A stretch of 64,000 nucleotides of DNA from Lawsonia intracellularis PHE/MN1-00 (lineage in GTDB: Bacteria > Desulfobacterota > Desulfovibrionia > Desulfovibrionales > Desulfovibrionaceae). This document shows positions 1 to 64,000 of the stretch, piece by piece; the stretch's first letter is position 1, and each line of letters starts with the position of its first letter. Below the pieces are notes generated by a model. It made no database searches. It was given only the letters and a program-made list of their open reading frames with translations, and was not told the origin of the DNA. The position numbers were made by a program, and so were the translations under genes. The DNA lies in the NCBI RefSeq assembly GCF_000055945.1, contig NC_008011.1, positions 372,001-436,000 on the forward strand, in the 5' to 3' direction.

Positions 1-324
1 TTTTTTTATATAAGTTCAAGGATTCTATCTTGAGATATTATTACATAGAAGTGACATACTTTAAAAAAAATTTTTATATTTATAGTAATCTAGTATAGAT
101 AAAAGATATATAATCTATATATTATATCACTTAAATATTACTTTAATAAATATATACTACAATGAATAAATTATCATACATTTTAATTGTGAGCTATCTC
201 AATATAGATATATAATAAAATACCATCATTATTCCTATCAGCTATAGTTTATAACATAAAGATTAATTACAAAGAATTTCATTAGTTTTTTGAAAAAAGA
301 GTAATGAAATAATATAACTAGATA
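1..324. other. Gene-free AT-rich stretch downstream of purM
   Basis: No convincing coding frame is visible on either strand. The sequence is almost entirely A and T, with short self-complementary tracts such as the TATATAATCTATATATTATA run near 106-126. The only structure worth naming is the hairpin at 276-310, listed separately. The gene to the left of the window is not seen. Confidence 0.6.
276..310 (-). terminator. Possible weak terminator hairpin after purM
   Basis: ATTTCATTA (276-284) pairs with TAATGAAAT (302-310). The loop itself contains a T6/A6 pair. It lies 15 bases past the purM stop codon, where a terminator would be expected. The stem is all A/T apart from one G-C pair and the following T tract is poor, so intrinsic termination would be weak. 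Confidence 0.35.
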
Positions 325-1374
325 CTAGTATGTTATGATAACTTGCTCGTCACCAACATTTTGTTTCTCAATAGAACCAATAATCCATGCACTAACTTCC
401 ATAGACTTTAAGATATTCATAGCTCGAGTAACAGAATCATTGGGTATTATGAGTACATATCCAATTCCACAATTAAAAACTTGTAACATTTCTGACCAAG
501 ATAAAGAACCTTGTTCCTGCAACCAATAAAAAATAGGAGGTATATCCCAACTACTAAATTGAATATTTGCTACAACTGATTGTGGTAATACTCTTGGAAT
601 ATTATCATAAAAACCACCACCAGTTATATGAACCATACCTTTAATAGAAATATCTTTAATAAGGTTACAAATAATATCAGAATAAATAAATGTTGGTTTT
701 AATAGTACTTGTTTGAAAGTATCCCGAGAGCCAGGTATAATATTGTCAGGCTCAATAGCACACTGATTAATAATTTGTCGAACAAGAGAGTATCCATTAG
801 AGTGAATACCAGATGATGCTAATCCAATAATGGTATCTCCAACCTTAATAGATGAGCCATCAATTATCTTGGACTGGTCTACAATACCTACACAAAATCC
901 TGCTAAATCATATTCACCTTCTGTATACATACCAGGAAGTTCTGCTGTTTCTCCACCAAGTAAAGCACATCTTGCCTGTTTACATCCCTCGCTAATACCA
1001 TAAATAACTTGAGTGGCTTTATCCACATCAAGCTTAGACGTAGCAAAATAGTCAAGAAAAAATAAAGGACGTGCACCTTGCACTAAAATATCATTTACAC
1101 ACATTGCAACAAGATCAATACCAACTGTGTCATGCTTATTAAAGTCAAAAGCAAATTTTAACTTTGTTCCTACACCATCAGTAGAAGATACTAATACTGG
1201 ATTATCAACCTGAGTAAGATTAAGCTTAAAAAGTCCACCAAAACCACCAAGATCAGAAAGTACACCTTGGATATTTGTTTCTGAAACAAACGATTTAATA
1301 TTTGAGATCAAGGCATTACCTGCATTGATATTAACCCCAGCATTAGTATATGCTTGTGAACGAATTAAAGACAT
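325..1374 (-). CDS. purM: Phosphoribosylformylglycinamidine cyclo-ligase (AIR synthetase)
   Basis: Cytoplasmic purine biosynthesis enzyme that closes the imidazole ring of FGAM to AIR using ATP. The 349 residues match the usual PurM length of about 345. The N-terminal half has the Gly-rich DLGGFGGLF segment followed by STDGVGTKLKFAF, the signature of the PurM/SelD ATP-binding fold. The middle has LLGGETAELPGMY and the C-terminal half has HITGGGFYDNIPRVLP, both family hallmarks. The ATG is preceded by AGGAG with six bases between. It is divergent from the small exported protein at 1444 across 69 bases, so the two probably have back-to-back promoters. No other pur gene is in the window. Confidence 0.96.
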   Translation of the reverse strand: MSLIRSQAYTNAGVNINAGNALISNIKSFVSETNIQGVLSDLGGFGGLFKLNLTQVDNPVLVSSTDGVGTKLKFAFDFNKHDTVGIDLVAMCVNDILVQGARPLFFLDYFATSKLDVDKATQVIYGISEGCKQARCALLGGETAELPGMYTEGEYDLAGFCVGIVDQSKIIDGSSIKVGDTIIGLASSGIHSNGYSLVRQIINQCAIEPDNIIPGSRDTFKQVLLKPTFIYSDIICNLIKDISIKGMVHITGGGFYDNIPRVLPQSVVANIQFSSWDIPPIFYWLQEQGSLSWSEMLQVFNCGIGYVLIIPNDSVTRAMNILKSMEVSAWIIGSIEKQNVGDEQVIITY

Positions 1375-1443
1375 TCTTATCTCCTAGTTATTCATAGTAG
1401 CAGTATGTATTATTATAAAATATACAACAGTAAGGTGTATCTC

Positions 1444-1821
1444 ATGAATAAAAAAAAATCCCTATACCTATTATTCATAGGATATTGCTACCAATTTCAA
1501 ATAAAACGATTACTGTTGTTAATGACTATTATAATAGCAAATACTATATTTGGATTTAAATATATTATTTGTATATCACATGCCTATACAATAACAACAC
1601 CAAATAATCCGAGTATCTTTATAGGAACAGATATTAAAGGTGATAAAATTATTCAAGTTGTAACTCCAATATCAGATATGGAACAACAACCTACCCCACC
1701 ACTTATTATAATACCTAAAGTTTCTGTCCCTTGGGAACCAACTGTTCCAATAGTTAAACCACTTGATACAATTACACCAGCAACACCAAAAGTCCAATCA
1801 ATTAATCCCATGAAAAAATGA
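1444..1821 (+). CDS. Small Pro-rich exported or membrane-anchored protein, function unknown
   Basis: I do not recognise this protein. The frame is open from 1405, but ATG 1444 is chosen because AAGG lies eight bases upstream; this gives 125 residues. The N-terminus is basic (MNKKK) and followed by a hydrophobic stretch at about residues 27-47 that could be an uncleaved anchor or a long signal peptide. The C-terminal 70 residues are rich in Pro, Thr, Ile and Val and contain spaced Pro motifs such as QPTPPLIIIPKVSVPWEP. It ends 21 bases before the Smr-domain gene and is probably co-transcribed with it. Low complexity makes the coding call less certain than for its neighbours. Confidence 0.6.
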   Translation: MNKKKSLYLLFIGYCYQFQIKRLLLLMTIIIANTIFGFKYIICISHAYTITTPNNPSIFIGTDIKGDKIIQVVTPISDMEQQPTPPLIIIPKVSVPWEPTVPIVKPLDTITPATPKVQSINPMKK

Positions 1822-1842
1822 ATAGTACTTAGGACTCAAATA

Positions 1843-2799
1843 ATGACTAAAAATCCTTTTATCACTAGAAAAAAAAAGATACATTATGTAAATAAAAAAA
1901 ATTTACAATCTTGTAATGATAAACAAAAGAATCTAACTAACCAAGATGAACTTACTGATAGCTACAACTTTTTCCCTGTACAAGAAGAACCATCTTCAGA
2001 TGAAGAACTTTTTTTACAACATATAGGACAAACACAGAAAATACATAACAAAAAATATGTATTACCTTATCATAAGGAAAAAATATCTAAAAATATAACT
2101 ATAAATAAAAATTCTAGGAATAAATTAACGTTAGATACAAAAATAGATAAAACAAATAACCAAAAAACAATAAGTAGTAATAAAAGCACTATTCAGACTT
2201 CACAAAGCAATATTCTTTTACCAAATGATAACCTAACTGAAAATAATACTTTTCTTACAGCAGTTAAAGATGTTGTTCCTCTTTCAGGAAAATCACGTAT
2301 TACTACCTATTGTAGACCAACAAAGTGGACTCAAACAGATATAACTTCTCTAACCACAAATAAAAAACCTATTAAATTTAATATCGTAAAAAAAGAAGAA
2401 CAGTTAGAAGGACATATAGAAGGCTTTGATAAAAAATTGTTTACACAACTTCAAAGTGGACTTTTTCGTCCAAAAACAACATTAGACTTACATGGTTTTA
2501 ACATACAACAAGCTTTTTATACAGTAGTAAAATTTTTACACACAGCCTATATAACTGGTCAACAACCTGCTCTAATTATATCTGGACGTGGAAAAAATTC
2601 ACCTCAAGGTATACCTGTGTTAAAAGAAAAACTTTATGAATGGGTTACACAAGAGCCTCTAAAAAGAGTTATTCTTGCATTTTGTACTGCACATGCTCGT
2701 GATGGTGGTACTGGAGCCATCTATATTCTTCTAAGACAGTACAAAAAAACATGGAATATTCACTGGGAACAACGTCCACTAGATCCAGACCTATTATAA
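1843..2799 (+). CDS. Smr-domain protein with long Lys/Asn-rich N-terminal region
   Basis: The last 105 residues or so form a Smr (small MutS-related) domain: TTLDLHGFNIQQAF, the LIISGRGKNSPQG loop and FCTAHARDGGTGAIYILL near the C-terminus. In other proteins this domain acts as a nuclease or nucleic-acid binding module. The domain stands alone, not joined to a MutS2 ATPase. The first 200 residues are rich in Lys, Asn, Thr and Gln and look disordered, possibly with compositional drift from AT bias. The ATG has AGGA nine bases upstream. The substrate (DNA or RNA) cannot be told from sequence. It probably forms an operon with the small exported protein just upstream. Confidence 0.85.
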   Translation: MTKNPFITRKKKIHYVNKKNLQSCNDKQKNLTNQDELTDSYNFFPVQEEPSSDEELFLQHIGQTQKIHNKKYVLPYHKEKISKNITINKNSRNKLTLDTKIDKTNNQKTISSNKSTIQTSQSNILLPNDNLTENNTFLTAVKDVVPLSGKSRITTYCRPTKWTQTDITSLTTNKKPIKFNIVKKEEQLEGHIEGFDKKLFTQLQSGLFRPKTTLDLHGFNIQQAFYTVVKFLHTAYITGQQPALIISGRGKNSPQGIPVLKEKLYEWVTQEPLKRVILAFCTAHARDGGTGAIYILLRQYKKTWNIHWEQRPLDPDLL

Positions 2800-2853
2800 A
2801 ATCAAATAGTCTACTTTACTAATCTAAAGAACTAGTTAACCTCAGATACTAGC

Positions 2854-3126
2854 TTAACTAGCTTGTTTAGCAATATTTAAAGACTTTGTTAAATGAGAAA
2901 CTTTACGTGCAGCTTTTTTCCAATGAATAACACCTTTTTTAGCTGCTTTATCTATAGTAGATGTAGCAGTTATTAAAAGTTGCTCTGCTTTTTCATGCTC
3001 ATTACTTGTAATAGCAGTATGAACAGATTTTATTACATTTTTTATACGAGTCTTTACTGCACGATTACGTAATGTACGCTTTATACTCTGTCTATGTCTC
3101 TTAATAGCAGACTTATGATTAGCCAC
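2854..3126 (-). CDS. rpsT: 30S ribosomal protein S20
   Basis: Primary binding protein of the 16S rRNA body in the small subunit. A TTG upstream at 3138 would add MEEI, but the GTG at 3126 has GGAGG upstream with five bases between and gives the standard S20 N-terminus [13 protein letters not shown] after the initiator Met, so GTG 3126 is the start and the product has 90 residues. The protein is rich in Lys, Arg and Ala as expected, with the [10 protein letters not shown] helix. It lies downstream of glyS on the same strand with a 93-base gap, so it may have its own promoter. Confidence 0.96.
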
Positions 3127-3219
3127 AATTTCCTCCAATATAAATTATAAATATAGGTTATAAAATTGGTCTTTTAACTACTAACTTTAAAAACTTCTGT
3201 CAATATATGAATTAATTCA

Positions 3220-5307
3220 TTATATCTGTAAAACTGAAAAATCTGCAAGGCTTTCAATATACAAAAGTAATGCTTTAAGAAGGTTTAATCTATTTCTTCT
3301 TACTTCTATGTCATTAGACATTATCATTACTTGATCAAAAAATGTATTAATAGCTGGTTGTAATTTTAGTAACATCATAAAAACAGGTAAACTAGCTGTT
3401 TGACTTTCTTGATTAAACTTATTTACTGCTATCATTAGTTTCTCTGCCAATACTTTTTCAGCAGTATCCTTAAATAAAGAGGGATTCCAATGTCCAGTTA
3501 ATACAATTTCCGTTTCTTTATCTTGCTTTTTAATGATATTAATAACACGTTTAATTGTCTGAACTAATTGGGAAAAGTCTTCATGTTGGCTCAATAAAAT
3601 AAAGCTATCTAATCTATCTTTTATAGACCATAATTGACTTGTCTGTGTACTTACTATAGCCTCTACTACCAATGTATCATACCCTAATGCCAAAAAATAA
3701 TTTTTTAACCGTGCTATAATAAATTCATGTAACTTTTGTAATACATCCTCAGGAGCTAATTTCCAAGATACATTTACAAAGTTATCTTGAGCTCTTGTAT
3801 AAAGCTGATGTAAATTGATTGGATATTCTTTTTCAATCAAAATACGAATAATTCCTAATGCGCATCGACGTAATCCATAAGGATCAGCTGTTCCTGTTGG
3901 AATTATACCACATCCAAAGCAGCCTACAAGTGTATCAATTTTATCGGCTATAGAAAGAATAGCACCAAGATCTGTTACAGGAACGTCAGTATCAGGCCCA
4001 GAAGGTAAGTATTGTTCAGCAATGGCTGTTGCAATGGACTCAGACTCTCCTTTGTGTCGAGCATATATTCCTCCCATCACACCTTGCAATTCTGGGAACT
4101 CTTCAACCATTTTAGAAACAAGGTCTACTTTAGAAAGTGAACCAGCTTTTCTAGCTTCTTCAGCATTACTAGTTGGTATATACTTAGCAATCCACTCACA
4201 TAGTAGACTAACTCGATGTTCTTTCTGAGCAATACTACCAAGTGGATCAAGGAAAATAAGATGAGTAAGTTTTTCTTGCCATTCATCAAATGAACTATTG
4301 ATATCTTCATTCCAAAAAAATCGGGCATCTTCAAGTCTTGCTTGTAAAACTCTCTCCCAACCTTGCTTCACTAATGCAAGATCAGGAGGAGTCATATTTA
4401 ACACTGTAAGAAAATAAGGTAATAAATTACCCTGGCTATCTAAGATACCAAAGCTTTTTTGATGGGTTTCTATACTTGTTAAAAGCACTTCTCTAGGTAA
4501 GTTAAGAAAGACAGAATTAATAGTTCCTAACAAAGGGTAAGGATGTTCTACTAATCCTATGACTTCATTCAACAACCTTTCATTCCAATTGACAACCCCT
4601 CCTATGAGCTGTGCTTCCTTATTTCCTAATTGAAGAATACTATCTTTTCGACTATTAGGATCAAGTATTACATTCCCAACTTCTTTTAATAACATGTAAT
4701 AATCTGTAGAGGAAGGCACTTCAATAAATGGAACATTATTATTTCTTAGTCCAACAGTATTTCTATTTGAATGAATCCCAGCTAACTCAAAAGGTACAAT
4801 ATCTGAATCTAATAAAGCCATAATCCAACGTATTGGACGGATAAAAGTAAAGGGATTATTTCCCCATCGCATACGTTTTGGAAGAGGTAAAGCAGTAATA
4901 ATTTCAGGACATAACCTAGCTAAAACTTCTTTTGTAGGGATACCACCTTTTACTTTCAATCCTGAAATATATTCTCCCCTATCTGTTGATATCTGTGAAA
5001 GTGAACCTATGGTTATACCTAAATTTTTTGCAAATCCTTCAGCAGCCTTAGTTGGATTGCCATCTTTATCAAAAGCTATATTTATAGGTGGACCTATAAC
5101 AACCTCTTCACAATGAGGCTGAATCATATCAAGCCCTTTAATACATACAACAAGTCTACGTGGTGTGGAATAATCAGATACTTCTGTAGGTCGATAACCC
5201 ATTGATTGAAGAGAATCTAAAAAACGAACTCCAAGCTCTGATTGAAGTTCTAGAAGAAAACGAGCAGGAAGTTCTTCAGTACCAATTTCAAGAATAAAAG
5301 TAGCCAT
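3220..5307 (-). CDS. glyS: Glycyl-tRNA synthetase, beta subunit
   Basis: The 695-residue beta subunit of the bacterial alpha2beta2 glycyl-tRNA synthetase, which recognises tRNA-Gly. The N-terminus FILEIGTEELPARFL is the classic start of the family, followed by STPRRLVV and PLPKRMRWG. The HD-like region around TGTADPYGLRRCALGIIRI and a C-terminal DALR-type anticodon-binding region are present. Length matches the family at about 690. It starts 5 bases after the glyQ stop, so the two are co-translated as an operon. Confidence 0.97.
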   Translation of the reverse strand: MATFILEIGTEELPARFLLELQSELGVRFLDSLQSMGYRPTEVSDYSTPRRLVVCIKGLDMIQPHCEEVVIGPPINIAFDKDGNPTKAAEGFAKNLGITIGSLSQISTDRGEYISGLKVKGGIPTKEVLARLCPEIITALPLPKRMRWGNNPFTFIRPIRWIMALLDSDIVPFELAGIHSNRNTVGLRNNNVPFIEVPSSTDYYMLLKEVGNVILDPNSRKDSILQLGNKEAQLIGGVVNWNERLLNEVIGLVEHPYPLLGTINSVFLNLPREVLLTSIETHQKSFGILDSQGNLLPYFLTVLNMTPPDLALVKQGWERVLQARLEDARFFWNEDINSSFDEWQEKLTHLIFLDPLGSIAQKEHRVSLLCEWIAKYIPTSNAEEARKAGSLSKVDLVSKMVEEFPELQGVMGGIYARHKGESESIATAIAEQYLPSGPDTDVPVTDLGAILSIADKIDTLVGCFGCGIIPTGTADPYGLRRCALGIIRILIEKEYPINLHQLYTRAQDNFVNVSWKLAPEDVLQKLHEFIIARLKNYFLALGYDTLVVEAIVSTQTSQLWSIKDRLDSFILLSQHEDFSQLVQTIKRVINIIKKQDKETEIVLTGHWNPSLFKDTAEKVLAEKLMIAVNKFNQESQTASLPVFMMLLKLQPAINTFFDQVMIMSNDIEVRRNRLNLLKALLLYIESLADFSVLQI

Positions 5308-5312
5308 ACTAT

Positions 5313-6197
5313 CTAAATCTCTCCACTACCCTTGAGCAGCATAGGATAACCCATTTTTTCTCGTTGTAATGCATAGAGTTTTGCAATACTAGAGGCAAGT
5401 GCTCGGACTTTACTTATATAACTTGCTCGTTCTGTTGTGGAAATTGCACCACGTGCATCTAACAAATTAAATGTGTGTGAACACTTAAGACAATAATCGT
5501 ATGCTGGCCAAACAAAACCTTTCTTAATAAGCTGTCTACATTCATTATCAAAATCTTTGAAAAGTTTAAGTAACATAGAAACATCACTTTCATCAAAATT
5601 ATACGATGACTGCTCTACTTCATTTTGATGATACATTTGACCATATGTAACATATTCATTCCACTGTAAATCATAGACTGAATCTTTTTCTTGAAGATAC
5701 ATAGCCAATCTTTCTAATCCATATGTCAACTCTACACTAATAGGTTCTAGGTCTATCCCTCCAACCTGTTGAAAATATGTAAACTGTGTAACCTCCATAC
5801 CATCAAGCCATATTTCCCAACCTAATCCCCATGCTCCAAGTGTAGGAGATTCCCAGTCATCCTCAACAAAACGTATATCATGAAGTGTAGAGTCAATTCC
5901 AAGGATTTGAAGACTTCCTAAGTATTGTTCAATAATATCATCTGGGGATGGCTTTAATACTACTTGAAACTGAAAGTAACTTTGTAAACGATTAGGGTTT
6001 TCTCCATAACGACCGTCTGTTGGACGACGAGATGGCTCTATGTAAGCTACACTCCATGGCTCAGGGCCTATTACACGCAAAAATGTTGCAGGATTAAATG
6101 TACCAGCTCCACATTCAATATCCATAGGCTGTGCAATCACGCATCCTCTACTAGACCAATATTTTTGTAGCATAAAAATAATATCTTGAAAGTACAT
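5313..6197 (-). CDS. glyQ: Glycyl-tRNA synthetase, alpha subunit
   Basis: Catalytic alpha subunit (294 residues) of the heterotetrameric glycyl-tRNA synthetase that activates glycine and charges tRNA-Gly. Motifs of the class II core are plain: [19 protein letters not shown], the [16 protein letters not shown] loop and [20 protein letters not shown]. The start ATG has AAGGA six bases upstream. It is followed immediately by glyS. The gap to recO is 55 bases, so recO, glyQ and glyS may lie on one transcript. Confidence 0.97.
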
Positions 6198-6252
6198 GTA
6201 GTTCCTTATTTAACTAGTAAAGAACACTAGATGCCTAGATTCCATAGTAAAA

Positions 6253-7002
6253 CTAAACTTTTAAAAATCGTCCTTTGGACCATGTAATACCTAAATGATA
6301 TTCAACAAACGCATTAATTATCTCTGTACATTCATACTTTTGAGCTGCTGCTGACTTTGTATTTTCAGAAAGTTTCCAATCATATGGCGATGCTAACTGA
6401 ACACGTTTTAGAAGTTCAAGGCTTTCATATCCTATAGCAATTGGAGTTTTTATATAATTTATACATATTGAACATACAATAATTCCATCTGAAATCCCAA
6501 AAAAACCTTTATTATTAATTAGCCTACCACATTTTGCACAATTAGAAAAAATAGGTGCATATCCTTGTTCAGAAGCTATACGTAAGCGAAATAAAATAGG
6601 GATAATTTCATAAGGTTGAGTATTTTTTTCAAAGAAATAGAATAATTCTTTCATTAAAGTATAAACAGGTGGTGCAGCATCTGAACTTACACCAACAACT
6701 TCCAAAAATCGTATACAATTTATAAATGCACCAAATCTATTTTTATTTGTTCGTAATTGTATAGGCCCATTAATTAGTGATGCTTCTTGTAAGTTTAAAA
6801 AACGACCGTTTCGACTTGTTTGGACTCTTACTTGTATCTCATTTAATATTCCAAGGCACCCACAGAAACGTCTACGGCTACGATGACCTCCAAATGCAAA
6901 GGCTGAAATAACACCATGCTGTGAAGTAAGTAATTTAACCCATACATCTGATTCTCTAAATGAGCCTAACTCTAGAATAATAGCATTATCTAACCATTCC
7001 AT
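6253..7002 (-). CDS. recO: DNA repair protein RecO
   Basis: Recombination mediator that works with RecR and RecF to load RecA at single-stranded gaps. The N-terminal OB fold is visible (ILELGSFRESDVWVKLLTSQHGVISAFAFG). The C-terminal part has a zinc-type Cys quartet, CAKC followed by CSIC, at about residues 149-182, as in many RecO proteins. Its 249 residues fit the family. The gene starts 4 bases after the stop of the RodZ-like gene, so it is translated as part of that operon. Confidence 0.92.
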   Translation of the reverse strand: MEWLDNAIILELGSFRESDVWVKLLTSQHGVISAFAFGGHRSRRRFCGCLGILNEIQVRVQTSRNGRFLNLQEASLINGPIQLRTNKNRFGAFINCIRFLEVVGVSSDAAPPVYTLMKELFYFFEKNTQPYEIIPILFRLRIASEQGYAPIFSNCAKCGRLINNKGFFGISDGIIVCSICINYIKTPIAIGYESLELLKRVQLASPYDWKLSENTKSAAAQKYECTEIINAFVEYHLGITWSKGRFLKV

Positions 7003-7006
7003 GTGA

Positions 7007-8026
7007 CTAGTTTTGGGAAACTAAAGGAAGAGTGATCGTTTTTACTTGACCAGAGCGACCTACTGGTGGAAGTTTTTCTCCATTATACTTTAACTCAATA
7101 CCACCTGCATTTCCAAGTTTTAAAACAAGACTTTTACTAAATGATAATGCAACTAGTTGTCCTTGTTGAACATAAAATTGACGAGTTTCTGTCTTATCTG
7201 CTGTAGAGTGTACCCAACAGTCTTCTAATCCCTTAAGAACAACTATATTTTTCTTCCCAGGTTTATTCATATGTACAGGTTCTACAACACTCTTATCAGA
7301 TACATCAGACTTATCAGACTTATTTGTCATATCAGTAGATTGAGAAAAACTTTTTTCATCTAACTGGGCTGATAATTGGGAACTACTATCTTCTTTAGAT
7401 GATAGCTCTAATTCTTTCTTAATTACTATGTGATCCTGAAAATTCTCTGGTATTTTTGTCACTACTACAGAAGAATTACTTTTTATATTTTCCTGACTCT
7501 GCTGCTGTGGTAAAGATAATGAACCTTCAGATTGATTTTCTTCTTTTTTTTGATTGGGTAATACCTCTTTTTTACCACTATCTGTCATTTGAGCTATTAC
7601 ATCAAAAGAACTGAAGGTTATATCACTAGAATAAAATAACCAACTACCTGCTAATATACATAAAAAAGTTAAGATACTTCCCCAAACATATGGCGAAAAA
7701 AACTTTTTCTTTTTAAAAGGATAATCCTCTCCCTCATCATTTGTTTTTTCAGTATGCTCAATTCGATAAAAAATTGATGTTAACTCATACTCTGGAATAT
7801 CTAAAAATTGAGCATAAGAACGTATAAACCCTTTAGTATATACTAAGTGTGGCAATGAATCGATTGTTCCTTCTTCTATTGCTTGTAAGGTATGAATAGA
7901 TATTTTTAAATAAATACTAATATCTTCAAGTCGATATCCTTTTTTTACTCTTTCTTGATAAAGAAGAGAACCAATCTCTTTTAATGCAGAATGTACTTCT
8001 TGGCTATTATCTATATGATTCTCCAT
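7007..8026 (-). CDS. RodZ-like helix-turn-helix membrane protein
   Basis: A 339-residue protein with the RodZ layout. Residues about 17-85 are an Xre-type helix-turn-helix (LEDISIYLKISIHTLQAIEE, then YTKGFIRSYAQFLDI). After a charged stretch comes a single membrane segment near residues 112-130 (WGSILTFLCILAGSWLFY). A Ser/Glu/Gln-rich linker follows, then a C-terminal DUF4115-type beta domain (LEDCWVHSTADKTETRQF through IELKYNGEKLPPVG). RodZ links MreB to the cell wall machinery; whether this homologue does so is inferred. The linker holds a small repeat, KSDKSDVSDKS. It overlaps nothing and precedes recO by 4 bases. Confidence 0.85.
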   Translation of the reverse strand: MENHIDNSQEVHSALKEIGSLLYQERVKKGYRLEDISIYLKISIHTLQAIEEGTIDSLPHLVYTKGFIRSYAQFLDIPEYELTSIFYRIEHTEKTNDEGEDYPFKKKKFFSPYVWGSILTFLCILAGSWLFYSSDITFSSFDVIAQMTDSGKKEVLPNQKKEENQSEGSLSLPQQQSQENIKSNSSVVVTKIPENFQDHIVIKKELELSSKEDSSSQLSAQLDEKSFSQSTDMTNKSDKSDVSDKSVVEPVHMNKPGKKNIVVLKGLEDCWVHSTADKTETRQFYVQQGQLVALSFSKSLVLKLGNAGGIELKYNGEKLPPVGRSGQVKTITLPLVSQN

Positions 8027-8044
8027 TAGGGCCTCTTTAGCAAG

Positions 8045-8971
8045 CTAATATCTAATATCAACTACTGCACGTTTACGAAGTTGATCAGTATATTCTTTGA
8101 ATCGTTCTTCAAGTTTTGGCTCACGAAGAATTTCTTCAATATAAGGGGTCAAAGTTTCAAGTGTCTGAGGCTCTCCTTTTATAATATTAATAAGCTTTAA
8201 CTGACCTTGTAATCCATTTATATCAATTAAAGATGTAACCTCTCCTGGCTTCATAGTTGAAAGTTGTTCCAACCACTCTGGATTTAAGTCTTCTATATCT
8301 ATAGAGCCAAGATCGCCACCCTCTTTTGCTTTTGGACCAACAGATACTTTTTTTACTACTTCTTCAAAAGATACTGAACCAGATTTAATACGAGCAGCCC
8401 AATCTTTTGCATTAATATCAGGAGGATAAACTAATATTGCTAATTGTAGCTGATTATTATTTTTAAGTTTATCATGATTCTTTTGATAATAATCTTCTAT
8501 TTCTTTCTTTGTAACAACAATTTTTCTCCCAACCATTGCTCCTAGAAGGCGAGAACGTAATATACTACTACGAATACGTTCTTTAAAACTATCTTCTGTC
8601 AGATGTTGCAACTCTAACTGATATTGAAACTCTTCAGGAGTAAGTTGGCTCTTAGCAATAAAGTTATGATATTCACTTTCAACTTCATCTTTACCCACAT
8701 TAACATGGAGACGCTCTGCCTCTTGTGTAAGAATAAGATTACTAATCATACCTTCTAATATAGCTTTTTCTAACTGTTCAACTTTTGCTTTATCAGCAGG
8801 ATTATTAGGATTAAGTTGTTGTCTAAAAATTTCTGGAGCAGTTTCAGCTTGTAGATCAAATAAGGTAATTATTTCTCCATTAACAACAGCAACAGTCTTA
8901 TTAATAAACTGTTCAGCGGATACAGGTAATATACTTATAAATAATAACAATAAAAAAATAAAAAAACGCAA
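8045..8971 (-). CDS. SurA-type periplasmic peptidyl-prolyl isomerase/chaperone
   Basis: Begins with a signal peptide (MRFFIFLLLLFISILPVSA), so it is exported. Residues about 25-160 resemble the SurA N-terminal chaperone domain (NKTVAVVNGEIITLFDLQ). Residues about 170-265 form one parvulin domain, with the characteristic GGDLGSIDIEDLNPEW and MKPGEVTSLI segments. At 308 residues it has one parvulin domain, where E. coli SurA has two. Its likely role is outer-membrane protein folding. It lies 18 bases upstream of the RodZ-like gene on the same strand. Confidence 0.88.
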   Translation of the reverse strand: MRFFIFLLLLFISILPVSAEQFINKTVAVVNGEIITLFDLQAETAPEIFRQQLNPNNPADKAKVEQLEKAILEGMISNLILTQEAERLHVNVGKDEVESEYHNFIAKSQLTPEEFQYQLELQHLTEDSFKERIRSSILRSRLLGAMVGRKIVVTKKEIEDYYQKNHDKLKNNNQLQLAILVYPPDINAKDWAARIKSGSVSFEEVVKKVSVGPKAKEGGDLGSIDIEDLNPEWLEQLSTMKPGEVTSLIDINGLQGQLKLINIIKGEPQTLETLTPYIEEILREPKLEERFKEYTDQLRKRAVVDIRY

Positions 8972-9140
8972 TACTTCTCTCCTAACAATGCACTAATTAA
9001 CCAGTTGTACTAATTTGTGCAATAATAATGTAAAACTTAGCTTCATTTTAAAAAATATGCAATGTATTAAAAGACATAACTTATTACCAATATTAACTAT
9101 ATACCCTTAATAACATGTAAAATAATACAACATCAACAAC

Positions 9141-10058
9141 TCATTCTTTATATATGATATTAGGTTGGAATTGAGGACAAACTTTTATTTTTGCTTGTGG
9201 AATAACTTGTTCTAACCAGTCTTCATAAGCTTGTTCCATCTTTTGTTCTAAAAGGATGAGCTCTATTCGAGAATATGCTTCAATAATGTCTGCCTGATGT
9301 GCAGGATATCTTTTCCGTAAAAAAGCATACTGATAAATTTCACCTTCTTTATGGCGAGGAGTATATTCTCCAGGTTTAATTTTCATAAGATCTTGGCGCA
9401 TTTTCGCTGGAAGTCGATCTAAAGCAACTCTTATTATGTCCCCTTGTTCAATATCATTCCTATCACAATCTTTATGCTTGGCTTTTCTCTGTTGACTGTT
9501 TTCTACCTCTTGATACCAAATAATTTCAACTTTTTCTGGAATAAAAAATTCTGAATAATGTTTAAAGTAGTATTCTTCAATTTCATCTGAAGAAAGAGTA
9601 AACTTTGGACGAAGGATATGATGTTGAAAACGCTGAAAAGTAAGTCGTTGCTTCATAAGTTGCCGCCAGGTTTCAATATCTAAATATTCTTCCTGAAGGC
9701 TTTTTTCAAAGTCTTCTCCAACATAATCTTGTTTAATTTCATTCTCAGCAAGCAATACATCTTGCTCCGTAACCTTAAGACCTAGTTTTCCTAATTCTTG
9801 TGACATTAATGTATATATAATTAGTGTATATAAACTATCTCCATACTGCTCCTGTAAAAAATGAACTTCTGGTTTTTCTCTAAGTGGTAAAATATTTCCA
9901 GAAACATCATGAAGTGCTTCAACTTGTTGTAGTGTAATAGGTTCTCCATTCACTATAGCCATTACACCTGATGGAAAATTTTCTACAGCATATAGAGAGA
10001 ATGGAAAGACACAATAATATAGTGTAAAAATAATAAATATATACAGCCAGTTAAACAT
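9141..10058 (-). CDS. Second SurA_N-like periplasmic protein with degenerate or absent PPIase domain
   Basis: The N-terminus is hydrophobic (WLYIFIIFTLYYCVFPFSLYA) and should act as a signal sequence. It is followed by VMAIVNGEPITLQQVEALHD, the same opening as the SurA N-terminal domain. A helical chaperone-like region follows to about residue 175. Where a parvulin domain should sit, only a short region (VALDRLPAKMRQDLMKIKPGEYT) resembles its C-terminal end, and the GGDLG-type core is missing. I infer a chaperone without prolyl isomerase activity. It lies 37 bases downstream of mfd and 169 bases upstream of the other SurA-like gene, so the pair looks like an old duplication. Confidence 0.8.
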   Translation of the reverse strand: MFNWLYIFIIFTLYYCVFPFSLYAVENFPSGVMAIVNGEPITLQQVEALHDVSGNILPLREKPEVHFLQEQYGDSLYTLIIYTLMSQELGKLGLKVTEQDVLLAENEIKQDYVGEDFEKSLQEEYLDIETWRQLMKQRLTFQRFQHHILRPKFTLSSDEIEEYYFKHYSEFFIPEKVEIIWYQEVENSQQRKAKHKDCDRNDIEQGDIIRVALDRLPAKMRQDLMKIKPGEYTPRHKEGEIYQYAFLRKRYPAHQADIIEAYSRIELILLEQKMEQAYEDWLEQVIPQAKIKVCPQFQPNIIYKE

Positions 10059-10095
10059 ATTTTACTATTTTATTACATGTAATTAAAATATTTAT

Positions 10096-13000
10096 TTATT
10101 GTTTTATGCTATCATAACTAAATACAACACTAAGCTCTTCTTGGAGAGAAATAAGTCTATCCTCTATTGGTAAAGTTGTATTAAGCTTTATTTCTAGTGT
10201 AGCAGGCGGAGAAAGCTTTACTTTATCCGGCTGTGCTGAAATAAATAGCATTAACTTATCAAAAGATACAACAGTTTGTTTTTCTGGCCATACTAATTTA
10301 ATCTTATCCTCATAAATTTCAGCTTTTATTACCTGTGACTCAGTAAGAAATTGCTTAAAATTTAACACAGCTATAAATGCTTTAAGTTCATTAGGCAAGA
10401 CACCAAATCGATCACGAAGTTCTAACTCAATTTCATTCCGAGCCATAACACTTTGAGCAGACGATAGTGCTTTATACCAACGTAGTCGCTCATGGCTATC
10501 TGAAATATAATTTTGTGGTATATGCGCTGTCAACCCAAGAGTTAACTCTGTTTCTGGATAAGATGTAACACCTTCTCCTTTTAACTTAGTAACAGCTTCT
10601 TCAAGCATTTCTAAATAGAGCTCAATCCCAACTCTACTAATATGTCCTGACTGTGCTTCTCCTAGTATATTTCCTGCCCCACGTATTCTTAGATCTTCCA
10701 TAGCAACTTGAAAACCTGCACCAAGATAATCAAGTTCTAAAATGATTCTTAGACGTTCACGAGCTTGTTCTGAAAGACTTTCAAGATCAGAAATAACAAA
10801 TACTGCATATGCTTGCCTGTCAGAACGACCAACTCTTCCACGCAGTTGATATAGTTGTCCAAGTCCAAACATATGTGCTTGATCAACAATCAATGTATTT
10901 GCTCTTGGGAAATCAAGGCCAGACTCAATAATAGCAGTACATACAAGAATATCTAATTCTGCATGCCAAAAAGCATGAATATTTTCCTCAAGTTGTTTTT
11001 CTGGCATTTGCCCATGTGCTACACCTACACGTGCTTCAGGAACTAATTCTTTTACAAAGTTTACAATTTGTTCTAATCCTTGGACACGATTATATACCCA
11101 AAAGACTTGTCCTTCTCTAGCTAGCTCTCTTTCAAGAATTTCTTTAAGCTTTTCTTTATTTTTTTTAATAATAGCAGTGGCTACAGGTTTACGTTCAGGA
11201 GGTGCAGTTTCTATAACAGAAAGCTCACATATACCAGACATAGATAACTGTAATGTCCTAGGTATTGGTGTAGCTGTTAAGGTTAATACATCTACATTTT
11301 TTTTCATTTTTTTAAGTTTTTCTTTGTGCTTAACACCAAATCGCTGTTCTTCATCAAGAATAAGCAATCCTAAGTTAGGTAAAGAAACTGAGTCAGAAAG
11401 GAGCTTATGAGTACCCACTAGTACATCTATCTGACCGCTTGATGCAGCTTTAAAAATCTCTTTTTGTTTTTGAAGAGGAACAAATCGACTCAATAGACCT
11501 ACATTTATACCAAACCCTGAAAGACGTGAACGGAAAGTATAATAATGTTGTTCAGCTAGGACAGTTGTTGGACAAAGTAATGCTACCTGACGACCTTCAG
11601 AGGCTGCACGAAAGGCTGCACGCAATGCTACTTCTGTTTTACCAAAGCCAACGTCTCCACAAACAAGTCTATCCATTGGTTCACTCTTTTCCATGTCAGC
11701 TAAGACATCCTGAATAGCTCTTGCTTGGTCTGGTGTTTCTTCAAAACCAAAAGAAGCTTCAAACTCTCTGTATAAATCACCAACTGGTGGGTAGGTAAAA
11801 CCCTTTGCTACTTTACGCCAAGCATACATCTCTATTATATCTTCAGCTACTTTTTCAATAGACTTTTTAGCCTTATCTTTACTTGCTTGCCATGATGTGC
11901 TTCCAAGTCTATCAAGCTGAGGGAAAGATTCATTAACACTTTTAAACCGTTGTGTTAAAGAAAGCCTATCAACAGGAAGATAAAGTTTATCATTACCAGC
12001 ATACTCTAATAACAAAAAGTCATTAGATATTTTACCTATATCCATCCTAATAAGGCCACCAAAACGGGCAACGCCATAATTTTTATGAACTAAAAGATCT
12101 CCTGGATTGAGATCATCATATCGACTAAGTCCTTTAAAAGATTCAGCTGGAGCCTGTCTGCTTTTCCCAGTGTGTGGTTGGAGAACATCTTCTCCTAAAA
12201 TAAGGATATTAAACCAAGAAAGATCAACTCCTACACGGAATGGACTAATAATAGCAAAACAACCCTGCTGTGTTGGATGGTACTCTAGGAATGGTGTAAC
12301 ACCATCTTGCTCTGCAAGGTTAAGGAACTTATTTCTACTTCGCTCAGAAGAAAAAGACAGGATTAGTTGATACTTATCTTGCTTCCACTTTTTTATTGCC
12401 TGTATAAGATGTTGCCAGGGTCTATCCTGTTCAGCAACTGTAGGAAATAACATTTGGAAACTAGAAATAGCCTTTTCTGGTAACTCTACTACTTCTTCCT
12501 GATCATCAATATCAATATCTAGTGACTCAGTATGAACTATAGTAGATTGACACCATAACTCCTTTACTTGAAGAGTATTACGTATAGCTAAATCTAAAGG
12601 TTGTATAAATCCACTTTCTCTTTTTAAACGATCATTCCAACTATTCTCCATGGAAGTAAGAATATCTTCTGCTTCATGAAGGCTTGGTAATATCCAAACC
12701 TTATCTTTATTAACCCACTGCTCTATTGTAGTAGCATTTTCATAACAACAACCTGGTAATAAAGAAAAATCTTTTTGTTCAAGCAAACGAAAAAGACTGT
12801 AATGTTCATTCTCAGTAATTACATTCTCTTTAAGCAACTTGTTCCAATAGCTTTCTATAGTGGCTATATACTCAGTACCTGAACGGACAGGGTAGACTGG
12901 AAGAATAATAGCATTATCGATGTATCCTTTAGATCGTTGAGTTAATGGATCAAAAAAGCGGATTTCTTCTAATGTTTCACCAAAAAAGTCTAAGCGGAGA

Positions 13001-13563
13001 GGATAGTGATATCCTGGAGACATAATATCAAAAATATCACCACGTCGTGATACTTCTCCTGGATTTGATACCATAGACACTCGATCGTATCCCCAAGTAA
13101 TAGCTTGTTCAAGAATGATATCTGGAGAAAGCTCTTCTCCAACTGATAGTTGAATAACTTGGTTATCAAAAAAATCTAGAGGAACTTCTTTAGGAAGCAA
13201 ATTGTCTATAGTAAGAATAAGGCCTTGTACCTTACCATATCTAAGTGCATAGAGAGCAGCAAGACGCTCAGCCCAACCTTCTTTACTTAAAGAGCGTGAT
13301 GTAAAAGGAGAAAGTGTTACCCATGTGTTGTTAAATATATTATTAGATTTTAATACATTATGTCCCCCTTCTGATGTAAAAACAGATATAAGGGAATGTA
13401 AAGTTCCTAACTCATCTCTATTACGTGCTATAAGTAATACTTTTGCACCATGTGCAATGAGATCAACACTAAGTTTTACTTGAGTAGCAAGTCCTGCTTT
13501 TTGTAATGCAATACGTTTATTTTGACAACGAAGGAGTTGTTTTAGGCATTCTTTATACTCCAC
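10096..13563 (-). CDS. mfd: Transcription-repair coupling factor Mfd
   Basis: A 1155-residue DNA translocase that removes stalled RNA polymerase and recruits the UvrA excision machinery. The order is as in the family: an N-terminal UvrB-like module, a CarD-type RNA polymerase interaction domain (LNPGDLLVHKNYGVARFGGL) near residues 480-545, a helicase core with Walker A GDVGFGKTE near residue 632 and DEEQRFG near 734, then the helicase C domain (GRVGRSDRQAYA) and the C-terminal TRCF domain (PETELTLGLTAHIPQNYI). It begins a run of minus-strand genes after the membrane protein at 13645. Confidence 0.97.
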   Translation of the reverse strand: MEYKECLKQLLRCQNKRIALQKAGLATQVKLSVDLIAHGAKVLLIARNRDELGTLHSLISVFTSEGGHNVLKSNNIFNNTWVTLSPFTSRSLSKEGWAERLAALYALRYGKVQGLILTIDNLLPKEVPLDFFDNQVIQLSVGEELSPDIILEQAITWGYDRVSMVSNPGEVSRRGDIFDIMSPGYHYPLRLDFFGETLEEIRFFDPLTQRSKGYIDNAIILPVYPVRSGTEYIATIESYWNKLLKENVITENEHYSLFRLLEQKDFSLLPGCCYENATTIEQWVNKDKVWILPSLHEAEDILTSMENSWNDRLKRESGFIQPLDLAIRNTLQVKELWCQSTIVHTESLDIDIDDQEEVVELPEKAISSFQMLFPTVAEQDRPWQHLIQAIKKWKQDKYQLILSFSSERSRNKFLNLAEQDGVTPFLEYHPTQQGCFAIISPFRVGVDLSWFNILILGEDVLQPHTGKSRQAPAESFKGLSRYDDLNPGDLLVHKNYGVARFGGLIRMDIGKISNDFLLLEYAGNDKLYLPVDRLSLTQRFKSVNESFPQLDRLGSTSWQASKDKAKKSIEKVAEDIIEMYAWRKVAKGFTYPPVGDLYREFEASFGFEETPDQARAIQDVLADMEKSEPMDRLVCGDVGFGKTEVALRAAFRAASEGRQVALLCPTTVLAEQHYYTFRSRLSGFGINVGLLSRFVPLQKQKEIFKAASSGQIDVLVGTHKLLSDSVSLPNLGLLILDEEQRFGVKHKEKLKKMKKNVDVLTLTATPIPRTLQLSMSGICELSVIETAPPERKPVATAIIKKNKEKLKEILERELAREGQVFWVYNRVQGLEQIVNFVKELVPEARVGVAHGQMPEKQLEENIHAFWHAELDILVCTAIIESGLDFPRANTLIVDQAHMFGLGQLYQLRGRVGRSDRQAYAVFVISDLESLSEQARERLRIILELDYLGAGFQVAMEDLRIRGAGNILGEAQSGHISRVGIELYLEMLEEAVTKLKGEGVTSYPETELTLGLTAHIPQNYISDSHERLRWYKALSSAQSVMARNEIELELRDRFGVLPNELKAFIAVLNFKQFLTESQVIKAEIYEDKIKLVWPEKQTVVSFDKLMLFISAQPDKVKLSPPATLEIKLNTTLPIEDRLISLQEELSVVFSYDSIKQ

Positions 13564-13644
13564 AGACAGTCCTTATCCACCTTAAAAGTATATTAACATA
13601 TTTATAAGCTATTTAATAATTATACGTTAACCTATAGGAATTGA

Positions 13645-15228
13645 TTACTTTTTCCGTACTTTTTTCATATAATGTATTTGTATATACTTTAATAACAGAA
13701 TACCAATAATAACACATTCACTAAAAAGAATATGTATAAGTTTATGGCCATCTTTAAAATAAACAAAAGCCAACCAACGAATATTTGTTACGTCAATATG
13801 TCGCAGACTAAAACCTAATCCAGCAGCACATATAACTATACAGAAAGATGTAATAATCCACCTTATATTAAAATGGATTTTCCATATAGAAGATTTTATA
13901 TAAAAATATTTTTTTATACAGATTAATAAAACTATTAAAATAATAAGAAAACCAGTAATAAAAAAATTTAATGTAGACGTCAATACACTTACACATCCAA
14001 TAAGTAATAAAACTAATGTATAATACAGAATATATTTCCTTTTATATTTTAATCCAATAGAAAAAAAGAATAAAAATATACTAACTACCCCTGTAATAAT
14101 GCCTCCTAGTTCAATCATCCAGACAGGAAGCAACATTTCTAATAGTTTCATATTATAATAGCGAACAGGAAACACAGCCATAAAACATAACATGATACCT
14201 GTAGTGAAAATAATAACAGAAGTAATTGTTGGAATATGTATCCTTATATATCTCCCCATTTTGTTTAAGAATTTGATATTCTCTTGTGTTTGTTGGTTAA
14301 CTTCATACATAAGATACATAGCTGCAGCAATTATTAATGGTATGAGATAATAAATAACACGAAAGCATAATAGTGCCGCAAGGATAGCCTGGGGAGTAGT
14401 GTTTGTTAAATGAATAACCACGATCTCAAGTACTCCTGCACCTCCAGGGACATGAGTTAAGACAACTGCAACCATAGCCATTAAGTAAGTTGGAAGAAAT
14501 TGTATAAAAGATATACCTGCATCTTCTGGAAGGAGTACATATAAACATGCTGACGCTGCTACAAGATCTGCACTAGCGACAACTGCTTGAGCTATAGCAA
14601 TATTAAATGGAGGAAATGAAAACTCTTTACCAAAAATATGTACTGGTTTATGAATCAGTTTACAAATAAAAAGATATCCTGCAGCTAATGCAAATAAAAC
14701 AACACCTAATGGACGAATATCTTCAGTTGGAAAATATACTGCCAGCTCAGGAGGAATAGCTGGTGGAACAAACATAAAAATCAGTCCTGCTAGTCCAAAA
14801 GCACCAACCCAAAAAGTAATGGCAAGCATAAGGACAAGCTTTACAATTTCCATAGGAGAAAATCCCCAAGACGAATAAAGTCTATATCGAATGGTACTTC
14901 CCCCAAGTAATGCACCAAAATTATAACTTACTGCTTGCCCCACAAAAGAAACAAGTGCTACCTTCTTTAAAGGAAGTCTTTTATGAATGCCTTTTAATGC
15001 AAGCCAATCATACCCAACAAGAATTATATAATTTAAGATAGCTAGCAAAGCAGATAAAAACAAACTCCAATAAGAAATGCTTTCAACACTCATTTTAAGT
15101 TCGGAAAAACTATATTTACTAACTTCGCGATATAATAAATATACAGCACCAATAAAAATGCATGCAACAAGCATAATCCCCATTGTATGCGTCATTTTCT
15201 TAATAATTCTTACTATATCCTTTAACAT
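13645..15228 (-). CDS. MprF-like polytopic membrane protein (flippase half only)
   Basis: A 527-residue integral membrane protein of the lysylphosphatidylglycerol synthase transmembrane family. The frame is open from a TTG at 15249, but ATG 15228 has GGAG five bases upstream. The segment LVSFVGQAVSYNFGALLGGS, the RYRLYSSWGFSPMEIV turn and LTHVPGGAGVLEIVV match MprF-type flippase cores. About 12-14 membrane segments can be drawn, including the second membrane bundle that in MprF precedes the soluble synthase. The protein ends at HYMKKVRKK directly after that bundle, so the catalytic aminoacyl-transfer domain is missing. It may move lipids rather than synthesise aminoacyl lipids. Confidence 0.8.
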   Translation of the reverse strand: MLKDIVRIIKKMTHTMGIMLVACIFIGAVYLLYREVSKYSFSELKMSVESISYWSLFLSALLAILNYIILVGYDWLALKGIHKRLPLKKVALVSFVGQAVSYNFGALLGGSTIRYRLYSSWGFSPMEIVKLVLMLAITFWVGAFGLAGLIFMFVPPAIPPELAVYFPTEDIRPLGVVLFALAAGYLFICKLIHKPVHIFGKEFSFPPFNIAIAQAVVASADLVAASACLYVLLPEDAGISFIQFLPTYLMAMVAVVLTHVPGGAGVLEIVVIHLTNTTPQAILAALLCFRVIYYLIPLIIAAAMYLMYEVNQQTQENIKFLNKMGRYIRIHIPTITSVIIFTTGIMLCFMAVFPVRYYNMKLLEMLLPVWMIELGGIITGVVSIFLFFFSIGLKYKRKYILYYTLVLLLIGCVSVLTSTLNFFITGFLIILIVLLICIKKYFYIKSSIWKIHFNIRWIITSFCIVICAAGLGFSLRHIDVTNIRWLAFVYFKDGHKLIHILFSECVIIGILLLKYIQIHYMKKVRKK

Positions 15229-15399
15229 GTATTCTCCATAATTTTGCAAAACAAAGAATGTAATGTAGTCATTATGAAATTATATATTATTTCAACCTTA
15301 ACTTCATATACATTATCAACTAACTTTATTATAATATATGTAAATCTAATAGTATTTATTTCTATCTCACTAACTATAATTTTTTCCTTTCTACCCTGG

Positions 15400-15428
15400 T
15401 TGACCTGATAAGATAACTACACTATTGT
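15400..15428 (+). promoter_or_regulatory. Candidate sigma-70 promoter for greA
   Basis: TTGACC (15400-15405) is separated by 17 bases from TATTGT (15423-15428). The -35 matches consensus at five positions and the -10 at four. A start near 15435 would give a leader of about 78 bases holding the two hairpins that precede greA. Confidence 0.5.
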
Positions 15429-15433
15429 TACTT

Positions 15434-15453
15434 AGGTGATTGATTCACCTTTT
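15434..15453 (+). other. First hairpin in greA leader
   Basis: AGGTGA (15434-15439) and TCACCT (15445-15450) form a six-pair stem around a five-base loop, followed by TTT. It begins almost exactly at the inferred transcript start, so it could be a 5' stabilising stem or a weak early terminator. Confidence 0.5.
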
Positions 15454-15459
15454 AACTTA

Positions 15460-15489
15460 CCCGCTGTCAAGGCAGCGGGGGTATTTTTT
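15460..15489 (+). terminator. Terminator-like hairpin upstream of greA (possible attenuator)
   Basis: CCCGCTG (15460-15466) pairs with CAGCGGG (15473-15479) around the loop TCAAGG, and a run of six T follows at 15484-15489. This is the most GC-rich element in the intergenic region and has the full form of an intrinsic terminator. It sits between the candidate promoter and the greA ribosome binding site. No upstream plus-strand gene needs terminating, because the left neighbour is transcribed the other way. It therefore probably limits greA read-through or ends a short leader RNA. Confidence 0.7.
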
Positions 15490-15512
15490 CTAAGGTGTTA
15501 GGAGACCAAAGC

Positions 15513-15986
15513 ATGAGCATTCCTATTTCACAACAAGGTTATCAAAACCTTGAAAAAGAACTTGATCGACTTAAGAAAGAACGTCCTGCTGTTATCCAAG
15601 CTATTAAAGAAGCACGGGAAGAAGGTGATCTTAAAGAAAATGCTGGATATGATGCAGCAAGAGAACGTCAAGGTATGTTGGAAGCAAGAATAAATTATAT
15701 TGAGTCTCGTATGGCACAATTTAATATTATTGATATAACAACACTTTCTGGTGATAAAGCTATATTCGGAGCTACAGTAACTGTTGAAGATATCGACTCT
15801 GGAGAAAGAAAAGAGTTTACATTACTTGGCCCTGATGAAGCAGACTATACAAAAGGATCAATTTCTATTCAATCTCCTGTTGGTAGAGCTCTACTTGGGA
15901 AAAAAGTTGGTGACGAACTTACAGTCGATGTCCCACGAGGTCGTATTAGCTATGAAATTATAGATATCCAATTCAAACACCAATAA
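15513..15986 (+). CDS. greA: Transcription elongation factor GreA
   Basis: Rescues backtracked RNA polymerase by stimulating transcript cleavage. The product is 157 residues, close to the usual 158. ATG 15513 is chosen over the in-frame GTG at 15495 because GGAG lies eight bases before it and MSIPISQQGYQNLEKELDRL is a normal GreA start. The N-terminal coiled coil carries the acidic tip residues (EAREEGDLKENAGYDAARE), and the C-terminal FKBP-like domain ends in VDVPRGRISYEIIDI. The two leader hairpins suggest transcriptional control ahead of the gene. Confidence 0.97.
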   Translation: MSIPISQQGYQNLEKELDRLKKERPAVIQAIKEAREEGDLKENAGYDAARERQGMLEARINYIESRMAQFNIIDITTLSGDKAIFGATVTVEDIDSGERKEFTLLGPDEADYTKGSISIQSPVGRALLGKKVGDELTVDVPRGRISYEIIDIQFKHQ

Positions 15987-16047
15987 TTTTACATTACCTT
16001 TACTAAAGTACTATTTAGCTACAACTCAGTCAAAGCAATTTCTTAAT

Positions 16048-17358
16048 ATGAATAACACCCCTTGGACATTTTCGATTGTTACATTTGGTTGTAAAGTCAA
16101 TCAATATGAATCTCAATCTATACGAGAAGCATGGAGTAATTTACATGGAGAAGAAGTAGCTACACCACAGACTGCAGATATTATTCTTCTTAATACATGT
16201 GCTATTACCGCAAATGCTATTACTGATGCCCGTCAATTGATCAATAAACTTCACCGAGAAGCACCTAACTCTAAAATTATTCTTACTGGATGTGCAACAG
16301 ATTTAACCAATGAAGCCCTATATAAACTTCCTGGCGTATATACCTTTATTAGTCAAAAAAATAAAACACAACTTCTTTCCAATCTTCCACTTACACAATT
16401 AAACCAAGATCAATTACAAACTAACACTAATACATTTCCACAATTCTCTATCAGTAATTTTAATCGTTCTCGACCGATAGTTAAAGTCCAAGATGGTTGC
16501 TCTCACTCATGTACATATTGCATCATACCATCAACAAGAGGCAAGCCCAAAAGTCGATCACCAAAAGAATGTCTTATAGAAATTCAACAACTTCTTAATG
16601 CTGGATTCAGAGAAATTATTCTTTCAGGAATTAATTTACGTCAATATACAGCTACTCAACAAGGATGCAAAGATTTTTGGGAATTATATTCATTTTTAGA
16701 TAAAAAACTCTCTCCAACTTGGAAGGGTATTGCACGATTACGGATAAGCTCCCTAGATCCAGCACAGCTCACTCAACGTGGTCTTGACATACTTTCTAAT
16801 AGTCATATGGGGTGTCAACAATTACATCTTTCAATTCAAAGCGGAAGCGCTGAAATACTAAAAAAAATGCACCGTTCACATTATACTCCTCAATACCTTT
16901 TAGATACTACAAAAAAACTCTCTACTATTTGGCACAAGTTTGGATTAGGAGCTGATTTCATTATAGGCTTCCCAGGTGAAACAGAAAAACATTTCCAAGA
17001 AACAGTCGATCTTATAAAAGAACTACCTCTTACCTATGGACATATTTTCCCATTTTCTGCTCGACCTAATACTATTGCCGCAACCCTTCCAAACCATATT
17101 AAAAAATCTGAAAGTCAACAACGTGCTGCTACAATAAGACAACTCATTACACAAAAAGAAAAAATTTTTCACAAACAACTCCTCACCATGTCAACATTGC
17201 ATATAGCTCCTGAAGGTGGAGGAAAAACAGGAGGAGTTGATGAATATTACACTCACTGTCATTTAACAGAGCCTGTCGAAACACGTCAACTTCTAAAAGT
17301 AAAACCTCTATCTCTGACAAAAAAAGGCTTATTAGTAGAAATATTACCCCCTCATTAA
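16048..17358 (+). CDS. mtaB: tRNA t6A37 methylthiotransferase, MtaB-like
   Basis: A radical-SAM methylthiotransferase of the MiaB family, predicted to convert t6A37 to ms2t6A37 in tRNA. The N-terminal cluster-binding Cys residues are in FGCKVNQYES, NTCAITANA and TGCATDL. The radical-SAM CxxxCxxC motif is in DGCSHSCTYCIIPSTRGKP, which favours MtaB over MiaB or RimO. IIGFPGETEKHFQETVDL follows in the core. At 436 residues it fits the MtaB group. It lies 61 bases after greA and may share its transcript. Confidence 0.88.
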   Translation: MNNTPWTFSIVTFGCKVNQYESQSIREAWSNLHGEEVATPQTADIILLNTCAITANAITDARQLINKLHREAPNSKIILTGCATDLTNEALYKLPGVYTFISQKNKTQLLSNLPLTQLNQDQLQTNTNTFPQFSISNFNRSRPIVKVQDGCSHSCTYCIIPSTRGKPKSRSPKECLIEIQQLLNAGFREIILSGINLRQYTATQQGCKDFWELYSFLDKKLSPTWKGIARLRISSLDPAQLTQRGLDILSNSHMGCQQLHLSIQSGSAEILKKMHRSHYTPQYLLDTTKKLSTIWHKFGLGADFIIGFPGETEKHFQETVDLIKELPLTYGHIFPFSARPNTIAATLPNHIKKSESQQRAATIRQLITQKEKIFHKQLLTMSTLHIAPEGGGKTGGVDEYYTHCHLTEPVETRQLLKVKPLSLTKKGLLVEILPPH

Positions 17359-17462
17359 AAAACTATATTTCTCTTGTTTCCCTTCAAATTATCACTTACT
17401 ATATATTAAGAAATTATTTATCCAGTATAGCCTAACACTGGTTAGATTATAAAGGAAAAAAC

Positions 17463-18344
17463 ATGTTACGAAGTATGACAGGTTTTGGTCGCTGTGTTGT
17501 TGAAGATAGTGATTGGACCCAAACATGGGAAATAAAAAGTGTTAATAGCCGATATCTTGATCTTAAATGGCGCTTACCACTTATAGCACGCTCTTTAGAA
17601 CAAAAATTTGAAAAAATTGTACGTAAATATGCATCTCGAGGTAGAGTTGAACTTAACCTCACCATACAACAAATAGAGTCACAAGCTACACCTCTTTGTT
17701 TTAATGAATCCCAAGCATTATCTATGCTTAATGCCATAACTGAATTAGCAAAAATAAGAGGAGATACTTTTTCACCTGACTATATGCAGTTACTTTCTGT
17801 TTCTTCTTTATGGGAAAAAATCGAAGATGAAAATGATAACAATATAGAAGGCAGACTTGAAGAAGGACTTATAGCTGCTTTAGAAGACTGGAACGAATCT
17901 AGAGAAACTGAAGGTTCTATTCTTTACAAAGATCTTTCACAACGTATTTCAAAACTTAAAGAATGGTTATCACAAATTGAAGATCAAGCTCCTTGTATAA
18001 AAGAAGAACGTTTTTTACAACTAAAAGAGCGAATTTCAGAAGCCCTTGAAAAAGCTGGAGGTTTATTAGAGGAGACTAGATTTCTCCAAGAAATTGTTAT
18101 TCATACAGATAAACTCGATGTCACAGAAGAATTAACGCGTCTTTCTAGCCACCTTGATCGACTTTACGAAATCCTTGGTAAAGGTTCAGATGTAGGACGT
18201 CGACTAGACTTTACTCTTCAAGAGTGCTTTAGAGAAATTTCTACATGTGGAAATAAAATCCAAGATGCCCAGATATCTAAAGTTGTGGTAGAATTTAAAA
18301 ATGAACTTGAAAAATGCCGAGAACAAGTACAAAATTTGGAATAA
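17463..18344 (+). CDS. YicC/YloC family endoribonuclease-like protein
   Basis: Matches the YicC family. The start [18 protein letters not shown] is diagnostic, as is the [18 protein letters not shown] segment. The C-terminal DUF1732 domain has [16 protein letters not shown] and [15 protein letters not shown]. Some family members have been reported to act as RNases, so an RNA decay role is possible but inferred. The ATG has AAAGGA upstream. It ends two bases before the RemA-like gene, and gmk follows, a gene order common to many bacteria. Confidence 0.92.
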
Positions 18345-18346
18345 TT

Positions 18347-18604
18347 ATGCAACGTGAAAAATTAATCCATCTAGGCTTTAGTAACTTTATTATTGCTTCT
18401 AGAGTTATTAGTATTGTGAATCCTGCTTCATCACCTATGAGACGACTACGTGAAGATGCAAAAAAAGATGGACGACTCATTGATGCAACACAAGGTAGAA
18501 AAACCCGCTCTATTCTTATTACTGACTCTAATCATGTTATCCTCTCAGCCATTTTACCAGATACACTAGGACAACGTTTTATACAAGAGGAAGAACATGA
18601 CTAA
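18347..18604 (+). CDS. DUF370 / RemA-family DNA-binding protein
   Basis: An 85-residue protein of the DUF370 family, whose Bacillus member RemA regulates biofilm matrix genes. The frame is open from 18314, but ATG 18347, two bases after the yicC stop, gives the standard family start ([18 protein letters not shown]). The conserved [15 protein letters not shown] and [19 protein letters not shown] segments are both present. Position between yicC and gmk supports the call. Whether it regulates genes in this organism is unknown. Confidence 0.88.
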
Positions 18605-19235
18605 AGAAAGTTCTGTTTTAAACCATAAAGCTTCTGGAACTGCTTTAGTAATATGTGCTCCTTCTGGAACAGGCAAAACAACACTTATTCAAAGGCTTAG
18701 AAAAGAATTTCCCTGTTTTGCCTATTCTATCTCCTGTACAACACGCCCTCCTCGTAAAAATGAAGAAGATGGTAAAGATTACTATTTCATTAGCCAAGAA
18801 GAATTTATAGCTCGAAAAAATGAAAAATATTTCGCCGAATGGGCTTATGTTCATGGATACTTTTATGGAACTCCTCTTGCTCCAATACTTACTATTCTTA
18901 ATAATGGGCAAGACATTCTATTTGATATAGATGTACAAGGAGCCGCACAACTCTACCTTACTTTACCATATGCTAAGTATATCTTTCTTCTTCCCCCAAC
19001 CATGGTTGAGCTTGAAAAACGATTACGCTCACGTGGAACTGATCGAGAAGATATTATCCAACATAGACTTCTTTCTGCAACTCAAGAAATACGACAAGCA
19101 CACTGGTTTGATACCTGGATCGTCAACGAAAACATTGATAAAGCATATGATGAACTAAGAGCTACTTATTTAGCATCCAAATTATCTCCAAAGTTTCAAC
19201 CAACTCTTATTACATCTATCTTAGAAGGATGGTAA
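18597..19235 (+). CDS. gmk: Guanylate kinase
   Basis: Phosphorylates GMP to GDP with ATP. The P-loop [14 protein letters not shown] lies near residues 21-34, followed by the GMP-binding part [20 protein letters not shown] and the [13 protein letters not shown] loop. [10 protein letters not shown] and [12 protein letters not shown] complete the fold. At 212 residues it is of normal size. Its start overlaps the end of the RemA-like gene by 8 bases, which suggests translational coupling. Confidence 0.97.
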
Positions 19236-19241
19236 GAAATA

Positions 19242-19931
19242 ATGGCTAAGCTTATCGTTGCCTTAGATTATACATATGCTTCTGAAGCCCTTGCCATGGC
19301 TAATATACTTAAAAAACATGTTGAATGGGTCAAAGTAGGGTTAGAGCTCTTTACTCATGAAGGACCTAGTATCATTCAATTATTAAAAAGAATGGGGTTT
19401 AAGGTTATGCTTGATCTCAAACTTTTTGATATCCCAAATACTGTAAAAGGAAGTGTTCGCTCAGCTTGCTTAATGGATGTAGATATGCTCACACTCCACA
19501 TTTTAGGTGGAGAACACATGATTAAAGCTGCACTCAATGAAGTTCAAAGTTCTATACAAAAAAAATCACACTCTCCTCTTCTCTTTGGAGTAACAATACT
19601 TACAAGTATAAAACAAGGAGAACTCCCAGGATATAATCAAGATATTGCATCTATGGTGCTTAATCTTGCAGCATATGGTCAGCAATGGGGTCTTCATGGT
19701 ATAGTTTGTTCTGGCCAAGAACTAACAAAAATAAAAGCATTATACCCATCTTTATCATGTTTGACACCAGGAATCCGTATGTCTTATAGTCAAAAAGACG
19801 ATCAGCATAGAGTTATGACTCCAAGTGAAGCAGTTAAAGCAGGAAGTGACTTTTTAGTTATTGGTCGACCAATAACACAAGCAGAACAACCAATAAAAAT
19901 AGTAGAAGACATTATATCCAGTATAATGTAA
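19242..19931 (+). CDS. pyrF: Orotidine 5'-phosphate decarboxylase
   Basis: Last step of UMP synthesis, decarboxylation of OMP. The TIM barrel begins with LIVALDYTYASEALAMA. The catalytic charged network is in VMLDLKLFDIPNTVKGS (Asp and Lys of DxKxxDIPNT). The phosphate-binding end has LTPGIRM and DFLVIGRPIT. The 229-residue length is typical. It begins 6 bases after gmk, so the purine kinase and the pyrimidine enzyme are co-expressed. Confidence 0.96.
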   Translation: MAKLIVALDYTYASEALAMANILKKHVEWVKVGLELFTHEGPSIIQLLKRMGFKVMLDLKLFDIPNTVKGSVRSACLMDVDMLTLHILGGEHMIKAALNEVQSSIQKKSHSPLLFGVTILTSIKQGELPGYNQDIASMVLNLAAYGQQWGLHGIVCSGQELTKIKALYPSLSCLTPGIRMSYSQKDDQHRVMTPSEAVKAGSDFLVIGRPITQAEQPIKIVEDIISSIM

Positions 19932-20000
19932 AAAAGAAAAAATAAAGCTGTTTTTTAGTACTGTTGACATATTATATTGTTAGGAAACAAGGAAATATGT

Positions 20001-20819
20001 ATGAGTGAACAGCAACAAGCAAAGCGTATCCGTGGAGTTTTTTCCTCACAAGAAATCCGTAAAGTTGGTACAGGAACTACAACACGCAAGACAGTTAGTA
20101 AAATCTTCTGGTTTGTTGAACAAGCTGAAGATGGTAATATTTTTATACAGTCAATTAATACAAACTATGTACCTACGGGGTTACCTAAATCCATAACTAT
20201 GGAAGAACTTCTTTCAAAATATTCCCCTGAACCTGAATTTTATGTACAATCTGTTTTCCCTAAGATGCAACAACTTGCAGAATCACTTAATAAGGCTGAT
20301 GAAAGTCGTGAAAAAGGAGAAACATTTACTGCTGAATTTGAATATGAAAATGCACTTAAACTTGATGAAGAAAATGTTAGAGCAAACTTTGGAATAGGAC
20401 TTACTTATCTTTCACGTGGAGAATCAGAAAAAGCTGATAATATCTTTGAACGTCTTGTACATCTTGATGCTGCATTTGAAGAGCAACATAAACATCTATT
20501 TAATGAGTTTGGTATCAATTTAAGAAAAAATAAAATGTATAATCAAGCTGTAGATTATTATACTAGAGCACTTGAGCTTACAAAAGCAGACGAAAACCTT
20601 CATATTAATATGGCAAGAGCGCTATTTGAACAAAAAAACTACACAGCATGTATAGATCAACTGTTCCAAGCACTAGAGCTCTCTCCAGAAAACACTACAG
20701 TTATCCAATTTTTAACATGGTTAGATAATAAAAAATTAGTTCCTCAAAGCCATCAAAAAAAAGTTACTGATACCATACAATCTATAACAACTAAAAATAG
20801 TTCTAAAAAAGATGACTAA
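20001..20819 (+). CDS. Tetratricopeptide repeat protein
   Basis: A 272-residue protein with no signal peptide. ATG 20001 is chosen over the in-frame TTG at 19977 because AAGGA lies upstream. The first 95 residues (RIRGVFSSQEIRKVGTGTTT and on) form a domain I do not recognise. From about residue 98 on there are three or four TPR units, for example AEFEYENALKLDEENVRANF, VDYYTRALELTKADENLHIN and IDQLFQALELSPENTTV. TPR proteins usually serve as binding platforms; the partner is unknown. It lies 69 bases after pyrF. Confidence 0.82.
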   Translation: MSEQQQAKRIRGVFSSQEIRKVGTGTTTRKTVSKIFWFVEQAEDGNIFIQSINTNYVPTGLPKSITMEELLSKYSPEPEFYVQSVFPKMQQLAESLNKADESREKGETFTAEFEYENALKLDEENVRANFGIGLTYLSRGESEKADNIFERLVHLDAAFEEQHKHLFNEFGINLRKNKMYNQAVDYYTRALELTKADENLHINMARALFEQKNYTACIDQLFQALELSPENTTVIQFLTWLDNKKLVPQSHQKKVTDTIQSITTKNSSKKDD

Positions 20820-20878
20820 TTCCTTAAAGAAATTATCCTCAACATAGAGTATGAATTAGCCAAACCAACTACACTTCC

Positions 20879-22585
20879 ATGAAAAAATGGCTTACTGCTC
20901 CTATTAGTTCCCAAATACCTTTACACTGGGCCAATATTCTCCATATTCCAGAACCTATTCTTATCCTCCTTTGGCAAAGAGGTATTACCTCTTTAGAAGA
21001 AATGAATATTTTTCTTTCCCCTAAACTTCAGTACTTAGCACACCCAAAACACTGGAGTGGAATTGAAGATGCAGTCGAACTTTTAAATAATGCTATAGAA
21101 CAAAAACAACCTATCATTGTTTGGGGAGACTATGATGTGGATGGAGTTACTGGTTCTACTGTTATTCGTGAAGTACTAACATTTCATCAAGCTCAAATTA
21201 TTGTACATCTCCCAGATCGCAAAAAAGAAGGCTATGGGGTTAATATACCTGTAATAGAACAATTAGCTCTAGAACATCCAAAAGCACTTCTGATTACTGT
21301 TGACTGTGGAATTAGTGATGTTAAAGCCATATACCGTGCACGAGAACTTGGATTTACAGTCATTATTTCTGATCACCATCTCCCTCCTACATCTTTACCT
21401 CCAGCACATGTAATCTGCAATCCCCGTATAGGAGAAAATCCTTGTTCATACCTTGCAGGTGTTGGTATTGCTTTTTTCCTGATGGCAGCACTTAATAATA
21501 AACGTGCTGAGCAAACGGGTCAGCGTATGGATATGAGAGATGTTCTTGATCTTGTAGCACTTGGGACACTTGCTGATATGGCTATGCTTAGTGGACAAAA
21601 TCGTATTTTAGTAAAAAATGGACTTCTTAAAATTGCTGAAGCTAAGAGACCTGGAATTGCAGCATTGAAAACTGTTTCTGGCTTTACTCCTTTAACACAT
21701 TTAGGTGCTGGGCAGGTAACATTCCACCTTGCACCCAGAATTAATGCTGCAGGTAGATTAGGTAGTCCTCGGATAGCACATGAAATGCTTTATACAACCT
21801 CAAAAGACTTTGCTATTGAACATGCAACTCTTTTAAATAAGATAAATGAAGAACGCCGTAGTGAAGAAGAATATATTTTTAATGCAGCATTAGAGCAAGC
21901 TCAGTTAGAAAATCAAAGACAAGGACTTGTTCTTCATGGTTCTGACTGGCATCAAGGTGTCCTTGGAATTGTTGCATCTCGTATCACAGAAGCTGTTCAT
22001 AAACCTGTTCTTATACTCTGTACTGATGGTAAAATGCTGAAAGGATCAGGAAGATCAATTGCTGATTTTGACTTATACCATGGGTTATCTCAATGTGCTG
22101 ATTTATTTGAACGCTTTGGAGGTCATAAACAAGCTGCAGGATTAACATTACCAATTAACCATCTTCATATTCTAAAAGAACGATTTGATACTGTTGTTAG
22201 AAATTTTTTTGGAGATACACCTATTACACCTATTCTTCATATTGACATGGAACTCCCTTTTCAAAAAGCTACTAACTTTAATTTTTTAAAATCTCTAGAA
22301 TTATTACAACCTTTTGGAATAGGAAACCCTGAACCTATTTTTAGTTCTCTTCCTTTACGTATCCAACGTTGTAATACATTTGGAAAACATAAAGAACACA
22401 TTAATATGTTAGTAGTAGAAGAAATCTCAGGCATATCCCTTCAAGCTAAAGGTTGGAGATTAGCAAAAAATATATCTTCATCCTTACAAAACTCTCGAAT
22501 CCAATTAGCTTATACTCCATCACTCAACTTTTATAATGGTATTAGTAGTATTGAACTTGAAATAAAAGATTGGGTTGAACTTTAA
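20879..22585 (+). CDS. recJ: Single-stranded-DNA-specific exonuclease RecJ
   Basis: A 5'-3' single-strand exonuclease for recombination and mismatch repair. The DHH phosphoesterase motifs are clear: VWGDYDVDGVTGSTV near residue 80, LITVDCGISD, and ISDHHLPPT near 163. The DHHA1 domain has GSGRSIADFDLYHGL and FGGHKQAAGLTL near 390-420, and a C-terminal OB-like region follows. The 568-residue length matches the family. The Shine-Dalgarno is weak, so translation may be modest. Confidence 0.95.
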   Translation: MKKWLTAPISSQIPLHWANILHIPEPILILLWQRGITSLEEMNIFLSPKLQYLAHPKHWSGIEDAVELLNNAIEQKQPIIVWGDYDVDGVTGSTVIREVLTFHQAQIIVHLPDRKKEGYGVNIPVIEQLALEHPKALLITVDCGISDVKAIYRARELGFTVIISDHHLPPTSLPPAHVICNPRIGENPCSYLAGVGIAFFLMAALNNKRAEQTGQRMDMRDVLDLVALGTLADMAMLSGQNRILVKNGLLKIAEAKRPGIAALKTVSGFTPLTHLGAGQVTFHLAPRINAAGRLGSPRIAHEMLYTTSKDFAIEHATLLNKINEERRSEEEYIFNAALEQAQLENQRQGLVLHGSDWHQGVLGIVASRITEAVHKPVLILCTDGKMLKGSGRSIADFDLYHGLSQCADLFERFGGHKQAAGLTLPINHLHILKERFDTVVRNFFGDTPITPILHIDMELPFQKATNFNFLKSLELLQPFGIGNPEPIFSSLPLRIQRCNTFGKHKEHINMLVVEEISGISLQAKGWRLAKNISSSLQNSRIQLAYTPSLNFYNGISSIELEIKDWVEL

Positions 22586-22646
22586 TTACCCTTTATCAAT
22601 AATGAATATAGAGAGAGCATGTTACTAATAGATTATTTAGCATATA

Positions 22647-23873
22647 CTATTCAACAGGTATGATATCTAAATTAGTCCCTGTTAATGAACGTACTCCAGT
22701 AGCTGTAATTTCTAATGTATGTTCAAGACCAACTGTTCCAAGACCAGGAAGACTTATCTTTGGCTCAATGGCTATAACCATACCCTCCTGTAAAGGTTCT
22801 TTAAAACCTGCTGCAAATACAGGGTATTCATCTATGGTTAACCCAATCCCATGTCCTAAAAAAGGTACAGCATCTTTACCTGTACCCATAAATGTTGCAG
22901 GACTCTCTATAGATTGAGATTCTTTTTTAGCAACATTCCATACCTCTTCTGGAGTTACGCCAGGTTGTAACATTGAAAAAACTTTTTCATAAATTGACTT
23001 ACAACAATCTTGAGCTCTTTTAATTTTATCTGGAATAGAAGAAACAGGACCAGACCAAAAAATTTGTGTTTTATCAGTTTGATATCCTTCAAGCATAAAC
23101 CCTATATCAACTGCCAATAACATATGTTTCTTCCAAATCACCCCAGCATCCCCCATAAAAGGAACCGCAGGATGAATGCCTCTTCCTGTAAGAGCACCAT
23201 TAAAATAGGATGGATAATTACCAGACTCTCCAACAGATACATAACCAAGAAATAATTCTTCTCCAGGATTATTACAACGTAACATACCCTGATGTCCATG
23301 TTCAAAACAATGTTTCCAAATAAGATGGGCTATCTCAAGTTCACTATGACCTGAAGATAATTCTTGAGGGAGTATATCTTCAAGAATACGTTTATGGCGT
23401 TCACCACAAATACGAATTTTTTTACGTTCCCACTCAGATTTAATTGATCGCAATTTTTCAAGAATACCATCACATGACAAACAGTTAATACCAGGAACAC
23501 GTTGTTGAAACATTTCTGCCATTGTCCAAGTAAATGCTTTCTTTTCTATAGCAATAGTAGAAGATAAAGGACTCCCGGCCTCCTCACAAATCGTTCTAAT
23601 CTCTTTATATGATTTAAATTGATAAATCTGTTTAATGGGTGATTCAACTTTTGCTCTTTCAAGACCTTTTCTAAGAAGTAATATAGGCTCTCTATTATCA
23701 TTAGGAATCCACAAAAGCCCAACACCTAATGTCCCAGTTAAATAATAAATATTAAGACGCGAGCAAACAAGCATCCCACCTACTTGTGGGAAATTCTGGT
23801 TCATAGCATCTCTACATTTTTGAATCCTTGATTGATACTCACTTATAGGAAATTGTTCTAATGCTGTTATCAT
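22647..23873 (-). CDS. M24-family metallopeptidase, Xaa-Pro aminopeptidase-like
   Basis: Residues about 1-160 form a creatinase-like N-terminal domain. Residues 170-400 are the pita-bread catalytic domain, and all five metal ligands are visible: Asp in LAVDIGFML, Asp in YQTDKTQIFW, His in FLGHGIGLTIDEYP, Glu in VIAIEPKIS and Glu in VGLEHTLEIT. It is predicted to cleave Xaa-Pro peptides in the cytoplasm. It stands alone, convergent with recJ and divergent from the CoA-binding gene. It could be another creatinase-fold hydrolase, since substrate is not set by these motifs. Confidence 0.9.
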   Translation of the reverse strand: MITALEQFPISEYQSRIQKCRDAMNQNFPQVGGMLVCSRLNIYYLTGTLGVGLLWIPNDNREPILLLRKGLERAKVESPIKQIYQFKSYKEIRTICEEAGSPLSSTIAIEKKAFTWTMAEMFQQRVPGINCLSCDGILEKLRSIKSEWERKKIRICGERHKRILEDILPQELSSGHSELEIAHLIWKHCFEHGHQGMLRCNNPGEELFLGYVSVGESGNYPSYFNGALTGRGIHPAVPFMGDAGVIWKKHMLLAVDIGFMLEGYQTDKTQIFWSGPVSSIPDKIKRAQDCCKSIYEKVFSMLQPGVTPEEVWNVAKKESQSIESPATFMGTGKDAVPFLGHGIGLTIDEYPVFAAGFKEPLQEGMVIAIEPKISLPGLGTVGLEHTLEITATGVRSLTGTNLDIIPVE

Positions 23874-24013
23874 CGTTTACTCTTTTATAACTGTTATATA
23901 GCTTATTATATCTAACCTGTTGCTATTAGATAAAAAATAACAATATTATAGCTAAATAAAAATACGTTTATTATTTATCGTTATAGTATTACTGTTACAC
24001 TAAAGGAGTTTAT

Positions 24014-24430
24014 ATGCAACACCCGTCAGATAGTACACTTAAAGATATTCTCTCTCAATCAAAAACTATTGCAATTATTGGAGCTAAAGATGAGCCTAAT
24101 ACCCCTGTTGGTCGGGTAGGACAATATCTCATCAAAGTAGGATATACAGTTATTCCAGTCCATCCTATACGCAAATCTGTCTGGGGGATCCCAGCATATA
24201 CTTCTATTACAGAAATTCCTGTGCATATTGATATTGTGGACCTATTCAGAGCACCAGAATTTTGTCCTATTCATGCACATGAAGTCATAAGCTTATTACA
24301 ACCACCACAACTTTTTTGGATGCAACAAAGTATTATTAGTCCAGAGTCAGTAAATATTGTTCAACAATATGGAATTACAGCTATTGAAAACCTTTGTATT
24401 ATGGCTGAACATAAGCGATTATTTAATTAA
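24014..24430 (+). CDS. CoA-binding domain protein (YccU-like)
   Basis: A 138-residue single-domain Rossmann protein of the CoA_binding_2 type. It has TIAIIGAKDEPNTPVGRVGQ at the nucleotide loop, YTVIPVHPIRKSVWGIPAY, and HIDIVDLFRAPE. The family is widespread and its exact role is not settled. ATG is preceded by AAAGGAG. It is monocistronic as far as can be seen, with 184 bases before the next gene. Confidence 0.85.
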   Translation: MQHPSDSTLKDILSQSKTIAIIGAKDEPNTPVGRVGQYLIKVGYTVIPVHPIRKSVWGIPAYTSITEIPVHIDIVDLFRAPEFCPIHAHEVISLLQPPQLFWMQQSIISPESVNIVQQYGITAIENLCIMAEHKRLFN

Positions 24431-24614
24431 GTAATTCTATTGCTCACATCCTAAAATATTAAAGGATCAAGTTTTGCATTCTACACATGTATATAACTTG
24501 TATATTGAGTTATCACAAAAAGGATTATAGTAAATGAGCATTCTAGTACTAAGTGAAATAACTAAGCATAACCTATCTATCTTCTAAAATTATCGAGAGA
24601 GCCATGGAGGATGC

Positions 24615-25526
24615 ATGATCCTTGATAAATATTATAAAATCTTGCATGTTGATAACTCTGCATTTCTTGATGACATAAAACGTTCTTATAGAAAATTAGC
24701 ATTTGCTTTACACCCTGATTTAAATCCAACTATTCCTCATGCTACGGCTAAATTCCAACAACTAAATGAAGCTTATGTAATATTATTAAGAGCATACAAA
24801 AGTAATACTTCTAAATCTCATTCAAAAACTACTACAAAACAGTCTACTACTAATGCTACACAACAGAAAAATAAAGAGAGGGATAAAGCTTATAGAAAAA
24901 ATAAAACAGAGTATATAAAAAGTACTAGCAAAAAAACTCACTCTAAAAACCCACATAAGAATAGTATATTTGAAGCATCTATTGATGAAAACTTTGATGA
25001 AAAGCAAAAAATATTACAGGATATTTTGAATGACGACTTTGCTAGGAATGTATTTGAAGATATTTTTAGAACTATCCAAAATAAGCAAACTAAATCTTCA
25101 AACATTCAAGATTCATCCACTCAAAATTCATCACAAAATAAAAAGCCATCAATTATAACAAGACTTTTTCAAACCATAGGACAAATTACTCATTCATTTC
25201 AAAAAGGACAACACCCCAATACTTCATCTCCAAACAATGTAAAAGTCACATATGGGGGAAAAGATGCTCCAAACACAGTTAAATCATGGTTGAAAAGTCA
25301 AATAGATGAAGAACAAACTATTGAACTTCCTGCTACCGCACTTAGGCCTGGATCACGAATCCGTTTAAATATTCGACAAGGATTCTCAGAAAAATTAAAA
25401 GTACTTGATCTTACGTTACCATCAGATTTTACCTTTAATAAGCAACTCTATTTTAAAGGTATGGGTAAAAAACTTGGACGATGGCAAGGAGATCTCTATT
25501 TACGTTTTATACCTAAACGATCATAA
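24615..25526 (+). CDS. J-domain protein with low-complexity linker and DnaJ C-terminal fragment
   Basis: Residues 5-62 form a J domain with the HPD motif (ALHPDLNPT) that stimulates DnaK ATPase. A linker of about 150 residues rich in Lys, Ser, Thr, Gln and Asn follows and looks disordered. The end (EEQTIELPATALRPGSRIRL through LYFKGMGKKLGRWQGDLYLR) resembles the second half of the DnaJ C-terminal substrate domain. There is no Cys-rich zinc region. The layout is like CbpA but with only one C-terminal subdomain. GGAGG lies four bases before the ATG. This is probably a secondary co-chaperone. Confidence 0.85.
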   Translation: MILDKYYKILHVDNSAFLDDIKRSYRKLAFALHPDLNPTIPHATAKFQQLNEAYVILLRAYKSNTSKSHSKTTTKQSTTNATQQKNKERDKAYRKNKTEYIKSTSKKTHSKNPHKNSIFEASIDENFDEKQKILQDILNDDFARNVFEDIFRTIQNKQTKSSNIQDSSTQNSSQNKKPSIITRLFQTIGQITHSFQKGQHPNTSSPNNVKVTYGGKDAPNTVKSWLKSQIDEEQTIELPATALRPGSRIRLNIRQGFSEKLKVLDLTLPSDFTFNKQLYFKGMGKKLGRWQGDLYLRFIPKRS

Positions 25527-25582
25527 TAAAGAAGAACTAAACGTTATCAAAGAAACAATGTTATTATAGGAGCATTGGACTC

Positions 25583-26272
25583 ATGAATATCCTTATATTT
25601 GGACCTAATGGAAGTGGAAAAGGAACACAAGGTGAACTTATACAGAAAGCTTTTGGTATTACACATATTGAATCAGGTGTTATCTTTCGTGAACATATCT
25701 CAAAAGGAACAGAGCTTGGGAAACAAGCAAAATCCTATATAGATAAAGGTGAACTAGTTCCTGATGATATAACAATCCCTATGATTTTAGAAACTCTTCA
25801 AATTAAAGGGAAAAGCGGCTGGTTATTAGATGGATTCCCTCGTAACATTACACAAGCACAAAAACTTCATGAAGCTATGCTCAAAAAAGGTGTAAAACTT
25901 GATTATGTTATAGAAATCACACTACCTAGAGAAGTTGCAAAAAGTCGTATTATAGGTCGACGTATTTGTAAAACAAACAATAATCATCCTAATAATGTTT
26001 CTATTGATAGTATTAAACCTGATGGAAACAACTGTAGAGTCTGTCATGGAGAACTCATTGTTCGTACAGATGATCAAGATGAGGAAGCCATCAATAAACG
26101 ACACGATATTTATTATAATACCAAAACAGGGACACTATCAGCTGCTCATTACTTCAAAAATCTTTCTGACCAATATGAAACCCACTATATTCTTGTTAAT
26201 GGACAAAATACTATTGAAGAAATCCGAAAAACACTTCTAGAAGATCTTGGTATATCCTCAGAAGTTTCTTAA
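25583..26272 (+). CDS. adk: Adenylate kinase with Cys/His metal-binding lid
   Basis: Equilibrates ATP + AMP with 2 ADP. The P-loop is FGPNGSGKGTQ, the AMP-binding part is SGVIFREHISKGTELG, and LLDGFPRNITQAQKL carries the catalytic Arg. The lid has Cys129, His135, Cys151 and Cys154. These are the same positions I recall as metal ligands in Desulfovibrio gigas adenylate kinase, which binds Zn, Co or Fe. This differs from the four-Cys lid of Gram-positive enzymes and the metal-free lid of E. coli. The length is 229 residues. AGGAG precedes the ATG. Confidence 0.96.
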   Translation: MNILIFGPNGSGKGTQGELIQKAFGITHIESGVIFREHISKGTELGKQAKSYIDKGELVPDDITIPMILETLQIKGKSGWLLDGFPRNITQAQKLHEAMLKKGVKLDYVIEITLPREVAKSRIIGRRICKTNNNHPNNVSIDSIKPDGNNCRVCHGELIVRTDDQDEEAINKRHDIYYNTKTGTLSAAHYFKNLSDQYETHYILVNGQNTIEEIRKTLLEDLGISSEVS

Positions 26273-26357
26273 CAAACTGTTTCTGTGTTAATAATAATTA
26301 TTTCTTTATGATAGAAATAAAAAATAAATATTTAAGTAATACTTTAACATAATATTT

Positions 26358-27632
26358 CTATTTTTTATATAATTTCCTCCATTCATCTAAAAATAAAAGA
26401 GATGTCTCAATAGGTGACAACACACCTGATTCTTGTCTTATTGCAAAAATTATATCATCAAAGTTGCTATCTGTAGTTATTTTTAATTTATTAAATAACT
26501 CCTTAAGTTCTTCTTTATATTCTGTAGAAACTGCATCAGGTAATGACATAATAGCTCTCTCTTTTGGCCAATCAACAGCATGTTCTGAAATATAGGATAA
26601 TAAATCCCTCATTCTTTGTTGATAAGTATGCTCAGTAAGAACTCTACGCCTACCACGTTCAGCAATAACAAATCGTTCTTCTGGGCGTGCAAGAAAATAT
26701 TGTATCTTTTCCTTTAACTCTTCTATAGTAGTAAACGTAGCTATCTCATTCTCTGAAAAAAGTTCTGATAACAGTTGGCGTTGATCAACGAGCTGAAAAG
26801 CCTCACATGAGGCTATCTCAAATGTTCTAGGATTGACAAAGTCTCCATTAGAAACAAATGGCTTGTGTTTTATATATGAATGAAGATTAATATTGATTTT
26901 TGTACCATTATAAATTTTTACAGCATCTTCTGGAGAGATACGCTTACCATCACATTGAACATTTGGTCTAAGAAAACAATCATTATCCCAATCATTTCCC
27001 CATATTTTAAATTGAAATTGAGTAAGTTGTCGAAATGCTACACGACGATTAGGATATCCAGCTCCTAAAAATGAAATGTCTGATCCATATTTTTTTTGAT
27101 CCATAGGAGAAAGATCCATAGGATGATGAAAAGTAGGAAGTGCAGCCATTGGTAAATAACAACTATTAGCAACACCAACAGATGCAAGCTCTTCTAAAAA
27201 TGGCTCTTTCTGGATTACAAAGAAAAAATCATAATAAGGAGCAAAATTTCTCCAATACGTAAATAACCTAAAGTCTTCAACAAACCACATTGCAGTGAGG
27301 ATATTATCTCTTTTAAAGCGTTTTAGTATTTGTCGAGTTACTGGTGCCTGTGCAAGACACAAAACTAAATCTGCTTCAATTTCTGTGGCTTTAACATAAA
27401 TAGCTTGTGAAATGTTTTGTAAAAATGATGCTTCAAGCTCTTCTAACTTACTATTTCGAATATGTAGACCCTTAAGGGCAGTAAATGATCCCCAAAAAGA
27501 AGGTGAATCAAAGACTTCTACACAATGTCCAAGATCTTTTAAGGCAATAGTACAGTATTGTCCTATAGGTAGAGAACCACCATAAAAAGGTAATACTACT
27601 AGTATGCGTAATATTTGTTGTTTCATATTCAT
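26358..27632 (-). CDS. CgeB/DUF3880-type glycosyltransferase
   Basis: A 424-residue GT-B fold protein. The N-terminal half (ILVVLPFYGGSLPIGQYC to LTAMWFVEDFRLFTYW) resembles the DUF3880 domain of CgeB proteins. The C-terminal half has the Glyco_trans_1_2 signature: NPRTFEIASCEAFQLVDQR, then PEERFVIAERGRRRVLTEHT. It probably adds sugar to a surface glycan, but donor and acceptor are unknown. Its start overlaps the end of the adjacent heptosyltransferase-like gene by 4 bases, so the two work from one transcript. Confidence 0.83.
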   Translation of the reverse strand: MNMKQQILRILVVLPFYGGSLPIGQYCTIALKDLGHCVEVFDSPSFWGSFTALKGLHIRNSKLEELEASFLQNISQAIYVKATEIEADLVLCLAQAPVTRQILKRFKRDNILTAMWFVEDFRLFTYWRNFAPYYDFFFVIQKEPFLEELASVGVANSCYLPMAALPTFHHPMDLSPMDQKKYGSDISFLGAGYPNRRVAFRQLTQFQFKIWGNDWDNDCFLRPNVQCDGKRISPEDAVKIYNGTKININLHSYIKHKPFVSNGDFVNPRTFEIASCEAFQLVDQRQLLSELFSENEIATFTTIEELKEKIQYFLARPEERFVIAERGRRRVLTEHTYQQRMRDLLSYISEHAVDWPKERAIMSLPDAVSTEYKEELKELFNKLKITTDSNFDDIIFAIRQESGVLSPIETSLLFLDEWRKLYKK

Positions 27633-28849
27633 CTATCTGGCAACATCCAGTCTGCCTCTGAATAAAGATTCATAGCTAAACGACCATCAGCTATTTCTGG
27701 AAACTCCTTAGAAGATGCTATAGTAATCCCTTGATACTCCATTAATAATGCTCTCTGAGCCATTCTAACAGATTTAACATAGGTATTTTCTCTATCATTT
27801 TTCCAGATAAGCCCTAACTCATCAAAAGAAGACTCCAAACAAGCCATTGTAGTTGATAACTGTTCCTTTATACCAACAATAGATTTATGGAATTCAGGAC
27901 TACTATATGCTTTCAAACATTTTACATTTAAATTGCATGGCTTAGATTCAATACATGGAGCACAGTCTATGACTGCTTGCCATACCTTATGACCTTCTCC
28001 ATAAGGACCAGTTTCCCATGCCCAAGCTGAAGACAAAAACATACCACAAACAGGAACACCAAGTCTTGCAGCTAAATGCATAATACCTGTATCTGGTGTA
28101 ACAACTAAATCCAAATCAGATACAGCTTCAACCAGCTCATTCCAGTTAGTTTTTCCTGCAAGATTTTCAGTTTTTTCTATAAGTTTACTTGGTAAATATG
28201 ACATTAAAGTACGTCCAATAGAACGCTCTGTTTTACTACCAAGTAAATAAATCTTCTTTCCTGATGTATGCTCAAAAAAAATACGTACAAGAGGAGCTAA
28301 TATTTCTGGAGGTAGAGAGCGTCGTGCTTGACGTCCTGCAAGGACAATACCTAAACCTTTTCCTCCAGATTTTGCCACAGGATTAACATCCTGAGGTATA
28401 ACTGGATTTGGAGCTAACATACCCCAAAAATCAACTAAATTTAGTGGAGAAACTTTACGTTGTGCTGTCCATCTGAACCCCATCTTTATCCATTTTTCAG
28501 TAACAGGTTGGCCATCCTTTACAATATAACCTCTAACTTTTTCTGAAGGAAATAGTGTAGCAAAAGCCATATTCACACCTGAGTAGTTCAGATTGTATAT
28601 TTCTGTAAACTCCAAAAAATGAAGTTCATTAAAAACTCTATAATTATCTCTAATAACCTGCTGTACTCCACTGTAGTGTGCAATAATTCCATGTACAATA
28701 CATTTAGGGTAGATAGCTTCTGCTAACTCAACAAGTGTTTTATCTACACAAAGATGAACTTCCCCTTCTCTAAGTAGTGAAGCTATAAGTCTTGCAGTTT
28801 GGATAATATCACCAAATCTAGCTAGTTGAATGACTAAATAGCGCTTCAT
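27629..28849 (-). CDS. Glycosyltransferase family 9 (heptosyltransferase-like)
   Basis: A 406-residue GT9 protein. The start YLVIQLARFGDIIQTARLIA is the typical N-terminal nucleotide-fold strand. Near the middle are LAGRQARRSLP and KIYLLGSKTERSIGRTL. The donor-site signature VVTPDTGIMHLAARLGVPVC lies near residue 255. Cysteines cluster at CAPCIESKPCNLNVKC. GT9 enzymes usually transfer ADP-heptose to the LPS inner core, so a role in LPS or a related glycan is likely. It is first in a two-gene operon. Confidence 0.87.
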   Translation of the reverse strand: MKRYLVIQLARFGDIIQTARLIASLLREGEVHLCVDKTLVELAEAIYPKCIVHGIIAHYSGVQQVIRDNYRVFNELHFLEFTEIYNLNYSGVNMAFATLFPSEKVRGYIVKDGQPVTEKWIKMGFRWTAQRKVSPLNLVDFWGMLAPNPVIPQDVNPVAKSGGKGLGIVLAGRQARRSLPPEILAPLVRIFFEHTSGKKIYLLGSKTERSIGRTLMSYLPSKLIEKTENLAGKTNWNELVEAVSDLDLVVTPDTGIMHLAARLGVPVCGMFLSSAWAWETGPYGEGHKVWQAVIDCAPCIESKPCNLNVKCLKAYSSPEFHKSIVGIKEQLSTTMACLESSFDELGLIWKNDRENTYVKSVRMAQRALLMEYQGITIASSKEFPEIADGRLAMNLYSEADWMLPDR

Positions 28850-29284
28850 AACTTATGCCTTGTTAGCTTACTTATCGAAAAAGTAGTCTCCCATATCAAG
28901 TATAGTTATTATAACGTTTAGTTTAAGATAATACACCTATATATTACATATATCTTTAGAGAAGTTATTGTTATAATCATCTATAAACTTAATGTATTAC
29001 TTGATATAATATGTCTCTTTTATAATATAATAACATAATATTAGATAGTTACCATTTTATACCTTGAATGCTAGTATAACTTATTATTATTATTATTATT
29101 TATCTTATGAATACTAGGACAATATTTATTCATAAAAAGATAATAAATGATACTGGATTTTTCTTCTTATCTTGTTTAGCGTATAAAAATACATATAGTT
29201 AAGAATAGTTGATTGTGGGTAAAAAGGTATTACCATCAAATATAACAAAAAGAACATGTAATAATCAGATGTAAATATCATACT
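28850..29284. other. 435-base gene-free region between divergent genes
   Basis: The spacer separates the divergent GT9 and siroheme-dehydrogenase genes, so promoters in both directions are expected. No coding frame fits either neighbour's style. It is very AT-rich. It contains a perfect TTA repeat at 29081-29100, listed separately. I see no promoter strong enough to name and no tRNA or riboswitch fold. Confidence 0.5.
29081..29100. repeat. (TTA)n microsatellite
   Basis: Six and two-thirds uninterrupted copies of TTA in the spacer upstream of the tetrapyrrole genes. Slippage here could vary spacer length. Confidence 0.8.
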
Positions 29285-29962
29285 ATGCAGTATTATCCTC
29301 TCTTTATTGATCTTACTTCTGCAAACTGTCTTATTGTTGGTGCTGGTAATGTTGGTAGACGGAAATTGTATAGCCTTATTAAAGCTCATACAAAACATAT
29401 TCTTATTGTTGATCCTTTACCACCAGGACAAGAACTTAAAGCATTGCTTAAAGAAAAAACTGTATGTTACAAACAACGAACATTTATTACTGAAGATATA
29501 TTAGAAAAGACGTTAGTTTTTGCAGCCACAAATGATAAAAAACTTAATCAATCTATTGCTACCTATTGTAATTTAAAAGGTATTTTATGTAATATTGCTG
29601 ATGCACCCAGTAAAGGAACCTTTATAGTTCCTTCAATTGTTGAAAAAAATGGTATTTCTATTGCTATTTCAACAAATGGTAATAGCCCTGCTTTATCTAA
29701 AAAACTACGTAAAGATATTACAGAATGGCTTGGAGATCGATACACACCTATAGTCACACTTCTATCAAGGTTAAGACCACTAGTTCTTAAAACATCTAAT
29801 ATTACCTTAGATAATACAACATTATTTAATAACATTCTTGATTCTGCACTCTCTGATGCTATTCAACAAAAAAATCGTCTTCAATGCGAAGAAATATTAA
29901 AAAATACACTTCCTAACCACTTACAAATACATATTATGGAATTACTTCATGAGCTGGTCTGA
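29285..29962 (+). CDS. Precorrin-2 dehydrogenase-like protein (siroheme synthase N-terminal type)
   Basis: Predicted to oxidise precorrin-2 to sirohydrochlorin with NAD. The Rossmann loop LIVGAGNVGRRKLYSL is near residues 16-31, and LVFAATNDKKLNQSIATYC and FIVPSIVEKNGISIAISTNG follow, as in CysG-N and Met8 proteins. At 225 residues there is no uroporphyrinogen methyltransferase domain. In Desulfovibrio siroheme also feeds the alternative haem pathway. It overlaps the CcsA/HemX-like gene by 14 bases, and hemA follows, which supports the tetrapyrrole role. Confidence 0.87.
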   Translation: MQYYPLFIDLTSANCLIVGAGNVGRRKLYSLIKAHTKHILIVDPLPPGQELKALLKEKTVCYKQRTFITEDILEKTLVFAATNDKKLNQSIATYCNLKGILCNIADAPSKGTFIVPSIVEKNGISIAISTNGNSPALSKKLRKDITEWLGDRYTPIVTLLSRLRPLVLKTSNITLDNTTLFNNILDSALSDAIQQKNRLQCEEILKNTLPNHLQIHIMELLHELV

Positions 29963-30839
29963 ATTACTTCCAATAATCATTGTTCACTTTTATGCACTAG
30001 GCACAATCACTATTGTATCTGGAGTATTATCTCAAACTAAATGGTTAACTAGAATTGCTTTCTGGCTTATCTTTTTAGGGGTTATAACTCATACTGCTCT
30101 ACTCATTTTACTATGGGAAACACCTTTCTCTACTTTCACACAACCTGTTTACATGTTTATTCTTTCATGGCTTATAATCTTTATTGCTCTTATTATTTGG
30201 ATTTATTGTAAATATGAAACCTTGCTTCTTCCTATGGTTCCACTGGCTCTTCTCATATTTCTATTTGCATTATTATTACGCCATACCAAAATGCCACTTC
30301 CTCCTGCACTTCCAGGTATAACCTTTGCTGTCCATATTACTGCTATGTTTTTAAGCATTGGTCTAACATCTCTTGGTTTTGGAGCTAGCATTCTTTTCTT
30401 ACTACAAGAAAAAAGTATCAAAAAGAAAATACCTCTAATAGGATTTCAAAAAGATATTCCAGCTCTTACAATCCTTGACAAGATTAATGCTTTATCTGTT
30501 ATGATAGGTTTTCCATTATTTAGTATAGGAATATTATTTGGTATTGTTTCTGCCCGTCTAACATGGGGTAATCTTTTTGTTTTTGATCCTAAAGAGGTTA
30601 TAAGTCTTATTGCCTGGTGTTTATATGCATGGCTTTTTTACCAACGCTTTACTCATGGATGGCAAGGACGTAAACCTGCTATATTAGCTATTTGGATTTT
30701 CTGTATTTGCGTTTTTTCTCTTGTTGTGGTTAACTTTTTTACAGAAACCTATCACAATTTTTACGTTGAGAAGATGCTGAGAAGATATGGAACAACATAT
30801 TTATCTTATAGGCATGAACCATCGTACAGCAAGTATTGA
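29949..30839 (+). CDS. CcsA/HemX-like cytochrome assembly membrane protein
   Basis: A 296-residue protein with about eight membrane segments. The central LPGITFAVHITAMFLSIGLT, RLTWGNLFVFDPKEVISLIA and WLFYQRFTHGWQGRKPA segments match the CcmC/CcsA/HemX family, which handles haem and contains conserved His and a Trp-rich region. The WGNLF.FDPKE segment corresponds to the WG.YW.WDPKE haem loop in degenerate form. It sits between a siroheme enzyme and hemA, as HemX does in other bacteria. Its last 17 codons overlap hemA by 53 bases in another frame. Confidence 0.85.
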   Translation: MSWSELLPIIIVHFYALGTITIVSGVLSQTKWLTRIAFWLIFLGVITHTALLILLWETPFSTFTQPVYMFILSWLIIFIALIIWIYCKYETLLLPMVPLALLIFLFALLLRHTKMPLPPALPGITFAVHITAMFLSIGLTSLGFGASILFLLQEKSIKKKIPLIGFQKDIPALTILDKINALSVMIGFPLFSIGILFGIVSARLTWGNLFVFDPKEVISLIAWCLYAWLFYQRFTHGWQGRKPAILAIWIFCICVFSLVVVNFFTETYHNFYVEKMLRRYGTTYLSYRHEPSYSKY

Positions 30840-32079
30840 TGTCCGAGAATGCTTTGCACTAACGGAGCATTGCTCAAAAGACGATTGGGCAATTCCATTA
30901 ATAAAAGGTATTCAAGAATCTCTTATCCTTTCTACTTGTAATCGTGTAGAAATTCTTGCTGTTGGTGATAGTAACACACCTGAAATTATTCTTTCTGCTT
31001 GGGCAAAAGTAAAAACACGTTCTATAGAAGAGCTTGTTCCACACACATATACTTACCAAGGGCGCTCAGCAATTTCACATCTCTTCTGTGTGGCTTCAAG
31101 TTTAGACTCTATGGTGTTAGGCGAACCTCAAATACTAGGTCAATTAAAAGACGCATATAAACTTGCAACAATAGCTGGAGCTTCAAAAACAATCCTTAAT
31201 AGACTTCTTCATAAAGCTTTTTCTGTTGCTAAACGTGTCCGTACAGAAACATCTATTGCTTCTAATGCAGTATCAATAAGCTATGCTGCTGTAAAACTTG
31301 CCAAAAAAATCTTTGGTACTATGAATCAATATAAAGCTATGCTTATTGGTGCAGGAGAAATGGCTGAGCTTGCTGCAATGCATTTAATGCAAGCAGGTAT
31401 TCAACAACTAAAAATTGTTAATAGAACATATAGTCAAGCACAAGAACTAGCTTCTCAGTTTAGAGGAGAAGCTATTCCTTTTGAAAAACTTGTTACCTAT
31501 CTTGCAGAAGTAGATATTGTTATAAGTTCTACAGGAGCTCCTCAAACCATCATTCACTTCAATGATATTAAAAACATACTCAGTAAAAGAAAACATTATC
31601 CCATGCTTTTTATTGACATTGCTGTTCCTAGAGATATTGATCCTAATGTTCATCAGCTAGATAATATCTACCTTTATGACATTGATGATCTTAAAGAAAT
31701 TGTTGAAGATAATATTGTACAACGACAAGATGAAGCTATAAAGGCAAAGCATATAATACAAGATGAAATTGACTCTTTTTGTGCATGGTTACAAGCTCTT
31801 ATTTTACAACCCACTATTGTTGACTTACGAAAACGCTTTTCTACTTATGCAGAAGAAGAACTTGAAAGAACATTAAAAAAGATTGGTCCTGTTGATAGAA
31901 AAACTCGAGAAGCATTAGAAACTATGATCGATGCTCTCATTCGAAAACTTACCCATGATCCTATAAGTTATTTAAAATGTGCTCATCGAACTATTGACAC
32001 TAACCATATAACCTTAGCACGGCAGATGTTTAACCTAGATAAAATTCCTCAAACAAACAAGGCTGTTAATGAAGACTAA
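30787..32079 (+). CDS. hemA: Glutamyl-tRNA reductase
   Basis: First committed step of C5 tetrapyrrole synthesis, reducing glutamyl-tRNA to glutamate-1-semialdehyde with NADPH. The N-terminus IYLIGMNHRTASIDVRE and the catalytic Cys in LILSTCNRVEILAV are present. SLDSMVLGEPQILGQLKDAY and the NADPH loop LIGAGEMAELAAMHL follow, and the C-terminal helical dimerisation domain ends the protein (430 residues). The conserved N-terminus begins at residue 5, so the 53-base overlap with the preceding gene is real. It probably makes precursors for siroheme and haem. Confidence 0.96.
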   Translation: MEQHIYLIGMNHRTASIDVRECFALTEHCSKDDWAIPLIKGIQESLILSTCNRVEILAVGDSNTPEIILSAWAKVKTRSIEELVPHTYTYQGRSAISHLFCVASSLDSMVLGEPQILGQLKDAYKLATIAGASKTILNRLLHKAFSVAKRVRTETSIASNAVSISYAAVKLAKKIFGTMNQYKAMLIGAGEMAELAAMHLMQAGIQQLKIVNRTYSQAQELASQFRGEAIPFEKLVTYLAEVDIVISSTGAPQTIIHFNDIKNILSKRKHYPMLFIDIAVPRDIDPNVHQLDNIYLYDIDDLKEIVEDNIVQRQDEAIKAKHIIQDEIDSFCAWLQALILQPTIVDLRKRFSTYAEEELERTLKKIGPVDRKTREALETMIDALIRKLTHDPISYLKCAHRTIDTNHITLARQMFNLDKIPQTNKAVNED

Positions 32080-32207
32080 CAATGGATCTAGGTATCTTTT
32101 CTTCCCTAACATTAACTATGATACAATCCTTTTACTTCTAGTAATAATAACGTATATACTATTTGAGCAACATTAAACTTATCACTTCTACCATTCAAGG
32201 TTTATCT

Positions 32208-33515
32208 ATGGGCTTCTTTTCCTCCTTAAAAAATGCATTATTATCATCTAATAGTAAGGTAACTAATTCTACAAAGTTAAATATAGAGCTCCAACCATCC
32301 ACAACAACTGCTAACAATGGCTGGAAAGAGCAACTTATTATATCATTACGGCAAGCAAAACCTCAGCTCTCTCTTTGGTTAGATTTAACACTTAAAGGGA
32401 TCACTCATGCAAATGAACAACTATGGGAACGTGTTACCTTTTTACTTGTTACCTTAGGAGTTTCTGAAAATGAAGCCAGAGCTTTTACTCAAAACTTTCA
32501 ACAATGGTCAATGGATCTAGGCTATACAAAATTAAGTGATTTTCGTTCTGAACTTCAATATAGATTATCTCTCACTCTTGAATTAGAAGATGAAGAAAGT
32601 GAGCAAAATAGATTACTAACCAAAATACATACAGGACTTGCTAAAACAAGAGAACATCTTAGCCAAGGACTAAAAACTGTTTTTTCTCATCATAAAAAAT
32701 TATCTAACGACTTTTGGGATGAACTAGAAGAACTTTTTATTCTTTCAGATATGGGTGTAGAAACAGCAGAAATGTTAACATCCCGTCTTAAGATACGGGC
32801 CACCAAAGCTAATATTTCTATACCAGAAGAGCTTTCTCCTTTACTTGCTAATGAATTAGAAATTATTTTAAAAATTTCTCCTCGTGTTTTAGCTATCAAT
32901 CCTCCTGAAGTTATCTTGCTTATTGGTGTTAATGGGGTAGGTAAAACAACCACTATTGCAAAACTAGCATATCGAATGCATTTACAAGGGAAAAAAGTCC
33001 TACTTGCTGCAGCAGACACATTCCGTGCTGCAGCTATAGAACAATTAGAAGTATGGGCTCAACGTATTGGCATTGTATTTTATACCAAAGGAACAGGAGC
33101 TGATCCTGCTGCTGTTGCATGGGAAGCTGTAGAACATGCAATCCAAAAACAGTTTGATGTTGTTCTTATAGATACAGCCGGACGTCTGCATACAAAAACA
33201 AACCTCATGGATGAACTCTCAAAAATTCGTAATGTTATTGCTAAAAAACATCCTGGAGCACCACATAGGACAATTTTAATTATTGATGCTACAACTGGAC
33301 AAAATGCATTACAACAAACAAAAGTCTTTAAAGAATCCACAGGAATTGATGAAATAATTGTCACTAAACTTGATGGTACTGCCAAAGGTGGTGTAGCTAT
33401 TGCTGTTTCTCTACAGTATGGTATTCCTATTACCTATGTTGGCCTTGGAGAAAAAATGGAAGATCTACAGCCATTCAACGGAGAAAAATTTGCTAAAGCT
33501 TTACTTAATATTTAA
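32208..33515 (+). CDS. ftsY: Signal recognition particle receptor FtsY
   Basis: SRP-receptor GTPase that delivers ribosome-nascent chain complexes to SecYEG. ATG 32208 is chosen over the upstream TTG at 32163 because AAGG lies seven bases before it and MGFFSSLKNALL is a plausible membrane-targeting start. The NG domain is complete: G1 GVNGVGKTTTIAKLA near residue 240, DTFRAAAIEQLEVWA, DTAGRLHTKTNLMDEL near 322, and TKLDGTAKGGVA near 386. The acidic A domain is short, and the protein has 435 residues. Confidence 0.96.
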   Translation: MGFFSSLKNALLSSNSKVTNSTKLNIELQPSTTTANNGWKEQLIISLRQAKPQLSLWLDLTLKGITHANEQLWERVTFLLVTLGVSENEARAFTQNFQQWSMDLGYTKLSDFRSELQYRLSLTLELEDEESEQNRLLTKIHTGLAKTREHLSQGLKTVFSHHKKLSNDFWDELEELFILSDMGVETAEMLTSRLKIRATKANISIPEELSPLLANELEIILKISPRVLAINPPEVILLIGVNGVGKTTTIAKLAYRMHLQGKKVLLAAADTFRAAAIEQLEVWAQRIGIVFYTKGTGADPAAVAWEAVEHAIQKQFDVVLIDTAGRLHTKTNLMDELSKIRNVIAKKHPGAPHRTILIIDATTGQNALQQTKVFKESTGIDEIIVTKLDGTAKGGVAIAVSLQYGIPITYVGLGEKMEDLQPFNGEKFAKALLNI

Positions 33516-33584
33516 TATTCCACCCTCATATAACTATAATTAGTATATCTCATACTATTTAATGATCAAACAAAAGAAATAATA

Positions 33585-34238
33585 ATGGCATACATTCTTC
33601 CTGGATCATCTTTAGATGCAGATCTTTATGCAATTACAGATGATGCACTTTCTTTTAACAGGTCTGTTATAGAAGTTGTTAAACAACTATTAGATGCTGG
33701 AATAAGGATTATCCAATATCGTGAAAAAAATAAGTCTTCAAACAGTATGCTTAAGGACTGTATAACGATCAAAAAATTAACAGAAGAAGCTAATGCATGT
33801 TTTATTGTAAATGATCATGTAGATATTGCAGTACTATGTAATGCTGATGGAGTCCACCTTGGACAGGATGATCTCCCAGTTGATAAAGTACGGGAGCTTA
33901 TAGGAAAAGAAAAAATTATTGGACTGTCAACCCATAGCCCACAACAGGCTCAAAAAGCTATTGAAATGGGCGCTGACTATATTGGTGTCGGACCTCTCTA
34001 CCCTACAAAAACTAAAAAAGACGTATGTGAACCTGTTACAATTAGCTATCTTGATTGGGTTGTCAGCCATATAGCTATTCCTTTTGTTGCTATTGGTGGT
34101 ATCAAGCAACATAATATCCAAGAAGTCATTCAACATGGTGCAAAGTGTTGCGCACTTGTCTCAGAAATTCTTAGTGCTCCTAATATACCTTTACGTATAC
34201 AAGAATTACGTCAAGCTATACTATTGGCTCATACATAG
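33585..34238 (+). CDS. thiE: Thiamine-phosphate synthase
   Basis: Couples HMP-PP and thiazole phosphate to thiamine phosphate. The TIM-barrel motifs are YREKNKSSNSMLKDC, FIVNDHVDIAVLCNADGVHL, GQDDLP, IIGLSTHSPQQAQKAIEMGA and DYIGVGPLYPTKTKKD, then VAIGGIKQHNIQEVIQHGA. The 217 residues match ThiE. No TPP riboswitch is visible in the 69 bases after ftsY, and no other thi gene lies in the window. Confidence 0.95.
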   Translation: MAYILPGSSLDADLYAITDDALSFNRSVIEVVKQLLDAGIRIIQYREKNKSSNSMLKDCITIKKLTEEANACFIVNDHVDIAVLCNADGVHLGQDDLPVDKVRELIGKEKIIGLSTHSPQQAQKAIEMGADYIGVGPLYPTKTKKDVCEPVTISYLDWVVSHIAIPFVAIGGIKQHNIQEVIQHGAKCCALVSEILSAPNIPLRIQELRQAILLAHT

Positions 34239-34368
34239 TGATAGACCTCTTATATAAAATTCTTAATATCCTCTTTTCTTCTTATAGTCATTATAATAAG
34301 TAATTCTTTAGAGTCTATACTAATATAAAGGTAGTATCTTTTATAAGTTATAATTCATTGAAGAATAG

Positions 34369-35796
34369 TTATTTTTCTAATAGTCGTTTTGAAATTGCTT
34401 GAGCTGCTTTCCTTCCAGCATCCATTGCTAATACGACAGTCTGTGCACCAGTGACAATATCGCCTCCAGCAAAGACATTAGGAATAGATGTTTCCCCAAC
34501 CTCATCTGTGAGAATATATCCTTCATGCGTAAGTTTAAGACCTTGTATTTTCTCTAATAATCTTTGGTTTGGTTTACTTCCAATAGCAATAATAGCAAGA
34601 TCTGTTGTATATTCAAACAGCTCCCCTTTTATAGGTATAGCACATCTACGGCCAGAGGCATCAGGTTCTCCAAGAGTCATTCTTTGCAAGGTTACAGAAC
34701 ATAATTTGTTATTTTTATCTTTGTGAAAAGCAACAGGAGCTACTAACTCCATAATGTTTACACCTTCTTCTTCAGCATATGCAATCTCTTCATCTCTTGC
34801 TGGCATTTCTGACTTTGTACGTCTATATATGATATGTACTTTTTCTGCTCCAAGGCGGATAGCTGTACGTGAAGCATCCATAGCTACATTACCAGCTCCA
34901 AAAACTGTTACAGAACGTCCTAGATAATTATTTTGTACCGATAGTAAACGTTCCTTGTCTGACTGATTGACTTTTATATCTTTTAGATACTTGGTAGCTA
35001 AAAAAACTCCAGAAATATCTTCACCAGGAATACCTAACTGACATGATAGTCCAGCACCTATACCAATAAAAATAGCTTTGTATCCTTCATCAAAAAGATG
35101 TTGAATAGTTAAAGTATCCCCTATACCCTGTGTACTAAATGTCACACCCATACTACGTAATGCTTTAATTTCATCACTAACAACCGTATTAGGCAACCGA
35201 AAAGTAGGTATACCATAGGTAAGTATACCTCCATGTTCATAGCATGGGTCAAAAATTGTAACACCAATGCCCTGAGCTATAAGATAACCTGCAGCCGTAA
35301 GTGATGCCGGTCCAGAACCAATACATGCGACTTTACAATGTGTAACTACAGGAGGCTTTGCATCATATTCATTCAAACCAACATATAATCCAACTTCCAT
35401 ATTTAATATAGAATCTGCTACATATCTTTCTAAACGACCAATACATACAGGATTACCTTTTGCCTTTAGAACACAAGAACCTTCACACTGTGTATCTTGA
35501 GGACAAACTCTTCCACAAATTGCAGGTAGACTATTAGTTGTGCGAATAATTCTGTATGCTTCTTTTAAATCTCCACTTAATAATGCAGCAATAAATTCTG
35601 GGATACGTACCTGAGCAGGACAAGCTTGCTTACAGCGTGGTCTCTTACACTGAAGACACCTTGATGCTTCTATCTTTGCTTGTTCATCTGTATATCCAAT
35701 TGCAACTTCATCAAAATTACATATACGATTACTAACAGGAAGACATGGTGTACCACTACTCAACACTCCTCCTACTTTTTTATGAAGAATTGTCAT
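34369..35796 (-). CDS. NADPH-dependent glutamate synthase small-subunit-type flavoprotein (GltA/NfnB-like)
   Basis: A 475-residue FAD/NADPH oxidoreductase. The N-terminus binds two 4Fe-4S clusters, with CLQCKRPRCKQACP and CGRVCPQDTQCEGSC. The FAD site is IGSGPASLTAAGYLIAQGI and the NADPH site is VTVFGAGNVAMDASRTAIRLG. The C-terminal FAD part is NVFAGGDIVTGAQTVVLAMD. Such proteins serve as glutamate synthase beta subunits, as homomeric GltA, or as the large subunit of NfnAB/sulfide dehydrogenase. The NfnA/SudB partner normally adjacent is absent here, so the exact reaction is open. It is transcribed alone, convergent with thiE. Confidence 0.85.
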   Translation of the reverse strand: MTILHKKVGGVLSSGTPCLPVSNRICNFDEVAIGYTDEQAKIEASRCLQCKRPRCKQACPAQVRIPEFIAALLSGDLKEAYRIIRTTNSLPAICGRVCPQDTQCEGSCVLKAKGNPVCIGRLERYVADSILNMEVGLYVGLNEYDAKPPVVTHCKVACIGSGPASLTAAGYLIAQGIGVTIFDPCYEHGGILTYGIPTFRLPNTVVSDEIKALRSMGVTFSTQGIGDTLTIQHLFDEGYKAIFIGIGAGLSCQLGIPGEDISGVFLATKYLKDIKVNQSDKERLLSVQNNYLGRSVTVFGAGNVAMDASRTAIRLGAEKVHIIYRRTKSEMPARDEEIAYAEEEGVNIMELVAPVAFHKDKNNKLCSVTLQRMTLGEPDASGRRCAIPIKGELFEYTTDLAIIAIGSKPNQRLLEKIQGLKLTHEGYILTDEVGETSIPNVFAGGDIVTGAQTVVLAMDAGRKAAQAISKRLLEK

Positions 35797-36048
35797 AATT
35801 ATAACCTAATAAACAGAATAGCATTCTTAAATAACAAAAAAATTCAACTCTAATATAGAATGATCTTTTCTTTCTAACATAAAAAATAACCTTCTTACTC
35901 TTAGCTAGAAAAAATAGATTTTCTTCTATGTTGCAACTTTAACTATAATATAAGAAGATAGGTATAATACACTCTATACCCATGGTTAAAAATAGTTATA
36001 TATGACCTAACATTAATTAACAATATCTAACTTATAAAAAACCTTTTT

Positions 36049-36975
36049 ATGAATGAAACGTTTACTGTATATTTAGCTCCACATGGTTTTTTACAAGAAC
36101 TTATTGATGAAATAAATACAAATATTATTTGTAGTAAAGGTCATCTTATACTTGTAAAAGGTTCTCCTAAAAAATTTGCATGGGCACAAAATACATGGTT
36201 AAGTCCAAGATTTATCCCAATAAGCTCTATTACAGATGGAGCAAAAAAACTTTTATCTATTCAAAGAAATTGGTGGTTACATTCTGAAAACCATCATCGA
36301 CGTGCAACATTAATTCAACAACAATTACCTTATGTTTCAGCCAAAAAGCTTCACTTTGGAGAAATACCTCCTCAAACACCTCTTGGAAGTTGGACTTTAT
36401 GGGAAAAAGACATCATCCTAGCATCACCAGACTGTTCATCAGTATTTCCTGATGGAGTTATTACATTTCATGAAAATAAAATAGAACCACCAAGTAGAGC
36501 ATATCTTAAACTTTGGGAGGTTTTTACACGCTTTTCTTTTGTTCCATCTTATAAAGAGTTATGTATTGATCTTGGGGCATCTCCTGGGGGTTGGACATGG
36601 GTTCTTGCTAAGCTTGGTAGTAGTGTTATTAGTATTGATAAAGCACCATTAGCTTCACATATATCTTCTCTTCCTAATGTAGAACATTATACAGGAAGTG
36701 GCTTTAGATTTACTCCTCTTCATATTGGTAATGTTGATTGGATATTCTCAGATATGGCTTGTTATCCAAACAAACTTTATAACTTTATCCAACCATGGAT
36801 TATTAATAAAAACTGTCACACAATAATCTGCACTTTAAAACTTCAAGGAAAACCTAGTAATAGTACTCTTTCTTGCTTTAAAAAAATTCAATCATCTTAC
36901 CTCATACATTTATCATATAACAAACATGAACTTACATGGATCTATTCTACTAAATACCCATTAGTAATGTTGTAA
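36049..36975 (+). CDS. FtsJ-type 23S rRNA 2'-O-methyltransferase, RlmM-like
   Basis: A 308-residue protein. The N-terminal third resembles a THUMP-like RNA-binding region. The C-terminal FtsJ Rossmann domain has the SAM motif CIDLGASPGGWTWVLAKLGS near residue 170, then VISIDKAPL and VDWIFSDMACYPNKLYNF. The order and PxGSW-type segment (PLGSWTLWEKD) suggest RlmM, which methylates C2498 of 23S rRNA. The final lysine of the catalytic tetrad may be in CTLKLQGKP. No clear Shine-Dalgarno is seen. It is monocistronic. Confidence 0.82.
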   Translation: MNETFTVYLAPHGFLQELIDEINTNIICSKGHLILVKGSPKKFAWAQNTWLSPRFIPISSITDGAKKLLSIQRNWWLHSENHHRRATLIQQQLPYVSAKKLHFGEIPPQTPLGSWTLWEKDIILASPDCSSVFPDGVITFHENKIEPPSRAYLKLWEVFTRFSFVPSYKELCIDLGASPGGWTWVLAKLGSSVISIDKAPLASHISSLPNVEHYTGSGFRFTPLHIGNVDWIFSDMACYPNKLYNFIQPWIINKNCHTIICTLKLQGKPSNSTLSCFKKIQSSYLIHLSYNKHELTWIYSTKYPLVML

Positions 36976-37180
36976 TTTATATTTTTATCAAATAAAATAA
37001 ATATAATAACAAGTTAACTAAACCTATCTTTATTAAGAAATATATAATACTACTATAAACAAATTTTTTATAACATATAATACATTAAATCTATGACTAA
37101 GGTTTTTATTGACAATAAGAAGAATACGTTGCAAAAAACTCTGTAGAGTTTGGTTTACTTTATAAATAATGGAGCAGTTT

Positions 37181-37459
37181 ATGACCAAAGCAGAACTTGT
37201 TGATATGATCCATGCAAAAGCAGGACTTCCCACAAAAACAAAAACAGAAGAAACCTTTGATGCTATTATTAAAGTCCTTACCGAAGCTATTGCTTCTGGT
37301 TCTCCTGTCACTTTTACTGGATTTGGAAGTTTTAAACTTTCACAACGTGCACCACGAAAAGGTAGAAATCCTCGGACAGGAAAAGAAATTAATATACCTG
37401 CTTGTAAGGTCGTAAAATTTACACCAGGTAAGGCTCTTAAAGAAGCTGTAAAACAATAA
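37181..37459 (+). CDS. HU-family DNA-binding protein
   Basis: A 92-residue nucleoid protein. ATG 37181 is taken over ATG 37169 because GGAG lies six bases before it and MTKAELVDMIHAKAGLPTKT is the usual HU start. The DNA-binding arm region FTGFGSFKLSQRAPRKGRNP and TGKEINIPACKVVKFTPGKAL is complete. HU bends DNA and compacts the chromosome. The gene stands alone and ends in a strong hairpin. HU or IHF identity is uncertain, but the dimer motif fits HU. Confidence 0.94.
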   Translation: MTKAELVDMIHAKAGLPTKTKTEETFDAIIKVLTEAIASGSPVTFTGFGSFKLSQRAPRKGRNPRTGKEINIPACKVVKFTPGKALKEAVKQ

Positions 37460-37483
37460 TTTGACCTTTACCAGGCAATCATT

Positions 37484-37532
37484 CTATCTGTAATAAAAGC
37501 CATTCAAATTGAATGGCTTTTATTACAGATAG
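37484..37532. terminator. Long bidirectional terminator after the HU gene
   Basis: A perfect 22-base stem (37484-37505 with 37511-37532) around a five-base loop. The inner part reads AAAAGCCATTC / GAATGGCTTTT, the normal terminator form with a T run on the plus strand. The mirrored A run gives a T run on the other strand, so it can serve both the HU gene and the convergent membrane protein gene. Confidence 0.88.
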
Positions 37533-37615
37533 TGTAATAGTAAAATGACAGGAATCTATTAACCTAACAATATGTATAATCAACTATTAGATATGTTGTA
37601 ATAGTATATTTATAA

Positions 37616-38542
37616 TTACTGAATAAAAACTACACTACTACCAAAAGTCATGCTATAAACAAAAAATACTATAGCAAAAATCATAGATAACTTATGTCTC
37701 ATTGGATTATTACTCAATGCAATTTTTGTCCAAATAAGAGCTGAAATGAGGCCTAAACCAACACTGACTGTAGCTATAGGCCACCCTATAACTATAAGAG
37801 ATATTACAACGTTATACAGCATAAATACTATGAAACTTATTAAAAATATCCAAGCACCATAGGCCGCCCAAACACCACACCAGTTTGCAGCAACTACATA
37901 GTAATCACGGCCAAAATTATCTTTATTGCGTCGTATCCATAGCCAAACTAAAGCAATTCCAGCAGCAGCAGCAGCTTCAATAAAATGTGTAATAAATACA
38001 ATAAGCCATAATGGACTCGTCAAAGATGGAAAAATCAATCCAACTATAATACTAAAATCAGTCTCACGTTCTAATGCTACAAAGTCTCCTGAAAAGATAT
38101 ACCCAAATAAAAATATAGAGATGATTATAAAGCTAGAATAACATATTCCTGATAAAAAACTTAATAGTATATATAAAATAGGCGATCCAATTAACCTATA
38201 CCATAAAACAATACAAATAAGCTGAAAGATAAATCCTAGATAAAAAATACTACACGTTACCCAAAATATATATTGATATATTGGAAGAAAATGTTGAATA
38301 TCAGAATAATATATTCCTGTAACTAAAAGTAATATAAGAACAAAGATACTTGTTAAAATAACTCCTAAGTACATTAATTGATATGCACATTGTATATAGA
38401 GCTTACTTTGTTTAACTATACCAAATACTATGGTAAAACAAACAATAATTGGCAATAATGCAGAAGCTAGCAAAAAAAACAAAGGAAAACCTATAGATAA
38501 AGTTAGCTTATTTAGAAATTCAATTGCTAGATAAGATTCCAT
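37616..38542 (-). CDS. Polytopic membrane protein of unknown function
   Basis: I do not recognise this 308-residue protein. It is almost wholly hydrophobic, with about eight candidate membrane segments; the clearest lie near residues 14-43, 52-78, 88-115, 121-149, 162-200 and 222-272. A His-Phe-Ile-Glu followed by five Ala (THFIEAAAAAGIALVW) within a membrane stretch and a Cys-Trp-rich turn (NWCGVWAAYGAW) are unusual for a plain structural segment and could bind a cofactor. It has no transporter signature I can name. It lies 43 bases downstream of the DUF721 gene on the same strand. Confidence 0.75.
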   Translation of the reverse strand: MESYLAIEFLNKLTLSIGFPLFFLLASALLPIIVCFTIVFGIVKQSKLYIQCAYQLMYLGVILTSIFVLILLLVTGIYYSDIQHFLPIYQYIFWVTCSIFYLGFIFQLICIVLWYRLIGSPILYILLSFLSGICYSSFIIISIFLFGYIFSGDFVALERETDFSIIVGLIFPSLTSPLWLIVFITHFIEAAAAAGIALVWLWIRRNKDNFGRDYYVVAANWCGVWAAYGAWIFLISFIVFMLYNVVISLIVIGWPIATVSVGLGLISALIWTKIALSNNPMRHKLSMIFAIVFFVYSMTFGSSVVFIQ

Positions 38543-38585
38543 TGTCTCTCCAATAAATCAAAATAATTTTAGTTAATTTCCTAAA

Positions 38586-39083
38586 TTAGGTATCCCCCAT
38601 ACGTAGGTAAGTTTTATAACATCTACTAATAGGAGAATTACTATCCAAAACCAAAGAATCACTTTGTTCAGCAGCATGCTGCCTTGGAATCTTTAATTTT
38701 CTAGGTATATTTCTTTGATTTACTTGTTTTTTATAAACTAACTGCCTTCCCATACACAACTGTAAATCAACCTTATCAAAAAAAGTTCTATCCATAAAGG
38801 CATTTACTCTCTCAAGTAACTCTTCCTTCATATAGGCTAGTTCTTGTAAAGCCATTGTATCCTCTCCACCAACAATCAATGTTTTTTCACGTCTACCCAA
38901 AGGATAAGCAATACCTTCTAAGTATGGTCCCATTACCATACTCCAATTCCTCCATAGTTCCACTAAAAGTTTTTCTTCTGAACCACTACTTAAATCTAAT
39001 AAAAATGTCTCTATCTGCTCTTTAATAGAAGACATTCTAAGGATTCGTTTATTATATTCCAGAGAAAAATGTTTCTTTTTCAT
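38586..39083 (-). CDS. DUF721 (DciA-like) protein
   Basis: Predicted 165 residues. The middle resembles DUF721: ELWRNWSMVMGPYLEGIAYP, then LIVGGEDTMALQELAYMKEELLE with the hydrophobic ALQEL pattern, split here only for description. Some family members (DciA) load the replicative helicase, but this protein is not close enough to claim that. The start is uncertain: the frame opens at TTG 39122, ATG 39083 gives MKKKHF, and ATG 39032 gives MSSIKEQ; none has a clear ribosome binding site. Confidence 0.7.
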   Translation of the reverse strand: MKKKHFSLEYNKRILRMSSIKEQIETFLLDLSSGSEEKLLVELWRNWSMVMGPYLEGIAYPLGRREKTLIVGGEDTMALQELAYMKEELLERVNAFMDRTFFDKVDLQLCMGRQLVYKKQVNQRNIPRKLKIPRQHAAEQSDSLVLDSNSPISRCYKTYLRMGDT

Positions 39084-39122
39084 AATGGTGAAAATATATA
39101 ATACAAAATAGTAGCAATACAA

Positions 39123-39408
39123 TAAATAATTTTATACTGTCTTAATCTATAAGAGTAAATATTTTTTACTTTAATTAATATTTTTTAACTTAAAAAATAT
39201 TACTTTTTATTTTAGTTACTATTTTTTTATAAAATTTGAATATTATAATTATATATAATAAAATTTTTATATAAAAAACTATATCACAATAAATAGATAG
39301 AAAAGTGTATCTTTATTTTGTAAATAAATGTACAATTTAATACTTATATCAGTATATTGAAATACATTTTTTTTCTTTCTTTATACTCTTGCTTCAGGAG
39401 AAACACTT
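39123..39408. other. 286-base very AT-rich spacer before the glucan operon
   Basis: No gene is seen. It is one of the most AT-rich stretches in the window, with multiple A and T runs of six or more. It holds a 27-base inverted repeat at 39176-39202. The glucan operon promoter must lie here. TTGAAA at 39357 with TATACT at 39382 has an over-long 19-base gap and would leave almost no leader, so I do not call it. Confidence 0.55.
39176..39202. repeat. Perfect inverted repeat upstream of the glucan operon
   Basis: TAATATTTTTTAA (39176-39188) and TTAAAAAATATTA (39190-39202) are exact reverse complements around one central C. It could be a protein operator or simply an A/T-run coincidence. Confidence 0.6.
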
Positions 39409-41466
39409 ATGCGCTACCACACGCATGTTTCAGATCAAACACTACAAGCCATACAAAACAATGAGTGGCTAGAAACAAATATTTTGGGAGATTATTCTTC
39501 AAGTACGCTTAGTTTTAAAAACACTCGGAAATACCATGGATTACTTATTGCAAATCTTGAACAACCACATGGACGCCACTTACTTGTTTCAACCTTAGAA
39601 GATGCAATAATAACTAATGACATAACTTATGAAATATCTTCTCGTGAACATGAAAATATTGTTTATCCAGATGGACTTAAACACCTTATTTCCACAGGGA
39701 TAACCTATTGTCCTCAATGTATATATACATTAGACGATATACAAATCTGTCGAGAAATAATGCTCCTTGGTGATCAAAATACAACACTTGTACGTTATAC
39801 CCTCTATGGTGCTAACAATAAGCGTCATACATTAAGAATTAGGCCTTTATTAGCCTTTAGAAGTATACACAAGCTATCAACTGCCAACGACATATTACGT
39901 AAAGATGTAGAAACAGTCTATAATGGTTTTTCAATAAAACCTTATGAGTCTCTTCCAACACTATTTGTTCAATCCTTTGATCCACACTCATTTATTTATA
40001 CACCAAACTGGTACTATGCTATTGAGTACCCTATAGAAAAAGAACGTGGCTATCCTTACAAAGAAGATCTTTTTGTTCCTGGAGAATTACATATAGACTT
40101 GCAACCCTATGCTCCTGTTATCATAAGTTTTAGTACTAAACTCCTAACTACAACTGAAAATCCCATTATTTTATGGAATAATGAAGTAATACGCCATCAA
40201 CAAATTAACTCTTCAGAACACTCTATTACAACGACACTATATAATGCAGGCGAACAACTTTTTACGACTATTTCAAAAGAAAATAGCAATATTGTTGCTG
40301 GATATCATTGGTTTGATTCATGGGGAAGAGATACCTGTATTAGTTTGCCAGGTCTTTCATTCTGCACAAATAATATTGAACTTGGTAAAAAGGTTATCAA
40401 AACAGCTATTGATTCAATGCGCTATGGTATAATACCTAATATTTTTGGTGGAAATGACAAATCACATGCTTTCAATTGTATTGATACTTCACTATGGTTT
40501 ATTTGGGCCATTCAACAGTTTATGCTCACTGAACCTCAACAACAAGAATGGATTTACGAAAACTGCTGGAGTGCCATAAAGTCTATTATTACTGCTTACC
40601 GTGATCCAACAATATCTGGATGTACTATTGATGAATCAGGCCTTATTGCTGCAGGAACCCCAATAACACAACTAACTTGGATGGATGCATCCATTAATGG
40701 AATCCCTGTAACACCAAGAAATGGATATCCTGTTGAAATTAATGCACTATGGTATAATGCATTAGCCTTTTCAGGATACCTTGCAAAACTCTATAAAGAA
40801 CCATTTGATACTTACTATCAACCACTTGATACTATGCGCCAAGCTTTTAAAGAGCGGTTTCTAACAAAAGGGATATATTACTACTTAGGTGATGTATGGA
40901 ATAACAATCTATTAGACACTTCTATTCGTCCTAATCAACTATTTGCTATTTCACTTCCTTTTCCTATTCTTGAAAAAGAATATCATGCAGATGTATTACG
41001 TACTGTAACAACGACATTACTTACACCCTATGGATTAAGAACTCTAGACCCATCTAATCCTGCCTACAAAGGTATCTGTGAGGGATCTCAAGAAGAAAGG
41101 GATAAAGCATATCATCAAGGTACAGTATGGCCATGGCTTCTTGGTGCATATGGTGATGCATTACTCCAGTCAGCAGCCTTCCCAGAACTTGCATTACAAC
41201 AACTTCTTTTCTTTCTTACTCCACTGTTTACTATTCACCTTGAAGAGGCAGGTATAGGCTTTATATCTGAAATTTTTGATGGAGATAGCCCACATCTTCC
41301 AAGAGGATGTATTGCTCAAGCTTGGAGCATTGGAGAATGTATAAGACTTCTCTACCGTAGTGAAAAAGAATTCCCTACTGTTTTTAAAACATGGAAGAAT
41401 TATTTAGCTTCTTATAAAGAAGCGCCACTTTATGATACAACAACCTTAACAAGATATTTAAAATAA
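39409..41466 (+). CDS. Amylo-alpha-1,6-glucosidase (glycogen debranching enzyme, GH133-like)
   Basis: A 685-residue debranching enzyme that hydrolyses the alpha-1,6 branch stub of limit dextrin. The N-terminal beta domain opens with NTRKYHGLLIANLEQPHGRH. The catalytic (alpha/alpha)6 domain has HWFDSWGRDTCISLPGL, NCIDTSLWFIWAIQQF, GTPITQLTWMDASI and HQGTVWPWLLGAYGDALL. Only the glucosidase part is present, without a transferase domain, as in archaeal and many bacterial types. CAGGAG lies before ATG. It leads a four-gene operon, 18 bases before the glycosyltransferase gene. Confidence 0.93.
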   Translation: MRYHTHVSDQTLQAIQNNEWLETNILGDYSSSTLSFKNTRKYHGLLIANLEQPHGRHLLVSTLEDAIITNDITYEISSREHENIVYPDGLKHLISTGITYCPQCIYTLDDIQICREIMLLGDQNTTLVRYTLYGANNKRHTLRIRPLLAFRSIHKLSTANDILRKDVETVYNGFSIKPYESLPTLFVQSFDPHSFIYTPNWYYAIEYPIEKERGYPYKEDLFVPGELHIDLQPYAPVIISFSTKLLTTTENPIILWNNEVIRHQQINSSEHSITTTLYNAGEQLFTTISKENSNIVAGYHWFDSWGRDTCISLPGLSFCTNNIELGKKVIKTAIDSMRYGIIPNIFGGNDKSHAFNCIDTSLWFIWAIQQFMLTEPQQQEWIYENCWSAIKSIITAYRDPTISGCTIDESGLIAAGTPITQLTWMDASINGIPVTPRNGYPVEINALWYNALAFSGYLAKLYKEPFDTYYQPLDTMRQAFKERFLTKGIYYYLGDVWNNNLLDTSIRPNQLFAISLPFPILEKEYHADVLRTVTTTLLTPYGLRTLDPSNPAYKGICEGSQEERDKAYHQGTVWPWLLGAYGDALLQSAAFPELALQQLLFFLTPLFTIHLEEAGIGFISEIFDGDSPHLPRGCIAQAWSIGECIRLLYRSEKEFPTVFKTWKNYLASYKEAPLYDTTTLTRYLK

Positions 41467-41484
41467 CTTGGAGGAGCATAAATT

Positions 41485-42825
41485 ATGCGTATTCTCATGT
41501 TTGGTTGGGAATTTCCTCCATATTTAAGTGGAGGATTAGGAACAGCATGTTATGGAATGACTCAGGCTCTTATTCGATCAGGAGCCAAAATTGTCTTTAT
41601 TCTTCCTCGATCAGAACACAGCTCACGCTATGTCGAACAAAATAAACATTTTCCTAAAATACGTTCTGCTGCTGATGTTTGTATTACACAACATAAACAA
41701 CTTGGTTACTTCACTCAACAATTTCAAGAAATCTGGAAGAAAAACTTTTCTATCCGTCCTATTAAAGCAACACTTCATCCATATGTTTCCTTTAGTCAAA
41801 CACTTTCTGCTTATTATTCTACTCAGAATCATTTAACTGAACACAATGAATTCTCTACAGTTAGTTCAGCATGTGCTTTACCTCCTTGTTCTGGTGGATA
41901 TGGTCCACACTTAATGGAAGAAGTATTCCGTTATAGCCAAGCTGCTGCACAAATAGCTATGGAAGAAATGTATGATGTTATTCATGTCCATGACTGGATG
42001 ACATACCCTGCTGGAATCATAGCTAAAAAAATTAGTAATAAACCACTTATTGCCCATGTTCATGCTACAGAATTTGATCGATGTGGTGACTCACCTAATC
42101 AAGATATTCTAAATATAGAAAAGGTTGGTCTTGAGCGTGCTGATCATATTATTGCTGTCAGCCACTATACTCGTAATCTTATTATGAAAAAATATCATAT
42201 TCCAGGAGAAAAAATTAGTGTTGTTCATAATGCTGTACTTCCAGCATCTGGAAATTATACATGGCAGAAAAAAAGAAATTCAAACAAAAAGTATGTACTC
42301 TTCCTTGGAAGAGTTACACATCAAAAAGCCCCTGAACACTTTATAAATGCTGCATATCTTGTTTCAAAAAAATTACAAAATGTATGTTTTATCATGGCTG
42401 GTAGCGGGGATATGTTACCCTCAATGATCCGTAAAGTAGCTTCATTACGCCTTGGGAGTCGTTTCCACTTTACTGGCTTTTTACATAACCAACAAGTTGA
42501 ACATATATATTCTCTTAGCAATGTATATGTTATGCCTAGTATTTCTGAACCATTTGGAATTACACCACTTGAAGCTATAAGACATGGAACACCTGTAATT
42601 ATATCAAAACAATCCGGAGTTAGTGAAGTATTAAAGAGTGCACTCCAAGTAGACTTCTGGGATATAGAAAGACTTGCTCATTTAATTTGCTCTTTACTTA
42701 CATATCCAAAACTTGAGAAATCAATAATGGGACTAGCTTATAATGAACTACAAAGTATCCGTTGGGAAAATTCAGCTCAACAACTTTGTCACATTTACTC
42801 TAAATTTAACAAAAATGGACAATAA
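41485..42825 (+). CDS. GT4-family glycosyltransferase, probable alpha-glucan synthase
   Basis: A 446-residue GT-B protein. It starts ILMFGWEFPPYLSGGLGTAC, a glycogen/starch-synthase-like donor loop. The acceptor half has YDVIHVHDWMTYPAGIIAKK, and the C-terminal donor site has LFLGRVTHQKAPEHFI and VMPSISEPFGITPLEAIRHG, carrying the E-x7-E pair of GT4. Its position among glucan genes suggests glucan primer or maltodextrin synthesis. GT4 members also make trehalose and other sugars, so donor and acceptor are not fixed by these motifs. GGAGGAG precedes the start. Confidence 0.85.
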   Translation: MRILMFGWEFPPYLSGGLGTACYGMTQALIRSGAKIVFILPRSEHSSRYVEQNKHFPKIRSAADVCITQHKQLGYFTQQFQEIWKKNFSIRPIKATLHPYVSFSQTLSAYYSTQNHLTEHNEFSTVSSACALPPCSGGYGPHLMEEVFRYSQAAAQIAMEEMYDVIHVHDWMTYPAGIIAKKISNKPLIAHVHATEFDRCGDSPNQDILNIEKVGLERADHIIAVSHYTRNLIMKKYHIPGEKISVVHNAVLPASGNYTWQKKRNSNKKYVLFLGRVTHQKAPEHFINAAYLVSKKLQNVCFIMAGSGDMLPSMIRKVASLRLGSRFHFTGFLHNQQVEHIYSLSNVYVMPSISEPFGITPLEAIRHGTPVIISKQSGVSEVLKSALQVDFWDIERLAHLICSLLTYPKLEKSIMGLAYNELQSIRWENSAQQLCHIYSKFNKNGQ

Positions 42826-42827
42826 CT

Positions 42828-44114
42828 ATGCCCTCTATTTGCTTTTACTTTCAAGTACATCAACCTTTTAGGCTAAGAAACTATTCTTTTTTTGAAATTG
42901 GCGTAAATCCTTTCTATGAGGATGAAGAACATAACCGCCATGTGATGCATAAAGTAGCAAGAGGCTGTTACTTACCAATGAATAGACTTTTGCTAAAGCT
43001 TATTCATCAATATGATCAAAAATTTAAAATAAGTTTTTCTATATCTGGAACAGCTCTTGAACAATTCGAACGCTATTCCCCAGAAGTTATTACAACATTT
43101 CAAGAGCTTGCAGATACAGGCTGTGTAGAATTTCTAACAGAAACTTACTATCATTCTCTTGCTTTCATGTTTTCACCTTATGAATTCAAAGAACAAGTGA
43201 CACTTCATCAGCAAAGAATAAAAGAGCTCTTTAAAATTACCCCCCATGTATTCCGTAATACTGAACTTATTTACACAAATGAACTAGCAAAATGTATTGA
43301 AAACATGGGGTACATAGGTATTTTGGCTGAAGGAGCTGATCATATTCTTAACTGGAGAAGTCCTAATTATGTTTATCGTCCTCTGGGCTGTAATAATCTT
43401 AAACTTCTTCTTAAAAACTATAGACTTTCTGATGATATAGCATTCCGTTTTTCAAATAAAGACTGGATAGGATATCCATTAACTGCCGAACGCTTTACAC
43501 AATGGATTAACGATTCAGGAGGTTCAAATGAAACTATTAATCTCTTTATGGATTATGAAACCTTTGGTGAGCACCAATGGGCAGATACAGGTATTTTTGC
43601 CTTTATGGAAGCACTACCACATTATTTGCTACAATCAAATAATCAATTTTTAACACCTACAGAAGTTGCGACTACATTCACACCAGTTGCAGAGCTTGAC
43701 ATACCATATCCTGTTTCTTGGGCAGATACAGAAAGAGATCTAACAGCCTGGACAGGTAATGAGATGCAACAAGATGCTATTGAACGTCTTTATCGTTTAG
43801 AACCTTTAGTAAGGGAATATGGATGTGAACAAATTCTTAATACATGGAAACGACTACAAACATCAGATCATTTTTACTACATGTGCACAAAATGGTTTTC
43901 TGATGGAGATGTTCATAAATACTTCAATCCATACCCATCACCATATGATGCCTATATTAATTATATGAATATACTTACAGATCTTGAAAGCAGAATTACC
44001 CTACAACCAAATAGTAATACTTATTCTAACCAACATACCATGAAAGCACATTATAACGATGTAACTCCTCTTTTATCACCTACAACTTGCTTCAATAATT
44101 TACAAAACCTATAA
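42828..44114 (+). CDS. Glycoside hydrolase family 57 alpha-glucanohydrolase or branching enzyme
   Basis: A 428-residue GH57 protein. Conserved region 1 is FYFQVHQPFRLRNY (His11), region 3 is HVFRNTELIYTNE with the nucleophile Glu146, and region 4 is LFMDYETFGEHQWADTG with the acid Asp242. This pattern fits alpha-amylase-type GH57. The family also includes 4-alpha-glucanotransferases and branching enzymes, and because no GH13 branching enzyme is nearby, a branching role is possible. There is no signal peptide, so it acts in the cytoplasm. It begins two bases after the GT4 gene and ends nine bases before the fusion gene. Confidence 0.88.
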   Translation: MPSICFYFQVHQPFRLRNYSFFEIGVNPFYEDEEHNRHVMHKVARGCYLPMNRLLLKLIHQYDQKFKISFSISGTALEQFERYSPEVITTFQELADTGCVEFLTETYYHSLAFMFSPYEFKEQVTLHQQRIKELFKITPHVFRNTELIYTNELAKCIENMGYIGILAEGADHILNWRSPNYVYRPLGCNNLKLLLKNYRLSDDIAFRFSNKDWIGYPLTAERFTQWINDSGGSNETINLFMDYETFGEHQWADTGIFAFMEALPHYLLQSNNQFLTPTEVATTFTPVAELDIPYPVSWADTERDLTAWTGNEMQQDAIERLYRLEPLVREYGCEQILNTWKRLQTSDHFYYMCTKWFSDGDVHKYFNPYPSPYDAYINYMNILTDLESRITLQPNSNTYSNQHTMKAHYNDVTPLLSPTTCFNNLQNL

Positions 44115-44123
44115 GGAATAGTT

Positions 44124-47100
44124 ATGCAGCAGGCAGTTGAACAAACAACACTTTTTGAAGTTAGCTGGGAAGTCTGTAATAAAGTCGGAGGGATTTATAC
44201 AGTAGTAACTACCAAAGTCCCTCAAGCAATAAAGACTTTTGGAGACAATTATTATCTTATTGGACCCAACTTAGGAAATAATGCAGATTTTCAAGAAACA
44301 GATGAACCTTGCTGGGAAACATTAAGCCAATCACTTGCTATAAGAAGTCTTCATTGTCGTTTTGGTCGTTGGAATATTCCAGGAAATCCTAAGGTTATTC
44401 TAGTCAACTTTAAAGATAGATATAACCAAAATCAATTATTATATGAATTTTGGAATAGATATGGTGTCGACTCTATGACAGGAGGCTGGGACTATATTGA
44501 ACCAGTTATGTTTGGTTCAGCTTGTGGCGAAGTTATTAATATAGCAGTCAAAACACTTGTAGAACCTGTTGGTGGAACAGCTGTTGCTCATTTTCATGAA
44601 TGGATGTGTGGTAGTGGATTACTCACTATTAAACAACTTGCTCCAGATGTAGGAACAGTTTTTACCACACATGCAACTATTCTTGGACGATCAATGGCTG
44701 GTGCAGGCATTGATATTTATGAAAATCTCTCACAAATAAATCCACAAAGAGAAGCTGCTGCTTATAATATAACTGCTAAACAATCCATGGAATCTATTAC
44801 TGCTCGTGAGGCAGATTACTTCACAACAGTTAGTGAAATTACAGCTGATGAAGCAGAAGCTTTTCTTGGACGTCGTCCTGATATTATTACACCCAATGGA
44901 TTAGATTTACACATCATAGCTGACTTTAGTAAGGACACTTCTCTTACTACAACAGCAAGACAATCCATCCTTAGTCGAGCTTCTCAATTTATTGGTCAAC
45001 AACTTCCTAATGATACACGTATTATGATTATTTCTGGTCGATACGAGTTTCATAATAAAGGATTTGATGTCTTTCTTGATGCACTAGGAAATGTCGAACA
45101 AGCATTAAGAAACTCAAATAAATATGTTCTTGCATTATGTACAGCTATTGGAGGACATACTGGTGTCACAAAGTATGCCCTAGAGAATCATCTTGAATCA
45201 AATATGATTACTCCTCCTATGCCACTCCGTATTGTAACTCATCATGTTTATAATATAGAGCAAGATCCTATTATTACAAAATGTTTGAGATTAGGACTCA
45301 CAAATCATGAAGAAGACCATGTAAAAATTATATTTGTACCTGCGCTTCTTAATGGTCAAGACGGTTTCTTTAATATGCAATATGAACAAGTACTGCCAGG
45401 ATGTGACCTTGGGGTATTCCCATCATGGTATGAACCATGGGGATATACACCTCAAGAAAGTGCTGCTCATGCCGTTCCTACAGTTACAACTGATCTTTCA
45501 GGTTTTGGAATGTGGGTACGTAAACTCCAAGAAAATAACCATGTTACAGATGGTATTTCTGTCATACATCGGCTGCATATGCCATATGACGATACTGTTA
45601 ATGCACTTCAATCTGTTATACTGGAATATGCAACCTGTTCATCAGAAAAACTTATGCAACATCGAATAGCTGTGCGTAAAGTCTCTGAAGAATGTTCATG
45701 GGAGAAATTTTTCCCATATTATATTCAATCATATCATTCTGCACTTGCAAAAGCCAACGAGCGTATCAGCATACATGAACCACAAAAACAAACAAACACA
45801 CTTGTTATTACAGGTGTATCAAAAACACCTAATCTTAGAATGCTTACAGCAATTAACCAACTTCCACAAAAACTTGGACGACTCAGAGAAGTTGTGAATA
45901 ATGTTTGGTGGACCTGGCAGCCTGAAGCAGAAACCATCTTCACTTTACTGAGCAAAGAACTATGGAAACAATCAGGCCATAACCCACTCAAAATGCTTGA
46001 AGATATATGCCCTGCAGCCCTTATGGCAGCAGAAAAAAATACAGAAATACAGGAATGTTATAACGAATTGATCACAAAATTTGATGAATATATGAAGAAT
46101 AAACCTCACACAACTGATCCTTCTATTTCATCTTACCATCCTATTGCATATTTCTCTACAGAATATGGCTTACATGAGAGCATCCCGCTCTACTCTGGTG
46201 GATTAGGTATCCTTTCTGGCGATCATCTTAAGGCAGCTAGTGACTTAAACATTCCCATGGTTGCTATAGGACTTTTATACAAAAATGGCTATTTCCAACA
46301 ACGAATAGATGCTCAAGGCAATCAAATTGCTATGTATCCTGAAAATAACTTCTCTCTTCTTCCTATTTCTCTTGTAAAAACACTTCAAGGAGATCCTGTT
46401 AGAATAGAGCTAGATCTTTTCCCAGGAAGACAACTTTTTGCACAAGTATGGAAAATGCAAGTAGGTCATGTACCACTCTACTTACTTGACACTGATATTC
46501 CACAAAATATTCTAGACGATCGAAGAATTACAGCACGACTTTATGAATCAGATAGAGACTGTAGAATACGACAAGAAATTCTATTAGGAATGGGTGGTGT
46601 AAGATTATTGAATCTACTTAAGATTATGCCTTCTATCTACCACATGAATGAAGGGCACTCTGCTTTTATGATTTTAGAAAGAATTCGTAACCTGATGCTT
46701 TGGTTCAATCTACCATTCAATACAGCTCAAGAATGTGTACGTGGTAATACAGTATTTACTACACATACACCTGTTGATGCTGGTAATGAACGATTTGATC
46801 CTAGTTTAATGGAAAAATATTTTTCAGATTATGCAAAATCTGTCAACCTTACATGGAATGACTTCATGAGTCTTGGCAGATTTTCCACAAATGATAGAAA
46901 CATGTTTGAAATGACACTCCTTGCTATTCGGAATGCAAATAAAGTAAATGGAGTTAGTAGATTACATAGCCAAGTCTCTAAACATATGTGGGCTAATAAT
47001 TGGAAAGGATTACCTGTTCCTGAAATACCTATTGGATATGTTACAAACGGAGTACATATTGCATCTTATGTTGGAGAACATACACGAAAACTTCTCAAAA

Positions 47101-48386
47101 AGTATGTGCATGAATTATGGGATAGCCTACCCACATCCCATGAGGCATGGAAAAATGTTGCACAAATTCCTGATGAAGAATTATGGAAAGCTAGGTTAGA
47201 ACAAAAGCAGCCTCTTCTTAATGTAATAAAACATCTGGCTATGTCATCTAACCTCTCCTATAAAATCTTTGCAGAAGAACAGCAGAGTATTATACAACAG
47301 CTTTCTGAAGATGTACTTATTATTGGATTTGCAAGACGCTTTGCTCCATATAAAAGAGCTAATCTTATTCTTGCTAACCCTGACAGATTACACCATATTC
47401 TGAACAACCCTCAAAAACCAACAATTCTTGTTTTTGCTGGTAAAGCACATCCAGCTGATCAACAAGGGATTGATCTTATAAAACAAGTAATAAACTATAC
47501 AAAAGATCCTAGATTTTATGGTAAAATATTCTTTATAGAAAATTATAATCTTGCTATTGCAAAAATTCTTCTACAAGGCTGTGATGTTTGGCTTAATACT
47601 CCACGTCGGCCATATGAAGCATGTGGTACAAGTGGTCAAAAAGTAGGTGCTAATGGTGGACTTAATCTTAGTATTGCTGATGGATGGTGGTGTGAAGGCT
47701 ACAACAGTCATAATGGTTGGACAATTGGCAAAGAAATCGTAGACATATTACCTGAATCCGAGCAATGTGACTATAGTGATGCAGAATCCTTATATAGCCT
47801 TTTAGAAGAATCTGTACTTCCACTATATTTTAAAAAGGACACAAATAGCTTTTCTCCTTCATGGATAGCAATGGTCAAAAATGCTATGCAAACCCTTATC
47901 CCTGAATTTAATGCTGAAAGAATGCTTCATCAATATTTAGATGATTATTATCTTCCACTTGCAAAAAATCAGGTAACCTTTAGAGGTGATAACTTTGCTA
48001 TTCCAAAACAAATTACCAAATGGAAACAAGGACTTGAACAACGCTTTGCTACCATTAAAATACGTAATGTCCAAATTGAAGGTTTAACAGAAGATACTGT
48101 GCTTTATGGAGAACCTCTTACTATTACTGTAACGCTTAGTCCTGAATCAATGAAAGTTGATGAACTTCTAGTTCAACTTGTTATAGGTCCTGGAAAAGAT
48201 AATACATTTACAGAAATGCCAGATGTGTTAACACTCATGGTATCACAGCAATCTGGTAAAGAGGTTACATTCTCTGGAGTATATAATATTAAATATAATG
48301 GACCTAATGTTTATGGAATACGTATCTTACCTACAATGCCAGGGTTACTTTCACCATATGAAACAGGGCTTATCCTTTGGGTATAA
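44124..48386 (+). CDS. Fusion of GT3 glycogen synthase and GT35 alpha-glucan phosphorylase
   Basis: One uninterrupted 1420-residue frame. Residues about 8-560 are a GT3, eukaryote-type glycogen synthase: LFEVSWEVCNKVGGIYTVV at the start, FHEWMCGSGLL, and EPWGYTPQE with the catalytic Glu437-x7-Glu445 pair. Residues about 585-1420 are a phosphorylase of the short bacterial/archaeal type: NNVWWTWQPEAE (DUF3417-like), YFSTEYGLHESIPLYSGGLG, HMNEGHSAF, THTPVDAGNERF, and GTSGQKVGANGGLN, where Lys1173 should carry pyridoxal phosphate. Both active sites look intact. Synthesis from nucleotide sugar and phosphorolysis are therefore in one chain, at the end of the operon. Confidence 0.94.
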   Translation: MQQAVEQTTLFEVSWEVCNKVGGIYTVVTTKVPQAIKTFGDNYYLIGPNLGNNADFQETDEPCWETLSQSLAIRSLHCRFGRWNIPGNPKVILVNFKDRYNQNQLLYEFWNRYGVDSMTGGWDYIEPVMFGSACGEVINIAVKTLVEPVGGTAVAHFHEWMCGSGLLTIKQLAPDVGTVFTTHATILGRSMAGAGIDIYENLSQINPQREAAAYNITAKQSMESITAREADYFTTVSEITADEAEAFLGRRPDIITPNGLDLHIIADFSKDTSLTTTARQSILSRASQFIGQQLPNDTRIMIISGRYEFHNKGFDVFLDALGNVEQALRNSNKYVLALCTAIGGHTGVTKYALENHLESNMITPPMPLRIVTHHVYNIEQDPIITKCLRLGLTNHEEDHVKIIFVPALLNGQDGFFNMQYEQVLPGCDLGVFPSWYEPWGYTPQESAAHAVPTVTTDLSGFGMWVRKLQENNHVTDGISVIHRLHMPYDDTVNALQSVILEYATCSSEKLMQHRIAVRKVSEECSWEKFFPYYIQSYHSALAKANERISIHEPQKQTNTLVITGVSKTPNLRMLTAINQLPQKLGRLREVVNNVWWTWQPEAETIFTLLSKELWKQSGHNPLKMLEDICPAALMAAEKNTEIQECYNELITKFDEYMKNKPHTTDPSISSYHPIAYFSTEYGLHESIPLYSGGLGILSGDHLKAASDLNIPMVAIGLLYKNGYFQQRIDAQGNQIAMYPENNFSLLPISLVKTLQGDPVRIELDLFPGRQLFAQVWKMQVGHVPLYLLDTDIPQNILDDRRITARLYESDRDCRIRQEILLGMGGVRLLNLLKIMPSIYHMNEGHSAFMILERIRNLMLWFNLPFNTAQECVRGNTVFTTHTPVDAGNERFDPSLMEKYFSDYAKSVNLTWNDFMSLGRFSTNDRNMFEMTLLAIRNANKVNGVSRLHSQVSKHMWANNWKGLPVPEIPIGYVTNGVHIASYVGEHTRKLLKKYVHELWDSLPTSHEAWKNVAQIPDEELWKARLEQKQPLLNVIKHLAMSSNLSYKIFAEEQQSIIQQLSEDVLIIGFARRFAPYKRANLILANPDRLHHILNNPQKPTILVFAGKAHPADQQGIDLIKQVINYTKDPRFYGKIFFIENYNLAIAKILLQGCDVWLNTPRRPYEACGTSGQKVGANGGLNLSIADGWWCEGYNSHNGWTIGKEIVDILPESEQCDYSDAESLYSLLEESVLPLYFKKDTNSFSPSWIAMVKNAMQTLIPEFNAERMLHQYLDDYYLPLAKNQVTFRGDNFAIPKQITKWKQGLEQRFATIKIRNVQIEGLTEDTVLYGEPLTITVTLSPESMKVDELLVQLVIGPGKDNTFTEMPDVLTLMVSQQSGKEVTFSGVYNIKYNGPNVYGIRILPTMPGLLSPYETGLILWV

Positions 48387-48395
48387 AAAGTTCAC

Positions 48396-48439
48396 ATAAG
48401 ATAAGAAGGTATGGTAATTACCATACCTTCTTATCTTAT
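48396..48439. terminator. 44-base perfect palindrome, bidirectional terminator
   Basis: The sequence 48396-48439 is an exact palindrome centred on TAATTA. It forms a long hairpin with GGTATGG / CCATACC in the inner stem. It sits 9 bases after the fusion gene stop and 20 bases before the convergent argB stop, so it should stop both. Long T runs are lacking, so it may work with Rho or by blocking transcript decay. Confidence 0.8.
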
Positions 48440-48459
48440 TATAAGTAATAACTATGTAT

Positions 48460-49344
48460 TTATACTGGTTTTTTGACAATTTCTGTTCCAACACCTTGAT
48501 CAGTAAATAACTCAAGTAAAATGGAATGTTCCAACCGACCATCAAGAATTACCACTTTTTCGACACCTTGTTCAATAGCTTCTATACAACATTGTAGTTT
48601 AGGTATCATACCACCAAAAACAATACCATCACTAAACAGTTTAGGTGTATCCTCTAAATAAATAGATTGAATAAGCTTTTTATTAAGATCTAAGATACCT
48701 TCTACATCTGTAAGTAAAAGAAGTCTTGTGGCTTTTAAAGCACCTGCAATAGCTCCTGCTACTTCATCAGCATTAATATTATATGTTTGTTTATTATCTG
48801 TTCCAACAGGAGCAATAATTGGAATGAAGCCTTTTTCAATCAATGTATATAGCAATGATGTTTCAATATGAACAACTCGTCCAACATTCCCAAGATTGAT
48901 AATTTCAGGAGGTTGATTTTCTTTTGTAAGAATTAAATCATTTTTTTCAGCAAGAATGAATGCTCCATCTTTTCCAGAAAGTCCAACAGCTTTAGCTCCT
49001 GCTTGATTTACTTGGTTTACAATTTCTTTATTAACAGAACCAGCTAATACCATTTCAACAACATCCATGGTGGCTTTGTCTGTTACACGTAATCCTTCAC
49101 GAAATTCAGACTGAATATTTAATCTAGATAACATATTGCCAATCTGTGGTCCTCCTCCATGAACTACAATAGGATGAATACCTACAAGATTAAGTAATGC
49201 TATACTTTGAGCAAAGGATTGTTTCAGCAATGTATCTTTCATTGCATGACCGCCATACTTTATGACAATCACTTTTCCTTGAAATTTTTGTAAATACGGT
49301 AAACTTTCAATCAACATATGAGATCGAAGTCTTGCTTTCTCCAT
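48460..49344 (-). CDS. argB: Acetylglutamate kinase
   Basis: Second step of arginine/ornithine synthesis, phosphorylating N-acetylglutamate. The 294-residue protein has [30 protein letters not shown], the substrate loop [34 protein letters not shown] and [14 protein letters not shown] 49344 is chosen over GTG 49350 because AAGG lies five bases before the ATG and the GTG falls inside that Shine-Dalgarno. It follows hslU by 26 bases on the same strand. No other arg gene is seen, so it may depend on genes elsewhere. Confidence 0.95.
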
Positions 49345-49370
49345 ATCCACCTTATATTCACTCCATAGTA

Positions 49371-50672
49371 TTAAAGAATAAATCTGCTTAACTCTGTATT
49401 AGCACGTATATCTTCAAGATATGAAACGACATACTCTTTTGTTACTTCCAATGTAGTTCCAAACTTTTCTGGTGCATCAAAAGAGATGTCTGCAAGAATT
49501 TTTTCCATAATTGTATGTAAACGACGGGCACCAATATTTTCCGTTTGTGTATTCACATCTTCAGCAAATGCTGAAATTTCTTTTAACCCATCATCTGTAA
49601 AAACAATTTTTACACCTTCTGTTTCTAATAATGCTTCATATTGTCTTGTTAAAGCATTATCTGGCTCAGTTAATATACGATAAAATTCGTTTTTACCTAA
49701 TGCTTCAAGTTCTGCTCTTAATGGGAAACGACCCTGGAGCTCAGGAATAAGATCAGAAGGTTTTGATAAATGAAATGCTCCAGCAGCAATAAATAGAATA
49801 TGATCTGTCTTAATCAGACCATATTTAGTATTTACTGCACTTCCTTCGACAATAGGAAGCAAGTCACGTTGCACACCTTCTCTAGAAATATCAGAAGAGC
49901 GATGCTGTGATGCACTTGCAAGCTTGTCAATTTCATCTATAAAAACAATACCCATTTGCTCTACGCGTTCCCGTGCTAAATCTGTAAGTTTATCATTATC
50001 AACAAGTCGGTTAGACTCTTCTCCTACAAGGTGTTCCCAAGCAGCACTTACTTTCATTTTTCGACGATGTGTTTTTTGTGGAAAGATACGACTAAATGCA
50101 TCTTTCATCTGATTACCTATTTGTTCCATTCCAGGAACGTTTAAAATACCAATAGGCTGTGTTTGTTCTTGCACTTCAATATCGACTTCTCGATCTTTAA
50201 GATGACCTTGTCGAAAAAGACTTCTTAATTTTTCACGTGTAGCATCACGATTTTCTCCTATAGGAAGTAACAAATCTAAAAGTCTTTCTTCTGCCAAAAC
50301 TTCTGCTCGTTCACGTACTTTTTCTGCCTCTTCTTTCCTGACAAGATTAATGGATATCTCCATAAGATCACGAATCATAGACTCCACATCACGTCCAACA
50401 TAGCCTACTTCAGTATACTTGGTAGCCTCAACTTTAATAAAAGGAGCATGACATAACTTAGCAAGTCTTCGGGCAATTTCTGTTTTTCCAACACCTGTAG
50501 GTCCTATCATAATAATATTACGTGGAGCTACCTCGTCTCGTAATCCTTCTTGTAACTGTTGCCTTCTCCATCGGTTTCTTACAGCAATAGCTACCATGCG
50601 TTTTGCTTGCTCTTGTCCTATAATATATTTATCAAGTTCAACAACAATTTCACGTGGTGTAAGTTCATTCAT
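49371..50672 (-). CDS. hslU: ATP-dependent protease ATPase subunit HslU
   Basis: The AAA+ unfoldase that feeds the HslV peptidase. The start [22 protein letters not shown] is diagnostic. Walker [10 protein letters not shown] is at residues 57-65, the pore loop is in [16 protein letters not shown], and Walker [13 protein letters not shown] is near 240, with the inserted I domain between. The C-terminus ends in LSRFIL, the tail that docks on HslV. The 433-residue length is typical. HslV is not adjacent, unlike in E. coli, and the partner downstream is argB. AAGGAA precedes ATG. Confidence 0.96.
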
Positions 50673-50756
50673 TTGTGTTCCTTCCCTAGTACGTAGTTAA
50701 ATTTATACAATACATATGAACATCAAGTTGTTTATAATCCATAATTCAAAGGAACA

Positions 50757-51464
50757 TTACCTACCTAAATATGCTTTTTGAATCTCTGGATTACCTAATA
50801 AGTTCTTAGCAGTATCTTCTATTACTATTCTGCCTAACTCTAATACATACCCACGATTTGCTAGTTTTAGTGCTGCTCGAGCATTTTGCTCAACAATAAG
50901 AATAGTAACTCCAAGTTTATTAATATGCTGTACTGCATTAAAAATTGATTTAACAATAAGAGGTGCTAATCCTAAAGATGGCTCATCAAGTAGAAGCAAG
51001 CGAGGCTGACCCATAAGGGCTCTACCAATAGCAAGCATTTGTTGTTCTCCACCAGAAAGCGTACCAGCCAACTGCTCTTTTCTCTCATATAATCTAGGGA
51101 AAAGTTCAAAAATCCAGTCTAATGTTTTTCTTATCAAATTTTTATCTTGAATAGTAAAAGCACCAAGTTGTAAATTTTCAAAGACAGTCAAAACACCAAA
51201 AACACGTCTACCTTCTGGAGATTGACAAACACCTTGTCGTGTAATCATGTAACTAGGTAATGAAGAGAGATCCTTACCTCTAAAAACAATTGAACCCTTT
51301 GTTACTTTTACAATCCCACTAATAGAAAGTAATGTCGTTGTCTTACCAGCTCCATTTGCACCCAAAATACTTACAATTTCTCCCTCATTTGCATAAAGAG
51401 ATACACCATGTAAAACCTCTTCTGCACCATATCTTGCGTGTAAATCATTTACTTCTAGAAACAT
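50757..51464 (-). CDS. livF: Branched-chain amino acid ABC transporter, ATP-binding protein LivF
   Basis: One of two ATPases of the Liv importer. The 235 residues have Walker A LGANGAGKTTTLLSI, the Q-loop near VCQSPEGRRVFG, the ABC signature LSGGEQQMLAIGRALMGQP, Walker B LLLLDEPSLGLAP and the His switch VEQNA region. The VCQSPEGRRVFGVLTVFENL segment is typical of LivF rather than LivG. It is the last gene of the five-gene liv cluster, 52 bases after livG. Confidence 0.93.
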   Translation of the reverse strand: MFLEVNDLHARYGAEEVLHGVSLYANEGEIVSILGANGAGKTTTLLSISGIVKVTKGSIVFRGKDLSSLPSYMITRQGVCQSPEGRRVFGVLTVFENLQLGAFTIQDKNLIRKTLDWIFELFPRLYERKEQLAGTLSGGEQQMLAIGRALMGQPRLLLLDEPSLGLAPLIVKSIFNAVQHINKLGVTILIVEQNARAALKLANRGYVLELGRIVIEDTAKNLLGNPEIQKAYLGR

Positions 51465-51516
51465 TAATATATTCCTTAAATAAACAATAAGATAAAGGCA
51501 AAATCATACATTAGAT

Positions 51517-52278
51517 CTAGTCATCTTGACCAAGATATGCTTGGATAACTCTAGGATCTCTTTGTATATTCTCTGGATGACCAGAAGCAATTAATGTTCC
51601 AGACTCAAGCACTAAAAGTCTTTCACATACATTCATTACAAGATGCATATCATGTTCTATAAGAAGTATAGTAATACCTCTTTCTTTAATTGCATGTATG
51701 AGCTTAATTAAAACATTTGTTTCTGGATCATTCATGCTCCCAGCAGGTTCATCAAGAATAATAAGTTTTGGGTCAGAAGCTAGGGCCCTAGCTATCTCTA
51801 GTAACCGCTGATTACCATAGGAAAGACTTTTTGCCTGATCTATAGAATAGGAAGCTAACCCAACAAATTCAAGTTCACTTATAGCACGCTCAATAGCTGC
51901 TTGTTCTTCCTGACGTTGTGAAGAAAAACGAAACATACAGCTAAAGAAACCTGATTGCATTCTACAATGCCTACCAATAAGAACATTTTCAATAACAGAA
52001 AGATATGGGAAAAGGCGTATAGATTGAAATGTTCGAGCAATACCAAGATTTACAATAGCATAAGGCTTCATTCCTTGAATAGATTGTCCTGCAAAACAAA
52101 TCTCTCCCTTATTAGGAATAGAGTTTCCTGTAATTAAATTAAATATAGTTGTCTTACCAGCTCCATTTGGCCCTATAAGACCTATAATACTTCCCTGTTT
52201 AATTTCAAAAGAAACATTGTTTACAGCTATCAACCCGCCAAAAAATTTTGTTACGTTATTAAGAGAAAGAAGTGTCAT
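51517..52278 (-). CDS. livG: Branched-chain amino acid ABC transporter, ATP-binding protein LivG
   Basis: Second Liv ATPase, 253 residues. Walker A is LIGPNGAGKTTIFNLIT, the GIARTFQSIRLFPYLSVIEN Q-loop is typical of LivG, the signature LSYGNQRLLEIARALASDP has Tyr in place of the second Ser/Gly as LivG does, and Walker B is LIILDEPAGSMNDPE. The C-terminal LLIEHDMHLVMNVCERL carries the switch His. It starts 9 bases after livM, so translation is coupled. Confidence 0.94.
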   Translation of the reverse strand: MTLLSLNNVTKFFGGLIAVNNVSFEIKQGSIIGLIGPNGAGKTTIFNLITGNSIPNKGEICFAGQSIQGMKPYAIVNLGIARTFQSIRLFPYLSVIENVLIGRHCRMQSGFFSCMFRFSSQRQEEQAAIERAISELEFVGLASYSIDQAKSLSYGNQRLLEIARALASDPKLIILDEPAGSMNDPETNVLIKLIHAIKERGITILLIEHDMHLVMNVCERLLVLESGTLIASGHPENIQRDPRVIQAYLGQDD

Positions 52279-52287
52279 ATAGTATTC

Positions 52288-53274
52288 CTAATTCTGTCTA
52301 GGAGCAATAGGTGATCCAAAATCAGAATGTTTCTTATGTAAAAGATTTCGAATATTATAGACACGAGGTAATGGTGGTAATAAACCTTGAGGTCTGACAA
52401 TCATCATAATCATCATTGCTAAGCCAAAAATAAGCATTCTCGCATCTGCAAGGCTCCGAAATATTTCTGGCAATGCAATAACAAAACATGTTCCTAAAAT
52501 CACACCCAATTGACTTCCACCTGATAAAATAACAATAACAAAAATAATGACAGATTCCCAAATAGTAAATGAAGTTGGAGAAATAACAGTCATCTTACTT
52601 GCAAAAAGGTTCCCAGCTATTCCTGCCCAAAATGCACCAACAACAAATGCTAACCACTTATAGTGAATAATATTAATTCCAGAACCTTCAGCTGCTACCT
52701 CATCTTCTTTTATACTATTAAAAGCTCTACCATATCGGGATGAAAATAACCAAGAAAAAAGGAGCATAGTCAAAAGAACAATACCCCATATTAGATAATA
52801 AAACTGAGTAGTTGTACGAATAACTATATCACCAATAGTAGGACGAGATATACCAAAAATTCCATTAGCACCACCAGTAATACCACAAATATCATTAGTA
52901 AGTGCAATTCTTACAATTTCTACAATACCAATACTAACAATAAGAAGATAATCTCCTCTTAAGGAAAGAATGGGCCGTACTATAATAAGAGCAAAAAAAG
53001 CTGTAGTAAAACCAGCTAAAGGTAATAGCCAAAGAATAGGGATCTGGTAGTATGTATTACAAATAGCAGTAAAGTAAGCTCCAACAGCATAAAATGCTGA
53101 GTGCCCCATATGAAAAATCCCTGTTTGGCCAAGAATAACATTAAGAGATAACGCAAGTAAAACATAAAGACCAACATTTGAAGCAACATCAATCCAATAA
53201 TTATTAAGGAAAAGTGGTAAGATAGCAATACAAACTCCTAGTAATAGAGAGCAATATCGTCTTATTCTACTCAT
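52288..53274 (-). CDS. livM: Branched-chain amino acid ABC transporter permease LivM
   Basis: A 328-residue inner-membrane permease with about eight to nine membrane segments. The LNVILGQTGIFHMGHSAFYA and LSLRGDYLLIVSIGIVEIVR segments are LivM hallmarks, and the cytoplasmic loop RYGRAFNSIKEDEVAAEGSG is the coupling helix that meets the ATPases. Its start overlaps the livH stop by 4 bases. It pairs with LivH as the transmembrane channel. Confidence 0.94.
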   Translation of the reverse strand: MSRIRRYCSLLLGVCIAILPLFLNNYWIDVASNVGLYVLLALSLNVILGQTGIFHMGHSAFYAVGAYFTAICNTYYQIPILWLLPLAGFTTAFFALIIVRPILSLRGDYLLIVSIGIVEIVRIALTNDICGITGGANGIFGISRPTIGDIVIRTTTQFYYLIWGIVLLTMLLFSWLFSSRYGRAFNSIKEDEVAAEGSGINIIHYKWLAFVVGAFWAGIAGNLFASKMTVISPTSFTIWESVIIFVIVILSGGSQLGVILGTCFVIALPEIFRSLADARMLIFGLAMMIMMIVRPQGLLPPLPRVYNIRNLLHKKHSDFGSPIAPRQN

Positions 53275-54173
53275 AATTTGTCTGCTACCCTCTCACCAAG
53301 AAGACCTGTTGGTCGAACAACCAAAATGATAATCAAAATAAAAAAAGCAACAGCATCTTTCCACCCAATAGAAAGATAAGAGGCAGCTAATGTTTCAACT
53401 ACTCCTAATAATAACCCTCCTAACATTGCTCCTGGAATATTTCCTATTCCTCCTAAAATAGCTGCAGTGAATGCCTTTAAACCATATAGCCAGCCCATAG
53501 TAAAAGAAATTTGGCCATAATACATACCTACCATTACACCTGCAATACCGCCAAGGCCAGCACCAATAAAAAAAACAAGAGAAATAATTTTGTTTACATT
53601 AATACCCATAAGCCGTGCAGTAATTTGATCAATTGCAACAGCTTTTATAGCCATTCCTATAGATGTCTTATTAACAAAAAAATATAAAGTTACCATGAGG
53701 AAAAATGAAATAGAAATAATAATAAGTCGCATGAAAGAAATATGTACCCCAAAAATATCTAAACTAAGTGAAGGGAAAAATGTTTCTGGATATACATAAA
53801 AATTTCCACCATAAATAAGCATAATAGCATTCTGTAAAAAAATAGATGCACCTAAAGCTGAAACAACAGCAGATAATCTATTTGCTTTTCTTAGAGGACG
53901 GTAAGCTGTACGTTCAAGAAGAACGCCCAAAAATGCAACTATAACAAATATAGTAAACATCACTAAACCAATAGCAATAGGTTCTGCAAGTGTTGATAAA
54001 CCTAAGGAAAATAAAAGAGTAAATCCTATGTATGCACCAATGGTAAAAAGTTCTCCATGTGCAAAGTTAATCAATTTAAGCACGCCATATACCATGGTAT
54101 AACCAAGAGCAACTAGGGCATAAATTCCCCCTATTGCTACTCCATTAATAATCTGTTGAAAAAATTCAATCAT
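53271..54173 (-). CDS. livH: Branched-chain amino acid ABC transporter permease LivH
   Basis: A 300-residue permease. The start FFQQIINGVAIGGIYALVAL and the YGVLKLINFAHGELFTIGAY segment are diagnostic for LivH, and GMAIKAVAIDQITARLMGIN is the ATPase coupling loop. AFTAAILGGIGNIPGAMLGG lies near the end. It follows the substrate-binding protein gene by 50 bases, a gap that often holds a hairpin tuning expression of the abundant binding protein, though none is clear here. Confidence 0.95.
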   Translation of the reverse strand: MIEFFQQIINGVAIGGIYALVALGYTMVYGVLKLINFAHGELFTIGAYIGFTLLFSLGLSTLAEPIAIGLVMFTIFVIVAFLGVLLERTAYRPLRKANRLSAVVSALGASIFLQNAIMLIYGGNFYVYPETFFPSLSLDIFGVHISFMRLIIISISFFLMVTLYFFVNKTSIGMAIKAVAIDQITARLMGINVNKIISLVFFIGAGLGGIAGVMVGMYYGQISFTMGWLYGLKAFTAAILGGIGNIPGAMLGGLLLGVVETLAASYLSIGWKDAVAFFILIIILVVRPTGLLGERVADKL

Positions 54174-54223
54174 ATAGTAGAGCTTATTGACAAAAACTAA
54201 AAAGAGTTAGTTAGACTATTGCA

Positions 54224-55348
54224 TTATTTTTCAAGAATAAATGTTCCCTGTTCATCAACATAATATACTTTATAAAAATTCCCTATACGATCTCCCTGCT
54301 CATCAAAAGAAATTGGCCCTGTCAACCCAGGAAAATCCTTTAGTGTATGTTTTAAATAAAATGCAATAGATTTAGGAGAATCTTTTCCTTGCTTTAAAGC
54401 TTCAATAATCACATTAAATGCTTCACCAGCAAAAATAGGCCAAATAGCGCTAGGTAACTTATGATATTGTTTTTTGTATTCCATAAAAAATGCTTTTGCT
54501 TCAGGTGTATTAAAGTCATATGCTGTAGGAGGACTCAAAAAAAAGTATCCTTTAGCAGCTTGTTTTCCTGCAATTTTAACAAGATCTGTATTATTTGTTG
54601 CATCTCCACCCATAATTGGAACAGACCAGTTCATCTCTGACTTTTGACGGAGTAATAAACCAGCCTCAGGGAAATAACCTGTGAAAAAAATCAGATCAGG
54701 ATTTGTTGTTTGGATTTTAGTTAATATAGCAGTATAATCCTGTTCACCTGGTGTAAGCGCATCAAAAAATACAACAGAGCTACCTTTTTTTTCAAGTTCT
54801 CTCCTTGTCTCTTGTGCTAACCCTTTTGCATAAGAAGAATTATCGTGTAGTATTGCTATAGACTTATATCCTTTTTGACTAATGACATCTGCGGCTACTA
54901 TACCTTGATCACTATCACGAGGGCTTGTACGAAAAAATAGTGGTAATCCTTTATCTGTTAACCTATTACTTGTAGAACCTGTAGCAATTTGTACAATTCC
55001 AGCTTCATTAATAATATTTTGTGTTGCCTCTGTAATAGATGAACCATAAGTACCAATAATTGCTACCACACCAGAGGAAACAAGTTTTTGAGCAGCTAAT
55101 GCTGCTGTTCGAGGATCACTTGCATCATCCTCAATAATAAGCTCAACCCTTTTTCCATTAACTCCACCTAAATTATTAACATTTTCTGCTAATAATTTTA
55201 CAATATTTTGCATCTCTTGACCTTCATTTGCCCACTTTCCTGTAAGTGGACACATTAAGCCTATACGAATCACTTCCTCACAAAAAGCATTTCCTACAAA
55301 TATATTAACACATATAGCTAGTAATAATATTCTCAACCATTTCTTCAT
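54224..55348 (-). CDS. Branched-chain amino acid ABC transporter, periplasmic substrate-binding protein
   Basis: Periplasmic binding protein of the Liv type (Peripla_BP_6). ATG 55348 is preferred to the longer frame from 55369 because GGAG lies five bases upstream and the following residues MKKWLRILLLAICVNIFVG form a signal peptide. The mature part has IRIGLMCPLTGKWANEGQEM, VNGKRVELIIEDDASDPRTA, VAIIGTYGSSITEATQNI and IAILHDNSSYAKGLAQETR, the usual ligand-binding features. It is the first gene of the liv operon, so its promoter lies in the 55349-55713 spacer. Confidence 0.93.
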   Translation of the reverse strand: MKKWLRILLLAICVNIFVGNAFCEEVIRIGLMCPLTGKWANEGQEMQNIVKLLAENVNNLGGVNGKRVELIIEDDASDPRTAALAAQKLVSSGVVAIIGTYGSSITEATQNIINEAGIVQIATGSTSNRLTDKGLPLFFRTSPRDSDQGIVAADVISQKGYKSIAILHDNSSYAKGLAQETRRELEKKGSSVVFFDALTPGEQDYTAILTKIQTTNPDLIFFTGYFPEAGLLLRQKSEMNWSVPIMGGDATNNTDLVKIAGKQAAKGYFFLSPPTAYDFNTPEAKAFFMEYKKQYHKLPSAIWPIFAGEAFNVIIEALKQGKDSPKSIAFYLKHTLKDFPGLTGPISFDEQGDRIGNFYKVYYVDEQGTFILEK

Positions 55349-55713
55349 GCATACTCCAACTATATACATAGCTTATAACAACAATACACTAAAAAATAAG
55401 ACATACTAAATATAATACATATTCATATTTTTTAATACCTATATTAGTCTACCTGATATATCAACCAAAAACATGGCTATATATGACACAGACACCAAAA
55501 TAATAGTTACATTTTTTAACAAACTATCCTAGCATTATGTTTTTATAATAAAAATATTAGAAATGATAAAAGAGTATAGTTTATACTCTTGCCTTACCTA
55601 AAAATCCAACATATACTCTTCTAATATATGTTTGTTCCCTATAATCAATCTATCGAATTATTAATAATAGAAGGATATTTTTAACTCATCCTCATTATGG
55701 ATAGAGGTATCCC
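55349..55713. promoter_or_regulatory. Divergent spacer upstream of the liv operon with two inverted repeats
   Basis: No gene is visible. It must hold the liv promoter and the promoter of the Yip1-type gene. AAGAGTATA (55570-55578) with TATACTCTT (55582-55590) is a nine-base inverted repeat with a three-base centre. AACATATA (55608-55615) with TATATGTT (55625-55632) is a second one with a nine-base centre. The sequence is otherwise AT-rich. Either could be an operator, but no regulator is identified. Confidence 0.45.
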
Positions 55714-56691
55714 ATGCTGATTCATTGTCCACAGTGTCATTTTTATCGTGAACTTAATACTTCCCAAATTCCAGATAATGCTGTTATGGCAACATGCCCA
55801 AAGTGTCAAACTCGATTTCGTTTTCGTAATCTTGATAGTGAATATGTTGATCCAAGTTCATCTAACACTATTCACCTATTACAGCAAGCTGAGTCAAAAA
55901 CATTTACTAATCCACCTACAAACAATACTAGTATATCTCATTCTGATACAGAGTGTTTAAAAAACTCCTCTAGTGAATACAATCAACAAAACAACTATAA
56001 AAATGTACTTGAAAAACTAAAAAAATATACATTAACTAATCAAACCAGGCAGCCTACAGATGGTTATGTAGATCTTATTCCATGGGAACATCCAGAAAAA
56101 TTTGATTTTTTTTCTAGTTTTTACCAAACAATAGTAAGAGTTATGTTTAACCCTGCAACATTTTTTGGTAATATAAGTAATGCAACAAGTTCATTATTAA
56201 GACCTTTATTTTTTTATATCTTAGTAAGACTTTTTCAGACACTTATGGATGGAATGTGGTTTATGGTGAGCTTTCAAGCTCTTGAACCATCAATAACAGA
56301 GTCATCTCTCCATGATTTATTAAGCTCCATTGCACAAGAAATGACAATTCCAATGACACTTATAATGACACCTGTTACACTTGCTCTTCAACTTGGAATC
56401 TATGTTTTATTGTTTTATCTTATGATTAGATTCATTCAACCTGAACAAACATATTTTCACACAATATTCCGTGTTATTGCTTATAGTGCCGCTCCAACTA
56501 TTGTTTGTATTATTCCTATTATTGGCTCTCTTGTAGGTAGTATTTGGTTTTCTATATCCTGCTTTATTGGTTGCAAATATGCATTAAAACTTTCATGGAC
56601 TAAAACTGCCTTAGCTCTTATACCTCTTTACCTTATAGCAATGGCTATTGGGCTTCAAGGAGCAAAACAGTTTATACACATTGCTGGATAA
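55714..56691 (+). CDS. Zinc-ribbon and Yip1-domain membrane protein
   Basis: A 325-residue protein. Residues 1-40 form an MJ0042-type zinc ribbon: HCPQCHFYREL and then CPKCQTRFRFRN, with two CxxC pairs. A polar linker follows. From about residue 125 the Yip1-like membrane domain starts (DFFSSFYQTIVRVMFNPATF, then about five membrane segments). The zinc ribbon and Yip1 combination is common in Deltaproteobacteria, where its role is unknown. It is monocistronic as far as can be judged. Confidence 0.82.
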   Translation: MLIHCPQCHFYRELNTSQIPDNAVMATCPKCQTRFRFRNLDSEYVDPSSSNTIHLLQQAESKTFTNPPTNNTSISHSDTECLKNSSSEYNQQNNYKNVLEKLKKYTLTNQTRQPTDGYVDLIPWEHPEKFDFFSSFYQTIVRVMFNPATFFGNISNATSSLLRPLFFYILVRLFQTLMDGMWFMVSFQALEPSITESSLHDLLSSIAQEMTIPMTLIMTPVTLALQLGIYVLLFYLMIRFIQPEQTYFHTIFRVIAYSAAPTIVCIIPIIGSLVGSIWFSISCFIGCKYALKLSWTKTALALIPLYLIAMAIGLQGAKQFIHIAG

Positions 56692-56955
56692 ACACATAAT
56701 ATCTAAAACTGACAGAATCTATACTACCTAGTTAAGATATAAGACTATTTATTATACTGTAATTCTTCAAACATTCTTTCTATTAGATATACCTGTGATT
56801 AATACTTTTAATTATTACTATAGCCTAGTATAGCAGTACTTTTTATTTATAACATATTTTTATATTATTTCTCTATATAACAATAGCATAAATATACCCT
56901 ATAGGCTATACTCTTTATATTAATTAACTGTTCCATCATACCTATGGAGTTAGCT

Positions 56956-57660
56956 ATGCGTATAGTTGTATTACTATGTGTTATACAGTTATGTATCCTT
57001 GGAACAGCTTGTGACCTTACATCTACCGGAAAAGCTTTAAGAAATACTATACATATAAACTCATATGGACAAGCTGAAGTTATTCTTGATAACTGGATAA
57101 ATACTAGTCAAATTCAAGTATATGTCTATCCCCAATCTCCTCCAGTTGAACCTACAAAAGTTCTTTTTGTTCCATTTAGAGTAACACAACAAATGGAAAA
57201 TTTTTTGACTGTTGGTAACAATATTTCACGTATTATTTGGCAAAACTGGTTACAGAATAGCATATTTTCTACACTTGAATTTCTACAGAATGGAACAGCA
57301 TTTCGTCCAGATGTATCCCTCACTATTGCTAAACAAAAAGGTGCTAACTTAGTGGTAGGTGGATATATTACAGATTTTATTGATGGAGGCTTAAGTGGTG
57401 ATACACGTGTTTCTATTGCAATAGAAATTTATGACGTATCAACAGGTAATTTAATATGGTCATTATCACAAGCAGGTAGTATACAAGCAGCTAGTGTAAA
57501 TGATTTTATTATCTTTGCTACAAAAACCCGTATGCCAACAAACCCTAGTGCTGCAGTCATCAACCTTCTTGCAGAGGATATGGGTAAAAAAATTAAAGAG
57601 TGGACAAACCCTTCATTTCAAGAAGAAACATGGCTTATGCCAGAACCATTAGCATTTTGA
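56956..57660 (+). CDS. Exported protein, possible lipoprotein, function unknown
   Basis: I do not recognise the family. ATG 56956 is chosen over ATG 56944 because GGAG lies seven bases before it; this gives 234 residues. The N-terminus MRIVVLLCVIQLCILGTACD is hydrophobic and ends in a Cys, a weak lipobox since the -3 residue is Gly. The rest looks like a soluble beta-alpha domain, with KVLFVPFRVTQQME, AKQKGANLVVGGYITDFIDG and ISIEIYDVSTGNLIWS-like strands, a pattern seen in lipoproteins that monitor envelope assembly. That resemblance is an inference only. Its neighbours give no clear context. Confidence 0.7.
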   Translation: MRIVVLLCVIQLCILGTACDLTSTGKALRNTIHINSYGQAEVILDNWINTSQIQVYVYPQSPPVEPTKVLFVPFRVTQQMENFLTVGNNISRIIWQNWLQNSIFSTLEFLQNGTAFRPDVSLTIAKQKGANLVVGGYITDFIDGGLSGDTRVSIAIEIYDVSTGNLIWSLSQAGSIQAASVNDFIIFATKTRMPTNPSAAVINLLAEDMGKKIKEWTNPSFQEETWLMPEPLAF

Positions 57661-57817
57661 TAAAAACACTTTCCTTCATATAGTACAGTTACTACTTATA
57701 GAAACCTATAGCATATAGTAACAAAAAGTTATGATATTGTTTTTATCTACAATTTATTATATGCTAAAAACATTAATTTAATATATTAAAAATATTAATT
57801 CATGCTAAAGGAACATA

Positions 57818-58519
57818 ATGGAAGAATGCTCTCCTATTGACCTTCTCTCTACTAAAGAAACATGGCGACTATTTAGAATTATTTCTGAGACAGTCGACGG
57901 CTTTGAAGCAATGAGTAAAGCAGGCCCTTGTGTATCTATCTTTGGATCAGCACGGGCAAAACCTGATAATCCTCTGTATAAAGAAACAGAAGCCATTTCC
58001 AAGCTTCTTGTTTCTGCAGGTTTTGGAATTATTACTGGTGGCGGACCAGGTTTAATGGAAGCAGCAAATAAAGCAGCTTTTGAAGCTGGTGGACGCTCCA
58101 TTGGATTACATATTCATCTCCCTCATGAAGAAGGATGTAATAACTATCTTACAATACGTACAGAATATAGATATTTTTTTATAAGAAAGCTTATGTTTGT
58201 GAAGTACGCTCAAGCCTATGTCGTAATGCCAGGTGGAATGGGTACTATAGACGAATTTTCAGAAGCATTTGTTCTTACGCAAACAAAGCGTATCCATCCT
58301 TTCCCTATTATACTCTATAATAGCCAATTTTGGAATGGATTAGTCGATTGGATGCGACAAACAATGTCTAAAGAAGGTTTTATTGAACCATCAGAGATTG
58401 ATGCTCTTCTTAATATCTGTGATACACCTGAAGAAGTTCTCAAAATTATTCAAGAAAAAGTTCCCACTGCAATAACACATAAAAAAAATAAACATAAGCA
58501 GTTACATTCATATCCTTAA
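57818..58519 (+). CDS. LOG-family protein (TIGR00730-type Rossmann fold)
   Basis: A 233-residue protein of the LOG family, whose plant and some bacterial members cleave cytokinin riboside phosphate, releasing ribose 5-phosphate. The signature PGGMGTIDE is near residue 138, and GIITGGGPGLMEAANKAAFE near 70 is the nucleotide loop. GSARAKPDNPLY near the start is also typical. Bacterial members may act on purine nucleotides. ATG is preceded by AAAGGAA. It is 68 bases from tadA and could be on the same transcript. Confidence 0.88.
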   Translation: MEECSPIDLLSTKETWRLFRIISETVDGFEAMSKAGPCVSIFGSARAKPDNPLYKETEAISKLLVSAGFGIITGGGPGLMEAANKAAFEAGGRSIGLHIHLPHEEGCNNYLTIRTEYRYFFIRKLMFVKYAQAYVVMPGGMGTIDEFSEAFVLTQTKRIHPFPIILYNSQFWNGLVDWMRQTMSKEGFIEPSEIDALLNICDTPEEVLKIIQEKVPTAITHKKNKHKQLHSYP

Positions 58520-58587
58520 TATCTAATATTCCTTAATTGAACTTAATACAACTTAAGATATAGTTAGTTATTTTTCATCAAATAAGA

Positions 58588-59100
58588 ATGGATTATAAAC
58601 CAGAAAAAATAATGTGTTGGGGGCCTATACCAACACCACCATTAGGCTGGACTTGGGACAACTTAATGGATGAAGCACTTATTGAAGCAAATCAATGTAC
58701 AAAAAAAAATGAAGTACCTGTTGGAGCCATTATTGTTCATAAAAATGGTAAAATTATTGGTAAAGGTCATAATGCTCCAATAACAACTTCAGATCCAACA
58801 GCCCATGCAGAAATACTTGCATTAAGAACCGCAGGAGCAGTCCAACAAAACTATAGATTACAAGATTGTTTTCTAATTGTTACTCTTGAACCATGTTTAA
58901 TGTGTGTAGGTGCTATTATACAAGCTAGGATTGATGGTATTGTATATGGGGCAGCAGAACTAAATACAGGAAGTATTACTTCCTGTATTGCTGGTTTTGA
59001 TTTACCTTTTAATAACTATAAGCCATGGCATATGGGAGGAATAAAAGCAACACAGTGCTCTCAGTTATTGCATAACTTCTTTTATAAATTACGAAAATAA
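58588..59100 (+). CDS. tadA: tRNA adenosine(34) deaminase TadA
   Basis: Deaminates A34 to inosine in tRNA-Arg(ACG). The zinc site is HAE (His73, Glu75) and PCLMC (Cys103, Cys106), with the conserved NEVPVGAIIVHKNGKIIGKG core before it. GAAELNTGSITS follows, where TadA normally has GA.D.K.GA.GS, a small divergence. At 170 residues it carries an N-terminal extension of about 25 residues (GPIPTPPLGWTWDNLMDEAL) beyond the usual start. An internal Met27 could be the true start, but its spacing is no better. Confidence 0.92.
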   Translation: MDYKPEKIMCWGPIPTPPLGWTWDNLMDEALIEANQCTKKNEVPVGAIIVHKNGKIIGKGHNAPITTSDPTAHAEILALRTAGAVQQNYRLQDCFLIVTLEPCLMCVGAIIQARIDGIVYGAAELNTGSITSCIAGFDLPFNNYKPWHMGGIKATQCSQLLHNFFYKLRK

Positions 59101-59318
59101 AATTATCAGTTAAAATTTAAGGATACCTACCCTAACGTTTAAAATATCTTGTTTGTACTTAACCATCTGTTGTGATTACCTATATAATATGTAATACATA
59201 AAAAGTAGATAAACACTATAGTTTTATTTTTTCCAACTAGGGTGTTACTAAAAAAATATTTTTTTCTTTGAAAAGAAGATAATACTTTTAAAACTTTTAT
59301 TTTATAAATGAGGATATT

Positions 59319-59606
59319 GTGGCGAAATCAGCTGAAGAAATTACTATTGAATATGAAGAGGCAGGTCAAATTCTTGTCAAAGAACTTGATAAAGTCATTC
59401 TTTCTAAAGGAGCATGGACAACTATACTCTTTCGATATCAAGAGTTTGATCCAGAAACTGGTGGATATGGGCCAGAAAAGTATAGTATTCGTCGTTATCA
59501 AAAAGTTGCAGGCGAATATCGACAAAAATCTAAGTTCAATATATCAAGCATAGAACAAGCAAAAAAAATTATTGAAGCACTCACCCATTGGATCTCTGAA
59601 TCATAA
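59319..59606 (+). CDS. Small conserved-looking protein, function unknown
   Basis: A 95-residue protein with GTG start 59319 preceded by GAGG. The frame from ATG 59308 is a different frame and lacks this protein-like composition. It has an acidic N-terminus (KSAEEITIEYEEAGQ) and a folded-looking body (VILSKGAWTTILFRYQEFDP and GYGPEKYSIRRYQK). I recall similar small proteins in Desulfovibrio but cannot name a family or a function. Composition and charge pattern support real coding. Confidence 0.7.
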   Translation: MAKSAEEITIEYEEAGQILVKELDKVILSKGAWTTILFRYQEFDPETGGYGPEKYSIRRYQKVAGEYRQKSKFNISSIEQAKKIIEALTHWISES

Positions 59607-59804
59607 CAATAACTCAATCAAAAATGATAAAGGGCTATATTTTCCAATATAGACATAATAAACTAGAACAAAAACATAAGTAACTTTAATCAACAAATAG
59701 ATATTCTATTTATTAAAAACTTATAATACATTCTCTTAACACAGCATAAAAAGCAGATTAATATATTATAGTTTTAAGCTTATAAATAAAAATATGGATG
59801 TATT

Positions 59805-60596
59805 ATGTGGAACGCTGAAAAAGTTAAGCAGCTTGCTGAGTGGTATGTATCACCACAAGGTTCCTTTGCATTAGAACAAGAATATAAACTATTCCAAAAT
59901 CTGATATCTATATGGCCAAGACGTGACTATACCTTACTTAATATTGGTTGTGGAGTTGGTGCATTTCTTGAAATGTTCTGGGATTATGGATTTGATGTTA
60001 CTGGACTTGATAATAATTTAGAAGTATTAGAACTTTCTTCTAATCGACTAAAAAATCGTGCAGAATTCCAATTAGGTGCCTTAGATGATCTTCCATTTGA
60101 AGATGAAAGTTTTAACTACGCATCATTAGTGACTATTTTAGAATATGTTGAAGATCCAAAAAAAATTTTAGCAGAAGCATTTCGTGTTGCATCTGATGGT
60201 ATTATTGTTGGATTCACAAATAAATGGTCTATAAATCATATCATTAATAGTACATTACAGCTGCTTCATAAAAAACCAAAAAAAGACAGTCAATGGGTGA
60301 GTCCTTGGCAACTTATTCGTCTAACAAAGCAGCTTTATCCTGAATGTAGAATTTATTGTCGCTCTACTTTACTAGGTCCTAAGCGTACTTGGGATGTAAC
60401 CTCTTCATGGTCTAAACTTAACCGTATTATTCTTTCTTTTCCTATAGGGACATACGTTGGAATGCGTATTGAAAAACGCCCAAAGCCCACACTGACTCCT
60501 TTACTTCTCAAAGCAAAAGAACAAGCAGTAAATGTATATAATGCATTAAGTCCTGAAGCAACAAGCACTATTCAACATAATAGAACTAACAAATAA
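59805..60596 (+). CDS. SAM-dependent methyltransferase, class I
   Basis: A 263-residue protein with a Methyltransf_11-type core. The SAM loop LLNIGCGVGAFLEMFWDYGF lies near residues 45-64, followed by VTGLDNNLEVLELS and the FEDESFNYASLVTILEYVED acidic stretch. The C-terminal half (residues about 140-263) has GIIVGFTNKWSINHIINSTL and a basic tail, which do not reveal a substrate. It is transcribed alone. Confidence 0.82.
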   Translation: MWNAEKVKQLAEWYVSPQGSFALEQEYKLFQNLISIWPRRDYTLLNIGCGVGAFLEMFWDYGFDVTGLDNNLEVLELSSNRLKNRAEFQLGALDDLPFEDESFNYASLVTILEYVEDPKKILAEAFRVASDGIIVGFTNKWSINHIINSTLQLLHKKPKKDSQWVSPWQLIRLTKQLYPECRIYCRSTLLGPKRTWDVTSSWSKLNRIILSFPIGTYVGMRIEKRPKPTLTPLLLKAKEQAVNVYNALSPEATSTIQHNRTNK

Positions 60597-60678
60597 TAAT
60601 AACTAAAAATTCATTGCACCTATCTAGTATTTTTCTTTTACTGTATCTAACTACTTTATCTATTAATTAGATTAATAA

Positions 60679-60927
60679 TTAAAAATTAGGTGTATCACCA
60701 ACGGCAATAGAAAGCTCTCTGAATAACCGTAAACTTTCTTCAGCTTCAGTTGCCTCCAGTTTATGTATAGCAAATCCAGCATGCACAATAATATAATCTC
60801 CAACAGTTACTGGTTCTGGAAGTAACATACCTGAAACAGTCAATATTGTTGTACTATCGCCAACCGTAGCACGAATAATATCATTATCCAACAGTTCAAT
60901 AACTTTTACAGGGATAGCATGACACAT
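60679..60927 (-). CDS. hypC: Hydrogenase maturation chaperone HypC/HupF
   Basis: Carries the Fe(CN)2CO group with HypD to the [NiFe] hydrogenase large subunit. ATG 60927 is chosen over TTG 60930 because it gives MCHAIPVKVIE, with the essential Cys2, and AGGA lies upstream. The 82-residue length and DYIIVHAGFAIHKLEATEAEE C-terminal part match HypC. No other hyp gene or hydrogenase gene is in the window, so the remainder must be elsewhere. It lies 265 bases from degP. Confidence 0.9.
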   Translation of the reverse strand: MCHAIPVKVIELLDNDIIRATVGDSTTILTVSGMLLPEPVTVGDYIIVHAGFAIHKLEATEAEESLRLFRELSIAVGDTPNF

Positions 60928-61120
60928 CAACTTATCCTTTATTCTATATTATTTTAAACAAACTTTTACCCTCTTGTATCACATAATAATTAGTAACTAT
61001 ATGGAATACAATAACTATATCTATGAAAATCATTTTATCCTTTTCTTATATCCTAACATATTATTTATAAAATTGATAGATAAAAATAGTATTAATATAC
61101 CTCTAACAAGCTCAAACTAT

Positions 61121-61159
61121 AAAAAAGAATACTCCTTACAAAAGTAAAGAGTATTCTTT
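61121..61159 (-). terminator. Terminator after the DegP-type protease gene
   Basis: AAAGAATACTC (61124-61134) pairs with GAGTATTCTTT (61149-61159), an 11-base perfect stem. Read on the minus strand the stem is followed by a T6 run, the form of an intrinsic terminator. It lies 33 bases past the stop. Confidence 0.82.
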
Positions 61160-61192
61160 ATACTTGTTATAAGTTTAATAAATAAGGAAGAG

Positions 61193-62617
61193 TTAGTTGC
61201 TATCTTCAGTTAAAGACAATGTTTTAAAAAACGTTTGTCCATTTCTTTGTAATTGTAACATAATAACCCCTTTCTTCTTAGCATCTCCACAAATAATATT
61301 TGCAAGGTCATCAGCCGATTGAAGAGGTTTTAAGTTAGCAGAAAGGATTATATCTTGCTCTCTGATACCAGCTTCTGACGCTGGCTTATTAGGCTCAACG
61401 CTTACAACTAACAAGCCTATACCAAGCTTAACATCAAAAGATTTAGACTCTTCTTGTGTTAAAGGACGTACAGATAATCCAAGAGCACCTGGTAAAGATT
61501 CTGGTGAGCTTTGTTTTTGACTTGAAGTTGTCTTACGCTCTCCTAGTGTAATGGATATATCTTTACTCTTTCCATCACGCCAAACTTTTAATTTCACAAC
61601 AGAAAAAGGAGGTTTAGTAGCAATAGCTTTTAACAATGAGCTTGCACTATCAATTTGTTTACCATCAGCTTGTGTTACAATATCGCCAACTTTAAGACCA
61701 GCCTTATCAGCAGGATCTCCAGGAACAACAGAACCTACAAGCGCACCTTTTGCCTGAGATAATCCAAGAGCTTTAGCTGTATTAGTATCTACATCCTGAA
61801 TTGTTACACCTATCCAACCTCTACTTACCTTTTTATTTGTCTTTAACTGCTCTATAATACGATCTGCCATACTACTTGGGATAGCGAAACCAATACCTTG
61901 CCCACTTGCCATAATAGCTGTGTTAATGCCTACAACTTGTCCTGACATATTGATTAATGGACCACCACTATTCCCAGGATTGATAGATGCATCAGTTTGT
62001 AAAAAGTTATCAAATGGTCCAGCATGAATATCACGTCCTTTAGCACTTAATATACCTGCTGTAACTGTATGGCCTAACCCAAAAGGATTACCAATAGCTA
62101 GCACCCATTCACCAACTTCCATAGTATCTGAATTTCCAAATATAAGATAAGGTAATGAGTCTTTACTTTTAACTTTTAATAAAGCAAGATCTGTTTCTTC
62201 ATCTCTACCTATCACTTCTGCAGGTAGTGATTCTTCTTTGCCTGAGGTACCTTCAAGATTTACTCTAACAGAATCTGCTCCTTCTATCACATGATTATTG
62301 GTAACAATATATCCATCTGAAGAAATGATAAAACCAGTTCCTAATGAACGTTGTTTATGTATCTGACTATCAGGCCCTTTAGGTTCAAATTGTTCAAAAA
62401 AGCGTTCAAAACCTGGGGGAAGACCACGAAACATTTCCATAGGGAACTCTGTACGACCACGAGGAATTTTTTTTTCTGTACTAATATTGACAACAGCTTT
62501 ACTAGCATCTTTTACAAGGGGTACAAAGTTTGGTAAGGCACTTTCTGCAATTGTTGGAACCACAGTTATAATAAACATAAGAGTTATGCATATTATCACC
62601 TTTAACTTACAAAACAT
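61193..62617 (-). CDS. Do-family periplasmic serine protease, DegP/DegQ-like
   Basis: A 474-residue protease and chaperone for misfolded envelope proteins. The first 25 residues are a signal peptide (VIICITLMFIITVVPTIAES). The chymotrypsin-fold triad is His109 (TNNHVIEGAD), Asp143 (ETDLALLKV) and Ser217 (NPGNSGGPL). Two PDZ domains follow at about residues 260-360 and 370-465. Whether it is DegP or DegQ cannot be told. AAGGAG lies six bases before ATG. It is followed by a terminator and preceded by the PBP gene. Confidence 0.95.
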   Translation of the reverse strand: MFCKLKVIICITLMFIITVVPTIAESALPNFVPLVKDASKAVVNISTEKKIPRGRTEFPMEMFRGLPPGFERFFEQFEPKGPDSQIHKQRSLGTGFIISSDGYIVTNNHVIEGADSVRVNLEGTSGKEESLPAEVIGRDEETDLALLKVKSKDSLPYLIFGNSDTMEVGEWVLAIGNPFGLGHTVTAGILSAKGRDIHAGPFDNFLQTDASINPGNSGGPLINMSGQVVGINTAIMASGQGIGFAIPSSMADRIIEQLKTNKKVSRGWIGVTIQDVDTNTAKALGLSQAKGALVGSVVPGDPADKAGLKVGDIVTQADGKQIDSASSLLKAIATKPPFSVVKLKVWRDGKSKDISITLGERKTTSSQKQSSPESLPGALGLSVRPLTQEESKSFDVKLGIGLLVVSVEPNKPASEAGIREQDIILSANLKPLQSADDLANIICGDAKKKGVIMLQLQRNGQTFFKTLSLTEDSN

Positions 62618-62817
62618 ATAACTCTCCTTAAAACTATCAACCTTGAATAATTAGGGATTAAAAATAAGATAAACGTATATTATAAATCTAGCTCTTATGA
62701 AATATTATCAAGGATACTAACTTGCCTCAATATTTGAGTATATAAATATAACTTATGATAATGATAACAAAAAATATGTAACAAACTCCATTTTTATAAT
62801 CAGCTACATAAAAATGG

Positions 62818-64000
62818 TTAAAAAAATTGTTTTAATAAATCCTCACCACGTTCAATAGTATTCACCTCATTATCTTTACTATCAAAATATTCTGGAACTG
62901 TACCTACATAAAAAGGTAATACAACACTATTGGTACTATTAGCAGTTGCTCTATTCCCTGTCTGAGTATCTATTGAAGCAAAAGTAATCCCATCAGGAAC
63001 AGGAAAGTCACTTTCAGGATATTTTTTCAATACTACTTTTGAATATTCTGTAAAAATAGGAAGAGCAGCAACAGCACCTGTGCCATCTTTACCTAATGTC
63101 TGTGGATGATCATTACCAACATAAACACCTGTAACAAGATAGGGTGTAAATCCAATAAACCATGCATCATGCTCCCCATTTGTAGTTCCTGTCTTTCCTG
63201 CTAGAGGACGCTCAAGTACTTTTGCTTTTCTTGCTGTACCAATATTAACAACATTTTTTAATAGTGAAGCCATAATATACGCATTCTGTGGTGAAATAAC
63301 AGGATGTTGTTCTATTTCCTGGCGGTAAATAACAGTATTATTAGAATCTTTAATAGAAAGAATAAACCGTGGCGTGGCTAAGTTACCACCATTTGCAAAT
63401 GCTGTATAGGCATTTACAAGACGAATAGGAGTTACTTCAACTGCACCTAAACTAATAGAAAAAAATTCAGGGAAATTACCATTAAATCCTAAAGCCTTAG
63501 CTCTTTCAATAACAGCAGGTAATCCTATAGACTGTGCAATTCTTACTGTACATAAATTTCTTGAAAGTGCAAGAGCATTGCTAAATAACATTGGTCCTTT
63601 AAAATTTTTTTCGTAATTACCTGGTCTCCAAATATCCCCACTTTCCATAAATTCTACTATAGGTGCATCAAGCACCATAGTTGCAGATGTATAATCATGA
63701 TCAAGTGCTGCAGAGTATACAATTGGCTTAAATGCAGAACCTGGTTGCCTCATTGCCTGTACAGCTCTATTAAATTGGCTCTTTCCAAACTCATAACCAC
63801 CAATCATAGCTATCACATCGCCTGTATTTGGCTCTATAGAAATTAATGCTCCTTGGATTTGTGGTAACTGTTGAAGAGCTAAAGGAATAGGTTTAGAAGT
63901 ATCTAGTGTTTTAGAACTATACCTATGTGTAGAGTCTGGGCCAACTCCAGATACCCATATAATATCTCCAGGATTTAAAACACTACGTGCATCTTTGATA
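62818..64000 (-). CDS. Penicillin-binding protein 1A, C-terminal part (cut by window edge)
   Basis: Class A bifunctional PBP of peptidoglycan synthesis. The frame is open to the right end of the window, so the N-terminal transmembrane and glycosyltransferase parts are missing from view. The GTG at 63816 that could pass for a start is an internal Val. The transpeptidase motifs are SAFK (in QPGSAFKPIVYS), SRN (in ALSRNLCTVRI) and KTG (in AGKTGTTNGEHDAWFIGFTP). The ISIEPNTGDVIAMIGGYEFG lead-in is typical. The stop at 62818 leaves 200 bases before the protease gene. Confidence 0.94.
   Translation of the reverse strand, partial: IKDARSVLNPGDIIWVSGVGPDSTHRYSSKTLDTSKPIPLALQQLPQIQGALISIEPNTGDVIAMIGGYEFGKSQFNRAVQAMRQPGSAFKPIVYSAALDHDYTSATMVLDAPIVEFMESGDIWRPGNYEKNFKGPMLFSNALALSRNLCTVRIAQSIGLPAVIERAKALGFNGNFPEFFSISLGAVEVTPIRLVNAYTAFANGGNLATPRFILSIKDSNNTVIYRQEIEQHPVISPQNAYIMASLLKNVVNIGTARKAKVLERPLAGKTGTTNGEHDAWFIGFTPYLVTGVYVGNDHPQTLGKDGTGAVAALPIFTEYSKVVLKKYPESDFPVPDGITFASIDTQTGNRATANSTNSVVLPFYVGTVPEYFDSKDNEVNTIERGEDLLKQFF

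Follow-up and report, generated by a model that had tools for sequence, protein, structure and literature searches.

Control of greA, which encodes the RNA-polymerase rescue factor GreA, by premature transcription termination is already known in E. coli, in which the leader RNA GraL is reported to be an array of short RNAs of 49–59 nt made from the P1 promoter (PMC6829880). In the sections of that study drawn on here, ≈2/3 of transcription is reported to terminate in the leader and about one third of the transcripts to pass, and GreA is reported to autoregulate greA: loss of GreA raises a greA reporter ≈3.5-fold and leaves the GraL level ≈4-fold lower, with the catalytic residue D41 needed for the effect. 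When the terminator arms were scrambled with their pairing kept, the GreA effect was largely lost. The same sections report that the feedback was not reproduced in vitro and that its authors propose an unknown extra factor (PMC6829880).

Attenuators in greA leaders have also been described on a broader scale. Naville and Gautheret (2010) place terminators in the 5′ UTR of greA from "Proteobacteria to bacilli and Clostridia" and, in the part of their paper that treats these leaders, report a clear antiterminator in each greA/rnk cluster (PMC2965389). Their rimP-leader is presented there as a short terminator with no visible antiterminator before a transcription-factor operon, for which feedback by a polymerase-bound factor was proposed (PMC2965389). 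The terms "Desulfo," "Lawsonia," and "deltaproteobacteria" do not occur in the main text of that paper, the species possibly being among its 302 genomes, and the main text of an RNA-seq study of L. intracellularis does not mention greA (PMC3463550). We found no transcript data for the Lawsonia greA leader in the literature, and, as judged from literature listings that covered Desulfovibrio start sites as well as greA, Desulfovibrio, and terminators, no greA leader has been described for the order to which Lawsonia belongs. To these known elements, our comparison of sequences adds a putative greA terminator leader that is common in this one order and has no visible antiterminator.

The window analyzed here is a 64-kb stretch of the L. 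intracellularis genome, in which greA (157 aa; Pfam GreA_GreB and GreA_GreB_N) occupies positions 15513–15986 of the + strand, with its ATG at 15513. The first-pass annotation had noted a promoter-like pair, a short stem, and a CCCGCTG/CAGCGGG stem with T6 before this gene, and each is present where it was placed. The predicted promoter (15400–15428) consists of a −35 element TTGACC (15400–15405), a 17-nt spacer, and a −10 element TATTGT (15423–15428). A stronger consensus promoter match, TATACA-17-TATAAT, is found further upstream at 15307–15335. At the predicted transcription start lies a 5′ hairpin (15434–15450; stem AGGTGA/TCACCT, 6 bp), hereafter hairpin 1, which folds on its own. It is followed by an intrinsic-terminator-like element at 15460–15489, composed of a GC-rich 8-bp stem, CCCGCTGT/GCAGCGGG (15460–15479), the spacer GGTA, and T6 at 15484–15489. 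About 24–25 nt, containing no ATG, separate the predicted start from this second hairpin, and promoter spacing and the U-run would together delimit a short leader RNA of ≈55 nt (54–56 nt; 15434–15489). The greA ATG lies 33 nt beyond the hairpin, preceded by a Shine–Dalgarno region (AGGAG; 15500–15507). In the fold, the U-run and the bases after it (15487–15494) can pair with the Shine–Dalgarno region (TTTCTAA ggtg TTAGGAGA, 15487–15507), and this modeled pairing may mean that the read-through RNA is also limited at translation.

This arrangement exceeds chance expectation. The leader RNA (15434–15489) folds at −22.5 kcal/mol, compared with −11.1 ± 2.6 kcal/mol for shuffled sequences, none of which was as low (0/1000), and only two of 400 shuffles of 15313–15512 produced a terminator as strong as −13 kcal/mol, the hairpin itself scoring −13.7 kcal/mol in the scan. 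Across 464 kb of the Lawsonia genome (the window plus 20 further stretches), a simple calling rule yielded 365 ORFs with a minimum length of 100 codons. In 14 of them, the last 100 nt upstream of the start contain a terminator-like element scoring −8 kcal/mol or lower, and of the 86 ORFs with a divergent upstream neighbor, greA is the only one to have such an element. The promoter match taken by itself is at chance level (8 found, 9.4 ± 3.2 expected), so support for the greA promoter comes from its conservation. For hairpin 1, shuffling the 31 nt that contain it produced a comparable 6-bp inverted repeat 60 times in 5000, and such a repeat also occurs in 21 of 200 overlapping 31-nt windows of 15229–15459, some of which include hairpin 1; since such repeats are frequent nearby, this hairpin alone is weak evidence.

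The resemblance to GraL extends to most features of the layout. In both leaders, a promoter is followed by a brief 5′ segment, 19 nt long in E. coli and ≈25 nt in Lawsonia, a terminator hairpin, a U-run, and greA, and the predicted Lawsonia RNA of 54–56 nt is close in size to the 49–59 nt reported for E. coli (PMC6829880). From sequence, conservation, and a predicted start, the Lawsonia terminator likewise lies in the greA 5′ UTR downstream of the promoter, and its hairpin with U-run is stable beyond chance. The upstream gene is divergent in each case, dacB in E. coli and a gene for a lysylphosphatidylglycerol (LPG) synthase-like membrane protein in Lawsonia. The Lawsonia protein is 45% identical to E. 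coli GreA, retains the catalytic tip (GDLKENA), and is the single match to the Gre family (PF01272) in its genome. Across the order, a search at 1e-20 found GreA in all but 18 of 257 genomes, near-complete ones being among the 18. The first-pass annotation was apt in its comparison with E. coli: the scan used for Lawsonia, applied as a control to the E. coli greA leader, recovers the known GraL terminator (−18.6 kcal/mol), for which ≈2/3 termination and GreA-dependent autoregulation are reported (PMC6829880). The two leaders differ in the distance from terminator to ATG, 102 nt in E. coli and 33 nt in Lawsonia, and the Lawsonia leader matches no Rfam family; the two sequences were compared by side-by-side reading.

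The annotation had also held that nothing upstream on the + strand needs termination, which agrees with the gene content of the window. The neighbor, an LPG synthase TM-region protein identified by Pfam and the ORF list, is encoded on the − strand at 13645–15228, and the ORF list contains no long + strand ORF just upstream of the greA leader. LPG-synthase homologs are found beside greA in 33 other loci and lie on the opposite strand in all 33. In other genera, the neighbors of greA are instead a nucleoside deoxyribosyltransferase, an ABC transporter, Bmp, or a class-II phosphodiesterase (PDEase_II), whose homologs occur beside greA in 8, 6, 4, and 4 further loci, respectively, again always on the opposite strand. 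A Pfam scan of 20 upstream ORFs gave matches in six of the 10 on the opposite strand and in none of the 10 on the greA strand. Since the upstream neighbors are of five unrelated kinds and every one is transcribed away from greA, the terminator is that of greA. The possibility that it is the 3′ terminator of an upstream gene is ruled out, as there is no co-directional gene and the neighbors diverge.

We compared 150 greA loci from the order, which comprises sulfate-reducing bacteria and relatives (156 fetched, less five duplicates and one with only 44 nt upstream); 100 of the 150 come from the best ≈150 of 239 genomes with GreA, so that genomes with a lower-scoring GreA make up too small a share. 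Within their last 200 nt, 108 of the 150 leaders contain a terminator-like element at −10 kcal/mol or lower, whereas the antisense strand has one in 15 of 150 cases and shuffled sequences in 102 of 750; at −12 kcal/mol, the counts are 106/150, 10/150, and 57/750. A TTGAC-16..18-TA promoter is found within 300 nt upstream in 133 of the 150 loci, once in 150 on the antisense strand, and twice in 150 at −900 to −600. By strict criteria, promoter precedes terminator in 95 loci, and both parts occur in at least half of the members of 25 of the 48 genera, the genus tally being the better guide here because the loci are related by descent and their counts overstate the independent evidence. The predicted start and the hairpin lie a median of 26 nt apart, the hairpin and the ATG a median of 43 nt, and the stretch before the hairpin is often shorter than 30 nt among the 95 leaders with both parts. 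Among the greA promoters, the −10 hexamer is often TACCCA (for example, in L028, L025, and L140), which is unusually weak beside the well-kept TTGACC, and a conserved ATGnnCTA lies just before and within this hexamer.

The strict terminator is missing in 42 of the 150 loci, which include L028, L112, L124, and L125, with no convincing hairpin. Several leaders of genus g21 carry a shorter hairpin just below the cutoff (−9.9). A strong hairpin with a missing or poor U-run is seen in L015, L170, L188, L190, L195, and L199 of genus g25 and in L019, L029, and L119 of genus g36, as if the terminator there had decayed or changed role. By these sequence comparisons, the predicted greA terminator is common in the order but not universal. 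Between stem and U-run, a spacer of 1–4 nt, like the GGTA of Lawsonia, separates the two elements in 59 of the 103 leader terminators that could be scored (five unscorable ones left out), in none of 13 terminators at greA 3′ ends (two left out), and in four of 16 scorable 3′ terminators of the Lawsonia genome (four left out). Such spacers agree with the leaders being leaky terminators, with the qualification that the loci share ancestry and the control sets are small. Outside the order, 30 loci from a search of the phylum gave nine terminators on the sense and four on the antisense strand at −10 kcal/mol, and we make no claim for this sample because several of these terminators lie just after the apparent end of an upstream co-directional gene. 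A set of 74 loci mostly from other phyla (L038–L111; chiefly Planctomycetes and Actinobacteria) gave 33 sense and five antisense at −10 kcal/mol, a count of terminator-like elements alone, regardless of promoter position or neighbors.

The terminator stem itself, judged by its pattern of substitution, is selected for pairing. In the stem alignment of genus g43 (12 rows, nine of them distinct), 99.1% of cells are paired, and four of the 12 base pairs have changed on both sides, a number reached in two of 500 shuffles; the covariation score was reached in none of 500 shuffles, and slid controls scored far lower. In five other groups, RNAalifold finds double changes in 2/8, 5/8, 1/37, 5/17, and 5/25 pairs, the alignments of g1 and g45 being rough. 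The Lawsonia core CCGCTG...CAGCGG recurs in the Desulfovibrio-like leaders of g45. Conservation of the stem in relatives, on which the first-pass annotation had made its proposal depend, is therefore borne out by alignment, through compensatory changes. Of the tandem hairpins described in the same annotation, both exist in Lawsonia and the second is conserved, whereas hairpin 1 is not evident by eye in the same-genus relatives L003, L004, and L006. The first hairpin may be particular to the Lawsonia species and, as it is not evidently conserved, the pair is probably not a functional unit.

We favor the reading that greA carries its own leaky terminator, at which premature termination yields a leader RNA of ≈55 nt and limits read-through into greA in the manner of GraL, and we place its probability at roughly 0.82. 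RNA polymerase would start at about 15434–15436, transcribe ≈25 nt of RNA and then the terminator hairpin, and a share of polymerases would stop at the U-run and release the leader RNA. The rest would read through, so that some messages probably end as the short RNA and only the remainder reach greA. The leader shows neither space for nor trace of an RNA sensor, so that the read-through share would depend on the terminator and on polymerase-bound factors. Among these, GreA would be the likeliest modulator, through negative feedback as reported for E. coli GraL and in line with the suggestion of the first-pass annotation that GreA could tune its own expression. By this analogy, GreA feedback on the Lawsonia leader has, in our estimation, somewhat less than an even chance of being correct. 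The analogy is weakened by the scrambling experiment, in which the GreA effect was largely lost, as the stems here differ widely.

The strongest competing explanation is that the terminator is a fixed attenuator, cutting greA output by a constant ratio without feedback from GreA or any other signal. We regard this as a credible if not the leading account: there is no antiterminator, no sensor, and only a very short stretch before the hairpin, and the stem varies in sequence while keeping its pairing. A weaker promoter would, however, be a simpler route to the same effect, and E. coli GraL is reported to respond to GreA (PMC6829880). A more ambitious form of the feedback proposal, which we consider rather doubtful, is an order-wide, antiterminator-free leader in which GreA would set termination through the position and spacing of the hairpin, and which would have arisen or been kept far from the enterobacteria. 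Polymerase and its bound factor would then be the sensor, because too few nucleotides precede the hairpin to form one made of RNA.

A leader RNA that works mainly in trans as a small RNA, with greA read-through secondary, would account for a predicted transcript that has a hairpin at its 5′ end as well as the one of the terminator, and E. coli GraL reportedly acts in trans too (PMC6829880). The stem and 5′ sequences of the leader, however, differ strongly between genera, with no hint of a conserved base-pairing target, and hairpin 1 is not evidently conserved, which makes this explanation improbable.

Slighter still is the case for a classical attenuator or riboswitch that uses an antiterminator or a leader peptide. 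Such a device would fit the clear antiterminators reported for the greA/rnk leader clusters (PMC2965389), and a leader peptide could in principle use the ATG found before the hairpin in 36 of the 95 leaders or, in Lawsonia, the GTG-started frame that runs from 15437 through the terminator. The Lawsonia leader shares with the greA leaders of that paper a terminator in the 5′ UTR but differs in that no antiterminator was found in it or in the 95 leaders: when the 3′ arm is left out of the fold, the Lawsonia 5′ arm finds no pairing partner, and pairing of the upstream stretch with the 5′ arm has a mean z of +0.30 over the 95 leaders, with two of them at z ≤ −2. With 24 nt before the hairpin in Lawsonia and no ATG among them, and with often fewer than 30 nt elsewhere, there is little room for a riboswitch or a leader peptide. 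A search of the 64-kb window with Rfam gave no match at the gathering score, the best sub-threshold hits lying far below the cutoff, and a riboswitch or T-box of a curated family was accordingly set aside. As a short terminator leader with no visible antiterminator, the greA leader resembles the rimP-leader, from which it differs in that the latter has a conserved GGGc...gCCC stem (PMC2965389) and the greA stems are conserved mainly in their pairing. Least credible of all is an insulator that ends stray upstream transcription antisense to the LPG synthase gene, since the hairpin does lie downstream of a stretch devoid of + strand genes but has a conserved promoter upstream of it (95/150 loci), would thus block its own gene, and faces neighbors that differ by genus.

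The mechanism of GraL in E. coli is unsettled, and natural leaders with the same layout, varied stems, and no antiterminator would provide a direct test of what the feedback needs. If the reading proposed here is true, control of greA by early termination would be a widespread strategy and not a peculiarity of the enterobacteria.

Follow-up and report, generated by a model that had tools for sequence, protein, structure and literature searches.

Glycogen synthesis and breakdown form a textbook pair separated by reciprocal regulation. In Lawsonia intracellularis PHE/MN1-00, a strain of an obligate intracellular pathogen of pigs, a single gene appears to encode enzymes for both, which raises the question of whether the two activities could share a polypeptide and what would set their direction. 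We analyzed 64,000 nucleotides of contig NC_008011.1 around this gene (the window; positions are counted from its first letter). The initial annotation of the window described a GT3 glycogen synthase and a GT35 glucan phosphorylase in one protein of 1420 residues, a description borne out by a single open reading frame, by Pfam, NCBIfam, and phmmer domain matches, and by recurrence of the fusion in dozens of genomes.

A single reading frame joins GT3 and GT35

The frame runs without interruption from ATG to stop, and its translation has 0 internal stops. It contains the following features:

44124..48386 (+): fused GT3 glycogen synthase-GT35 alpha-glucan phosphorylase, 1420 aa (single ORF, domain matches)
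44145..45758 (+): GT3 half, complete GT-B glycogen synthase, aa ~8-545 (PF05693, phmmer with GYS1/Gsy2p, structural model)
45432..45458 (+): GT3 E-x7-E motif EPWGYTPQE, Glu437 and Glu445 (human Glu510 and Glu518), invariant in 100/100 aligned bacterial sequences
45777..45851 (+): linker, aa 552-576, predicted disordered, length conserved (pLDDT, 91 fused loci)
45861..46184 (+): DUF3417, N-terminal domain of the TIGR02094-type phosphorylase, aa 580-687 (Pfam)
46143..47957 (+): core of the GT35 half, TIGR02094 at aa 674-1278 (783 bits; 9l6i match)
47616..47642 (+): EACGTSGQK with the pyridoxal-phosphate lysine, Lys1173, aligned with EASGTGNMK of 4l22; Lys invariant in 88/88 sequences
48060..48383 (+): C-terminal ~108 residues of the GT35 half, aa 1313-1420, no named domain, past the 9l6i match

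The Pfam model Glycogen_syn (PF05693) matches the GT3 half at residues 12-333 and over a second stretch (E 1.1e-107; 361.6 bits against a cut-off of 27), and human GYS1 and yeast Gsy2p match residues 5-545 in phmmer searches (E ~1e-88). An AlphaFold model covering residues 1-690 (the GT3 half, the linker, and DUF3417) has a mean pLDDT of 85.9, reaching ~90 across most of the GT3 half, and its best PDB matches in Foldseek are GYS1 and Gsy2p. The pLDDT falls below 50 at the linker, which measures 24 to 34 residues (median, 28) across the 91 fused loci. The GT35 half is complete (residues ~575-1420) and of the DUF3417/TIGR02094 type according to Pfam and NCBIfam. Phosphorylase PF00343 lies at residues 839-1187, the score of TIGR02094 ("alpha-glucan family phosphorylase") compares with a cut-off of 191.7 bits, and the alpha-glucan phosphorylase 9l6i matches residues 567-1313 (E 8e-178); beyond that match, fused relatives align through to the end of the protein. 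TIGR02094 phosphorylases such as GlgP, 9l6i, and the maltodextrin phosphorylase of Thermococcales share DUF3417, the phosphorylase core, and the pyridoxal-phosphate lysine with this half, but they stand alone, whereas the Lawsonia GT35 is tethered behind a GT3.

We also considered a separate GT35 product from an internal start. A Met codon lies near residue 572, but the narrow pattern used found no AGGAG-spaced ATG there. No conserved Met occurs at the GT3/GT35 boundary among the fused relatives compared, and an internal start is not supported.

Both halves keep their catalytic residues

That both halves keep their active-site motifs, as first reported, holds at the level of individual residues in alignments of 100 GT3 and 88 GT35 sequences. 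The residues of human GYS1 that contact UDP-glucose (Arg211, Arg331, Lys337, and Glu510; PMC9287172) correspond to Arg189, Arg306, Lys312, and Glu437 of the fused protein, each invariant or 99% conserved among the 100 bacterial sequences. His845, Lys1077-Arg1078 of the phosphate site, Glu1165, and Lys1173 of the GT35 half are likewise invariant in all 88 sequences. Among near-invariant alignment columns, the Lawsonia protein deviates at none of the 90 in GT3 and at 1 of the 138 in GT35 (S1167C), which suggests that selection acts on both halves even though the genome is reduced. A loss of catalysis in one half is ruled out at the residue level, with all checked catalytic residues kept.

Judging from these residues and from the presence of galU in the genome, UDP-glucose would be the donor of the GT3 half. 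GYS1 Phe481, which stacks on uracil (PMC9287172), aligns with Leu408 of the fused protein in the phmmer alignment, a replacement that makes the assignment of the donor less certain.

The two halves differ in branch length in Lawsonia. The terminal branch of the GT35 half is long (0.84 versus 0.24 to 0.53 in sister genera), while that of the GT3 half is ordinary (0.36 versus 0.2 to 0.4). Read from these lengths, the phosphorylase half is changing faster in Lawsonia.

Fused GT3s form a separate class and lack most of the glucose-6-phosphate site

The initial statement that GT3 synthases are mainly eukaryotic is too coarse, as it hides two bacterial classes, one eukaryote-like and stand-alone, the other fused. 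Stand-alone GT3s of ~600 to 770 residues with a one-piece PF05693 match are found in Bacteroidota, Planctomycetota, and the phylum of the Lentisphaerota genome, and those tested group with human GYS1 in the GT3 tree. Together with GYS1 and Gsy2p they share the GT-B fold, the E-x7-E motif, and the UDP-glucose contacts with the fused GT3s but have no fused GT35. By sequence and tree position, the fused GT3s are a class apart from these eukaryote-like bacterial enzymes, a distinction that is new here.

The two classes differ most clearly in regulatory features. The tetramerization domain of GYS1 includes helix alpha16 with Lys429/Arg430 (PMC9287172). The corresponding stretch spans 96 residues in human GYS1 and 96 to 101 in stand-alone bacterial GT3s but only 40 to 50 in the fused and split class; in Lawsonia it has 48 residues, lacking an insert of ~50 residues, and the model places no long helices there. 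Glucose-6-phosphate (G6P) is contacted in the human enzyme by Arg579, Arg582, Arg586, Lys301, His501, Gln294, and His291 (PMC9287172). Only R514 (Arg586) and R279 (Lys301) are kept in Lawsonia, and the counterparts of His291, Gln294, His501, Arg579, and Arg582 are gone. In contrast, the insert is present in stand-alone bacterial GT3s and their site is largely intact, with His291, Gln294, His501, Arg582, and Arg586 kept in 8 of 8 compared. The G6P site and the tetramerization insert are features of the eukaryotic branch and not of GT3 as such. Changes at Arg582/Arg586 are reported to abolish G6P activation (PMC9287172). With the insert absent and the G6P site mostly gone, a eukaryotic-type G6P switch is unlikely to control the fused enzyme.

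The fusion closes a putative glycogen operon

The fused gene is the last of four on the same strand (39409-48386), in the order GDE-GT4-GH57-fusion. Its upstream partners are as follows:

39409..41466 (+): glycogen debranching enzyme (GDE), GDE_N + GDE_C, GH133 (Pfam/NCBIfam; the same neighbor in many fused loci)
41485..42825 (+): GT4/GT5-like glycosyltransferase (domain matches; nearest solved relative GlgM)
42828..44114 (+): GH57 enzyme directly upstream of the fusion, candidate branching enzyme or alpha-glucanotransferase (domain match)

The fusion usually comes last in other genomes as well. GDE, GT4, and GH57 are all found beside it in 44 of the 91 fused loci, and many of the others are cut by contig ends. 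For the GH57 protein (428 aa), whose place in the operon is kept over several phyla, a sequence search of the PDB finds no relative at E 0.001. The closest solved relative of the GT4/GT5-like protein, maltose-1-phosphate synthase GlgM, is a weak match (E 1.8e-18).

Elsewhere in the Lawsonia genome, none of the six NTP-transferases found resembles GlgC in sequence, length, or neighbors, and no GH13 enzyme was found, compared with hits in 13 of 14 control genomes. Since galU is present and neither GlgC nor a GH13 enzyme was found, the operon is probably the whole glycogen pathway of Lawsonia. Its gene content looks like that of a self-contained, UDP-glucose-based glycogen operon.

A predicted bifunctional glycogen synthase-phosphorylase

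We consider it likely that the fused protein is a bifunctional glycogen synthase-phosphorylase. The GT3 half would extend glycogen chains at their non-reducing ends with glucose taken from UDP-glucose, the product of GalU. The pyridoxal-phosphate-dependent GT35 half would act on ends of this same kind and release glucose-1-phosphate, from which GalU could regenerate UDP-glucose. Among the partners, debranching would fall to the GH133 enzyme and branching or chain transfer probably to the GH57 enzyme, and the GT4 product may start or feed chains; alternatively, the GT4 gene could encode the main synthase instead of the GT3 half. For the bifunctional enzyme, we infer that fusion through a short, flexible tether would fix the ratio of synthase to phosphorylase activity at 1:1 and place both on the same glycogen particle, and that direction would most likely be set by metabolite levels, UDP-glucose versus phosphate and glucose-1-phosphate, rather than by the eukaryotic G6P switch.

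The phosphorylase reaction is reversible, and a chain-editing role has been proposed for plastid starch phosphorylase. The GT35 half could accordingly trim or extend short primers for the GT3 half, making the fusion a synthetic machine; its TIGR02094 type, which also matches a maltodextrin phosphorylase model, and the synthesis and transfer enzymes in the same operon would suit such an editor. We regard this as unlikely, as the debranching enzyme in the operon fits full breakdown and the TIGR02094 profile finds no second match in the Lawsonia genome, so that no phosphorylase of that type would be left for degradation. A protein with only one active half, the other serving as a glucan-binding or structural module, has a precedent in the GlgA-GlgB fusion of Waddlia chondrophila, which has a non-functional half (PMC7935935), and would be compatible with the longer branch of the Lawsonia GT35 half. 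This is improbable given that the checked catalytic residues of both halves persist across the four phyla, Lawsonia included.

The fusion is widespread

The initial annotation associated such long proteins with some Deltaproteobacteria; mapping the fusion across genomes, together with the trees below, extends it to at least four phyla, apparently from a single origin. Our same-phylum sample comprised 395 genomes, of which 19 carry a GT3 above the cut-off, all in open frames of 1418 to 1481 residues. Seven of 59 close-relative genomes carry a GT3, and the one short frame among the seven (G001, 725 aa) runs off its contig. Two further genomes listed under the same genus have no GT3 match, one of them (G003; 1.5 Mb) rated 100% complete, indicating that the fusion can be lost and that at least one close relative no longer has the pathway.

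A scan of genome contigs, from which the best 80 loci were kept, recovered Desulfobacterota, two bins with Myxococcota labels, Lentisphaerota, Planctomycetota, and Bacteroidota; this set is biased toward relatives of the Desulfobacterota GT3 and does not measure the frequency of the split form. Over all loci analyzed, 91 are fused, 7 consist of two adjacent genes, and 3 end at a contig end, counts in which a few genomes are possibly included twice and one of the 7 adjacent-gene loci (L124) looks like a broken fusion. Judged by frame length alone, 28 of 33 fusion-class GT3s in the Planctomycetota sample (center genome included) lie in frames of at least 1400 residues, and the phylum of the Lentisphaerota genome has 5 frames of 1421 to 1598 residues. 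An assembly or frame error joining two genes, a possibility raised at the outset, could point to the split form in Bacteroides relatives, but it is ruled out for practical purposes, as is chance, by the same fused frame in dozens of independent genomes, with a nearly constant linker length and a shared frame length in 19 of 19. In two Bacteroidota bins (L112 and L124), a stop or frameshift interrupts the fused frame within a domain and not at the linker, which may reflect either sequencing error or decay.

A probable single old fusion, later split in the Bacteroides line

We built quick trees of 54 GT3 and 49 GT35 sequences. Both trees unite the fused and split proteins in one supported group that excludes stand-alone relatives. 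Within this group, the split forms (Bacteroides, Prevotella, Parabacteroides, and kin) make up a single branch with full support, nested among the fused Bacteroidota. The simplest reading of these trees is one old fusion followed by one split in the Bacteroides/Prevotella/Parabacteroides line. A stand-alone lineage nested elsewhere is possible, because the trees are quick and the GT35 outgroup consists of only four sequences, one of them long-branched. The glycogen synthase/glgP pair of these genera belongs to the same GT3 and GT35 lineages as the fusion, in the same order and directly adjacent, but is encoded by two genes and nested within the fused group. That Bacteroides keeps them as split, adjacent genes shows that covalent joining is dispensable. 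The fusion is a widespread, old architecture that combines two known families, and its GT3s represent a distinct subclass.

Relation to known glycogen systems

We found no description of the fusion in the open-access literature, and the consulted portions of a 2024 review of prokaryotic alpha-glucan enzymes handle GT3 and GT35 separately and do not mention it (PMC11046441). The fused proteins must be present in databases under single-domain names. The single-chain architecture also suggests that glycogen metabolism in Desulfobacterota, Bacteroidota, and Planctomycetota, with Lawsonia among them, would escape surveys relying on GlgC, GlgA-GT5, and GlgB.

Chlamydiae have been described as the only obligate intracellular bacteria to retain glycogen metabolism (PMC7935935), and the Lawsonia literature searched (including PMC10879436 and PMC3463550) does not mention glycogen. 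A working operon would make Lawsonia an exception to this rule. The TreS-Mak and GlgA-GlgB fusions of Chlamydiae (PMC7935935) similarly join glycogen-pathway enzymes in obligate intracellular bacteria, but they involve other families and consecutive steps, whereas the Lawsonia fusion joins opposing reactions. In such a protein, synthase and phosphorylase are inseparable in space or amount; a single-chain version in four phyla, with most of the G6P switch gone, makes the restraint on futile cycling directly testable.

Tentatively, GDE-GT4-GH57-[GT3-GT35] may represent a distinct, hitherto overlooked UDP-glucose-based pathway without GlgC or a GH13 branching enzyme. Its G6P-independent polypeptide might add and remove glucose on the same particle without release, directed by the ratio of UDP-glucose to phosphate, and glycogen metabolism might thereby be kept in an obligate intracellular bacterium outside Chlamydiae.

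The Lawsonia genome also encodes an ATP/ADP translocase, in line with an earlier report (PMC3718617). Elsewhere in the window, an open reading frame of 534 residues (13645-15249, -) matches positions 3-506 only of the 841-position MprF model; the flippase half is present in that frame and the lysyl-phosphatidylglycerol synthetase half is missing from it.
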